Shown: positions 1 through 64,000 of the stretch, piece after piece
How the letters are laid out: each line of letters starts with the position of its first letter
How positions within the stretch are numbered: the first letter of the stretch is position 1
Program-made: the position numbers and the translations under genes
Notes under the pieces: model-generated
Told to the model about the DNA's origin: nothing
Databases searched by the model: none
The model's input: only the letters and a program-made list of their open reading frames with translations
DNA from: Zingiber officinale
Lineage: Eukaryota; Streptophyta; Magnoliopsida; Zingiberales; Zingiberaceae
Reading direction: 5' to 3'
Assembly: GCF_018446385.1 (NCBI RefSeq)
Contig: NC_056001.1
Location: 7,335,600-7,399,599, forward strand
Length of the DNA: 64,000 nt

Positions 1-512
1 CCAAGAACTCTTCATAATTCATTTCTAGATTATATAAATAAAGATAAATTATAAAATCTAACTTATAACTAACCGTCGTATAATTTCTCTAAAGATATAT
101 ATCCGTCTAAAAGTTGATCTCCTCTGTTATAACATCTACAGTATGAATCAGGCATCCTGGGAAACGACGTTTATCAAAGATCCACCACAGTGGGGAGGAG
201 GATAATGGGCTGGGCAAGGGATGGGACCCTGGCATTTTTATGCAATCGAAATGCGATCTGCTGTGTGCTGTGTATGCGGAGTGAGGTGGGACCGCACCAC
301 GTTGTTGTTTCGAAAAAGGAGTCTCCCACACGTCCGCCACGTGATGCACGGTGGGTAACCCGAAAATTGGATTTCTGCGATAAACCCACCACCGCCCACC
401 TGCTCTTTTTCGGCATCCTCCCTGCCTTCTCGACCGCGCGCCGGACGGCGGCGGAGGGTACCTCGTCGGACGCCGGACCGTTGGTGATTGCAAACCGAGG
501 GAGGTGGTGAAT
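1..512 (+). promoter_or_regulatory. Upstream region and 5' leader of the ABHD17-like gene
   Basis: The first 170 bases are AT-rich and show no gene. From about 180 the composition becomes mixed and then GC-rich up to the start codon at 513. A CACGTG G-box core lies at 338-343, about 170 bases before the ATG. No convincing TATA box was picked out. An open frame on the opposite strand (544-107) is a by-product of the GC-rich leader and looks unlike any protein family I know. Confidence 0.4.
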
Positions 513-3500
513 ATGGGCGGAATCACGTCCTCCATCGCCGCCAAGTTCGCCTTCTTCCCTCCGAGCCCGCCCTCCTATGCTGTGATTGCCGACGAGGGGA
601 GCGGGCATCTCTCCATTCCCGGGATCGCGGTTGCGGGTCGCGATGACGTGCACATCCTCCGCCTCCCTACGCGACGGGGCAACGAGATCGTCGCAGTGTA
701 CTTGCGGCACTCCCAGGCGACCGCCACACTCCTCTACTCGCACGGGAACGCTGCTGACATTGGCCAGATGTTCGATCTTTTCGTCGAGCTCAGCGTCCAT
801 CTTCGCGTCAGTCTCATAGGGTCCGTCGCCCCTCCTCTTGGTTAATTCCTCAATAGGATTCCGTTTTTTTTTCTAGGTTTCTTAGTAGCTAGCAATTTGG
901 GTCTCCGATGAACATTTGAGATTTGTTCTTCTTCTGGAGTAGGACTTTGTATATCGGTTTTGGCAACAAGATCGAAATTTGTGATACATGAGCTAAGCTC
1001 TGGCATAGGTTTTACTGTTTGGGGGATTTACTCGAAGGATGATTCCTAAGCACCGAAATACCTTTTTCTAGATATGCTCTTCAGTAAAAACGACAAATCG
1101 TTTTTGACTGGTATGCAAGCATTAATTTCACCACATAGATTTCTTGAGCAAAAAAAAAATTATAGTCAATTGTTGTTGACAATTTATAATACTCCCTTGT
1201 GGCCAATGATGAATGGTGATTGATTAGTAGTATAAATGTGATGTACATTTCTAACCGTTGGTAATCAAAACTAGTGCGGTCGTTCTTGTCTTTAATTCAT
1301 TTACTTATATATTGATAGTCTATCTTCATGTCTACTATTTTTTTTTCCTCAATCACTCAACAATATTCCAATATACAATCGGACCAAATGATATTCCAAT
1401 GGAGGTATGAAAGAACCTTGTGAAACAAGGTATTGAATGATTCACAAAATTATTCAACCTGATATTGAAAATTAAAAAAATGTCTCCTCAATAGAGGGTA
1501 AGTATTCTAGTTTCCTATATAACAATAAAGGAGACGTACAAAATTATAAAAACTATAAGGGTATTAAACTAATGAGTCATATTATAAAACTTTGGGAAAG
1601 AGTAATAAAAAAAACTAAGGAGATCTCGGTAATTGAAAATCAATTTGAATTTATGCCTAAAAAGTTGGCAAGCTATACATCTTCTCAGACAACTAATTGA
1701 AAAGTATCGGGGACAGAAGCAAGACTTAGACATGGTATTCGTCAACTTAGAAAAAGTTTATGATGGAAACTTAAGGAAAATTATATGGAAAACTCTAGAA
1801 CAGAAAGGTGTTAGCATAGCGTATATAAAACTAATTAAGAATATGTATGAGGATGTAATGACAAGAGTGATGACTTCAGGCAGATTAACCGAAGCGTTTC
1901 TCATAAAGATAGAATTATATCAAGGATAATCATTAAGTCCCTATTTTTTTTACACTAATCATGGATGAACTACACATCCAAGATACACGATATGTATGTT
2001 GTTTGTAAATGATATTGTTTTGGTATATGAGACACGTGAAAGAGTAAATACTAAACTCGAATCTTGGTGGAAAACGCTAAAGGTGAAAGGTTTTAAACTT
2101 AGTAGAGTAAAGACATAAAATATAAAATTTAAGTTTAGCAATATTAGAAGCAATGAGACAATTCTTAAGATAAGAGATGACAATTGTCTGTAACTGAGAG
2201 TTTTAAGTATTTATGATCATTTTTGTAAAAGAATGAAGAGATTGAGAGAGATGTCTTACATAGAATATAAGTGGGATGGTCGAAATGGATTAAAGCGTCA
2301 TTTGCTCTTTGTGATCGTAAAATATCTCTAAGATAGTAAGACTTAAAGGAATGTTTTAGAAAACGACAGTTAGACCTGCTTTGTTATATAGAACTGAATG
2401 TTGAGCTATGATGCGACCACATGAGTAGAAAATGGGAGTCGTAGAGATGAGGATGCTAAGGCGAATGTGCGGACATACAAGGATAACATGATAATAAATG
2501 AAAATATTAAAGAGAAAGTCGGGTTGCACCTATTGAGAGAAAACTCTAGGAGATACGTTTAAGATGATACAAACATGCATTTAGACAACCAATAAATGCT
2601 CAAGTTAAGCGATGCGAGACTATGACAAATGTCCATATCAAACGAGTAAGAGGAAAACCAAAAAAGACTTGGTTAGCAATAATAAAATAAGATAAAATTT
2701 ATTTAAATCTGAATAATGATATAGTAGGGAATATAGCCCAATGACGTAGAAAGATCCATATAGCCGACCCCACCTAGTGGGATGAATAAAACTTGGTTGT
2801 TGTCGTAGTAATATCACTCCGACGAATAGCTTAGTCAAGATGTAATTTTCTTCACCAAACTCTACCTTTGACAATTGATTTGAAAGCTAAACTTTTGACA
2901 AGTGTATATGATTTATTGGAACTTATCTATCATACTATTTGCATTTTTGGAATTAAAGTAAGATATTAATGTTGTTGGGATAGTAAATGCCTCAATCACT
3001 AAATGAGGTTGGATAATATCACTTGCATGAGTGTATAGATCAAACCATGCTTATGTAGATCAAAATCAGGCACCACTAAAATATGGAATGACCTCTACCA
3101 TAAAGTCACTTGATAGAATCTTTGAGTTCATTCATAAGATTACTTAGATACGCAAAGAAAATATAAAAAGTGTTTAACTTAGTATGTCAATGGAGACAAT
3201 CTAAGTCTATATAGTAGGAAAGTAAAAGTAGAATAAAAACTAGATTGATGCCCACACCATTTAGACGAGACAAACTTCTCTCTAAGCACAGATGGAGAAA
3301 CAATAGAAACCTAACCTTTAGCACTCCTTGGGTACCATATAGTTCTTTCTGAAAAGAAAATCCTCCTCTACAAGTATCTTGGTCTCCTACAATCACCTCT
3401 TCACATTCCCTATGGCATCTCCTGGACTCCAGAATGCTCCTCTGGTAAGAGTTTGCAACCATTTTGAAATTCCAAATCACATTAAAATATCAACCTTGGA

Positions 3501-5375
3501 AGCCCTAAAACATGGTTTATATGGAAACTGAACCTTATTTCTCGTTTGGCCTACAATTTGGATGCCTACTATAGAGAATAGTAGTGATGCAAATCCAACC
3601 AATAGCATATACGTGCAAGTTCAAGTTGCTTTAAATAAAACCAATTCTTGGGCTATGTATTTTAAAGTTTTGTCAACTCTCTAATTGTGCAGGTACGATT
3701 ACTCTGGTTATGGGCAATCCACTGGAAAGGTTGAGTTCTATCTGCTATTTTTGGTCATCTTGCATGAGTTGTAGTTTGTATAATATATTCTATATGTCTA
3801 ACTTCTTCATCTATGTGAATTTACTTTTCTTTGCAGCCAAGTGAGTACAATACATATGCAGACATAGATGCAGTTTATAACTGTCTTAAGGAACAGTATG
3901 GAGTAGCAGATGAGGACTTAATCCTCTATGGTCAGTCAGTGGGCAGTGGTCCAACTCTTGAGTTGGCCTCCCGTCTTCAGAAGTTAAGAGCTGTTGTCCT
4001 TCATAGTGCCATCCTCTCTGGACTCAGGGTACTATATCCAGTTAAGCACACATTTTGGTTTGACATTTACAAGGTATTTTTTTCCTGCGTTTGATTAGTA
4101 ATAGTCACTTGTCAAATTATTGGTGATGATTTTGCTTTCTTGCAGAATATAGACAAAATTGGCCTTATCAATTGTCCAGTTTTAGCAATTCATGTAAGCT
4201 CATTTTGCTAGTTCTTGGATCTGTTCATTAAGCGTACATATGTTGCCCTGCTGTCTATTTATTTCTTGATTTATTATTTAATGACTTTTAGCTTGTATAT
4301 CAATGTTCGTATCTGATCTGGTAAATTGTCATACGATGGATGTTCAACTAAGCACTTGGGATAAATCATTTATGTATCAGGTTGAAGATTCTTTTGCTCT
4401 CCTAGGAATTGTGTTCTTTCATAATGAACTTACTAGTCAATATTTTGAAAATAAGTATGCTTGAGAGTCATCAACTTGCAGTGTTGTAAGACCGTTGCAT
4501 ATAGGTCATAGATCTACAACCTGATAGAGAAAGATTTATAATCACATGTACATTTGTGAGAAAGAGTGCAGTTTTTTTTAATCAATAATAGTTGGAAGTT
4601 TGTAATAATAAAACAATCTAGTTGCAAAGAGTTTTATAACAGTTTGTATGAAAGCAAGTGAACACTCGAGAATAATTAATTTTACTTAATGCAATGACAC
4701 TATAAAGCAGCAAGACACACACAATGTGCAAAAGAAAATGATTCCCCAGATAAACCCATAAATTTCATAATTCAAAACTATCTCCATGCTCCAGATAAAA
4801 CTTTGTAGGTCATTGCAGCTATCACTGATTTGTTATTTTAATCTAATAGATGAACTACCATACAGAACTGTGACAACAGTAAAAAGCTGAGTTACCAATA
4901 TGATATGTTGTCTTTTCTGAACGTTTTTGGTGGATCTAGAAAAATAACCATCGCCTTGTTTACATCCTTCTGGAAGGGTACTGCAGATGAAGTTGTGGAT
5001 TGGTTGCACGGGAAGCAGCTTTGGGAGCTTAGCAAAAACAAATATGACCCTCTTTGGATAGATGGTGGTGGCCACTGTAACCTTGAACTTTACCCTGAAT
5101 TCATTGAGCACCTCAAGAAATTTATTGCAGCAACTAAGAAAGATGGTGACAACATACAGAATTCAATGGAGACAAAGTCAAACAACGATGAACAAACCAG
5201 CCAATCTGAAACTATAGCTACAGATGATGAGCATAGAGCTTGTAGCTGTTCTGAGATCGCAAGAAAGAGTTTGGACAGTCAGCTAAGGAAACCTCCGAAG
5301 GCAGATCAACTGCTGAAATCAAGAATGAGCACTGATCTTAGTGAGCGAAAGAGGAAGAAGGGCATGGTATGGTGA
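513..5375 (+). CDS. ABHD17-like alpha/beta hydrolase (probable acyl-protein thioesterase), 5 exons
   Basis: Exons by GT-AG junctions: 513-820, 3693-3729, 3837-4073, 4146-4193, 4977-5375; joined length 1029, giving 342 residues. The ATG at 513 is chosen because the protein then begins [16 protein letters not shown], the usual start of plant homologues; the Gly2 start could allow N-myristoylation (inference). The oxyanion-side motif YSHGNAAD is at about 75-82, the nucleophile elbow GQSVGSG has Ser149, and the acid and histidine are probably Asp214 and His243. Animal ABHD17 proteins remove palmitate from membrane proteins and Arabidopsis has related thioesterases (family knowledge). The tail after about residue 260 is polar and ends in a basic Ser/Arg/Lys-rich stretch. 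Compared with the plant sequences I remember, the CSHGK segment after Asp214 reads WLHGK here. Intron 1 is 2.9 kb and holds a LINE. Exon 4 is only 48 bases. The exact substrate is unknown. Confidence 0.93.
1360..2810 (+). mobile_element. RTE-clade LINE, 5'-truncated, in intron 1 of the ABHD17-like gene
   Basis: The translated text at 1633-1929 contains reverse-transcriptase motifs of plant RTE elements: [12 protein letters not shown], then a KNMYEDVMT segment and an LYQG (normally LHQG) box. The catalytic FADD box appears about 100 bases on in degenerate form as FVND near 2000. The last ~50 bases read ..CCTAGTGGGAT..TTGGTTGTTGT, the short-repeat 3' end typical of RTE elements, which also closes the second copy at 9056-12249. 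Homology to that copy starts at about 1360, so only the 3' half of the element is present. The reading frame is broken by several stops and shifts, so it is inactive. It has the same orientation as the host gene. Confidence 0.85.
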
Positions 5376-6529
5376 TGAATTATCTCCAGATCATGAACAA
5401 AACGTGAATCATAAAAACATATCCTCTGGTATCATTCAGCAAATGAATAGATCGGTTGTACCCATAAAAAGCTCATAGCACCGCGAGTGATATAAACTGC
5501 CGGTCTTTTGTATTGGTGTATGGCGTGTGATAGATAGCTTTCTTCCAGAGTTCCAGTCACATTCACAAGAAGGAATATTGTTTCATCCACAAAGGCAGTG
5601 CTGAGTACATGTAATTTCTCAATTTTAAAAAACAATACAGAAAGACTTCAATAGTGCGAGCTCTGATGTGATCATTAATGATTTCGATCTTGAATTGTTT
5701 TCAGAATTTGGATCCCAATTCTTTCCCTGTAACCAATGTGCTGACCACTTTCACATGAATCCTTAGCAATTATTGAAACTTTTCCAAGTCCAAACAAGTT
5801 ATTTGGGTCTTTGTGACTATCTTTTACTTGATGCAAAAGATTAGTGGCTAAGTGTAGGATTATCCCATCTAAGAAATAGGTTATCTATACAATTTTTTAT
5901 AAAGGTTTTAATTAATACATTGAGATTTTTCATCTTAAAATTTATACATTTATTGTAATTTTAAAAAATAAATTTAGCACATTCTAAATTTATATTTTAA
6001 ATATTTATATTTAATATATAAATTGCACATTTGTTTAGTGCAGTGGAATATATAAAATATCTAGTAACTCAACATTTTAAATTCTCAATTGGGTTTTTTT
6101 TTTAAAATACTCTAATATTTAATATTTTTTCAAAAATGGCTATAAAATTTTATTATTGTTAAAAAAATTCTTTAAAGTATTCTAATATTGTTTTATCTTT
6201 TTAAGTTATAACTTAAGGTCCATATTTATTAATAGAATGATATGTTTTTTTTATATATTAATCAAACTGTAGGAGCTTTTTAAAAATATTTCGAGGGACA
6301 GGAAAAAAAATGTAACGTGGTACTGCCATTAACATGGATTCAGAAATCTAAATTGACAAGTGTATAGGTAGGATCTACAGAGATTCTACTTGGGATTTTT
6401 TTTTTCCCACATAGCGTTGTTTAGTTTGTGAAGGTGACAAAAATCTAAATGTTTATTTTTATTTTTAAAAATTATTAATCCCTTCGAAAAACTTTCTGCC
6501 CAAATAAAATTCTTTCTCACTCTCACTGA
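5376..6529. other. Intergenic: 3' flank of the hydrolase gene, then AT-rich DNA
   Basis: Up to about 5700 this is probably 3' UTR. From 5880 to 6300 it is very AT-rich with T and A runs. No gene, RNA or repeat family was recognised. Confidence 0.5.
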
Positions 6530-6734
6530 TGGGCCGAGCCTCTTGGGCTTTATCTAACAGTGTCGTGTCTCCTGTCTCGTGTCGAAAATGACAATCTCGC
6601 CCGTTCAAATCTGTTGCTTGGACAGTGGGATATGATCCGTCCCCTCGATTGCAGGAAGTAGGGCTGTTGGGGTTTAATTAGGCATTCAGGTTGAGATCTG
6701 AGGAGCCGATTGAGCGAGGAGCGGAGAGGGAAAG
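6530..6734 (+). promoter_or_regulatory. Proximal promoter and leader of RPN12 with two Site II motifs
   Basis: TGGGCC at 6530-6535 and TGGGCT at 6544-6549 are both TGGGCY Site II elements, eight bases apart and about 190 bases before the start codon. Site II pairs are known from promoters of plant housekeeping genes recognised by TCP factors, so this fits a constitutively expressed proteasome gene. Factor binding is inferred. Confidence 0.45.
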
Positions 6735-9700
6735 ATGGATCCACAAATGGTAGAGGTCACGCAGCTCTTCGAGCGATTCAAGGCCGCATTCGTTAGGAAA
6801 GATTTTGGCTCCTGCAACAATCTTCTTTCCCAGCTGAAGGTGCTCGCCTCTTTCAAAGATTTAAACGGCTTGGTATCGAGAATTTTGTTGTCTTTAATTG
6901 CTTTCCCTATACCTGGAGGGTTAGGGTTGATCGTCATAATTTCTAATACTTCTTGAGTTGATCAAGTTAAAAATATATATATTTTATTACAAGTGCTTTT
7001 TAGGGTTTGGATGTAGCATAGATAAAATCTAATGTACTTAAACAATTTGGTTCGTTTTGTACCCCCGTTGGAATTTCAGAAAGTAATTACTTTGAAAAGT
7101 AAACCTGGGGAAATCGGCGCTGAATTGTAAAACTGTGGATTTTAGTGAAGTTACCTATGTAATAGTGGCATAAAAGTTAAAAAAAAAAGGAATTATAGTA
7201 TAATTACATTGGTATGTATGATAATAGCGTGCTTTTGTGATATTTACTGGCGAAGCATATTAGGTTTGTTTCAAGTGTAGAAAGTCAAGATGGGTCAAAA
7301 TATTACACAGCAACAATAACCAATTATGTAGGTTCCAAATTTCTTGGGTTGGTTATGTACGTCTAAAATCTCCATATAACTACTCTATGCAAGCCTATGT
7401 TACTAGTGATTTCCTGATTTTAATCATACCAAATGAATTATATCTTAGTGTACCGTTACCCCACCCTTCGTAGCTCCAATACCTAATCTTCATATCTAAT
7501 TGATTCAGAGGTCAAAGTATGATAGTAGAATTCTTTGTCTATAATAATATGTTTTCTTCCTCTAATCATTCAGAGTTGTTTTTCAAATTTGTTTCAATTA
7601 AAACCCTCATACCAAGTTCCCTTGTGAATAAAAATTGGAATTGTAAAATCAATTAACTTTTCTTGTTTGGAAGATTCATTTTTCCATATGCGTGAATCTA
7701 ACAAGTAAAAGAGGCTATATGGAATGGTTGAGGGCAGTTATCTGATTTCTAGGCCATGTACTGTGTATGATGGAAAAAGTCACTGCATCTATTTTGTAGG
7801 ACTGCATGCTTTTTAATTGGTTATATTTGGGCAAAAACTATTTTATCCAAACTAATGTAACATAGACTAGTTTTCCTTATTTCAAATTTCACTTTGATAG
7901 ATGTGCATACCATTGCAAGCAATACACAGGATAATTGGAATATGAATGATAAATCAATGATTGTAATTACTCTTCATGTTCCTAAAGTTCTTTCTACACA
8001 GAAGATATTAGAACAAGATATAGAGGCAACAGTGAAATTTGTTCTTTATATTCAAATTTAATTGCATGATTTTTTATCCTCTTTTTTTTTTATCAAATAA
8101 AATTACTTGGGTTAGTTTACGTTGTTTAAAGTTCAGACATGCTGTTTGTATTGTAATGCTTCAGAGTGGAATAAAAAAACTGACTAGTTGATGGGATAAT
8201 GACCTTGATCTGGATCTCTTTATATTCTAATATATGTTTATATTTTGCAGGTTCTATTGACAAAGTTTCCTAGCTTGCCACCAACGTTCCAAATAACATC
8301 AAATGCTGTCCAGGAGTTGACAATTGCAAGTAATATTCACTCAAAAATCTACATTTCTTTATCTATTTTTTTCATAATTAATTAAACGCATTAGTTGAAC
8401 AAAACAGGTAAAATAGACTTGTATGAAACATGTTGGTCTACATTCCAGTATGAGTTGCACTTTTATTTGAAGCAGGAATTTTTATCCTCAGTGATTTACT
8501 CGATAGCTTACAAGAGATGCTATACATTTTATTATAAGGAATTAATTTAGACAATTGGCAACATGTTGATCCTGAATCAATTAGTTATCAAGAATCAATA
8601 GTATGTCCATGTTGATCCTTGTTACTAGTGCTATCAGGCATTAACATTGCAATATAGTGTGAGGCAATCAATACTACATGGAATAGTACCATCCTCAAAG
8701 GTACAAGCACTTGCTGTGTAGGGTTATGGTCAATAAAGTTATAAAGTTGCAACCATTGGCCATATCACTAAAAATTGGGCAATATATAAGAAATTTTGCA
8801 TTTCCAACTTCATATAACATTAGTATTATGCATTGAAATTGATAATAAGAAAATATAAGTTGATTAACCGCTGGGGTTGTTTTTCTCTGAATTGTTAATT
8901 TGCTAATCCTGAGTCTAATTACTCCCAACTCCCTAAACTAAATCAAGTAAATGACAAGAAGTTCTATCATTTTCTTAATGTTGTCTATTTGTCATATGTT
9001 AGTAAATTGAGGGCTGACAATGTCTTTATTAATTATTATTAATGTAGACCAGTATATAACAATAACCAAGCTTTATCCCACTAGGTGAGGTCGGTTATAT
9101 GGATCATTTTACGCCATTGAGCTCTATCTCCTATATGATCATATATACTTAAATAAAATTTATCTTTATTTTATTGTTGTTAATCAAGTTTTTTTTTTAT
9201 TTTCCTCTTTCTCGTTTGGTATGCGTGTTTGTCATGGTTTCACATCGCCTAACTGAAATATTTATTGGTCGTCTAAGTACATGCACGTATTATCTTAAAC
9301 GTGTCTCTCAAAGTTTTTCCTCAATAGATGCAACTCTGACTTTCTCTCTAATGCTCTTATTTTTTATTCTCTCAATCCTCATATGTTCACACATCCATCT
9401 AAACATTCTCATCTCTGTAATTCGCATCTTCTGCTCATGTGCTCGAGTTATAGTTCAACATTCAGTTCCATACAACATAGCAGATCTAACAACAATTTTG
9501 TAGAATTTTCCAAATTTTAGAGGTGCTTTACGGTCACATAAAACACCCGATACTCTCCTCCATTTCAATCATTTTACTTGTATTTTATGTAAGACATCTC
9601 TCTCAATCCCTTTATCGTTTTGTAAAAATGATCCTAAATATTTAAACTCCTCGGTTCCAGGCAACTCATTATCTCTTATCTTAACAATTGTTTCATTACG

Positions 9701-12700
9701 TCTAATATTGTTAAACTTAAATTTTATATATTATGTCTTTATTCTACTAAGCGTAAAACATTTTCCTTGTTTTCCATCGAAATTCTAGTTTAGCATTTAC
9801 TCCTTCACGTGTTTCATCTACCAAAATAATATCATCTGCAAACAACATGCACCATGCCTTGAATATGTGCAGTGAGTTCGTCCATAATTAGGGTAAAAAA
9901 ATAGAGATTTAGAGTTGATCTTTGATGTAACCTTATCTTTATTAGAAATGTTTTTGTTACTCCACCTGAAGGCTTTATTATGGTTGTTAAATCCTTGTAT
10001 ATATTCTTAATTAGTTCAATATATGTTACACTAACACTTTTCTTTTTTAAAATTCTCCTTATAATTTCTCTTGAGACTCTATTATAAATTTTTTCTAAGA
10101 CAATGAATAACATGTGTAGATCTTGTTTTTGCTCCCGATATTTTTTAATGAGTTGTCTATGAAGATGTATAGCTTTTATTGTTGACCTTCCATGCAGTCA
10201 AATTGATTTTCGATTATCGTGGTTTCCTTAATCTCTTTTCCATTATTTTTCTTGTATAACTCGTTAGTTTAATACCCCTATAGTTTGCACAATTTTGTAC
10301 GTCTTCCAAATAAGGGAACTAGAGTACTTACCCTTCATTGACCAGACTTTTTTTTTGTTTTCAATATCATGTTAAATAATTTTGTATGTCATTCAATATC
10401 TTATTTCTCTAGGCACTTTCTTACCTTTATCGGAATATGTCCAACGACTTTTCCATTGTGCATCCCATTTAAAATTTGTTCTACTTTTGAAATTTGAATT
10501 ATATGATAAAAATTTAAATTTCTATTCTCATTTGACTTAAATTATTTAAATTAAGTTGGACACTTAAACCTTCATTAAAAAGTTGATACTTTCACCGTTC
10601 TTTTATTTCTCCATCGTTTATTAGTACCCTATTATATTTATTTTTAATACATTTTATTTGGATAAGATCTTTTTTCTTCCTTTCTCTCACTTTAGCTACT
10701 CTATAAATGTCTCTTTTCTCGTCTTTTGTATCTAATTTTTGATATAATCGTTCAAAAATTTCATTCTTTACTTCAATCACTATTTTCTTAATCTCTTTTT
10801 TTTACTATTGTATATTTTTTAAAGTATTTTTCGTTCTTACAAATATATAATTCGTTGTAAGCTGTTTGTTTTTTCTTCACTTTCTCTTTTACTTTCTTAT
10901 TCTACCACCAAAATTCCTTAGTGGTGCATGTCCCTTTGACTCATCGAGTATACTCTTAACTACTATTTTCAATTTTGATATCATCTTATTCCATGTCGTA
11001 TTAGTGTCACCATATATTTCACCTAATACTTGTACTCCTACCTTCTACTTAAATATATTTTGCTTCCCATCCTTTAACTTCCACTACTTAATTATAGGAG
11101 TCGTATGTATTTTCTTTCTATTGATACTATACTTGAGACCTATATCCAATACTATTAACCTATGTTGGGTAGTTAAGCTTTCTCCAGGGATGATCTTGCA
11201 ATCTATATAAATCTTTCTATCCTTTTTCCTAATCATAAGAAAGTCAATTGGTGATTTTTTTTTTTCACTTTTGAACGTGACTAAATGTTCTTCTCTTTTT
11301 TTTAAAAAATGTATTAGTTAATATAAAGTCATATGCTATCGTAAAATCTAATATAGTTTTCTCTTCTTTATTTCTCGTTCTAAACTCATAACTCTCATCC
11401 CCATGCACCCTCTTATATTCCCCATTTTTCATTCCGATATGCCCATTTAGATCAATTCCTATTAAAATCATTTCATTTGGCAGAATGTTTTGTAATATTT
11501 TATCTAAGTCATCCAAAAATCTTGATTTGGTAGCTTCATCTAATCTTACTTGAGGTGCATATATGCTAATTATGTTTATAGTTTCTTTCGCCACTATTAT
11601 CTTAAGAGCTATAATTCTATCCTCTTTTCTCACTACTTCTACAATTTCATCTTTTAATGAATTATTATAACAATGCTCACTCCATTTCTTTCTTTACTTT
11701 TTCCTATATACCATAACTTAAAATCCGTGTTCTTTATCATCTTTACCTTCTCGCCTGCTTATTTTGTCTCTTGTATACACAAAATATTAATTCTTCTCCT
11801 AATCATCGTATCTATTACCTCCTTGAATTTACAGTGAGGATTTCTATATCCCATGTTCTCAATCTTAGACTATTAGTTTTCCTATCATATTTGTTCTTAT
11901 CCAACTTATGGTGTGAGAACTCTTGCCTATTTAACATTACACTCAAGTTTTCATGGAGATGTAGCGATCCTTGCCGATATGTTATAGTCGGATCTTGCAA
12001 CGCGAACTCTTGCATATTTAATACTACACCCGAGTTTTGGATGTAGCAGTCCTTGTTGAGATGTTATAGTCGGACCTTACAATGCATTCCTTCCAGGGAA
12101 TAACCTAGCATTAGCACAATAGTTTAATGAATTCATTCATTGTACATTTGTCATAGTTTTAATGTTGGTTGGCAACCTAACGTAACCCTCCTCCTTTTTC
12201 CGGGCTTGGGATTGGGCATGATTGGTTCGTTTTGGGCGGAGTTAAGCAAACCAGTATGGTTAACCTAAAATTGAATCTATTGGTATAGACATAGATATCA
12301 GCTAGCATGTGATAAGGTGGTTGCATCTCGATCAAATCTATATGATGAAAACTGTAGTCTCCTTACTCAACTTGGTGGAGCTTAGGTATACAAAAATGAA
12401 GTTGTTGGTATGTGACCTACCTTCATTAACCTAAGAGTTAGAGCATCCACGAAGGAGCTCCCTCTGAGGCGTGGATGCACCGAAAGAGTTCCCTCCCATT
12501 ATGGGGACGCTTCTTCGTTACTTTTTTTTTGTAATGTTTTTTATTTTTGTTTACAAAAATAAAAATAATAAAATATTTTTTTTAAAAAAAATAGGGAACG
12601 TTAAGTTTTAGTCGTTGAACAACGGCTAATTTTTATTTAAAAAAAATTCTATAAATATATTCTCTCAACCTTTCATTCTTCTTATCATTTTCTCAATTCT

Positions 12701-15700
12701 CTACTTCTTTCAACCATGGAAATATCTTGACTTCAAATGGCTAAAAATTTAAATCGATCTATGCTCCGTGAATTCTAGAGAAATAAATTGATGGAAGACG
12801 CGAAAGATATAGATGAACAAAGAATGCTCCGGTTATATGAGCAGCAACAAATGTTACGTCAAAGTGCTCAAAGTTCTTCTAGTAGAACACAAAGGAGAAG
12901 GTATTTGAATCGGGATCATGAAGTCGGACATGCTCATCTTTTCAATGATTATTTCTTTAATGAGCCAATATATCCAGACGATATATTTTGACGTCGATTC
13001 TGAATGCAAAGAGGGTTATTTGTTCGTATAGTTGATACCTTAAAAAATCATTCAGAATATTTTCAATGGAAAGTCGATGTGACGGGAAAAAAGGTTTATC
13101 GCCACTTCAAAAATGCACAGTGGCTATTCGTCAATTGCCGTATGAAGTCCTTGGTGATCATTATGATGAGTACCTACGAATTGCTGAAACAACTGTCATC
13201 CAATGCTTATTCAACTTCTGTCGATGTGTAATTAAAGTGTTCGGGACCCAATATTTAAGAAGACCTAATGTTGATGGTATCTAACACTTGATTGAAATGC
13301 ATGAGCAAAAACACGATTTCCCTGCATTTTGAGTAGCTTTGATTGTATGCATTGGTAGTGAAAAAATTGCCTTGTCGCTTGGAAAGGTTAGTTTACTCGG
13401 GGAGATCATGGCATCATAACAATTGTGTTTGAAGTAGTTACTTCTGTGGACTTATGGATATGACATACCTTTTTTGAGATTGTAGGGTCACGTAATGATA
13501 TTAACGTGCTTAACGAATCACCTTTATTCAATGTCTTACAAGGAAATGCACCCGAGGTTAATTTTATAGTTAACAATACACAATATACAAAATGATTCTA
13601 TTTGACTGATGGGATCTATTCAGAATGGGCTATTTTCGTTAAGAGCTTTCCATGCCCTTGGATCCTAAGAGAAAAATGTTTAAGGAACGATAACAGGCCA
13701 CGAGAAAGGATATCGGGCTGGCATTTGGGCATTTGGGGTGCTCCAATCTCGATAGGCAATGATCAGAGGTCTGAGACAATTTTGGTATAAGGATAATTTG
13801 AAGGATATCATGTATACATTCATTATTTTGTACAACATGATTATTGAGAATGAGGGATATGCAGTAGTCAATTGGTTGGACGATGAAGGAGATCCTCCAT
13901 CACAAATATTTTAAGGCTCCACCCAAGAATTTCAAGAATACCTCCGGAGAAATTGCGAACTACGTGATAATCAACTGCATCATCAACTTCGAGCCGACTT
14001 GGTTGAGTATATCTGGACACGCTACGGTTGTGATCAATGAAAAAATAATTTATTAATTGCTATACATCTACTGTAATATTTATATAATTTTTTAATTATT
14101 AATGTTATTTCAGATTAACAGTTTGTGAATTTAAATTTTATAAAAAATTAATTATATATAATGTAAAATATGGAGGAGAGATGACAAATATATATAATAA
14201 AAAGTGTGAGACCCATTAAGGAGTTGTTGAAATGTTTTTTTAAATATATATAGAGTGGAGAGATGTGTGAGGTTTTTTACTTTTGACGTAGCGAGGATGT
14301 GGCAAAGAAGGAGCTCGTGGAGAAGTTTCACGATTGTGGATGCCCTTAGAAAAATCACCTTTTTCAAAATCTATGATGATTATCTAAGTTAATTAGGTGT
14401 ATCCATATAGCCAATTAGTTACGACATAAGTTCTGGTTGTGTAGTTTGTTGTAAGATGCAATGATGCTAGTTTCAAAATCTGATGCTTGTTTACTGCTTT
14501 TGAATAGAAGATGTGATATCTTTTACCATTTTCTCAAGTCATGTTGGTTGTTCTTGTTTCAATCACTTCTTTCTTGATGCAGCTTTTTCTTAGTACCTCT
14601 ACATTTCTTGTATGCTGAGTTGACTATTATAACTTTTTTAACTTGATACAAATCACTGCCATATCGTCTACAATATTAATTGTTGCTATTTGAGGGATTT
14701 CAGGAGAGATTTATGAACATGCTGTTGTCTTGAGTGTGAAAACTGAAGATCAAGATGCCTTTGAAAGAGACTTCTTCCAACTCAAACCTTATTATACTGA
14801 TACTTGGTATGTCTAATCAAATTTATTCTCGTGCTAAGTTTACAATTGCCAATACCCCGTTTGAAGTTTACTGGTTTTGGTGAGCCATATAATTTTTAGT
14901 TAAACGTGATCTAAACCAATTAGATAATAGTCTGTTACAGTATTGTTATGAGTATGCCGCATCCATTGGGTGAAAATTTAGATATGTTGTTGTATGCATT
15001 TTATGCTCAAGGCACATTTATCATGAATTGATTTATTATCTTAATAAAGCTTGCACTTAGTCTGTCTGTTAATTAAAATCTTGATGCATAATTATTCATT
15101 AGTTTGATTTTTTTTTTTTAAAAAAAAACAATCATTGCTCTGTTGAGCAATATATATATATATATATATTGACATCTCTATATCTCTCTGTTGACTTGAT
15201 CCATTCTTTCCCCTTTAAAACAGTGGTATGATACCACCGTCTCTCCAGGAGTACCCAATATTGGGTCTTAACCTTCTGAGGCTGCTTGTGCAAAATAGAA
15301 TAGCAGAATTCCACACTGAACTAGAACTTCTTCCTCAAAATGCTTTGGAGAACCCTTGCATCAAGCATGCTGTGGAGCTGGAACAATCATTCATGGAAGG
15401 TGCTTATAATCGTGTCTTGAGTGCAAGACAGTCTGTGCCACATGATACTTATGTTTATTTCATGGATCTACTTGCAAAGACAGTCAGGTAAAATATACAG
15501 TATGTATTTTTTTCTACTCGAATAATGTAAGATTCTTTTAAACAAGTTCACAACCCCTACTTGTTTTCAGAGATGAGATTGCTGGCTGCAGCGAAAAGGC
15601 TTATGATTATTTGTCCATTAATGATGCCAAAAAGATTCTGATGTTTTCATCTGACCAAGAACTTTCTGATTATGTCTCAGAGGTACTTAACTTTTTCCAT

Positions 15701-16477
15701 TTACTTACATACCACTCAGGAGTGCCTTTACTTTCAAGTTTAGCAAGTAACTAGTAAAAAAATCCCTTTGTTTTCTCCTAATATTCTGACAATTATGTAA
15801 TAAAGCTAATATGTTAATGTACTTGAGCTTGCAGAAAGCCAGTTTTGTCATCTCATTCTTGTTACCGTGGTTTTCTTTGTTAATGATACTGACAATTATG
15901 TAATGAAGCTGATATGCTAATAAGTTATTTGCTTCACTCTTTCTTCTCTTAATACAGTATGCTTCTTCACTTCAGCTAAAATCCGTAAATCCTATCCTGG
16001 TTTTCTTTCTACTTTAAAACAGCAAAAACAAAACAGTTTGAGTTCTGACTATTTATGTCAGCAACTTTGTTTTCCACTCTAAAGTTGTCATCTAGTCAGC
16101 CCAGTTCACATTTCCTTAAAAATAGTTGTATGATGGTTTTGCACACAATAAACTTGTCTAAATTTATTTAAAATTGTAGCTGATTCATCCAGTGTTGTCC
16201 CTACAAGTCTCCTGTATATGTGCTCAGCTCACTCAAAGTTTCCAAGATATATCTTGAGATCTGACAAATCATTTGTAATTACTGTTATACCGTTGGAATG
16301 TATCTCTGTTATCCATGCTTTTTCATCCATGTGCAGGAACACCCAGAATGGGAAATCAAGGATGGTTGTGTTTTCTTTCAAAAGGCTAAAGAATCTCAAC
16401 CGTGCAAAGAAATACCAGCACTACAACTTATCAACCAGACATTAAGCTATGCTAGGGAGTTGGAGCGCATCGTCTAA
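6735..16477 (+). CDS. RPN12: 26S proteasome non-ATPase regulatory subunit 8 / RPN12, 6 exons
   Basis: Exons: 6735-6839, 8251-8329, 14704-14806, 15224-15487, 15571-15682, 16337-16477; joined length 804, giving 267 residues, the same size as Arabidopsis RPN12A as I remember it. The protein opens MDPQMVEVTQLFERFKAAF and carries the family blocks DIYEHAVVLSVKTEDQDAFE (here with E for the first D), LGLNLLRLLVQNRIAEFHTE, CIKHAVELEQSFMEGAYNRV and YVYFMDLLAKTVRDEIAGCS, ending SYARELERIV. This is the PSMD8/CSN8/eIF3K fold. RPN12 is a lid subunit of the 19S regulatory particle, acting in nucleus and cytosol in ubiquitin-dependent proteolysis; in Arabidopsis the rpn12a mutant has altered cytokinin response (established). 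The frame is intact. Intron 2 (8330-14703) is 6.4 kb because two transposons lie in it. The promoter has paired Site II motifs. Confidence 0.96.
9056..12249 (-). mobile_element. Near full-length RTE-clade LINE inside RPN12 intron 2
   Basis: On the minus strand the element starts near 12249 and ends at 9056 with the RTE 3' end (CCTAGTGGGAT..TTGGTTATTG). An apurinic endonuclease-like region lies at about 11800-11265 (NIISIYAPQV, MILIGIDLNGHIG). Reverse transcriptase follows at 10113-9832 (SVSVTYIELIKNIYKD, LIMDELTAHIQ), with the FADD catalytic box readable in another frame at about 9840. The 8-base ACCAGTAT occurs immediately outside both ends (9048-9055 and 12250-12257) and is a good target-site duplication. 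Many frame breaks show it is dead. At ~3.2 kb it is close to the usual length for plant RTE elements. It lies antisense to RPN12. Confidence 0.85.
12441..14345 (+). mobile_element. Decayed PIF/Harbinger transposon inside RPN12 intron 2
   Basis: The ends are inverted repeats: GAGCATCCACGAAGGAGCTC at the left, and on the reverse strand of the right end GGGCATCCAC followed by a gap and then GAGCTCC. The TTA triplet flanks both sides (12438-12440 and 14346-14348), the 3-bp duplication typical of PIF/Harbinger. Inside are broken pieces of an ALP1-like transposase: LFNDYFFNEPIYPDD at about 12940, YDEYLRIAETTVI at about 13165, and a C-terminal HHQLRADLVEYIW near 13980. Several stops and shifts make it inactive. 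At 1.9 kb it resembles the longer element at 36702-39772 but is clearly older. Confidence 0.85.
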
Positions 16478-18675
16478 TAACTTTTGTTGTGTTTTTCTAT
16501 TGCCCACTGGGCGGTTTATACTTTAAAAGCACCGGAGTAAATTGCACCTTCTATTTGTTTTCATCTCCGTCGATGGATGAGAAGATTGATCGTATTTGCA
16601 CTAAAGCTCAAAACTCTGGCATTGCTTTTATTCTAATTTGATTTTGGAAATTCAGATAGATGCCAAAAAGCTTCCGTTCCAATTAATAGTACGTTCGGAG
16701 TTTCTTTGTGATTGAAATTTAGTACTATGGAAATTCCTTAAAACCCTTTGGTTGCCATACTAAATTAACACTGTGCTTTTCATTGCTCGTTTGGCAGTAA
16801 CATTAGTGGTATCGTCTGGTGACAATGTCGGTCAATTGTTGAGTGTTTACTTTTTCAATGGGTTTGATTTGTACTTTAGATTGATGGGTCACTAATTTTT
16901 TAACAAGAATGTTCGAGGGCAACCAAAAAGAAGATTAAGATGAGAAAAGTCTATATACTTCGCTTATGTGTTATGATTAGAGATGTGTGAAAAAGTAATC
17001 AATTTACCAACTTGAATCAAAAAATGGATTTCATCAATACGCTCGATTAATTGTCTGGCCAGTTTAGAAGAAGTGTTTTTGATTTTTCATATTAAAAATT
17101 TGAAAATCTGATCCAATTTGGAAAGAGTGTTTCGCGCCTTTGAATGAAACTCTGATTAGAAAAAAATATATATATTAAAATTTTATTGATTATGTTTGAT
17201 TTTTCGATGCATGTTAGTATGTAAATTTTCAGCTCCCCTTGGATTGAGTGGGTCGGACAGTTCATGAGCAGGAAAACCGAGGCAAATAGATAATACAAAG
17301 TGGGACTGCGACAAACTGAGCTTGATGCATGACTTAAGTGGGCAGAGGCATAGGCGAACTGAATAGTAGTAATGACTCAAACGCTCTAAGATAAACTGAG
17401 CAAGCTAACATACCCAAATCGCATGCAATTGACCAGTCAAAATTAAAGGTTTCTATCACTATATTTAAAATTTAAAATAAATAACTCACTTTATTAAATT
17501 TAAATAATCATTTTTCATATATACTATATCAACTATCTTAAAAAATTTATTATCTTTAATTTTTTATTAATGTGCACACGCGTTGCGTGTGTAATATAAT
17601 ACATTGAAATCACATTGACCCTTTATAATGAAATTATATAAATTAAAGTATTTTAGCATTGAAATACTAAAATAGAGTCATTAGGGTAAAATACCTGACT
17701 TTTGAAAATCTAAATTATTTAGGTATTTGAAAATCCGAATTGTTTGAATTTTCGAGTGTCACCCTTACGACTTCCCTATGAAAAAAAAATAATTTAATTT
17801 AATATTATACTTATCTTAGTAAAAAAAAACTAAGAAAAGTATATTTTTTTAATATTGTCGGTCTAAAATATTTATAGAAGTTTCTTTAAACATAGTGTTG
17901 TCAATCATGTGAGACTAAAAAGAACTATATATTTTTTTATATAAAACAACCAGAGAAAATTAATGATGAGAAAAATTCATAATAATATGTCGCAGCTGAG
18001 TCTCGAAATCTAGATCACTGATTGTTTCGCTTGTGAAATTACTAATAAACTTTGGAATTATTTTTAGTGTGAATAGAAAAATGATATTAACGTAAATTCA
18101 TTTTAGCCTTCAACAAATTTAGTTAGTAAAGGGGGAAGATTTTTAAAAAAATAATAAGATATTTATGAAATGAGTGGAAGAAGAGAAATTAAAAAGAAAT
18201 ATTATTTTAATAGAAATTTCATTCCCTAAATTTAAAGAATTATTATTTATTAAATTTAAATTTAGAGAATAGATAAAATAATTAGTATAATTTTTTTAAA
18301 CTATTCTATTTAAAATTTGGAATAAAATTTTTAAATAGTGAACTAACCAAATATATGAGTAGAAATATCAATGTTGGGTAAGCCTTATATTTTTAAGACT
18401 GATTTTTAATAGACTGATTTTTTATTAAAAATTAATTAAAAAGTGGAAAATATGTTTTTTTTTTTTTTTTTTTTTGAAAAGTGCAAGGAAAAGACAGTGG
18501 ATTAAAGTTAAACGAAAGATAGAAATGGATTTTTTTTTTCTTGGTAAGAAAATGTGAGAAAATAATTTCTACAATCAAATTCCTTAAAATCCATTATATA
18601 GTGATTATATTTATTAGAGATAAATAACGGTACCAAACGATTTTGTAAGTGGGAGGAATTAATTCTGAATGAATT
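16478..18675. other. Intergenic AT-rich DNA downstream of RPN12
   Basis: The first ~300 bases are probably the RPN12 3' UTR. The rest is AT-rich, with a T run at about 18459-18475. I see no gene, RNA or recognisable repeat. Confidence 0.5.
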
Positions 18676-18746
18676 TTAAGGGATTTGAACCTTACTTCTT
18701 GATTGCAAATTTATAATCCGAGTATCAACTCGGCTACGCCCATGGG
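18676..18746 (-). repeat. tRNA-like SINE head abutting the Mutator-like element
   Basis: On the minus strand GTAGCCGAGTTGAT (18737-18724) resembles a pol III A box and GGTTCAAATCC (18691-18681) a B box, at the spacing of a tRNA head. There is no foldable acceptor stem or CCA end, so it is not a tRNA gene. The SINE body would run leftwards toward about 18590, but its end is not defined. Confidence 0.45.
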
Positions 18747-18873
18747 ACAAAGAAAGATCTGGATCCTCTAGATCACGTCCTCTGGTCCCTCCTGAACCGC
18801 ATAACTCATATAAAACCCAGCTCACATGTAAAACGCGTGCACGCAGAAACATAGCAATGCAAAACCCTAACGG

Positions 18874-19270
18874 TATGGATGGCAATGGGATGGGGCGGGG
18901 GCGGGTTTGTCATCGCCATCCCCGCCCCGTTCTCATTTTTTCGGGTTTGGAGATTCCCCGAACCCGAACCCACGGGGATCAAATCTCCATCCCCGCCCCA
19001 TCCTAATATTTAATTATTATTATTCTTATTATTTTATCATTATTATTAATGATAATATTAATATCAATATTATTATTAATACTTTTAAAAAAATCTTATT
19101 ATTATTTATTAATATTAATAATAATAATATTCGGGGCGGGTTCAGGGATGGGGATAGAATTCCCATATCCACCCCAAACCCGCCCCATCCCCGAAAAATC
19201 GGGGATCCCCATCCCCATTTCGGATTTTCCCCGCGGGGCCCCGAATCCATGGGGAAAATTGTCATCCCTA
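18874..19270. mobile_element. hAT-like MITE inserted in the left TIR of the Mutator-like element
   Basis: The ends are short inverted repeats: TATGGATGGCAAT at the left and the complement of TAGGGATGACAAT at the right. The 8-base CCTAACGG flanks both sides (18866-18873 and 19271-19278), the duplication size of hAT elements. The interior is GGGGCGGGG-rich at both ends with an ATT-rich middle and has no coding capacity. The right TIR of the host element reads CCTAATGAGGTCGACC without the insert and so is a natural empty site. Confidence 0.8.
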
Positions 19271-19722
19271 CCTAACGGGGTCGACCTCTCGCGATTCGCA
19301 ACCTCCCGCGGCCTCCCGTGACCTCCTACGATCTCCCTCCCACGACCTCTGACCGTACGCGACCTCCCATGACCTCCGACGACATCTAAACACAATCGTC
19401 CGAAGCTACGAGTAGCACGCCGTCAATGACCCAAGGTTTTGACTCCTACAACGATGGCCAACTCCGAGGCCTCGCCCTACCCTCGACCCTCGACCCTCGA
19501 CGACCCAAGCTCCGAGCTCCACCCTATGGTTCTTGGGAGACAAAAGGTCTTCTTCTTAGTTAATTGTTGTTCTTGGGAGGATCTAGAGCATTTGATAACT
19601 AAAGAGAAGTTGGACATGCAGAAATTTGACATAAAATTGATGTTTTTATATGCTTCTTTTATTGCTGTTTTTTTAGTCCTATTTTTTTTTTTATCAAAGT
19701 AATTATCATGGAGGGTTAATTT

Positions 19723-22212
19723 ATGAGTTATCGTCGTTTGAATTTTGAAGGAAATGAAGATAGTCGAAAAGCTGACTTTGATGTTATTGATGAAGGTAAT
19801 AAGATTCAGATTGAGAATGTATTGAGCTTCAGTATATCAAATTTTCCTTTTCAGCCATTTTGCTTTGTTTGTTTGATTTTATAGGCTTGAACATTGAAAC
19901 AAATTTGGATATACCACAAATGAGCTAGAATTTGAGACAGAAGGAGATGCATATCAATTTTATTTAACATATGCTAAAAATGTTGGATTTGGAGTAAGGA
20001 GAGGTAAAATTCACAATGATAAATCGGGTAAATTATTTTATGGGATTTTTTATTATTGTGTCCAAGGTAAAAGAGGAAAAGACAAATAAGATCTTTATGT
20101 CAAAGCAAGTCATGGTGAAACAAAGTTTGGTTGTGAGGCTAAAATGAATATTAGTAATAAAAAAAGGCAAGTTTATTGTGGTACAATTTGTTAAGAGCAT
20201 AATTATTATTTCTCAAGTTCAAACAAAACACACCTCTATAGAAGTCAAAGGAATATATCTTCTTCTACAATGGTGGCAAAAGGCGAATACGTACGCCCCC
20301 AGCGCCCCCGCCAACCCGTCCCAGAGCCAACACAGAGAAGATAAATCACGGGCGGATATTAGCCTTTGGAATAGTGACAAGCACATAAGGGAGACATTTA
20401 CCTTAATTTTACCGAGATTCGAACCCCAGACCTCATGGTGGCAACACCTCATGTGTTAGCCACTAGACCCATCCGAGGGGGCTTTCTTATGATACAGATT
20501 GAGATGGTAAGTGATGTGAGAATTCCCCCCAAAACATCTCATGATATTATGGTAAGACAAGTAAGTGTGAGGGAGAATATAGGATTTATTCCTGAGGGTT
20601 ATAAAAACTATTTACGATCTAAAAGAATAATAAATATAAGAGTTGGGGATATAAAGGGTGTATTGGAGTATTTATAGAAAATGTAGTTCATGATCCTAAT
20701 TTTTTTATGCTATTCAAGTTGATGAAGATGATTTGATTACTAATATTTTTTAGTCCGACGATAAGATGAGAGCTGATTATGCTAATTTTGGAGATGTTAT
20801 TTGTTTTGACACAACCTATAGAAAGAACAATGAAGGTCGCTTAATTGCATTGTTTGTAAGTGTCAATCATCATAAACAACCCATACTTTTTGGTGCAACT
20901 TTATTATATGATGAAACTAATTGACCTTTTGAGTGGTTGTTTGATACATTAATTAGAGCTATGGGTGAGAAAAAAAATTAACTACTATTCTTATATATCA
21001 AGATGTAGCAATGGCAAAGGCATTAGCTTCCAGATGTCCTGAAACACATCATCGTTTATGTATTTGACACATTTATCAAAATGTCGCTATATATTTGAGT
21101 GAAGTTTTTTTCTCAATTTAGAGACTTTGCTAAAGATTTTGCCTCATGTGTATATGATTTTAATGAAGAGAAAGATTTTATTTCAGCATGGAATATAATG
21201 TTGGCCAAGTATGCACTTGAAGACAATGATTGGTTGAGGCACATGCACAATATAAAGAAAAAAATGGACTTTAGTATATGGATGACAAATGTTTTGTGCG
21301 GATATAACTACAATCCAAAGTGTGAGCATGAATACTATTGTGAAAAAGTACGTCATTTATAAACACAAGTTTTTAGACTTCTTCATTCACTTCCAAAGAC
21401 TCATTGATGATCATCGATATGAGGAATTAAAAGCTAATTTCAGATCAAGTACAACTGTTCCATATTTAATGTTTCCAATTGAGATTTTAAAACATGCTAG
21501 TGAAATTTATACTATTGAGGTATACAAGTATTTTCAACCGGAGTGATGTTTATCTCATGATTCTAGTGTAGAAATTTGTGAGGATACATTTACAAAATAT
21601 AAAGTTACTTCTCATAAAAAGAGAAACCATCGTATAGTTACACTTGATAAGAAGTTTGAAAAAATTAAGTGTAGCTGTAGAAAATATAAATTTATTAGAA
21701 TTTTGTGTTCTCATATTCTGAAAATATTTATGTGGAAAAATATCATGAAGATTCCAAGTGAGTATATATTAAAAAGGTGGACAAGAAAAGTAAAAATTAC
21801 ATATTTTGGAGTTAATTATTCAATGGCAAATAATGCTAGTTTGGATCCAAAAGTACTTCAAAACATGTGATACAAAGTATTGTGTGGGTTGAATGTTCAA
21901 TTGGTTACCAAGGTAGTGGAAAGGGATGACACTTATAAGGTTGTTAAAGATGCTATGTAGAGTTTGTGTAAGATGGTGGGTGATAAGTTACAAGTTAATG
22001 AATCAAATATCCAACAATTAAAAGTGAGTCAAAAATCTTAGAAATTTGATTATGGTGAAGGGAACTCTACTAGAGTGAAAGGAATTAAAACGAATAAGAA
22101 AATGGTCTTAGGTAAAGGGTTGAAAGGTGGGTTAGAGAAGATTTTAAGGAAAAGAAAAACAACAAGGAAAACAAACCAAGCTTCAACAATTGTAATAGTT
22201 TATACTCCATAA
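19723..22212 (+). pseudogene. FAR1-related MULE transposase, broken
   Basis: An N-terminal FAR1 DNA-binding-like segment is readable at about 19925-20085 (GDAYQFYLTYAKNVGFGVRR). After the SINE insertion come DIMVRQVSVRENIGF and, at 20755-20930, the MULE core (FGDVICFDTTYRKN, LFVSVNHHKQPILFGATLL). The SWIM zinc finger follows at about 21665-21725 (CSCRKY..ILCSHILKIF). Stops and shifts interrupt it in several places and a SINE splits the N-terminal part. Short exon-like pieces continue to about 22750, including TQFLPLLASQLSQ before a GT at about 22530. This family gave rise to the FHY3/FAR1 transcription factors; the TIRs around this copy argue for a transposon, not a host factor. Confidence 0.75.
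20262..20482 (-). repeat. tRNA-derived SINE inserted in the MULE transposase
   Basis: On the minus strand the unit begins near 20482 with GGGTCTAGTGGCTAAC (A-box-like), followed by GGGTTCGAATCTC (B box, about 20416-20428). A ~150-base body runs to about 20262. The distal end and target duplication are not clear. It interrupts the transposase reading. Confidence 0.6.
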
Positions 22213-23737
22213 CTTCTAAATTTTTTTTATTTAGTATTCTTTGTTGTTAAATTTAAACAACTTAAATCATTCTATTTGTTTATATAATACAGAGTGTAGA
22301 TCAAACTATTTCCATTCTGGCCAGCATACAATGTGACTAGATCAATCATCAAGTTGGTATTTGTTTACTTATGTTAAACTAAGATAGTTTATGTTATAAA
22401 TATCTAAGACTGTATTTTATTTTCTTATTTTAGCCTATAAATTCTGTACCAATAATTGATAGCTCTGTTGATAATTTAAGTATGACTAAGACTCAATTTC
22501 TACCATTATTGGCATCGCAACTTTCTCAGGTATTTATTTTTCATACAAGTTCACAATCTTTGATTAGATGACCTAGTTTAATACGAGTATTTATTTTTCA
22601 TACAAGTTACACCATTTAGTCATTTAACTTATTTTTTTAATATTTTACGATTAAATATATATTTGATAATGCTTTACTGTTATGTTATAGGTACATCAAC
22701 CATCTCATCTTGGTTATTTTCTGACAAATTACCTGGAATAATGATACAAAGGGTAGTTATTGGGGACCCAAAAGTGAAAATTTATGAAGTTGTTGAGGAG
22801 ATTATGCTTCTGATTGTTGTTTAAAGTTTAAGTTATCCTGTATATTCAAGTATTTATTCTTTTCCTTGTTAGGGAATCTATGTACTAGATGGGTATTGGA
22901 CATCACTTAGAGTTGCAAATGTTTTTTTTTCCTATGGTTGCAGTGCCCTAGAGTTTGGATGGATGTTAGTAGAGTTACTTGTGGACCTAGTGATTCAATT
23001 TTTTTTTCAATGTCGTCTTGCATCAACTTTTCGATGCAGAATTATTGAGGTAAGAAAATTTAAAGATGATCAAATAAGGAGTAGAACATAGATGATTGAA
23101 ATAAGATTATGAATAGTTCATTTATTCTTTCAAAAATTGCAAGAGTTATAAGTTCTTTCTTAGTCTTAAAAAGGTAAGACATACGATGACTAGTAGTTGA
23201 AAAATTACTTCATCATAACTCATGTCAGCAATCTTGCTCCTTATGGGGTATTATTTCATTTGCTGTTGAAACTTGGCAACCATAGTTCAAAAAATTCATG
23301 GATGCATCATGCATGAATTGATTCTGTGATCATGTAACTCTTGTGCAATATTTTTGAAGGCACTTATCTATGTTATAAGAGGCTAAAGAACAATATTAAA
23401 AGGCAACATGGAAGAGCACTACTTTCAAGTAGTTCAAGTGATGGTAACTTATCATGAGACTCTGTAAGATTGGATGAGTGCTAGAGTTTGCTAAGACTTC
23501 CAGAGCTAGCATTTCATTGAGGATGATCTCTCAGCTGCCAACATTACTTTGAGGAAACCTCCTTCCGATCTCTCTCATAGAAATGATTAAAGACCAATTG
23601 AGGAGTGTGGTCTTACGAATTCCAGCAATGCCGTAGATGGCAATCACACTTTCGGTGCACGAAATTTCTATCAAACTTAAACACTATATGATTCGATCTA
23701 CAAGTTGTAAGCACAACAAGTTACATCACAAAACAAG

Positions 23738-25545
23738 TTATATCAACCACATTCCCATCATTACAATCCAAGTACATATAACTACAACGATACCAACTCT
23801 AAATTTCCTATTCAATGAACATATTGTTGGTGTAGTTGACACCAATGGTTGAACCTAAGTTTTGATGAATGACAAGTAGATTAAAGTCAGATGTGTTGTG
23901 ATCTAACCTTTCTACCAAGTGTACGAACTTGACTGGTCTGATACTAGGTTGAAATTCAGCTAGGTCTGGAGGACCTTATAGCTGGTGTAGAAGTCTAGAT
24001 ATGTCAAGAAATGACCCGATATCTGGTGGAAAGTCTAGCTGGGTCCACGGGATCAGACAGCTAATTAAAGTTCAGTTGGGTTTGTGGACTTGAAAACTGG
24101 TGGGAACACCTAGTGGGCCGTAAGGGAGTCAAGTGATTATGCATGGTAAGTAAGCTAAGTCACTGGAGGAGAGTGTTCCAGTGAGGGTGAATCCCAATTA
24201 GGGACTTTAGGCGTAGTCTAGTTTAGGTCCATTTTGAAAACCTAGATTGAGACCTTGATTAGATTATGATCTTGGACAGATAGGATCTAATTAGTAAATT
24301 CTTATTTTATTATTATGCTACCTTTGTTTTGTAGGATATACTTTATTTTTAGACTAACACATTTTGTAGGACGAAATGAGCAAAAACAGCCTCGAATGAA
24401 TAATGTCTGAGATGCCTCTAAGGTGTCTGAGATGCCTCGAATCCGGAGGTGCCCTCAAGAAGATAAGTTTACGGATAAGGCTTTGTCGTGCGGAGGAACC
24501 CTGGAGGTGTTGGAGTCACCTCCAAGGCTCATTGGAGGTGCCTTGGAGTGCTTGGAGGCGCCCTCGCGCAGATAAAAATCATAATAAATGGTGGTTATCT
24601 TGACTGAGATGTTTGAGATTAGTTTCCCACTTGGAGGTGCCTCGAACAAGGATGGGAGGCGCCCTCAACAACCTATAAAAGGAAGGTTCACCCAAGCTTT
24701 CAAAACAATTCAATTACAACTTCTAAAAGTGAACTTCCTAGTTTCCAGCTACTTTGACTTCATCCTCTCGTTGTGCTGGGATGCTGCTACACCCTACTAC
24801 TGTTGAGAAGTCGTCCGACATCGAGCTCGATCCAAGAATCTTCACGTGTTGGGTAAGGAAAGTATTTTTAATTATTTAATTAATGCATTAAGAAAAGTGT
24901 AGGTTGTTACACTTTTCTTTTTGTTATTATTATACTCGATTCTCTCTTCCGACGGTTCCGAAAGAGGTTTATAGTGGATTGTCCGTCAATACGGTCTGAG
25001 GGATCATGGATCTTGGAGTAGGAGTCGCCGAGTAACTCCTCGTGTACTTTTGTTTTCTCACATTTTATTTAATTCCACGGCGTACTCAGTTTTCAAAATC
25101 CCAAAAAACAAGTTTTTTAAAACTACGTGATTCACCCCCTCCCTCCTCTTGTCATGTGTGTAATGATCCGACACATATTTCATCAATCAACTGCATAGTT
25201 ATATGATTATTGTTCCCATCATCTAGAACATCATTGTATTCAACTGCACCCTCATAACTAGTATATTTCTTCAATTTACTAATCTCCAACTTTAATTTTT
25301 TGTTATTCCTCTTCAACTCATTAATAATTGTCTTACTTCTCTATGATAGTTCTGGGTCATGCCATAAGAAGAAGTAACATCTCTTTTTTCTGAATTTCAT
25401 ATCAACTTAATCAAAACTCAATAATTAAAAATTCACAATAACACCGTGTTGGTATAACGAAAACTTACTTTAAATTTTGGACATGAAAAAATTGCCTTCC
25501 TAGATTAGATTTCGTCCATAATGTCTGGAGAGTAGCTTGTAACCT
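23738..25545 (-). pseudogene. GRF-type zinc-finger / coiled-coil gene inside the Mutator-like element, split by a solo LTR
   Basis: On the minus strand, exon-like text at about 25540-25470 reads TLQTLWTKSNLGRQFFSCPK, the first half of a GRF zinc finger, ending at a GTAAG donor. A second piece from about 25378 reads CYFFLWHDPELS, the second half of the finger, then one in-frame TAG. It continues with a Lys/Leu-rich coiled-coil-like stretch (INELKRNNKKLKLEISKLKK) up to 25174. A 1.35-kb solo LTR follows. Beyond it the same frame continues at 23824-23738 with a hydrophobic segment (VGIVVVICTWIVMMGMWLI) and TAA. GRF fingers bind single-stranded DNA in some proteins (family knowledge). A role in transposition is only a guess. 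Whether it belongs to the transposon or was captured from the host cannot be told here. Confidence 0.55.
23825..25173 (+). mobile_element. Solo LTR of an LTR retrotransposon, probably Ty1/copia (SIRE-like)
   Basis: The unit starts TGTTGG and ends ACA, and the 5-base CATAT lies directly outside both ends (23820-23824 and 25174-25178). A TATA-like TATAAAAGG at about 24675 fits an LTR promoter on the plus strand. No internal coding region, primer-binding site or second LTR is present, so it is a fossil left by LTR-LTR recombination. The family assignment rests on resemblance only. It is younger than the Mutator-like element, since it interrupts that element's GRF gene. Confidence 0.75.
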
Positions 25546-27049
25546 ACAATAACATAATATATGAGAAGCTTTACGTTGTTCATCGTTCATTCGTCATCAA
25601 GTGAAAGATGATGCTGATAAAGAGCCGGCTACCATGATTTTTCTTTCCTTTTACTTGAATAACATCAATTTACGAAAAGGGCATAAATTCAAGTAAGCAT
25701 ATAAATTTCGACGAAAAAAATTAACAACAACCCCCAACATGCATCAATTCCTCAATTCTGTCAAAGAATGTCACACTCAACATTATCTATCAAACTAGAT
25801 TCATGAAGTCTAATGAACTAAAGCAGGAGTAGATCCACAACTTTTTCTTTGCCAACATTTAAGTAATTTGTTAGGTTCATTCCATGGTATTATTGTATTT
25901 ATCCTGAACAAGTAAGTTGTTTGTTTGCACCTCTTTATGATTAACATGGTTTGTCTTCCATTCCAAAAGTTCTATTGGTGGCATAGTTTTAGAGTCAATC
26001 AAATAGATACTTGCTTTTCTGTGCATTTATTATAGATTTGTGTTTACCTCCCTATCCGTCTTATAAATTTGAGCCTATGTAAGGAGAGCAAATGCTAAAT
26101 GCATGATCAAATTTGATATTATGAGTGTCCATTAACTGATTCTTCATATGAGAGTTTGCATCATCATCTCCTTTAGAATAATCCATGGCTTGAAAACTTC
26201 TTATTAACCATAGCTCATAGTACGTGGAATCCTGATTTCTTTGCAAACATGAGTTTGTGTATCCTGACTATTCATAATATAGCATCTTCTAAATGATAGT
26301 TGGTAAAATTGTAATGTATCCTAAATTAAATAACTAGAGCTAAAACAAAGTTCACTTCTAGTAAATACATTGTTTCTTCCTTCATGAATCTTACATCTTA
26401 CTGATAAATTCAGAGAAACAAGCATGATTCGACGAGTCCATAATTAGGGCAATGTCCAAAATTAGGGTAAAATAGTACCTGAAAATCAATCCTAATGAGA
26501 GAGGAGCTTGGGTTGTCGAGGGTCTAGGGCAAGGCGGGGCTTAGGGTAGTCGATGGTGTGCTGCTCAGAACTTCGGACGGTTGTGTTCAGATGTCGCCGG
26601 AGGTCGCAGAGGGTCAGAGGTCAAGGGAGGGAGATCGCAAGAGGTCAAGGGAGGGAGATCGCAGGATGCCCGGGAGGTCACGGGAGGCCGCAGGAGGTCG
26701 CAGATCACAAGAGGTCGACCTCATTAGGGTTTTGCGTTGCTGCATTTTTACGTGCACGCGTTTTGCACATGAACTGGATTTTATATAAGTTATGTAGTCC
26801 AGGGGAGACCAGAGGACACGGTCTAGAGGATCCACGCCGTCGGATGCTAGCCAGGAGTTGACCCCAGATCTTATGATGACAACATCACCATCCGCTAGTC
26901 AAATGTCATTACCAAGGGGACTAGGGAGATCCCCTTCACGAGGGTATTTGAGGAGGTGAAAGAGACTCTAATTCTAAGATTCCTAACGCAAACAACGATG
27001 TAAGATGACCCTTCAATGGTGTGATCAAGAAAAGAAAGATGGAGCTCCC

Positions 27050-27170
27050 ACGAGCATAACTGAGATGGTAAATGGACGATTGTTTACCACATGGGTATCG
27101 GGATCGAATCTCAGAATTGATAAGATATAAATTCTTACACCTCATGTAACTCACCGCATCTATTTGCCTT
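27050..27170 (+). repeat. tRNA-like SINE fragment
   Basis: CATAACTGAGATGGT (27055-27069) resembles an A box and GGATCGAATCTC (27101-27112) a B box, at tRNA-like spacing. The text continues into a short body with CACCTCATGTAACTC. There is no complete cloverleaf, so it is not called a tRNA gene. Confidence 0.45.
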
Positions 27171-28076
27171 CTCAATCATTATAATTTATCTTCTTCATAT
27201 TAATTTTCTATTTTTCATCTGTATTGATCCTGAAATAGACTGGCAGATGCATTGATACGCGTTTTACCTTTTACCATAAGAAAAGAAAATAGGAATATAT
27301 CAGTAAAGGAAGAGACGAATCAAGGGAAGTGAGTCAATTTTTTTCCCTCTCAAAGGGAACACGCCATTGCAATGATTTTTCGCGGATTTTATTCACCCCT
27401 ACTTAAATTTTTTCCCAACTTATTTTATTTCCTTTCTCCCCTAAGAAACAAAGACCAAGTGATACTACACCAGCTTGCGTCAATTTTCCTTGAAAATGCG
27501 AGCAAGAATCACTTTCCCAATTACTTCAGATGCAATATTGGACAGGTAACAGAAAATAAATAGCAAGCAAAATGCTTCTTAGATTTGCAAGGTACCAAAT
27601 AGTACCATAGATTTTCCAAAAATATATATACACACATTCTGTACATATTTATTTCCTCAATGGCATCAATTTGCAAGATGAACGCCTTGAACAAAATATA
27701 CAGCAGTTGGCATGCTTCTCCATCTGTGATAATCCTGTGAACCGAGTAGCGGCTGCACCAAACCAGAATCTTGTATAGGCTTTTCGAATTTTAATTCTCG
27801 AATCAGGCATGCCCTTGCAAGATTACTTGCCAGTTGCCAACAGATTCGTTCTCCACAATTGTTTACAGGCAACAACATATAACAAAAGTTTGATTCTTGT
27901 ATGGTCCTCTTGTATTACATAATGGCAGCAAGTGAACCTCTTCCCACAAAATGCATATAATTATAACTTGTCCTGCCTATTTGACCACACAACATTCAGA
28001 CATTATGATGCAAATATTTAATAAATGTAATAAAAAAATTCAAATCATCACAAAAGGCTGATCATCAAAAGCTGGC
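27171..28076. other. 3' flank of the EamA transporter gene
   Basis: This AT-rich stretch lies downstream of the minus-strand transporter stop codon at 28077 and probably includes its 3' UTR. No other gene is recognised. Confidence 0.4.
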
Positions 28077-30961
28077 TTACTTCCTGATCAAGTTGCTTAG
28101 GTTCTTTTTCTGATTGACTACAACAGCTGAAAAAGAGAGATCATTTTGTTTCCGTGGTGCATTCAAGTGAATTTGCTCATCACTAATTTCATCATTGAAA
28201 CTTTCAGATATTGAACTGAGTATCTGGACTGCTAAGCTGCCACCTAAAAAAGAAATAGAACATTTCAGAAGGGCAAGCAAGGAAGAGAAGAAAATGTAAT
28301 GCCACAGAAAATATACAAATATAGTTCAAAAGATTCAGGACAATTTCTTTTCCAACCATAGAAACCGTAGGCATTAGAGAATCTAGGATGAGATATTTTA
28401 TTCACATGAAATGTTAATCATGAAGATATTGTCTTAAAATTTTCCGGTTTTCTTCTAGCATATGGTTCAAAAAGGTATATTTCATAATTATGTGATTCAA
28501 CATACAAATCCCTCCAACAGTGAGAGGTGAAATACATACATAATACAAGAGAAGCTCCAATCCATTCAGTACTTCCCCACCTCTCTCCCAGCAAAAACCA
28601 TGCAAAAGCAGCACCCCACACCGGTTCCAACCCATATACTATTGCAGTTTCAGTTGCCGATATATCATTCATAGCATTCATCTGAAGAAGTTAAATCCTT
28701 TAATCAATTTGTTTTCTCTATATCAAATTTTAAAATAAAAATCTTAATTTATAACTATAACTAAAGATAAAAAAGAATACCAACCTCAGCCCATAAGCAT
28801 AAACCAGTGGAGAATACACCTGTATACAATGTGGGTATCCATGGGAATGAACTCATCTGATCCCACATATTCGACAATGACCATGATTCTAAATTTTCCT
28901 GATGCATGTTGCCAAATATATTTTTCAGCATGAACCAGATAACTGTTGATAAAGCCACAGTGCAGACCTAGATAATGAACACCAAGTTTAGTTTGTGAAT
29001 CCATGTAAATTGTAATGGTATGAAGAACCGAAAAGATATTTTAATTTATATACTCATCAGTAAGACCAACCTCATAGCCAAGGAGTGCCATAACTTTCTC
29101 TTTTCTTGTAGATCTTGTTATGTGCTCAGTCCTCAGCATATGGATCCCAAAGAAGATTGCACTTAATAAGTTCAAGATATCACCAACCTTTTGAAACAAA
29201 AGGGTCTATCAGACAGAAAACAATATCAAGCACCCATCTTGAGTATGCTACTCAGTTGTCTTATTTTAATAAATATAAATCCTACCAAGCAAATCAAAAT
29301 GACTGGATATACCATCTAGACCAATTCATCAGTAAAATGCATAAAAAAGAAAGATGACGCAGTATTAAATTTAGATTTGGAAAAAAACATGAACCATACG
29401 CAAGGAGGTGTGCCGCCACATTCTAGCAATGCTACCCCGATGAGAGATACAATTGCCCCGAACCATATAAACGGAGGAATCCGTGCTCCAAGCATTCCAT
29501 CTACAAAGGGAACAATGACCACCTGCTCATCATAAAGTACTTTTAAGAGATTCATTCTAGCTTATATTGGTCTTTCAGTTGAGAAAATTGTGTGACAAGC
29601 AACATAGCATTACTTACTGTGAAAGCAGAGATGAAAGATGCATGTCCAGCTTCAGAAGTTAGTAACCCAAGAGCTTGACTAAGGTAGCCACAGCTTACCC
29701 AAAATCCAAGTTCTGTCCCAGCAGATCTAATATGACCATCCCTCCAATCTCTGAGGATAAATGGTAGGAAGGGAATGGCTGTGATAGAAAATCGCACCAT
29801 ATTAAAGAATGATGGCTCCATAACTGCTTCAACTTCTTTGAGGACTGGAATATCACTGGCTGAAAAATAGTTGATTTTAAGATTCTGTTAACCATAGCCA
29901 TTAATTAATATAACACTATTAGAGAACTGTGTTATATAGAACTCTGAAAGTCTCATTCAATCAAGCAACTATGACAATAGCACTCTGTTGCTTGTTTAGA
30001 ACAGATATATATTATGGATCAGAGTGCACAAAAAGTTAATCTAGCAGAGATGGAAATTCTAAAAGAGATGCGAAATTATTAGAAAGTATTAAGAAAACAC
30101 TAGTTAATGTAATAAAGGAAGGTGTCAGAACACGACAACTTGATGATGAATTGATGAGAATGAGGATTATAATGAAAATGTCAAGTATTATGTACGCTCA
30201 AAATCCATTCAATTAATCAGGAAGTAGGAAAAAGGTGGAATTTCTATATTGGCTTCAACCCATGAAAGCCCGAGGCCTGCATTGGTTTGAGTTTAGAATG
30301 CTGTCAGATTAAGCCGGCAATTTTTAAAGTAAACTGCCTCTAATATATTGCCCTCAGGATTATAGTTGATGTCTAGAAATTCTTATCCAGAAACCTAAGC
30401 ACATTATTCACATAAAAAAATGCATTCTCATTTATGTTGCTCCCAACAAAAAGTCTTACTACCTGGAAAATTATTACTATCAGGAGAATATCACGGATAA
30501 AACATAGCCACTACGAAATTAGGAGCGCTGAGATGTGTACCATAGATGACAGTGAGGACGTTGAGCATGATGATGCTCCTGACCTTCTTGGAAGCAAAAA
30601 AAATTCTCGACCACAACCGACGCTTACTAGAGGACTTGGAGCGCAGCCTAAACCTCGGCCTCCGACTAAGAGGAGTGAATCTCTGGTCTTCGACGAAGGC
30701 AAACCTAACCGGCTCCTTCTTATCCACAGCGCTGCTCTCAAGCTCATCAGTAATAGGAAAAGAAACCTCGGCAGGACCAACCGAAGTTTGCTGACGAGAA
30801 GAAGAATCTCCATTCAGCGAGCACCTAGCGACTCGGTCTCTTCTCCTAGCTTTATAGATCGAGAAGGAACAGGTGGAGGAAACAGTTGAAGTGGTGAGAT
30901 GCGAGATCATGGAGGTCTTAGAAGACCAAATCCACCTGGAGGAGGAAGCGGTGGAGTGCAT
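28077..30961 (-). CDS. EamA/DMT-superfamily transporter, probably plastid-targeted, 7 exons
   Basis: Exons in transcript order: 30961-30541, 29859-29618, 29522-29400, 29187-29071, 28967-28785, 28681-28540, 28243-28077; joined length 1395, giving 464 residues. The first ~125 residues are rich in Ser, Thr, Arg and Lys with few acidic residues near the N terminus, as in a chloroplast transit peptide (inference). The membrane part starts near residue 130 (LNVLTVIYGASDIPVLKEVE) and has EamA signatures: a first repeat with SEAGHASFISAFTV and a second with ATETAIVYGLEPVWGAAFAW followed by LLGERWG. About ten membrane helices are expected. The family resembles cyanobacterial DMT permeases and is a candidate plastid-envelope metabolite carrier, substrate unknown. 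An in-frame TTG-led extension upstream of 30961 was rejected in favour of the ATG. The frame is intact. Confidence 0.9.
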
Positions 30962-31091
30962 CGCCTCGATCCTCCGGCGAAAGGCGTGAAGGTGTTCGCC
31001 GGGAGTCGGCGAGGGAAACAATAGCAGGTGGGAAAGAGAAGGAGATGCCTCCGCAATAAAATAAGGGTTTTTTTTTAAAAAAAAAAATTAA

Positions 31092-31256
31092 CACGTGAAT
31101 TTGGGGGAGGGAGATACCGCCGTGTCAAGTGGACTGCGAATTTCATAAATAAATATCTTAAATAATAAAGAATTGAATATTTTTACAAATAAATAAGATT
31201 TTAAAAATAAGTTCGATAATAAGTTTTAAGATTCCAAGGCCCTTGCAATTCACGTG
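31092..31256 (-). promoter_or_regulatory. Two G-box cores upstream of the EamA transporter gene
   Basis: CACGTG occurs at 31092-31097 and 31251-31256, about 130 and 290 bases upstream of the start codon at 30961. G-boxes are bound by bZIP and bHLH factors such as light-signalling PIF/HY5, which would suit a plastid protein. Binding is inferred only. Confidence 0.35.
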
Positions 31257-32949
31257 TTTTTTATTTTTTAACAAGGTATTTAATTTATTAAACTGCGAGT
31301 TTCATTGTTTGAAAGTTGAAATGTGCTTCCAAGTAATTTAAATTTCTCAACCAAAGTAATATAGAAGAAAGAACACGCTTTTGAGTATTTCTATTTTCTC
31401 ACAAAATCATTAATAATCTGTGGATGCTCATTAATTATTTTTTATTGTCTATTTGAAAATTTTTTTCTTCTCATTCTTGTGAAATTATTTGTTTGAATTG
31501 AATCAAATTGGACGAATATGGTCTCCGGCTGAACAATTTAAACATACCAGTTTTATATGCTTTTAGGCGCCGGGAGAGGTTCGGCATTTGATTGGACCGG
31601 ATGGACCGGTCCAAGCTGTACAATTAAGAATTGAAAGTCATTATTCTTTAGTTAGAAGTGGCATGCACTATTAATGTGATATTAGCCAAAGTTTATGTTT
31701 CTAGATTTAAAATTTCTTTAAAATAAGGAAAAAAAACTTGGCTATCAGATATTCAGCATTAAGTCATGAGATGTTTCATACTAACGCTGGTGAATTTAGT
31801 CATTCAACAAAATAAACTTAAATGGATCTAGAAAGCCCTTTTCCAATAATAAATTTGATATTCAACAATAAAATATTTATTTTAATAATAAATAGAATCT
31901 TCTTTTTAATTTAATCCATTTAAAAGTAAAAGACAGACCATCCATATTAATTTTTTATAATATTTTTAAATTTTAAAGATAAATTATTTATTTTATTAAA
32001 TTTAGATAAATCAATTAACCATAAATTATTATTATTATTATTATTTTATTATTTTTAATTTTTTATTACTTTTTATTTCCTATAGAATATCTATTTTTCA
32101 TTATTCAATTTATTTCTTTTATTTCCTCTTTCCTAAATTGAATGATATTTTAATATTTTAAAAATTAATTTTATTTTCTAAATTGAGAAAAGAATTATTG
32201 ATGGAATTTAAATTTAGAAAATGAATAGGATAATTGATATAAAAAAATTTAAATAAAATATAAAATTTAAGATAAATTTTACATCTAAAAAAGTTGATAT
32301 GGATGCTAAGGCAACTAAGATGGATGGAACTAAGTTGTTTTATAAAATGACAGTGAATAATTTATGAAATAAGTGCTCTACATTTTCCAGTGGGGAGGGC
32401 TTAATTGATAATTATAGTACTATTTTTTTTTCATTCTATTTAGGGTGAGTAAAAATTTGCTAAAATTAAATTAATCAAATTGAACCTATTTAGAAATTCG
32501 ATTAAGTTAATTAAATTTTTGATTTTTTTTAAAATTTGATTCAATTTTTTTATTAATTCGGTTCAATTTCAATTTAAAATTTTATAATTTAGTTAAATTT
32601 AATAGAAATATTAATTTAATTATTTTTTATTTTAAAATATAACTAATTAAATAAAATCTTATTTTTTAAAGTTAAATTAATAATAAGATTTTAAAATTTT
32701 AATTAATTCGGTTTAAAATCGAATTTCGGTTGTTCTGTTGGTATAATTTTCATAGAATTTTTTTTTCGACCGGTTAAAAAAATTTAATTTATTCTATTTT
32801 TATGTCCAGTGTTACTGAATACTGGACTTTTTGATTATTAGCCAATCAGTTCACGCGAATCTTAAAGCATGGTTCGGGTAGATACGCACGGGTGACGGGT
32901 ATTGTCATTTGTCAATCGTGGCCGTTTAGGGCTTCAGCCTTTTTAATAC
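31257..32949. other. AT-rich intergenic space between divergent transporter and OST4 genes
   Basis: Mostly AT-rich with an ATT microsatellite at about 32025-32046 and repeated AATTAAATT text at 32450-32780. No gene or recognised repeat family is seen. It must hold the far promoter regions of both flanking genes. Confidence 0.45.
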
Positions 32950-35466
32950 CGGCAAGGAAAATTTGCCGTCGCTTCCCTCGGCTGCTCCGTCGTCTCTAAA
33001 GTTACAGCTCCTGATCCCTCAGCCCCCAACCGGAGGTGCCTCTTTCTCATCTCTTCTGTCCTAGTTTCTGATTTATTCATTTATCTTTATTCTACTTCGA
33101 AACCCTGGATCGATTTGCTTTCTTATTATGTTGAACAAAACTTGATGTATTGTTGATTATTAGGATTCATTTTTTTTTTGAGTTTTTATTTTCTTTTAAA
33201 AAATTTGCTTTATTTACGAAACGCTTGCTGCTACGGGCACCTCGATTTCTCCTTGGATCTTAAGATCCGAGTCAGGTTAGGAGGAGTTGGTTATGCATTC
33301 CCACTGGAGATCTAGGTAACCTAGATTGGTGTAATTTAGCAGATCCTACTACTCCACGACGATAAGGATGTGCGTGTGGATGTCAATTCTATGATCAACA
33401 TGTGTAAATTGACTTATTTCGTTCCTCTTTTGGATTGATGATAATGTGCAGAGGTAAGGTCCTTAGCGGTCTAGGAAGGCGATTATTATGGAGAAGAACC
33501 TATAAAAAAACATATTTTTACTCATGCTTGGTGATCTTATTAATCATTATAGCTAGAATATTCGTGATGTGTGGGCTTCATGGTAAGGTCTGAGCCTGTG
33601 TGCCTCAATGATTCTGAAGAAAAAATGGTTTTGAATGAACCAAGCTGTGATCCCATCCCAAGGTGGCAGATTGAGAGGTTGGATCCACAAGGCTCTCGAC
33701 CTGCAAAGCCAACACCGGGGAACAAGGGCATTTAGACTCTCAACTATGGCAGAGTTGGTAAAACTCAGAAGAAAAGGGATATGCGAGTTCAGCAACTGTC
33801 ATCCTTGGCATTGGACTTACCAAGATATTCATAAGATGCAGAAGCATTGCTTCCTTAGCCTTAAATATGAGGTGAATGGTAAAATTTATCTTGTGAATAA
33901 TCGCTGTTTGTACGTCCATCAACACACGGGAGGACGCTAAGGCTGTTGGGTCTTGTGTTGAAGTTATTGTCGGGAACCTCAGTGGAGTTCCAAGATTGGC
34001 CAAGGAGTTAGGATTTCACCGATATTACCTTTCATCAGCTGAAAAGGGACATGATTGAGGTCCCTTAGTTGCATTTGTAAACATAGTTTAGGTCCCTTAG
34101 TTGATGTCAAGAAATAGCAAATAAGTGTGCACTTTTTTTTAATGTTTATGATTGTGTTTCTGAGAGAATGCGTTGTCATATACAAGTAGTAATTGCAAAC
34201 TTCACATAGTCCTGCCACCTGATCTATGCTTTGAAATTCTTTGTACCAAGAAATAGATCGTGTGCATCTACATAAAGGATAACTTGTATTGGATCATTTA
34301 CTTTGATATTTAAACCTAGTGTAGATGTCAAGAACTAGCAAATGTCCTGAATATAAGTGTGCATTCATTTTTTTTAATTAAAGAGAGTCTCCAAGATTTG
34401 AGAACAGGATGGAAGAAATTGCCAGAATGCAAACTAGAAAGTGTTATATCACTCTGCCGAAGGTGGGATCTCTACTGCTTCATAGTACCAATATTTTATG
34501 ATCTATCTAATGTGAATGTGGTAATTGCTGATAAAAATATGCGGGAAATGATGAAAAAGTCAAGTAATCAGAGTAGATTTATGAAACAAAATAGATTGAC
34601 TCGCTTGAAATAAATTACCCAGACTAATGAGGTGCCCTTCCTATATTATACCTACCATTCCGAGCTTAGAGTGGTTTGGATTCCTTATCTAATATTCTCT
34701 ACACCAACATTTGTACAACTAAACAGGAATTATAAGTATTCAGAGTTGGCACTACTAAAGCATGGTAATCTTGATCCTATGTAATAGGAATGTGATATAC
34801 TTATTCTACAAAATAAATGGCTGGAAGCTTTACTATAATCGTATTCTAGAAAAGAACCAAGTAGCACTCTCGCCACTATAATCTTTCTATTTCGATAAAC
34901 TTTCAATTTTTCTGCTTGTTTACCGTGCCAACTTTTTTTTTTCAAGATTTTTTGGAACAGCAGTTTAAAATATTAAACAATGACTGTTTTACTAGAAATT
35001 GATGTTGCATTTCCCCAAAATCAGTCTTGGTCCGGTCGTGATCATAAGATTGCTTAAAATAGGACCTGAGATTGGTGGATTGGAGTGGAGAACAACCTCA
35101 TGACTTGTGGCTTGGAACTCATTATTTCATGAGATCCTGATCTCAATAGAACAACTGTTCCACAGGGTTCGCCTTGTATCGTCTAGATGACCCAAAGAAT
35201 ATTTAGACTTACCCTTCAATCATGATAATTCCCTGTTCCCTAAATTTTTTACTGTGCGTTACTTATTCTTATGATTGTAATGTGGTGTGTTGTTGCCTGT
35301 TTTAATTGGTATGGGTCAGAAAGACCATAATACTAAATCAAATTCAGTGTGCCTTTTGAGAGTTGCAGTAATTCTTATGGTCCCATGGTTACCTTGACAG
35401 ATTGCTACAAGCTAACATGTAATATTGTCCCTCCAACCTGGATAATTTCCTTTATCTTTCTTGCAG
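32950..35466 (+). other. OST4: Inferred 5' UTR exon and leader intron of OST4
   Basis: A CT-rich leader (about 32950-33035, GCTTCCCTCGGCTGCTCCGTC) ends CGGAG before GTGCCTC, a plausible donor. The next strong acceptor is TTTCTTGCAG at 35466, directly before the OST4 ATG. The 2.4-kb space between shows short open frames (33635-33940, 34359-34613) with no family resemblance. A ~40-base direct repeat (GATGTCAAGAA.TAGCAAAT) occurs near 34105 and 34326. The intron is inferred from position and splice signals alone. Confidence 0.45.
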
Positions 35467-35580
35467 ATGATTGACGATCAAGACTTGGGATTCTTTGCCA
35501 ATTTTCTTGGCATCTTTATATTTGTTTTGGTAATCGCTTATCACTATGTAGTGGCAGACCCAAAGTATGAAGGAAACTAG
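35467..35580 (+). CDS. OST4: Oligosaccharyltransferase subunit OST4, 37 residues
   Basis: The frame opens [17 protein letters not shown] and closes with ADPKYEGN, nearly identical to plant OST4 as I remember it. At 37 residues it is full length for the family. One membrane helix covers about residues 9-28, with a short polar tail. OST4 is a small ER-membrane subunit that stabilises the catalytic STT3 subunit of the oligosaccharyltransferase in N-glycosylation (established). The ATG follows directly on an acceptor site, TTTCTTGCAG, so the 5' UTR is probably spliced. The usual YVMADP motif reads YVVADP. A degenerate tandem copy of the second half follows the stop. Confidence 0.93.
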
Positions 35581-35700
35581 TGATTTGAGGTAAAGGTCCA
35601 ATTTCCTTGCCATCGCTGATGTCGTTGTTTTTGTAATCATTTATCAATATGTAATGGCATACCAAAATGTGAAGGAAACTAGTGCTAGAGGTAATGGTGT
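35498..35700 (+). repeat. Tandem duplication of the 3' half of OST4
   Basis: Bases 35498-35597 (OST4 codons from about residue 11, the stop and ~17 bases after it) are followed immediately by a diverged copy at 35598-35700. Shared blocks are CCAATTT.CTTG.CATC, GTAATC..TTATCA.TATGTA.TGGCA and GAAGGAAACTAGTG. The only length change in the coding part is a 3-base difference, so the copy still reads NFLAIADVVVFVIIYQYVMA in its own frame. It has no start codon or leader of its own. Confidence 0.75.
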
Positions 35701-36190
35701 TTTAAGACTTATTAGTATTTCTATGGGACTTGTACTTAAATGACAGTCTTCACAAGAATGATTTATATTTTGCTATGGTTATAACTTATAAATGTCTTTT
35801 TAAGACAACCTTGCAAGAATTTGTCATCTGCTTCATAATGAGAAACAACAAGCTTTTTGTCACCTTTTGATCATTACTCGATGAATACTTATCTTGTCAG
35901 CATCAGCAGCAATAATTTTTCATTTACATGTTTAGCATTATGTAAAGCACATGAAGTATCTATGATGCATAGAAACATATCAAGAAACCTTTGGTGACAC
36001 CTTTACTCGCCACTGCACATTACCTCCTAATTGTGCATGCTTGTCGTTTCCCTGCTGCTTCATGATCCTGCAAGTAAAGTTGGTCTTGTTGGACCAGTTT
36101 CATCATTGCCGCATGCACAACACCTTGATGCAAGTTATCCTATCCACACTTTTGTGCTATGATTTGCCAAAGTCTCATTAAAATGAAGAG

Positions 36191-36476
36191 TTTATATATA
36201 TATATATATATATATAAACCCGTTTAGTCCAAACAATGTTTTGTATGTCCTGACATGCGTTTGATATCTATCTATTCACTAGTGCTATGGTTCTCTCCTT
36301 TCAAGTTGGGTTGGTACGGGTAAATTAATTAATGATTTAGTTTGATTCTCAAACCACTCTTCTTGATATAGTTATTATCATGCATTTTTAAACTAGGAGT
36401 TTGATAGGGTGTCTGACTCACTTCCGCACCTCATTTCCATGATTGAGGTAAATTGGGATGTACGGAAATGATCCAG

Positions 36477-36539
<63 letters not shown>
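36191..36539. repeat. Two microsatellites: (TA)n and (TG)n
   Basis: A (TA) run lies at about 36191-36216 and an uninterrupted (TG) run of about 30 units at 36480-36539. The sequence between them is unremarkable. The long pure TG tract is likely polymorphic. Confidence 0.9.
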
Positions 36540-36541
<2 letters not shown>

Positions 36542-37119
36542 GCTCTACTTAATTTATCAAGCCCTTAATTTATCTTCATTTCATGATGATAAAAGATGAA
36601 TATGTTCATCCTAATATTTTTGATAATTCGTCTCAGGACTAACACTAAATTACCTTCTAGTATAGGAAAGTCCTGTAGGAATTATGACTTTTGCTGCTTA
36701 AGACCATCTCCAATGCACATCACTAAATTTGGTGCAATCTTCACACCAAAATGGTGCTATTTCAACACCAAACACTATTTCAACTCCAACCCATCATCAC
36801 CATATCACACCAAAAAGGAATATTCTTTAGAATATTTTATAATTCTTATTAATTTTTTTTATATGATAATTATTATATTTAAAATTAATACTTCTTAATA
36901 TTTGATATTTTAAATTTTTTAAAATTTAGTATCCAACTAATTAATATATATATATATATATATATATAATTTTTATTTTTAATTTTATTATATAATTACT
37001 CAGGCATAAATATATTTTAAAAATATTATAAAATCACACACAATTAGGATAAAATATTTTGCTATTTTATATTTAAAACAAACAAGGATACTTAATTGAA
37101 AATATAATATTACAAGACT

Positions 37120-38451
37120 TTAACTTTCAGAATTACTATATTGTTCCCATAAATGCTCAATTAATGCATTTCGAAGGGCAATATGAGCTTCTTTGTCTTT
37201 GATTTGTCTGTATCGAGCTAGAAACTCTTCAAATCGAGTACCATCATCTCTTGCGGGCTCAACATCTGGAGTCGGCACCTCAAAGTGTTCCACGATTGGT
37301 GCATTTAAATCACGTTCATCTTCAATTATCATATTATGCATAATAATACATGATGTCAGTATATCATGTAAAATATTATTCTGCCAGAAACGTGAAGGTC
37401 CTGCAACAATTGCAAAGCGTGATTGGAGCACGCCAAATGCTCGCTCAACATCCTTTCTACACGCTTCTTGCTTCATTGCAAATAATTTATTCTTTCGACC
37501 TTGTGGAGCATGAATCGTTTGAACAAGTGTTGACCATTTTAGATATATACCATCAGCTAAATACTAACCCATATTGTACTCTTTTCCTTGAATGACATAA
37601 TGAGCAGGAATTGTAATACCTGCAGCAAGATTAGCAAAAAGATGAGAAGACTCAAGTACATTAATATCATTGTTCGATCCTGGCAACCCAAAATATGCAT
37701 GCCAAATCCACAGATCATAATCGGCTACAGCTTCTAGAATAGTTGTTGGCTTTCCACTACGACCAGAATATTGTCCTGCCCAAGCTGTTGGACAATTTTG
37801 CCATCTCCAATGCATGCAATCTAGGCTACCTAACATACCTGGAAAACCTCGTAGCTCACCAATATGAAGTAGCCTAGCAACATCGTGAGCATTTGGAGAT
37901 CGTAGGTACTGCCCTCCAAAAACTTCAACAACGGCACGACAAAATCGTTTCACACTTTCAATAGCAGTTGATTCCCCTATTTTAATGTACTCATCAGTAG
38001 CATCTGCTGGTACACCGTATGCTAATATCCGAAATGCAGCTGTTATTTTTTGTAAGCTTGACAAACCAAGTCTTCCAAGCCCATCTCTTCTCTGTATAAA
38101 ATAGTTGTCATGATTAGTAACAGCATCACATATACGCATAAATAAATTCCGTCCCATTCTGAATCTTCTTCGAAACATTGCATCATTATACAATGCATTT
38201 TCGGCGAAATAATCATTGAATAGATTACGATCAGCAGCTTCACGATTACGATTGATCATCTTATGACCAGGAATTGAACCTCGATGCCTGCTTTTGTTGC
38301 TTCCTTCATTGAGATAATTTAAGACAATTTGATTATTGGTAGAAATCACCTGAGCGATCAGTTGTTGCCTTGCACTAAAACTTTCTGCATAGTTATCATC
38401 ATCAGAGCTTGAAGATGATAAATTTGATGAACCTTCAATATTGTTATCCAT
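37120..38451 (-). pseudogene. Harbinger (ALP1-like, DDE_Tnp_4) transposase with one in-frame stop
   Basis: From the ATG at 38451 the frame runs to 37120, 444 codons including the final stop, interrupted only by a TAG at codon 296 (37566-37564), where relatives usually have a tyrosine before LADGIY. The catalytic triad is visible: Asp211 in SLDCMHW, Asp262 in PGSNNDINVL and Glu336 in DVERAFGVLQSRF. The N terminus is Ser/Asp/Asn-rich, followed by RNREAADRNLFNDYFAENAL. Unless the stop is read through, the product lacks the catalytic Glu and is inactive. One change in 444 codons points to recent activity. Such transposases normally work with a Myb-like partner, which this copy lacks. Confidence 0.88.
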
Positions 38452-38520
38452 TTTCTGAGATAATTGAATGATTGAGGTACATGTTGCTTATGGGGTATGT
38501 ATTTATAATGTATGTTATAA

Positions 38521-39348
38521 ACACATTTGGACAAATATGCACATATGACATGACACAACAATGACAACATCGAGACAAGTTTAGCAGGCGACATGACCGG
38601 GCATTGAAAACACATTTTTGTGTGCCAGATGATGCGACCTAACAATGAACACATTTGGACAAATATGCACAGATGACGTGACACAACAATGACATCGGGA
38701 CAATTTTGGCAGGCGACGTGACCGGGCATTAAACACACATTTTTTTGTGCCCAGATGACGTGACCTAACAATGAACACATTTGGACAAATATCACAGATG
38801 ACGTGACACAACAATGACAACATCAGGACAAGTTTGGCAGGCGACGTGACCGGGCATTGAACACATATTTTGTGTGCCCAGATGACATGACCTAACAATG
38901 AACACATTTGGACAAATATGCACAGATGACATGACACAACAATGACAACATCGGGACAAGTTTAGCAGGCGACGTGACCGGGCATTGAACACACATTTTT
39001 GTGTGCCCAGATGACGTGACCTAACAATGAACACATTTGGACAAATATCACAGATGACGTGACACAACAATGACAAGATCGGGACAAGTTTGGCAGGCGA
39101 CGTGACCGGGCATTGAACACATATTTTTGTGTGCCCAGATGACGTGACCTAACAATGAACACATTTGGACAAATATGCACAGATGACGTGACACAACAAT
39201 GACAACATCGGGACAAGTTTGGCAGACGACGTGACCGGGCATTGAACACACATTTTTGTGTGCCCAGATGATGTGACCTAACAATGAACACATTTGGACA
39301 AATATGCACAGATGACGTGACACAACAATGACAACATCGGGACAAGTT
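38521..39348. repeat. Tandem array, 6 full plus one partial unit of ~126-129 bp
   Basis: Unit starts, marked by ACACATTTGGACAAATAT, fall at 38521, 38649, 38775, 38902, 39031, 39159 and 39288, a period of 126-129 bases. Units differ by only a few bases. Each has three GACGTGAC-like octamers (some GACATGAC) and a small hairpin, CACACATTTTTGTGTG. The array ends 70 bases from the transposase start codon, on its upstream side. Open frames through the array in several phases arise only because the unit lacks stops. Confidence 0.92.
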
Positions 39349-39772
39349 GTGATTATGTTTATGAAATTAGTGATAATTTATAAATATAATTATAATTAAA
39401 ATATATTAAATAAAATTAAAATAATAATTTTAATAAATTAAATATTTACAAATATACATAATAAAATTTAAATATTCTATTAAATGCACTTAATTTAAAT
39501 TTATAATAAATAATAATTACATTTAATTATACTATAAATAAAGAAAAAGAAAATAATAATTATTAATTAATTACATTTGATTTTATAATAATATAATAAA
39601 AATAAAAAATCTCTCCATCACCAAATATGGTGATGTGAATAGTGCAACACCATATTTGGTGTTGCACTATTCACATCACCATATTTGGGATGAGTTTTGG
39701 TGTATGGGTTGGAGTAATTTGGTGTCAAATTGACATCAAATTTGATGTTTTGATGATGGATTGGAGATGCCC

Positions 39773-41879
39773 TAACTAGCTATTATGTTACAAGTATATT
39801 TAGGCCTTATTTAATAGTTATAGAAAAATAAAAAAAAAATGTTGCATCATTCTTTAACAAATTTAAACATGTTAAATAGTTAATTTTAAATATTTCGTTT
39901 TGTTTATTTATTTATTTTATAAAAAATCAAGCAATTATGCCCGAAGAAATTTACCTCGTCCAACCAAACACTCACACCTGTGTGATGAAAAGACAAAAGG
40001 AGGGTTTGAGTTGAGCATAAGAATCTCGGTTCGAGCCACTGCTTAATCCAGAACAGAAGTTGTCGAATGTCCACTATCTGTAACAAGCTAAGAATAATAT
40101 TTTTTTCATCGAATTTGAAGAGTTCTATCACCAATTTGAATAAAGAAACGACACCCCTGAAGATGATAACACTTGATCTTATTTTTATTGTTTCATTTAA
40201 AATCATCTTAACTCACCCAAACTTTTTATCCACTCAAATGGCTTTGCAAAAAAACACAATCAAGCAATCTAACATTTAACTCAACCAAATAAACAGTATG
40301 GACCAAATTGAAACTAATCCCACATAAACTTTAAACATCAACTGTGGTGGTAGTCATTCGACTCGGTGGGGTTGCACTACTCCAGGCATTACGCATAGTA
40401 GCATGGATTCCCATTCCTCACTCCTTCCTAAGTTTATTACAAAGAACTTTTGGCTTTCTTCCTCTCTTTCCATGGCGACCAAGAAAGGTGCATGGTGATG
40501 GTGGGTGCATTTAATTTTCCTACTCTCTTTCCCCCTCTTTTTTTTTTTTTGTAAAAGAAAAAATTATAATAATAATAAGATGTGGTGTCTCTGTTGGAGA
40601 ATCCACAAACCATGCTTGCAAAGCTTGAAGGAGTGTGCGTCCTTTGTTTGCGTGCACACCATAGGGCCCTCCCTTCGAGTCTCCTCCATTATGAATCCTT
40701 CAACCGCACAAACATTGTCGCTGTTGTATGAAAAAGCATTGTCAATGTTTGTGTTGGGGTTGACTTGGTATACAAATCCAAATGAACCAGCCATCAATCC
40801 GAAGTCTTCTAAACTGTCGATCCTCCACACGACACATGTTCCTTGACCTATGACCACACTAACCATGATTAGCATGGCCTTAATTATGCCACAAAACCCC
40901 CACTTTACCTAAAGCAACAAAAGAACTACCCTCCCTAATATAATCCTCATCCCTTAACCCAAAAGCAGGGCACATATACCCCACGCTACTTAACGAGTGG
41001 ACCGCAGGAGAGCCCTTCCCTTAATCCCTCTTTCCTTTTGTTCCCTCAACCCTAAGCAAAGGCAGCATGACCCCGAAAGAAGACTTAAAGCTACTTTGTC
41101 CAATCCTTGAGGGACTAAACAAACTGTGAGCAAATCTTTCACCTTGAGACCTCAAGATTTGGTATCATAGCGTGCTTTCTTAACATCCCTGGGTCTGTGT
41201 ACATCTTTTGTTATAATATACGGGCAAGAACAAGGGCAAGAAGAAAAAAAAAATGCTTCATGACTAATAAAAAGAACAAGGGCAAGAAGAATATACGGCT
41301 TTTCTTAAAGTGCATTTAAAGTAGTGTTATTGACTTTTGAAGCTTTTTTTGTTGCTGCTTAATGATCAATTTTTTAAATAATTTTTCTTAATTTATTTAT
41401 GTTCATGCGTCCTCACTTCCTTTGATGCTTTGTATCTTCTTGTGCCTCATATTCCTTCCTTTCTCGTTCTAAGTGGAAATCTGATGCAATATTAAATACG
41501 CATTAAAAAGAGGAAAAAAATATTTTATCAAAATATAATGTGAAACTAAATCACATTATGTTAGAAATTTTACAAAATGTAATAAAAAATGGAAGCCTAT
41601 AATTATATATATTTTTTGTTCATTTGGTAGTGGGCAATTCTGCAATACAACAAAATGGCGAGGGTGGAATGGAACTATATCGTTCAAACTATGGTTCGTG
41701 GCAGCAAACTCAACTCGGGTCAACATATTCTTTGACAGCGTCGCATTTATGAAGCATTATGCCCTCGAAGGGCAATTAATAATCAAGAACTACATCGTAG
41801 TACAATTAAGGTACTAGTAAATTGGCGTGACCAGTGAGGGTATTTTAGTCCGAAGAGTTCCATAAAGAGCCACGCCTCT
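39773..41879. other. Intergenic stretch with no recognised gene
   Basis: A minus-strand open frame of 103 codons at 40875-40564 starts MLIMVSVVIGQGTCVVW and resembles no family I know; it is probably chance or a decayed fragment. AT-rich blocks lie at 39780-39950 and 41460-41640. Nothing else is supported. Confidence 0.4.
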
Positions 41880-42727
41880 GGGCTTCCTCCCCTCGTGATC
41901 GCTCGGTGCCCAAGAAGGAAAGATTCGTCCTCTCCCTCCCTCGCGATCGTTGCCTCGCTCGCTCGTGCTCTTCCCTCCAGCGCGTGCGATTCGGTCTTTT
42001 TGGTGTTCGGCATCGACGTGGAGGGGTAAGATCCGTGGTGTTCCCCGAGGAATTGTGTTTTTCGTTAGTGTATGTTGGGCTACTTGAAGTTATCTCGGTT
42101 GTGGTTCTTGATTCAGTTTTCATCTGATAGGCGATTTTTGGAGTCTTGGGATTTGGTTTTTCTATGATATTGTATCATGCTTAAGATCGAGTCTTTATTC
42201 GCATTTTTCGTGGCATCATGTGTCTTGTTGCTTTGATTTGGGAGCTTCTAGTTTTCCGCTTTCTTTCTCCTCGAGGGGGTTCTCCCTTTGCCGGCTTTGC
42301 GCACATTAAAGTTAGAACTCTTCGCAGTAGCTCATGCAACAAATCAACTTAGACTTCGGTTTCATTCCGGCAATTGCTTTCAGTGGAGATCTTTGTATGT
42401 GACTTGACGAGTCGCAGGAGCGCATTTGTTACCCGGAAGCTACTTCCAAGGTTATCTAGGTTCGACCGCATCTATCGTTTTTTTTTTTGGTAAAAAGAAT
42501 TTATCAAACATTATCGGTTATATTGCTAGATTATGGAGTCTCAGTTGCAAGTTTACACCTTTTTTCCTTTTAAAGTTTTCGTTTACTTTTAGAAGAATTG
42601 ATAACTCACTGTACTTCAGGACAGCCAATCTCATGTTTGGGCTTTGATATTGATTTTTGTTGTTGCAGGAATTCCAAGCTGTGAGAGGTGGAAAAATAAA
42701 TTTTGGTGATAAACGATTTAGAACAAT

Positions 42728-42805
42728 ATGCGGCGGCTGAGTCTATCTGTTGATGTTTACCGCAGAGTGATTTCTTTGAACTTGTATTGTAGGGTGATTC
42801 TGTAA
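42728..42805 (+). CDS. Upstream ORF of 25 codons in the bHLH leader
   Basis: ATG CGG CGG CTG to CTG TAA, a 25-residue peptide beginning MRRLSLSVDVYRR. It lies 60 bases after the inferred acceptor at 42668, so it should be in the mature mRNA. I do not recognise the peptide as conserved. Its likely effect is simply to lower the number of ribosomes reaching later AUGs. Confidence 0.35.
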   Translation: MRRLSLSVDVYRRVISLNLYCRVIL

Positions 42806-43108
42806 CTCATTTCTTCCGCCCATGGTTCTTTCCTTCTAACGTTCCCTCTCCTTTCTGGTTCTGGTATTAAAACTCCCTTTCTTTGGAATGCTCTCTTGAA
42901 TTGGTTATACTTTTCTGGTTCAGGCATCAAAGCTCTCTTTTATTTGAGATAGCAGCAACCCCAATGTTTTCTAATGCCTTGCGCTCCTCTTCCATCTTAA
43001 TCTGTACTTTGCTTGTTTAGGTATCGTTTGTGTTTCATTCATCTCGATTTCTTTGTGCTTTGTTGGTTTATTGGACTGGTTCGTATATTAGAGGAAAGAA
43101 TTGTAGGA

Positions 43109-43362
43109 ATGGTGTGTCAAGCAGCAACAAGAACCGCATTCCGAGCTTTGAAACATGAGAATGGAATCGCTGGTAGCACCACTATAATCATTAGGGTCAT
43201 CGCTTGTTTCCAACCATTGCAAGATTGCCAGGTAAAATTGAAAACCCGCCATGGCCTGCTGTGGTATTGAGAACAGAAAAAAGCTATTTTCACTGGCTTG
43301 ACTAATTTTTGCATTTTCAACAGGCTGAATACTTCCGCCACCTCCTGAAGCCTGTTACGTAA
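43109..43362 (+). CDS. Conserved SAC51-type peptide uORF, 53 codons, split by an intron
   Basis: Two exons, 43109-43231 and 43324-43362, give a 53-residue peptide: MVCQAATRTAFRALKHENGI, then AG and TT with a short Ile run, RVIACFQPLQDCQ, and after the intron AEYFRHLLKPVT. This matches the conserved uORF peptide of Arabidopsis SAC51 and its paralogues, from memory, both in sequence and in length. In those genes the uORF represses translation of the bHLH frame, and thermospermine relieves the repression; the sac51-d allele truncates the uORF (established). The 92-base intron has GTAAAA and CAACAG borders and falls exactly between CQ and AE. The uORF ends 218 bases before the main ATG. Confidence 0.93.
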
Positions 43363-43580
43363 ATTATTCTCTCGCTTGCAGTTTATCTTCAATCAAAATC
43401 TTGGTTTTCTTATCTTCTTCTTTTGGTAGAGTTTCGGGAATAATTTGGAATTACCATTTGCCTGAGGTAAAACATGAGTTTTTATTCGTTTATGATCCAT
43501 CTCGTCCATCATAGTTAATTCATGGATCTATTTAAATCAACTTATACTTGCTCTCAGGTGATTGATTTGGGTATTTGTTG

Positions 43581-44495
43581 ATGGACCAAAGAAATAATCC
43601 CCCCATCAATTCCCAGTGCCTACCGTGGCAATTTAGTAACATGGTATCTGCTAGAAATAATACACAATTTGCTACCATGCCTCAGGACTCCATTTCAATG
43701 CTCTCCTCTGCATTTGTTAATCCATCTGCTAGTCTCTTTCCAGTAACTTCTGCAATACCTTTCCCTGGTTTCTACACCTATACTTATATTCAGAAGACAT
43801 CACCCCTCATTCCTCCGTTTTCATCTCATGGAGTTCTTGAATTGGACTCAAATAAAAGACACTTAGTTTTTGATCAGATAAGAGATGGAAGGAGCTTCAT
43901 CTGTAACTCAGCTAGTGTCCCTGATCCATGCATCGACTCTGTGAACCCAGGTTTTGACCTGCAGGGAAACACTGTCACAAGTGTAGCCAATGGACATGGA
44001 GCTGATGAGATGCGTGAAGACACGGAAGAAATTGATGCACTGTTATACTCAGATTCCGACTTCAATAATGGCGATGAAGAAACCAGCACAGGACATTCTC
44101 CAGCTGAGCCTGAGGTAGTGGAGAGGACTTTTTCTGAGGTAGCTAGCTCTATTCTTCCGGCAAAGCGGCGGAGAATTGATGTGAATGATGAATTCGATGT
44201 ATCACTGTTCAATACTGCTAGCTCACAAGTACTCCATTGCTCTGATATACTTACAGATCACAGGAACAAACAGGATGATAACAATTCTGCATCTAGCTGC
44301 TTTAAAGCAGTATATCCTGATCAGAATGAAGAGAACAGGGTATTCAAAAGAGCCAAAATTCAGGAAACACTTGGCATACTGAGAAAGATCATCCCTGGTG
44401 GGAATTGCAAGGATGCAATTACAGTCCTGGATGAGGCCATCAACTATCTCAACTCACTTAAGCTGAAGGCTCAATTGTTGGAAAGTTTTCCTTAG
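43581..44495 (+). CDS. SAC51-type bHLH transcription factor (bHLH142-145 group)
   Basis: One coding exon of 304 residues, starting MDQRNNPPINSQCLPWQFSN. The codon before the ATG is TTG, so the start is the ATG at 43581. The middle has an acidic block (EIDALLYSDSDFNNGDEETSTGH, here broken only for description as EIDALLYSDSD then FNNGDEE), then AKRRRID. A C-terminal helix-loop-helix covers about residues 250-300 (RAKIQETLGILRKIIPGG, then AITVLDEAINYLNSLKLK). The basic part lacks the Glu-x-x-Arg pattern that reads E-boxes, as in other SAC51 proteins. SAC51 acts in the thermospermine pathway that limits xylem differentiation (established). The conserved uORF just upstream supports the assignment. 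The DNA target and dimer partner cannot be read from the sequence. Confidence 0.92.
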   Translation: MDQRNNPPINSQCLPWQFSNMVSARNNTQFATMPQDSISMLSSAFVNPSASLFPVTSAIPFPGFYTYTYIQKTSPLIPPFSSHGVLELDSNKRHLVFDQIRDGRSFICNSASVPDPCIDSVNPGFDLQGNTVTSVANGHGADEMREDTEEIDALLYSDSDFNNGDEETSTGHSPAEPEVVERTFSEVASSILPAKRRRIDVNDEFDVSLFNTASSQVLHCSDILTDHRNKQDDNNSASSCFKAVYPDQNEENRVFKRAKIQETLGILRKIIPGGNCKDAITVLDEAINYLNSLKLKAQLLESFP

Positions 44496-47062
44496 CATCG
44501 ATATCTATATGAGCGTTTACCCTTCACTTTAGTTGTAGCAATACTGGCAGTATCACTTTGATGGAGCTACGCCCCTTAGGTGCTATGAGAAAGAGAGGAG
44601 AGTTAAGTGCATTTAGCTGCAAAATTCTAGTGACTGAAGACTCGAATCAAAACTCTGGAGGTTCGAAAGAATTTTGGGTTTTGATGGTGGGGGGCGCAGG
44701 ATATATATATGATGGTCCAATAAGCCAAGGCTGTGCTTTAATGTTTGTTTGTGTGAGGGAGGATTCCAAATTGTCGCAAAGCTTATTTTGACCAAAAGGA
44801 AATGATGGGTTATGCTAGGAGTGCGCGTGTGGGATGGGTCTACAGAAGGCATGGGCCTATAGAAGGCAGGCCACCACGTACCAGTTATGTTTTGTGGTGA
44901 TTGTAACTTTATCTCAGTCAGTGGGCTGGTTTAGACAGTAGAATAGAAATGCAGTGAAAGAATGATGTCTGGTTATGCAGTGCGACTTTAATGATTTTCT
45001 GTGAGTTATTGAGGATGGGTTGCTTTTTGTTAAAATGGTGGAGGCAGGTTCACTCACTCATTATTTTTACCTTCTACGGGTCATTGTTGGAATATTTTCG
45101 AAGAAAAGGTATTTGGTTGGATGATGAGTGGATATGGATGTGTGGCCCACTGATTGGTTCCTTTTTCTCTAGTGGATGTCGCTGTCCTGTTGGAAGTTCT
45201 GGTTCTGGTCAGCTAGTTCTACGGCAAATTTCTGAGTGCTCTGGGAAATGACTTTTTGAGGGCGTGGTCTCTGTGGATCTCCTGTTACATCCTCTAGTCT
45301 CGAACCCTTGGTTTGTTTTTTCCCCCTTAGTGGTCATTGTCGACTGTCTCAACCCATGAGCGTTTCTTACCAGGACTCGAGGTAATCATGCCACATATTG
45401 TTGGGTGTTGGCCGTGGTCTCTCACCAGCTTTAGCAGTCATCTTATCAGCTCGAGCTGTTACCAGCTCTTCTTTCATATGAACTTTCTGTTGGCATCTCC
45501 CTGGATGAAGACATGTATTGGCCTTCAGTCATTTACGGTCATGGGTCTTTGCATATGGTTTGTTGCATGATAATTGTTATCAAGGAAAAGAATGGTTTGT
45601 GACTGAGTTTGTATTGAATCTTTAACAAAAAGCATTATCTACTTCAGCCCTCAAGTGGGTCATACTGATATTACTGATTCTTCATGCTTCCTGCGATGGC
45701 AAGCAAATATTTTTAGTTTATGTACTGCATGAATTGTGAATTATGGGATCCTTCCTACAAGGTCTAAATAAAAAGTTTTTAGGAGCATTTCTGTAAATAC
45801 AGTTTATTTTTTTATTTAAATATATTTTAGTACATTAATTTATCAATTGTATTACAAATTTAAAAAAGGTGATATAGCTTTCGTGTGATAAATAATGTTT
45901 TATTCTCAATATAAACAGTCAAGCTTTATTATTATTTTTTTAAAAAAAATGAATAAGCTTATTAAAAAAATTGAATAGATTTTAACATCAGCAAGCTTGC
46001 GGTGTTTGATAAGGTGTCATGAACAGTATGGAGTCGAATTCATTGGCGACACAGCCTGGTTTTTCGTCAGCTCCACGACTGTGCCAACGCATTAGTTAAT
46101 TTTAATTTAATTAAATTAACAGAGGCGAAATGTCTCATTGAGGTGGGGTGGCATTCGAATCATAAATCTCCAGATGTTGTCACTCTATTGCCCGTGCATT
46201 GTCAGCCAAGAAGCCAACAAATAAATTAAGACAACCGTCATTGCGCTGCTTCCAACCGAGCACAATTGTATCGTGTGTTTTTTTTTTCAATTATATAATT
46301 ATATTGCTCTGGAAAGCCAAATCTATGAGTTGTCTCAATGCAACTTCGAAGAAGATTTTTGTCCAGGAATCTATTCTTATCGCATCCAATAAATCTCCAA
46401 TTGCCGCACTCTTAAATTAGTCCTTTTTCTTTTCCAAACAAAAGAAATGAAGTTTAATTTTCGGAAGTGTTTAACTGATGGGCTCCAAGCTCATCGACAG
46501 CAGAAATGCAGAATAATCCTTGTTATTTTTTTTTAAATGGCATGCAAAATGTTAAACTAGTGAGAGATTTAGACTTTGACACATCTTTAAAATAATTGTT
46601 CTTATTTTAATTCTCAACTTAAAAGGCGAACCTCAACTAGTCTAGGATTGACAATAATTTTTTTTTTTTTAAAATGATCTACTAAAAAATTAGGCACTTT
46701 TGAGTTTGTTGTAGTTAATTTTGTTCGCCACAAACAAGCCATTTGATTCCACCCGAATCTCAATCTCCTAGTTTATTTATTTTTTTTCCTTTCTTTAAAA
46801 ATAAAAGGCATATTCTTCTACTTCGCAAAATCAATAATCCACAAACTTGGCCAAAAATTCCAGTCTCCCATCTCTGAAAGCTACCTCCCCTTGAAGTCCC
46901 AATGAAGAATGGCCAGATAATCCACCCCCATCCCTCTCTTCCTCTCTTTTCATCCTTTCCTCTGCCTCCTCTGTTCCTCTCCAAGCAACAAAAAGATCAG
47001 ATTTTCAACTCTTCTCCGCTTCCAAGATCGGATTTTTAACTAAATTTCCTGATCTTTCACGG
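44496..47062. other. 3' UTR and intergenic stretch before the PHD-type gene
   Basis: Several unconnected open frames (44558-44791, 44991-45251, 45337-45570) have no family resemblance and are taken as non-coding. The sequence to about 45780 keeps mixed composition, so a long 3' UTR or non-coding transcript is possible. From 45790 it is AT-rich. A CT-rich leader at about 46920-47062 precedes the PHD-type gene. Confidence 0.4.
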
Positions 47063-48566
47063 ATGGCGAACAAGGGAGGGCCGTCTTCTCCGGCGCCGGC
47101 ACAGCCACTGGCGGTCTGCTGCATGTGCGGTGATCAGGGGTTGACCCAGGAGCTTTTCCGGTGCAAGCTCTGCCTCGTGAGGTCGCAGCACAGGTACTCT
47201 ACGTCTGCCTTCTAATATTTCTGGCGAGTTCATGTTTTTATCATATCAAAAACAGAATTAAATGGAATAAAACCGGATCAAACGAACAAGATTTGATTTT
47301 CTTTTTCCGCAACATTAGTCAGATCCATCTGCGAGATCGTATTCATTTGCCGATCCAAGAATCTCTGCTTAGCAATACAGTAATTTTACTGTCTGCCGAC
47401 ATATATATCTTGATCTAGTAATTAATTTAATTACGATGTGGATCCAATTTAATGTTTTAAGATATAATTTGGAATTCTATTCCTCACCACAAAAAAAGAT
47501 ATGATTCCCAACTCGTTGTTAGTCCTCTAATGAGAAAGAGAGAGAGAGAGATTCTTGTGGTTATCTTGAGGATACATGGACAATACTTCAGATAACATAT
47601 ATTTGCTCCATATATAATTAATATTATTAAATAAAAGAAAAAGAAAAAAGGTGCAATTGATAGGCAATTCCTTATTCCATTGCTCAATCTCTTGGAATAA
47701 AAAACTGCAATATTAGAAAATTACATCTAATATTACTTTCTTTTTCTTTCCCTATTAATGCCTTAATTTAAATACATGCAGGAAGACTAAATTTTAAACA
47801 AATTATTTATAAGCATAAATATATATATTTTTTTGCTATTGAGTTTAGTTCTCGTATTAATTTATAAGCCATACATAGGAAATGCACGTTTACATGCTAC
47901 ATAAATTATCATCAATGAGGTAGGTGATACCTTCGTCACATGCTTGTTTTCGGCTATCATATTAATGTTGTATTAATATGTTCATTTATAACAAGCTTAT
48001 TAATTAAAGCTTATTTTCAAGATTAGATGTTGTATTTTAAAACTTTAACTATTAAAGATAATAATGATGATTTATTCACAATGACCTCATGAATTAGTAC
48101 CTTGATCAGACCTATTTTTTGTATTGGCAGATACTGTAGTAATCTGTACCCTAAAGTCGAATTTTACCGACTTTGCAATTGGTGTTTGAGAGAAGAAGAA
48201 TCGAATTCTTCGACCAAAGAAATTAACAAAGGATATTCTAGCATTAATGCCATGCCTTTCTCCTCCTCCTCCAACAACAACAACATCCATGTTGATAATG
48301 TCAATTTAGATGTTAACAATAACAACACAAGCACTACTACTAATACTAGCAGTCCTAGCACGGGTTTTAAGCTTCATCGAGTTCCTTTCACATCGCAACT
48401 CGATAATCCAGTCAAGAAACCAAGGATGTTGAATAGGTCGGCCTCCGATGTCACTGATCACCGAGTCCGATCGCCAAGAGAGATCTCCCCTAAATTGGGC
48501 AAGGCAAGACAAGTCTTCAAGGGCAAAGTAAGAAGGTATAAGCTTTTAGAAGAGGTCTCTAGTTAA
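47063..48566 (+). CDS. Small plant PHD-type zinc-finger protein, 2 exons
   Basis: Exons 47063-47193 and 48131-48566, joined length 567, giving 188 residues. Zinc ligands are spaced like a PHD finger: Cys19-x2-Cys22, Cys34-x2-Cys37, His43-x2-Cys46 and Cys59-x2-Cys62, with the intron between His43 and Cys46. After the finger comes a low-complexity Ser/Asn/Thr stretch (about 85-120), a basic segment with KKPRMLNRSASD, and the C-terminal motif RRYKLLEEV, which recurs in a plant family of small PHD-like proteins. PHD fingers commonly read histone H3 tails, but no target can be assigned. Intron 1 (937 bases) is AT-rich and empty. The N terminus (MANKGGPSSPAPAQP) is short and Pro-rich. Confidence 0.85.
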
Positions 48567-49886
48567 TGTAACAAAAAGAGAGAGTCTGTGTACGTAGACT
48601 CATTATAGTATTATATATGTATGTTGCAATGTTCTAAGATTTTTATAATTTTATTTCATCAACATTAATTATATGTAATGAATATGTTATAGGATTTCTT
48701 CATAGTATATCTAAACTTCAAAGCATGTTGTTTGGTTTTATATATATATATAATTCTCATTATAACTACTCAAATTATGTCCTCGAATTTTTTAGGATAG
48801 AGATTATTACACATTTTAATTTATCTTCAATTATTTTTAAATTTATATTAATAATATTATTTTGTATTTATTGATATTCTTTATTTTTTTTGTTAAATAT
48901 GACATTTGAATAATTCGCATCTTTATGGATAATCAATATATATAAATATGTGTAATCTTTAAGAATAAAATTAATGAAAATAGTTTTTATGAAAATTAAT
49001 AAAATAAATAATGAGGCCTTTTCATTTCATCAATAAAAACATATCAAATAAATTGATTTTTTTTATCATTATTTACAAAATAGTAAAAAATGGAAATAGG
49101 CTGTGCTGAACATCAATTTTTAAACATAAGTTTGTGATTTTTATTGTAATTTTAAATAAAGTATTTTTATGTCCTTTCAAATTTAAATTAATTTTGAAAT
49201 ATGTATATCACATTATGAGAAACTAATCCTAAGCAAAATTTGTAAAAACAAGGCAAACAAAAAACATATAAAAATCTACAAGTGTGGAATAAACGTATTT
49301 TTGGAGTAAAAAAATATTAGAGTGCTATTTTGATATTTCTTATAATTTTTTAAAATAATAATTAAAAAAAATGCGGACTTATAATTTTTACTTAATTTTT
49401 TTTTAAAGTGTATCCGCATGTGGATCACCTAAAATAGACCATCTACGATATCTTTTGGATTAGTTGCATGTCGCGATCGAATTTATAACGCCGGGCAGGT
49501 TACGATTGCCGACTTATGATAACCGTTATACATTCATGCCGTTCTAAATATGTAGCAGAAACGCGTCTTATACATCGCTGGCGATCCCGCGTCCGCAAAC
49601 ACGTGTCGTTGAGAGGTTTCTCTCCAACACAAGCGTACATTCTTTTACTACAACTACAAATCTAAACCGTAGAAGCAAGGTATATCAAACATCCCAACCC
49701 GAATCTGTCACTTACCCATCTGGCGGTTGAGATGTTAATGCGGGAAATTTGACGGTAGATATGGACCTTGTAAGATTTTATTTACATATTTAATTTTATT
49801 TGGGATGGTTTACCAACCTCTTCATGAAGTAAGAAGACACTAACACCGGCGTGGGGGCGGCGAGGAGTCGAAGCGCTTCACCAAAA
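48567..49886 (+). promoter_or_regulatory. Intergenic region with an ABRE-like site upstream of the GEM-like gene
   Basis: 48567-49430 is AT-rich and empty. CACGTGTC at 49600-49607, an ABA-responsive element core (ACGTGTC), lies about 280 bases before the start codon at 49887. Several GEM-related genes respond to ABA, so the site is plausible, but only one copy is seen. Another CG-rich patch at 49480-49610 has no identified role. Confidence 0.4.
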
Positions 49887-52800
49887 ATGGATTCCTCCGC
49901 CGATCGCGCCGAGGATAAGAGATCTGAAGGCGAGCGATCTACCGAGTACGCCCCCTACCCCACGCTCACCGCTGAGGACGTCGCGCCTCCGCCTCCGCCC
50001 TCGGTCGTGGTTGATCCTCGCGATGCCACCTCCATGCCGGCGGAGTCTAATCCCTATATCACCTCTTCTCCTGTTAGCAAGAGTATGCGTAGACTTGTTC
50101 TCCTTGCACGGGCCTGTGTTTTTTTTTTTTTTGTTCCTTTTATCCAGCTTCTTCCTTGTTTAATCCGCACCATTGGACTTATTTGGGGGTTGGTTTCTAA
50201 TACCGAAATTTTTTATTCTTTCGGTTGGGATTAATAGGTACGATGGATACAGTGAGGGAAGCTCTCGGGAATTTTGGGAAGAGGGTCAGCGACGCAGCGA
50301 AGAAGACTGAGGGCCTCGCTGGGGATGTTTGGCAGCACTGTGAGTGCATCATCTATCTTGATTATGTGTAAAAGATGCATTTTTATGGTTTGCAGCAATT
50401 GTTAAGTTATATCTTACTTGCCTTTTGGTATTTACTTAGATTGAGTGAAGATCTAATTTTTCTCTTGGCAAATTTTTGCCCGGTGGAACCGAATCCTCTG
50501 ACATATCGTCAAGTCAAGGTCACTCCTGATCTTATCTTCTTTGTCTTCGCAGTGAGTTCATCCCCATAAACTCTCCCTTAGACCATCTCCAACCCATAAC
50601 ACGTTAGTACCAAACACTATTTCAGCTCCAACCCACCCACATCATATCACACCAAAAAGGAATATTCTTATAATCAATATCACGGTGAAGATCAATAATC
50701 TCATAATCCTATGAATATTTTCAGATAATTTCATAATTATTTTAGCGGAATGGGGAGTGATCTTCCCGAATATTAGTATTATAATATTATTGAAGTCATT
50801 TTAAGTTTATGTGTGCTTTCTTAGTATCGTTTTTATTTGTTTTTGTTTGTTACGTTTAGTTACTCATGTTTTTAAGTTTATATTAGTAATATTTTGATTT
50901 AGTGTTGTTATTATTTTTATTTTGTATGCTAGAGTAATGGGTAATGTATTTTATATTTATGCATATCAAAAAGTTTAATATTTTATTGTATTTTTTTTAA
51001 TGAAATTAGTGATATATTTTATAAATGTAATTATAATTAATATATATTAAATAAATAAAAAATAATAATTTTAATAAATTAAAACTATAAAAATATACAT
51101 AATAAAATTTAAATATGCTACTAAATACACTTAATTTAAATTTATAATAAATAATAATTACATTTAATTACATTTAAATATCCTATAAATAAAGACAAAG
51201 AAAATAATAATTACAAATTAATTACTTTTGATTTTATTAATTATATAATAAAATTAAAAAATAAAAACCCTCTCCCACACCAAATATGGTGATGGTGTTG
51301 CACTATTCACCACACCATATTTGATGTGGAATTTGGTGTATGGATTGGAGTATTTTAGTGCTAACGTTTAATTTTTAAATGAGCTTTTTTTTAGCCAAGC
51401 TCGAGCCGAACTCGAGCTATTTAATTTTATTACGAGCCGAACTCGAGCTTAAGAACTAAAGCTCGAATCGAACTCAAGCTGAGCTCAAGCATAGGGGTAA
51501 CACACCGAGCCCGAGCCCGAGCTCGAGTCTCTTACTGTTTGGCTCAACTGGACTTGTTTACAACCCTAGCTTTTGAATAGGTTTGTGAAATGAAAAAGCT
51601 GAATAAAAAAGTTTTAACCATTGTGGATACAAGATTTTAAGTTTATAGTTCAAGAGCAGTAGTGAAATTTCAAAGCTATTTTTTTTTCTTGAAATTGATG
51701 TAATATGCATGTAGCCATGCAATTACATGTTATGAATGGGACCACATAAAAATCATTTAGAGTTCTAGCTATTGGAGATGTTGCAATAGGTTTTTAGAAT
51801 GTTGATGTGACATATTGGGATCATAAAAAAAAACTTTTGTAGAACTCTAACCATTGGAGATGCCCTTAAACTACAAACCTCAAACCTCACCTCTACAATG
51901 ATTCAAACATTTTTATTTAGCTTTTTTGATTCTACAAAGATCTCACAAACCTTAGGGCATCTCCAATGGTTAGAGTTCTACAAAAACTTTTTTTATGATC
52001 GCAATATGCCACATCAACATTCTAAAAGCCTATTGAAACATCTCCGATAGTTAGAGCTCTAAATATTTTTTGTGTAGTCAAATTCATAACATGTAATTGC
52101 TTGACTACATGCATATTACATCAGTTTCAAGATAAAAAAGTAGCTTTGAAATTTCACTAAACTTCAAACCTTTTACCCACAATGGTTAGAATTTTTTTGT
52201 TCAACTTTCTCATTTCACAAACCTCTTTAAAAACTTTGCATTGGAGATGCTCTAATATTGGAGATGTCCTAAGGATAGCTTTAAAGTTGCCGTTGCAATC
52301 ACTCTAATGTGTCAATTCGAGAAAGGTAGTGGAAGCTATAAGACTGACATGCTCTGACACATTTACATGATTTAATTCAAATCTAGTTGAAAAAATGCTG
52401 GCAGAAGCAGAAGAGACTTCATTGATGCCTCGTCTAGGCGGCATTACCTTTCATGGCTAGTACCTCCCCGCCACTTCGCAAGATGTGATAGGCATCCTCA
52501 AATCATAGTTTTGTGCCTCGGCCAAATCGCAAGATGTGGAATAATAAATGCACAATTTACCAAAATTAAAGTCAATTAACAGAGAAGAAAAGATAGATCC
52601 GGAAAGACAAAAGACCTGTTAACAAAATTAACGCATTCTATTTAACGCGGAGAGAGTGGGAAATTCATTCGTTTTAATGTAGAAGGAAAATATTATGAGC
52701 TAACAAGTTCTTTCTAAATTTATTTGTCTATGTTTCAGTTGTTCTAGTTGGTCGTGGAATGGCTTTTATTGGATCATGTTTGAACAATAATATGCATATA

Positions 52801-54874
52801 TTTTTTTTTCTCTTATTCCAGTGAAGACGGGCCCTAGTGTCGCTAATGTAGCAATGGGAAGGGTTGGGCAGATATCCAAAGTCATAGCTGAAGGAGGTTA
52901 TGAACAAGTTTTCGTACAATCTTTTGAAGTTCTTCCAGAAGAAAAACTGAAAAAGACGTATGCTTGCTACTTGTCAACATCCGCCGGCCCTGTTATGGGA
53001 GTTTTATATCTCTCAACTGCCAAACTTGCATTCTGCAGTGACAATCCTCTCTCATATAAAGTTGGAGATAAAACTGAATGGAGCTATTATAAGGTGCCCT
53101 GATCTTCTCTCTTGATTTAAGGCAGATTGTTAGTTTTTTCTGCGGAAATGACAAAGTTGCCTTTTCTTTTGTCAAACATTTTCATCAATTGATCAAGTTC
53201 ACAGCATGCATTGTGAGGTCTTAAGTCCATGCCACCATATAACAATCTGTCAAAATGTTGAGAAGTGCAACCACATTAACTTGTGGCAAATGAGGAAGAT
53301 TTGGCTTGTGGCTTCAGTGTGTTGGACTGATAAACAAGCATTATAAGCTTAGATGAATAATTTAGTGTTAACTGTGGGGTTAAACAATTTGGGCTGGTGG
53401 TCGGGGTTGACAAGTTAATGTTTCATCATTCTCCTATCCTCCTTGTTGTCAAAGAATACCTCTTTTTTACCAATATATGGCGCAAATGTGGTTGCCATGC
53501 CGATAGGGTTTTATTGTATCAATGGAGATGATGCATATCTCAGCTGGTACCATTTGGAACCGACTGAAAGAGCACATCACCTTGTGAATCAACCTTTGGT
53601 TTCATTTGTTGGACACAAAGTGAAGATAAAACACTATAAAAACAGTGGAAGGAGAGAGAGGGGAAGAAGCACCAATCTGTGCAACAGCAGGAACAATAAA
53701 CAGTGATGCTAAAGTTGAAAATAACGTGATATATCCATATCTTGTAGCTATGGTTGTTTCGGTTTCAATTATGCTAGTTTAAGCTCAACTATTAGGAATG
53801 AAGCGAGTTAAATGTATGGACACGTGAAGAAATTAATTTCAATACTAGATATCATGGATCATGGGCGGATTGTGTGAGTATTATTTAATATGGACTTTTG
53901 AAAATTATGGGGTTGATATCATTAGGATTCTATGAGAAATAACATTTTCACACTCATATTGATATTAATTAAGTATAATCATTACTTGGGATGCTTATAT
54001 GTGGTGGTGGTTACGAGCTAAATAGAAGTGAATTATAGCACACTTTGAAGCGTGTTGAGCTTTGTCTGGCATGATATTAAAATTGTTTCATCCCAATTAG
54101 AAAAGGAAAGTCCAACATAGAGTGGTAATTTAAATCTTAGTTGACTCAAGCATAGTCTCAATTCTCTAGACACCAAAATTGGCATGGAACGAGACCTCAA
54201 AGGGATTTATTTTTACTATCTATTCCAAGTTCTGGCTTAGTCTTTTAACCTATCCTCTTAATTTCATGCTGATTGTGGTAAGCGAACTAAACATCCAGTT
54301 TGGTGTGATCTTGACAAAAATGAGTTGATTTATCGAGACCTCGGGCATAACTGAGAAGTTTTACCTCCAGTAGTAAAACTGATAAAAATAAGTATGCTAA
54401 GGATCTAAACTTTTGCTGTTTCATGATATACACTGATAAACATTTGGTCTCAACTACTCTGAATTTGTTGGATCAGCAACCATTTACGATGTGAGCAGAC
54501 GTAACTCATTTGCTACAATGAGTTGAAATTTAATATTTATTTTGTTTGGAGTCCTGAACAAATTAATAACTTGTGTCAAGATATCTAGAAATTGTTATCA
54601 TGCATCTTGTTGGTCCATTTTGTGACATTACTATGAGTTCAGCCTGTCATTCTTAAAATACTGATTCCCCCCCCCCTTTATCATGATGCCGATACAGGTA
54701 GCAGTTCCTGTTCATCAACTAAGATCAATTACTCCTGTAACAAGCACAGCAAATGCAGGAGAAAAGTACATCCAGGTCGTGTCTGTCGACAATCATGAGT
54801 TCTGGTTCATGGGTTTTGTCAACTACGACAGTGCCGTTAAATATCTACAAGGAGCAGTGCAAAGTGGCCATTAA
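49887..54874 (+). CDS. GEM-like (GER) GRAM-domain protein, 4 exons
   Basis: Exons 49887-50082, 50238-50339, 52822-53093, 54698-54874; joined length 747, giving 248 residues. The ATG at 49887 is used because the open frame upstream begins only with GTG. The N-terminal third is polar and Pro-rich ([21 protein letters not shown]). Then come the family blocks [38 protein letters not shown] and a GRAM domain from about residue 135 to 243 ([50 protein letters not shown]). GRAM domains bind membrane lipids. GEM in Arabidopsis modulates GL2 and root-hair patterning, and the GER relatives respond to ABA (family knowledge). Intron 2 (2.5 kb) is filled with transposon remnants. Intron 3 (1.6 kb) has an unrecognised open frame at 53443-53706. 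Confidence 0.92.
50581..51360. mobile_element. Non-autonomous Harbinger derivative in intron 2 of the GEM-like gene
   Basis: It begins GACCATCTCCAAC directly after TTA. Its first ~90 bases (ACCAAACACTATTTCA, CACACCAAAAAGGAATATTC) match the left end of the element at 36702. Bases 51001-51350 match that element's other end (GAAATTAGTGATA, AATTAATTACTTTTGATTTT, then CACCAAATATGGTGATG). The transposase and tandem array are absent. The last ~60 bases of the right end, including the terminal repeat, are missing, so the copy is truncated at about 51360. Confidence 0.8.
51385..51535. repeat. GAGCTCGAG-rich degenerate repeat
   Basis: Repeated variants of GAGCCGAACTCGAGCT alternate over ~150 bases. 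Such text occurs in subterminal regions of some plant hAT-like elements, but no ends or target duplications are seen here. Confidence 0.5.
51571..52252. mobile_element. Pair of Tourist-like MITEs in inverted orientation
   Basis: 51571-51865 and 51955-52252 are inverted copies of one ~295-bp sequence. Both contain GATGTAATATGCATGTAG, CAATTACATGTTATGAAT and ACTCTAACCATTGGAGATGC (or their complements). The right copy is complete, with ends GGGCATCTCCAATG and the complement of GAGCATCTCCAATG bordered by TTA and TAA. The left copy lacks its outer end. About 90 bases separate them. Neither has coding capacity. Confidence 0.8.
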
Positions 54875-55336
54875 CCAACCTTGCTGGTGTTAATGAAATC
54901 GGACTTGCACCTCGAATGATTGTCTCGATGCATGATTGTATGGTTTGAATAAGATTGCGTATTTAATTCAGCTGTTTGTATGTAGACAGTTTTCCACTTG
55001 TTGTCGTTGTGCCCCACCATGCATACGTATTTGCATCATGTATTTGTCCCAGATAGCTGAAAAGGATGGGAAGCTTTTGTCCAATTGTCATTTTATGTAC
55101 GTAAATTATTAAGCCGTTCAGTTGGACTGAAGCTTGTTTGTATATAAAGTAAATCGCCAACTTTAATCAGCAAATCTTCTTCCACAATCCGTCCGTTTGC
55201 AATGGGCATTGTGATTAACACGATTCATTAACAAAATAAAACAGCACACGATGCGTTTAACAACAAATTGGAAATAATTGAAGGACAGATTGGATAAGAT
55301 GATTGGGACATCCAGCGAACCGAGATGGAATTGAAT
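54875..55336. other. Space between the convergent GEM-like and UGT genes
   Basis: The 460 bases hold the two 3' UTRs. Nothing else is seen. The genes are tail to tail, so their transcripts could overlap at the ends. Confidence 0.45.
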
Positions 55337-56883
55337 TCAAGACAACAGCCGCTTCTTCGTCGTCGGCTTCAAGTCCACCACCAACCTATCGAGATCGGCG
55401 GTGGAGGAACCATCCGGACCGACAGCCTCCCTCGCCTTCCGCTTCCACTCCGCCGCCCTGCGCCTCAAGTCCTCGTCCGCCATCACCTCCCGCACGGACC
55501 GTTCCACCGCCTCCCGCGTCACCTCGCCACTAATCTCCACGCCTATACGCCACGTGGTGCACAGGAACCGGCAGTTGGTGTGCTGCTCCGCGAAGAACGG
55601 CCAGCATATCATGGGCCTGCCCTCGACCACACTCTCCAGCGTCGAGTTCCAGCCGCAATGCGACAGGAATGCTGCCGTCGCCGGGTGCGCCAAAACCCTC
55701 CGCTGGTCGCACCAACCCACCACCGAGCCCCGATCGCCCGCTTTCGCCGCCAAGTCCCCGACTATCTCCGCCGCACCGCCATCCCGCATCAGATCCGGCC
55801 GCACCGCCCACAGGAACCGGTGCCCGCTCCGCTCCAGGCCGCATGCGAACTCCGCCAGCTGCGACGTCGTGACCATCGTGATGCTACCGAAGTTGACGTA
55901 GAGGACGGAGGCGGAGGGCTGGGCGTCCAGCCACCGGAGGCACTCCGCGTCCTCCTTCCAGAGGGAGGAGGAGACGGAGGAGGATGCGAGCGGGCCTATG
56001 GCGTAGAGGTTGGGGTACTTGGAGCGGATCGCGGCGAGCACCGGATCCTCTAGGGCGGCGAAGGTGTTGAAGATGAGACCCGCGCTGCGAGCGACGTCGA
56101 CGATGGCACGGCGGACGTTGAGATTGAGCAAGACGTCGGCTGGGTCGGTGGTACGGACGAAGGAAGGGAAGTCGCGGAGGCGGAGGTTTTCCAGGCCAGG
56201 GATCCAGTCGATGGGCGTGTCCAGGTAGCCGTTGATCAAGCAGTTTGCGTCTACCAAATGCTTGCAAAATTGTCAAGCGATCTCTCTCTCTCTCTCAAAA
56301 ATAAATAAATAAATAAATAAATAAAAAAGTCTATATATATTTTGGAAACTAGTTATTTTGTACCTTTGAGAGGCGTGTAGCCTCTGGCGACGAGGTCCGG
56401 AAATTGTAGGTAGCTCCAGCATCCGCAAGCGCTGTGCGTGACGAAGAAGAACACGGGCACGCCGAAGTCCTCGTCGACGGTGAACCCCATCCCGCTGTCG
56501 GAGACGATGCTCGTCACCGGCGGCGTGTCGGGCGCGCGGCCGAGGTGGGCCATGAGATCCCTGAAGGGGGCCAGGCAGGTGTAGCGCACGGACGAGCACA
56601 AAGCCAGGACGTCCTGCGTCTCGTCTCGCTGGTCCGGAGGCGGTTCGGGGAGGCCGTCGGGGATGGTCTCGACGCGGAAGGATGGGCTGGCGGCGGCGTC
56701 CCAGCGGTGACCCCGGGCGCGCTCCATGCGGCGGGCGTTGTACTCCGTGAGGACGAAGGTGACGTGGAAGCCGCGGGCGAGGAGGAGGGTGGCCAGCCGC
56801 AGGAACGGGGTGATGTGGCCTTGCATCGGAAAGGGGACGAGAACGGCGTGGGGTTGTGGCTCGGCCACCGTCGGAGAAGCCAT
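55337..56883 (-). CDS. UDP-glycosyltransferase, UGT85-like, 2 exons
   Basis: Exons 56883-56364 and 56250-55337, joined length 1434, giving 477 residues, typical for plant UGTs. The catalytic His is probably His23 in PFPMQGHITP, with Asp129 (IVSDSGMGFT) as its partner. The C-terminal PSPG box spans Trp353-Gln396 with HCGWNS and ends FFAEQ, the Gln often found in glucosyltransferases. The segment PLKDANCLINGYLDTPIDWI and the single intron after PLK fit the UGT85 group. The acceptor GCATTTGGTAG is chosen because it gives LKD..NGYLD as in relatives. Likely a cytosolic enzyme adding sugar to small molecules (cyanohydrins, terpenols or hormones in relatives); the acceptor here is unknown. The intron (113 bases) holds CT and AAAT microsatellites. 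Exons are very GC-rich, giving long false frames on the other strand. Confidence 0.95.
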
Positions 56884-59800
56884 CGATTTTTAGATTCCAA
56901 TCGCTACTGGCCGGCAGCGTCGTCGTTCGCTATGATTAACATTTCAGTCGAGCACTGACACGTTATCTCTCGCACAAATATCTGCTTATTAATGCCGACA
57001 ACAATCGAAGCTTGACAGTTAAATGATCTTTCGAAGAGTTTTACTAAAAACGAACTCATAATTTATTTTTCAAATTGACATCTAATATTTTCTAATATCA
57101 AAATGTGGGATTGATCGACATAATAATTAATTAAAGAAGACGCAAGCTATTTGGCCAAAGATAAAAGGATCTTATTCCATCTAGAGGTAGAGAAATACTT
57201 AAGGTTTTGTTTATTTGGAGAGACAACCTTTCGAGTAAACGTTTTATTAGCAGGAAAGCCCGAAAGCCGTTCCCGTCCTGTCATGGGACATGCCAGCCGC
57301 CTCTCCTCCCTACGAACACAGTAAATTTTTATTAAGATTTAGCAAAAGTCATCTTTGTAAAATAAAATATAATCATTTTTGCCACCATCTTTATATAATA
57401 GTAAATCGGTAGATTGAACATGTCAGTACTACTGTATGAAAAGATATTTTTTCTAGCTTCATCAGAAATATCGATCCTTATTTAATTTGATAATTCTATT
57501 AGTTTTATTTGATAATTCTATCATTGACTTGATTCTATAATTATACCTTATAGTAACAACTCAGTAAGTTATTAAAAATTTTAATAAATCAGATCTATAA
57601 AAATTTCTTATTCGTTGAAAAGTGTTCACGATGAATAATTTAAAAACTTAGGATCTCATGATTATACGTCGTTTGAAAGAAAAAATCTTTATAAATTCAC
57701 TAATTGTAATTGCATGGCCGGCGAGTTCAGTCAAGCCACTGGACTTAAGGAGGGGAGGAAAGTGAATAAATTTTTAGACTGATTTATTTAATATTAAAAA
57801 GAAACTGAGAAGGTGTAGGTGATGGCAAAATTGATGATCTCAAATAGCTAATAATGCGGTGTGCAGTTTTGTAAGTATGTTCTATGATCAACAACTTTTA
57901 ATAATCGCTAGTGATAAATGGTTGGGAGGAGGTAAGAAAAGGAGAGGGAAGGAAATCTTAATTTAGGGTGCAAGGAAAGGAAAGATAAGAGAGGATAAAT
58001 TTTAATCTTTTTTATACATGAAATGAAAGAATTTATTACATTTATATTAGAGGTGTAAGAAAGCATATATATATATAAGTGGATTAAAAAAATTATATTT
58101 TAATTTTATCTCTATTTTATTATATTAATTTTTAAAATTATTATTTTAGATATTCTTTACGATGTAACGAAAAATATTTATACCGCTCGATTTCCATCGC
58201 CCGATGCTCGCACTCCGTCGACGTTGATTGACTTTAACACCGATGTCGACTTTGACGTCGACTTCAACCCTGATTTTAACAAATGAACTATAAAATAATA
58301 GGAAGATAATAAAATATTTTCTTTAATTAAAAGAAATAAAAAAACAACTGAACTTTTATTTAATTTCTATCACACAATTATAATATTTTAAAAATAAATT
58401 CATTATAGATTTTATCAGATAAAATATATTTCAAATTTTATAATTAATTTACTTTTTGACTTGAAAGTTATTATATATTTATTTATTAAAAAAACTTCAT
58501 CGACACAAACTCAGCAGGTGTGAGCTAGAAGTGTCCTGTGTGACAAACAATCACAATTATTTATTATTATTATTATTATTATTATTTACTCCACAAGAAA
58601 CAATTAGGCCACGGGTCCCTAAGGATTGCCGTCCCTGCAAGACCATCTGGCTCTGAGTAGCAGTGAAAAGGATGAAGTTCTTAGTTCGGCCTTATCTCCA
58701 TCACACATCAACCATCAGGCCTTTTTCTGTGCCTAGTAGGATTGATAGAGAGAAATAGAGACAGAGAAGACCGTCCAATTAATCCTCAAATTAGCTCCAC
58801 AGAAATCAAGAAAATGGGGCTTGAAACTCCTCTCGAGGAATAATTTTTAGAAGATCTAATTAATGATCACAGAAAGGAAAAATGGAAAAAGCAGACTGAA
58901 GCGCGCTGATGAATCTCACAGAAGAGATGATAGGGAAACCGTCTTTTTCCTGTAAAGCAGGGCAGAGTGCGACAGGTTCTAGTACGAAGGCGAGGAAGGA
59001 GATTGATTAGGAGAAGGAAGCGTAGAATTGCCGGCAAGTGAGAGGCCGATAAGCGTACGTGTGTCGGTTGGCGTGTAATGGGAATGTGCGAGCATGATAC
59101 TGACGAGTTAATATCGATCCGTGAAATTTATTGAAAGAATAAAAGTCGGTGCATGGATTAAACCAGATCGGAGCAGCGCATTGAAAGTTGGTCGCAGCGT
59201 TAAATTACATACCGCTATGCGACAGGTCGAATTATTATTAAAATGTGTACTTACTCTTTAAATACTAGCGCACGTATAAATTATATAAAATAAATATTTA
59301 TAGTCAATTATTTAATATTAGTATAATTTATTTTATAACAAATTAATTTGAAATTTTTTAAAAAAGATTATTAATTATACCTAAATTATGTGGCACGAAT
59401 ATTTTATATCATTCCAAAAATCGATAAAATAACAAATATAGATAGATACGGATATGTTTTTTTTTCAAAAAAAATTGATAAAATACATATGAATTGATAT
59501 GACTATATTGATATACAAAGAGATGATCTATAGTAAAAATGAGAGAGAGGGGGGGAAGGAGAGAACAATCAAAATTGATAAGGATTGAGACGATGAAAAG
59601 AAGTTAAAATTACTAATAAGAATTGGAATTATTTTTGATGTAAAAGAAATATTAATATAACTTAATTTTAGATTTTACAAAATCAAATTTAATAATGTAG
59701 GATAGAATATATATATATATATATATGTTTTAATTTAAAAGGAATACTTGATTTCAAAAAATAAATATTCTAAATTTTAGACAATATATTATTGTCTTAG

Positions 59801-62600
59801 CAAATCTTTCAATTAAAATTATATATATTTTCTAATAATACTTTGTCCCATAATAATTGAATATAAAGAAATTATTATTACTTACAATATAATTGAATGA
59901 TATTTTAAAACTATACATTTTATAATGTAATCCATATACGCCAGCAACTATTCAGTGTCAGACAGAGAAAGAATGAATGGAACCTTTCAACCATAATAAA
60001 AATTATTAGGAGCGTCTATTTTTATATTTGATAAAAATGGATGGTTTTTGGAAATTAAATTCAATAACAAGACCTAGAAGAAGAACTACACAGACAAAAA
60101 TAAGAAATGTGTTTCGATGGTAATGAAATAGTTGGCAAAATGAAGTATAAAGTAAATAGGATAAATTTCAAAGAGCTCCAGATTTTAAACATAAATACCC
60201 TGAATTTTGAAGTTACCAAAAGTGTGCTTCTAATAAATTGTATGTATCTTACTATCTTTTGTCCATCCACATTTATAATAATTTTAGAGAATTAGAATTA
60301 ATATTCAAAATATATATATTAAATAAAAATTCATATTTTGTATGATTTTTTTTTTTGAAAACTATATGTAAGTAGTTTATATTTGGCAAATTCCAGTTTA
60401 AATTTTGTAAAATTTTATAATCGTGTCTAAGATATTTATTTCATAGCCATATATATATATAAATATAATATAATTGATTGAGAAAGTGATATATTATGAG
60501 GTAACTAGATTGATAATGTCATATACTAATATGTTAATGCCAATAACTAGTATTAAGATACACATATAATAGACAATGAATTTAATAAATATATGATAAT
60601 TATTAATTTAAAAAATCAAATGATAAATTTAATTTACCCTATTACTTTTAATAAAGATAGATAAAGATCTTTTTGATAGTTGTTGAATGAATTTAAATTT
60701 TGTCCTTGGCTAGGCTTTTCAATCATAATAGCATTGGCTAGCAAAAAGGAAACATAAAATAAATTCTGTCCTAGTTATGTTTATGTGAAGCATTAGTTGA
60801 TGGAGATAACAAATCAAGCTTGTTTGTCTCCATGTTGATGGAGATAAAACAAGCATTAGTTTATGTTTATGCTAATTCATCAAGATTTTCTTTTTTCAAT
60901 TTATTGTATAGCTAAAAACTTTATGCAAGGAAAGAAAAACGAAAGAAATGAATTATATTTTTCATTCATTTCTAAAGAAAAACTAAAGCAATTTGTAGTG
61001 CTAATCATTAAAAACTACTAAATAGAATTATAAAAAACACAACACGTGGTGTTAGCGTTTCAACAAAGAAATGCTCGCAAGTAAATTAGCACTTCAAAAA
61101 AGAATCACTATTAATTAGTATTCCCCATTACTTTTCAACCAAAACACAATCCTTCGAGATTACTTAGAAAAATTCCAATACTTATAACTGGAGTTTCAAG
61201 TCCATGCAATACCACGTCGCATTCTATGTAGGATTCATGGGCTCGCGTTAGGCCCACTATCATAGGCAGTGAAACTTAGCAACGTTATATAAATCTGATA
61301 TACTATGACAGAATTGCTAAAAATTAAATGCCATATAGAGATCTGCATATAGCTCTAAAGAATTAACATCTATATAACAGACCTATACCAAAGGTGGGGA
61401 CTATGGCAGCAACAGATAGAATCCAGTTATACCAAAGGATCACCTATAAAAATGAACTCCAGGTAGTACTCTAATATCTGTTCAGGAACTGTAGTTAAAA
61501 ATAAAACAATGAATTTGGCATCAAAATAACTATGTTAGACTAGTGGGTTCCAAGTTTTCAGAACTACAGTTCGCAAAACACAAAAAGAATGCCTAATCAA
61601 TAATTTCACATGCTTCATACCAGATCCAGTAATAGCCTAATCATAGATGTCATACCATCAGTTAAGCTACATCCAATTATTAAGCTACCATGCATTTATG
61701 ATAGGCAAGTACAATGCTACCTGCTAAGATATACACTAGGGATTTGCATCATCAATTAAAAATTCAGTAAAAAAATATGATATGTTAAAAAATAATTTTA
61801 CTTTGGATATACAAAAGATACATAAATTAATAGAACATTTATTTAATAATACAGATGAAAGTGAAGTATTTAATGGACTCACCTAGCTCTCGTAGTCATG
61901 CTTTAAGTATTTTCTAACTTCAGCGGTTCCCCCATGAATGCATATTTGTTATAATATTCTTTTCATCTGAGCTGCTACTTTGCGAGGGCCAAAAAATCAC
62001 TGGCAATGCCTAAAAGCATGATTAGACATTAAACTACCAAGCTTAACACTTTCTGATTCAGAAATATTAAATTGGAAGCACAGAGAAGATTTTTGTCTAC
62101 ACCCAAGGATCTATAGGCATCTAATAATAAGGTCAAATCGATTTTGTATTTCGTTACCTGCTTAACCATAATGTTTACCTCGAGAATCACTCATTTTCTT
62201 TGGAACTGTTTTCAATCACTTCCTGTAGCCATCTTGTTGATTGTTGGTAAATGTTTGGAAGGCCAATGTGACAATAGTTTTAGCATTCAACAAAAACATT
62301 ATAAATTTATCACAAGACAAATTAGCATTAACAAATAGACAAATTTATCGTTTATAAATTGGTAAAGTTACAAGCACAGAGATATATAGCATGGAGCCAT
62401 GCATCTAAATCTATGTTTTAATAGTGGAACGGTATATTAATTAAATTGTGCTAAGATTGTGCTTTCCAATCATTCATAATAGCAACAAAACCATCAACCT
62501 TTTGACAATTTATTTTTGGACCATATTTTTTCACTCATTCACTTCTTTTTGCAACAAATTGAATTTCAAGAATATCAATTGGATGACTTCTACCGTTTAA
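56884..62600. other. Gene-free AT-rich intergenic DNA
   Basis: No coding gene or RNA was recognised. Microsatellites: (ATT)n at about 58556-58586 and (TA)n at about 59709-59727. A short stretch at 58190-58275 repeats GTCGAC/TTGAC-type words. Open frames such as 60107-60295 and 62144-62338 are short and unlike known proteins. The first ~150 bases must include the UGT promoter. Confidence 0.45.
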
Positions 62601-62619
62601 ATGCCTAACGTAGGTTCCA

Positions 62620-62790
62620 GGATGTAGCACAGATCCAGATGGCGGACAAATGATATTTTAACGTAATGATCAGAGGTCGATTCTTATAAATTGACGATCT
62701 ATGATTAACTCATCATATGTCTAACACATATACATGTACATTTACCTCCATGTATATCCGTGGGACCAACACTCCCACGGCTCTACCTCT
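62620..62790 (+). repeat. Weak tRNA-like SINE candidate
   Basis: GGATGTAGCACAGATCC at about 62620 and AGGTCGATTC at about 62673 sit at spacing like pol III A and B boxes. A perfect GTGGGA/TCCCAC hairpin lies at about 62760-62780. Matches to the box consensus are poor. Confidence 0.25.
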
Positions 62791-62949
62791 TTCTGTTTAA
62801 TGCCTAATGTAGAAGTATCTTTCACGAGACTTCTACAGATTAATGCATACGCAGATAACAATTTGACAATATATAAACTTAGCAATTAGTTAACTTTTCC
62901 TTAGTATATATACAGGACATAATCCAATTTATTATAAGCAGATAACAAT

Positions 62950-64000
62950 TTGATGATATGTAAACTTCGTCCAAGATGATTTGCAACGGATAATCTCGAA
63001 GCGAACTCCTCCAATATTAACATAAGGATTTACTTGGTATTCACCTCAAGATGAGGTGACTAATCCAAGAATTCGGCCGTCTTTCACACATCCACTATTA
63101 AAACACTCATTTTCGGAAACACTCCGGAGGCGAAAAAATCTCGTACAAGACTCCAATACAACAAGAAGAAAAAGGAGAAGCTAATACAAACAAATCTTAT
63201 AAGATTTACAACATTAAAACTCTAGCTTGCTCCTTCTTACTTATCCACCTCTTGATCAACTTGGAAATGCAAAAACACTTTCTTCTAAGTCTTCAAGAAC
63301 TCTGGTGGGGAGTTGGAGAGAATCGATGAAGAAGAATGAAGATGTGAGGAGAAGAAGTCTTCCTGTTTGAAGCCATCAAAGCGCTTTTACCTTCAACCTG
63401 CGCCAACAGTCATATTCCAATCGATCGGCTAATCAATTGGGGCATCTAGATCGATCAGCTGATCGATCTAAATGGCTTCTATGTTCTCGAGAAAAGTCCC
63501 AAAATCGATTGACCAATCGATTCCCGCTGCCTCGTAATATCGTGAGAAAACCTTCCCCAATCGATCGACTGATCAATTGGAATGTCCCAATCGAGAGCAC
63601 ACTGTGCTCTCTTACGAAGTGCCTCAATTGATCATCTGATCGATGGAGCTCTGGCTGAATCGATCGATTGATCAATTCACCTTCTCTCTTCGCGATGACA
63701 CTCCCAGCCCTAACTTAAGTCTAAGGTATCCTTGCCCAACATCCGGTCAACCGTGACCTGTTGGGACTTCCTCATATCTAGCATCCAATCAACCTTAATC
63801 TGCTGGGACTTTGTCACCAAGTGTTGGGTCAATCCTTTAACCCACTTGAACTTACGACCTCATGCCAAGTGTTCGGTCTTCCATGACTCACTTGAACTTC
63901 CCAATACCAGATGTCCAGTCAATCTTAACTCACATGGATTTATCTTCTCGTGCCAAGTGTCTGGTCCTCCATGACCCACTTGAACTTCCAAACAGCAAGT
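62950..64000 (-). mobile_element. LTR-retrotransposon-like sequence, cut by the window edge
   Basis: Read on the minus strand, the text resembles the transcribed part of a monocot LTR. It includes a palindromic CACCTCATCTTGAGGTG near 63040, followed by a segment like the GATACCAAGTAAATCC text I associate with copia-type LTRs. Farther upstream are six ATCGAT palindromes and several diverged ~50-base repeats built on CCACTTGAACTTCC. No ends, coding domains or target duplication are in view, so family and limits are uncertain. Confidence 0.4.
63418..63685. repeat. Cluster of six ATCGAT-based imperfect palindromes
   Basis: Palindromes of about 20 bases occur near 63420 (CAATCGATCGGCTAATCAATTG), 63451, 63494, 63558, 63627 and 63660, here quoted only once. 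They share the words ATCGAT and GATCAATT with a variable centre. They lie inside the LTR-like sequence. Confidence 0.7.

Follow-up and report, generated by a model that had tools for sequence, protein, structure and literature searches.

In Arabidopsis, the SAC51 gene consists of four exons, with three introns contained within a leader of 870 bases and the entire coding sequence placed in exon 4; the leader carries uORFs of 20, 16, 48, 53 and 6 aa, of which the first and the fourth are conserved (PMC4308196). These uORFs are located in exons 2 and 3 (PMC6504692). The conserved uORFs of the family have been described as groups: HG15.1 uORFs are 18-27 aa long and have hydrophobic residues at eight of their nine C-terminal positions, and HG15.3 uORFs are 43-54 aa long and conserved at both their N- and C-terminal ends, the latter having 13 invariant positions out of 14 (PMC2075485). 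The uORFs of homology group 15 reach as far as a fern; the Marchantia homologue carries uORF peptides that share no homology with this group (PMC11020214).

The model developed for the family is one of peptide-dependent repression through stalling or failed reinitiation, and ESUCA places HG15.3 among the sequence-dependent regulators (PMC7106846). The sac51-d allele shortens the uORF to three residues, and suppressors map to RPL4, RPL10 and RACK1 (both PMC4308196). NMD of SAC51-family mRNAs has also been documented.

Here we consider a locus in a 64,000-nucleotide stretch of the ginger (Zingiber officinale) genome (contig NC_056001.1, positions 7,335,600 to 7,399,599), hereafter the window, in which a preliminary description had noted a SAC51-type uORF split by an intron upstream of a bHLH gene. 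We assign a probability of roughly 0.9 to the reading that this is a SAC51-family gene with an HG15.3 conserved uORF, a small phase-0 intron within that uORF, and peptide-based repression. The family identity is drawn from several features in conjunction: the Pfam match of the main ORF, the layout of the gene, the splice sites, and the peptide, length and position of the uORF.

A 53-residue uORF divided by a predicted short intron

The features of the locus are collected in Table 1. Splice sites were scored with a rough plant splice matrix composed from general knowledge, and the introns are predicted from these scores alone.

Table 1. Features of the SAC51-type locus, in window coordinates.
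Feature	Position	Strand	Basis
Intron 1, 643 nt, predicted	42026..42668	+	donor ranked second and acceptor first in the leader
First uORF, 25 aa, MRRLSLSVDVYRRVISLNLYCRVIL	42728..42805	+	opened by the first ATG of the spliced leader
Conserved uORF, part 1 (first 41 codons), MVCQAATRTAFRALKHENGIAGSTTIIIRVIACFQPLQDCQ	43109..43231	+	translation
10-aa and 8-aa uORFs, out of frame, within the conserved uORF (ATGs 43155, 43161)	43155..43187	+	ORF reading
Intron 2, predicted, 92 nt, GT-AG, phase 0, interrupting the uORF ahead of its last 12 codons	43232..43323	+	splice-site scores
Conserved uORF, part 2 (last 12 codons), AEYFRHLLKPVT, then stop TAA	43324..43362	+	translation of the spliced sequence
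Intron 3, 91 nt, predicted, between uORF stop and main ATG	43467..43557	+	fourth-best donor and fifth-best acceptor of the leader
Main ORF, 304-aa SAC51-type bHLH protein	43581..44495	+	uninterrupted, single exon; Pfam PF23173

Translation of the two exonic pieces bears out the 53-residue uORF that had been proposed: the joined peptide runs MVCQAATRT...FQPLQDCQ and continues into AEYFRHLLKPVT across a phase-0 border. The start codon lies in the context GTAGGAATGG, with G at both -3 and +4, and supplies the only Met among the 53 residues. Codon 4 is CAA (Gln), so that a C-to-T change in this codon would likewise leave a uORF of three residues, which fits the sac51-d allele.

The intron that had been described as splitting the uORF also stands, as a prediction. 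Its donor, CAG/GTAAAA at 43232, ranks first among the 110 GT sites of the leader, and its acceptor, TTTTCAACAG/G at 43323, ranks second among the 81 AG sites; each falls in the top 0.5% of scores across the window. On our reading of the sequence, a branch-point-like GACTAAT lies about 20 nt 5' of the acceptor. Since the Arabidopsis SAC51 uORFs occupy exons 2 and 3, a uORF spanning that junction would be unsurprising.

With all three predicted introns removed and a transcript start assumed near 41860, the spliced leader comes to about 895 nt, its first exon is free of ATGs, and the entire coding sequence falls in exon 4. The bHLH frame had been placed 218 bases downstream of the uORF, which holds in the genome but not in the mRNA, where the distance from uORF stop to main ATG shrinks to 127 nt upon removal of intron 3. 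The next exon junction would then lie 104 nt past the uORF stop. With intron 3 spliced out, the stretch from the uORF stop to 43581, where the main ORF begins, is free of ATGs; retaining the intron would add three, including one that overlaps the main start. The main ATG itself is weakly placed, with T at -3.

Likened to the published descriptions of the group, the uORF is assigned to HG15.3 on its length, which falls inside the range reported for that group, together with its position, the layout of the leader and the gene family. Strings of the uORF peptide found no match in the full texts of the papers searched, and viral and prokaryote contigs scanned with the peptide contained no relatives, which is unsurprising for an element of plants.

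The main ORF and its neighborhood

The preliminary description's assignment of the downstream gene to the SAC51-family bHLH proteins is upheld by Pfam and by a leader layout like that of Arabidopsis SAC51. Residues 256-294 of the main ORF match PF23173 (bHLH_SAC51) with E=1.8e-07 and 31.5 bits against a cut-off of 28.5, a margin of only 3 bits. In the same Pfam search the generic HLH model PF00010 scored under its cut-off, and PDB and NCBIfam searches with the main ORF gave no informative match. The basic region of canonical bHLH proteins contains a Glu that contacts the E-box. At what we take to be the corresponding position the main ORF has Arg, which agrees with an atypical bHLH protein. 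The sequence and frame of the uORF, the quality of its splice sites and the family of the main ORF are direct observations at this locus.

The window holds several other features. A full-length U6atac minor spliceosomal snRNA lies at 57193-57319 (-; Rfam, 46.1 bits against a gathering score of 33). Two open pieces at 55337-56883 (-) are probably a single UDP-glycosyltransferase gene split by an intron; the piece at 55337-56257 (-) matches PF00201 (E=1.5e-23), and that at 56353-56883 (-) resembles the N-terminal part of such an enzyme, with no match in a Pfam search. A Harbinger-like plant transposase (PF04827, E=3.5e-54) occupies 37564-38451 (-) and is adjoined by repeated peptide-like stretches at 38358-39345. 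At 11265-11633 (-), a weak, sub-cut-off match to the endonuclease-reverse transcriptase family PF14529 is perhaps a LINE remnant.

Comparison with SAC51, SACL2 and SACL3 leaders

The locus and Arabidopsis SAC51 (At5g64340), whose uORF4 is the HG15.3 member, are alike in their predicted layout: the leader measures about 0.9 kb, is interrupted by three introns, begins with an ATG-free exon and carries a 53-aa uORF, and exon 4 encodes a SAC51-type bHLH main ORF. The two differ in that the uORF studied here has no internal Met, and hence no counterpart of uORF6, the internal uORF of Arabidopsis SAC51. They differ also in their remaining uORFs, which in the predicted spliced leader precede the 53-aa uORF in the order 25, 5, 5, 3, 18 and 8 aa, as against 20, 16, 48 and 6 aa in Arabidopsis.

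The family has a second conserved uORF, HG15.1, for which the first of these is a candidate by position and length. Seven of its last nine residues (LNLYCRVIL) are hydrophobic, compared with the published eight of nine, and the same proportion of seven in nine is found at the C-terminus of the 18-aa uORF at 42964.

In the SACL2-type leaders (AtSACL2, OsSACL2, PtSACL2 and GmSACL2), as here, the conserved uORF contains no further start codon in its own frame. SACL3-type leaders carry a conserved uORF of the same group; the published SACL3 homologues have a further uORF inside it, and at the ginger locus the ATGs inside it are the two out-of-frame ones.

Is the split frame a coding element?

We considered whether the 41-codon and 12-codon frames might be unrelated, with no such peptide being made. 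Length is no argument against this: of 2000 dinucleotide-shuffled versions of the spliced leader, 1187 contain a uORF of 53 codons or longer, and we therefore dropped length as evidence. Codon usage was set aside as well, its signal being too weak: similarity of the uORF to the main ORF is weakly above the shuffles (37/2000), and the reverse strand scores equally. Against a chance origin, top-ranked splice sites connect both frames in phase 0, and the place and length of the uORF are those expected for a gene of the SAC51 Pfam family, so that we regard a chance ORF as extremely improbable.

Control through the RNA rather than the peptide, by a polyamine-binding riboswitch, has been raised as a possibility for SAC51 (PMC6504692). 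In the ginger gene, however, the spliced leader is predicted to form less stable structures than its shuffled versions (z = +2.0; +0.8 for the uORF region) and an Rfam search of the leader found no match; we accordingly disfavor RNA structure as the sensor and consider such a mechanism very unlikely here. Slightly less remote, though still improbable, is that splicing acts as a second switch, with splice choice setting repression independently of polyamine. Intron 2 lies between the codons for the 41-residue body and those for the last 12 residues, and these 12 account for most of the C-terminal motif that is described as almost invariant among family members. Its retention would yield a different 53-aa peptide ending VKLKTRHGLLWY, and use of an alternative acceptor at 43381 a 56-aa peptide ending FIFNQNLGFLIFFFW. 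Because either event would swap the repressive end and leave the start codon untouched, splice choice could in principle set the level of repression.

Peptide-based repression remains the preferred reading, and by analogy with the Arabidopsis family we infer repression, NMD and LHW antagonism for this locus. After splicing, scanning ribosomes would initiate at 43109, in good context, and produce the 53-aa peptide. The nascent chain with its C-terminal end would stall the ribosome or block reinitiation, and the main ATG would seldom be used as a result. The position of the exon junction past the uORF stop fits NMD, and we predict that this junction acts as an NMD trigger by exposing the mRNA to that pathway. 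Derepression would release an HLH protein of atypical kind, lacking the canonical basic region, which would dampen LHW-type bHLH dimers in xylem formation.

Implications for the thermospermine response

In the published reporter work, every responsive leader tested contained the conserved uORF together with an internal in-frame uORF6 starting from its second Met, and loss of the uORF4 and uORF6 starts together abolished the response to thermospermine (Ishitsuka 2019, PMC6504692). In the same study the leaders of OsSACL2, PtSACL2, GmSACL2 and BoSACL3 gave no response, and homologues of SACL2, which are without the additional internal uORF, were unresponsive (PMC6504692). We sought an equivalent of uORF6 in the 53-residue uORF and found no in-frame internal start. 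The label "thermospermine-responsive" that had been attached to the uORF is thus not sustained as written: with the uORF6 start missing, a response is less likely than was implied.

The copy looks like the SACL2 type, and its leader may be one that thermospermine does not affect. We lean modestly toward the reading that the conserved uORF represses constitutively, is insensitive to thermospermine, and would hold the protein at a fixed low level, with NMD. The single Met of the uORF and the behavior of the SACL2-type leaders argue for it, as does the finding that mutations in the uORF of SACL2 still relieve repression of this gene (PMC12436307). Two observations count against it, however: an AtSAC51 mutant of the uORF6 start alone retained its response (PMC6504692), and SACL3, which is without uORF6 in Arabidopsis, has been treated as relieved by thermospermine (PMC12436307). 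A response like that of Arabidopsis SAC51 is a lesser though substantial possibility; it is favored by SAC51-family membership and the near-identical layout, and disfavored by the missing uORF6 equivalent.

This kind of control element is already well known, and the ginger locus adds one further example of it. In other words, it is a further genomic instance of a hormone-linked translational switch in vascular development, here without an internal uORF6 start. Copies of this sort could help to decide whether the target of thermospermine is uORF6 or the shared peptide end, a question left undecided in the earlier work (PMC6504692).
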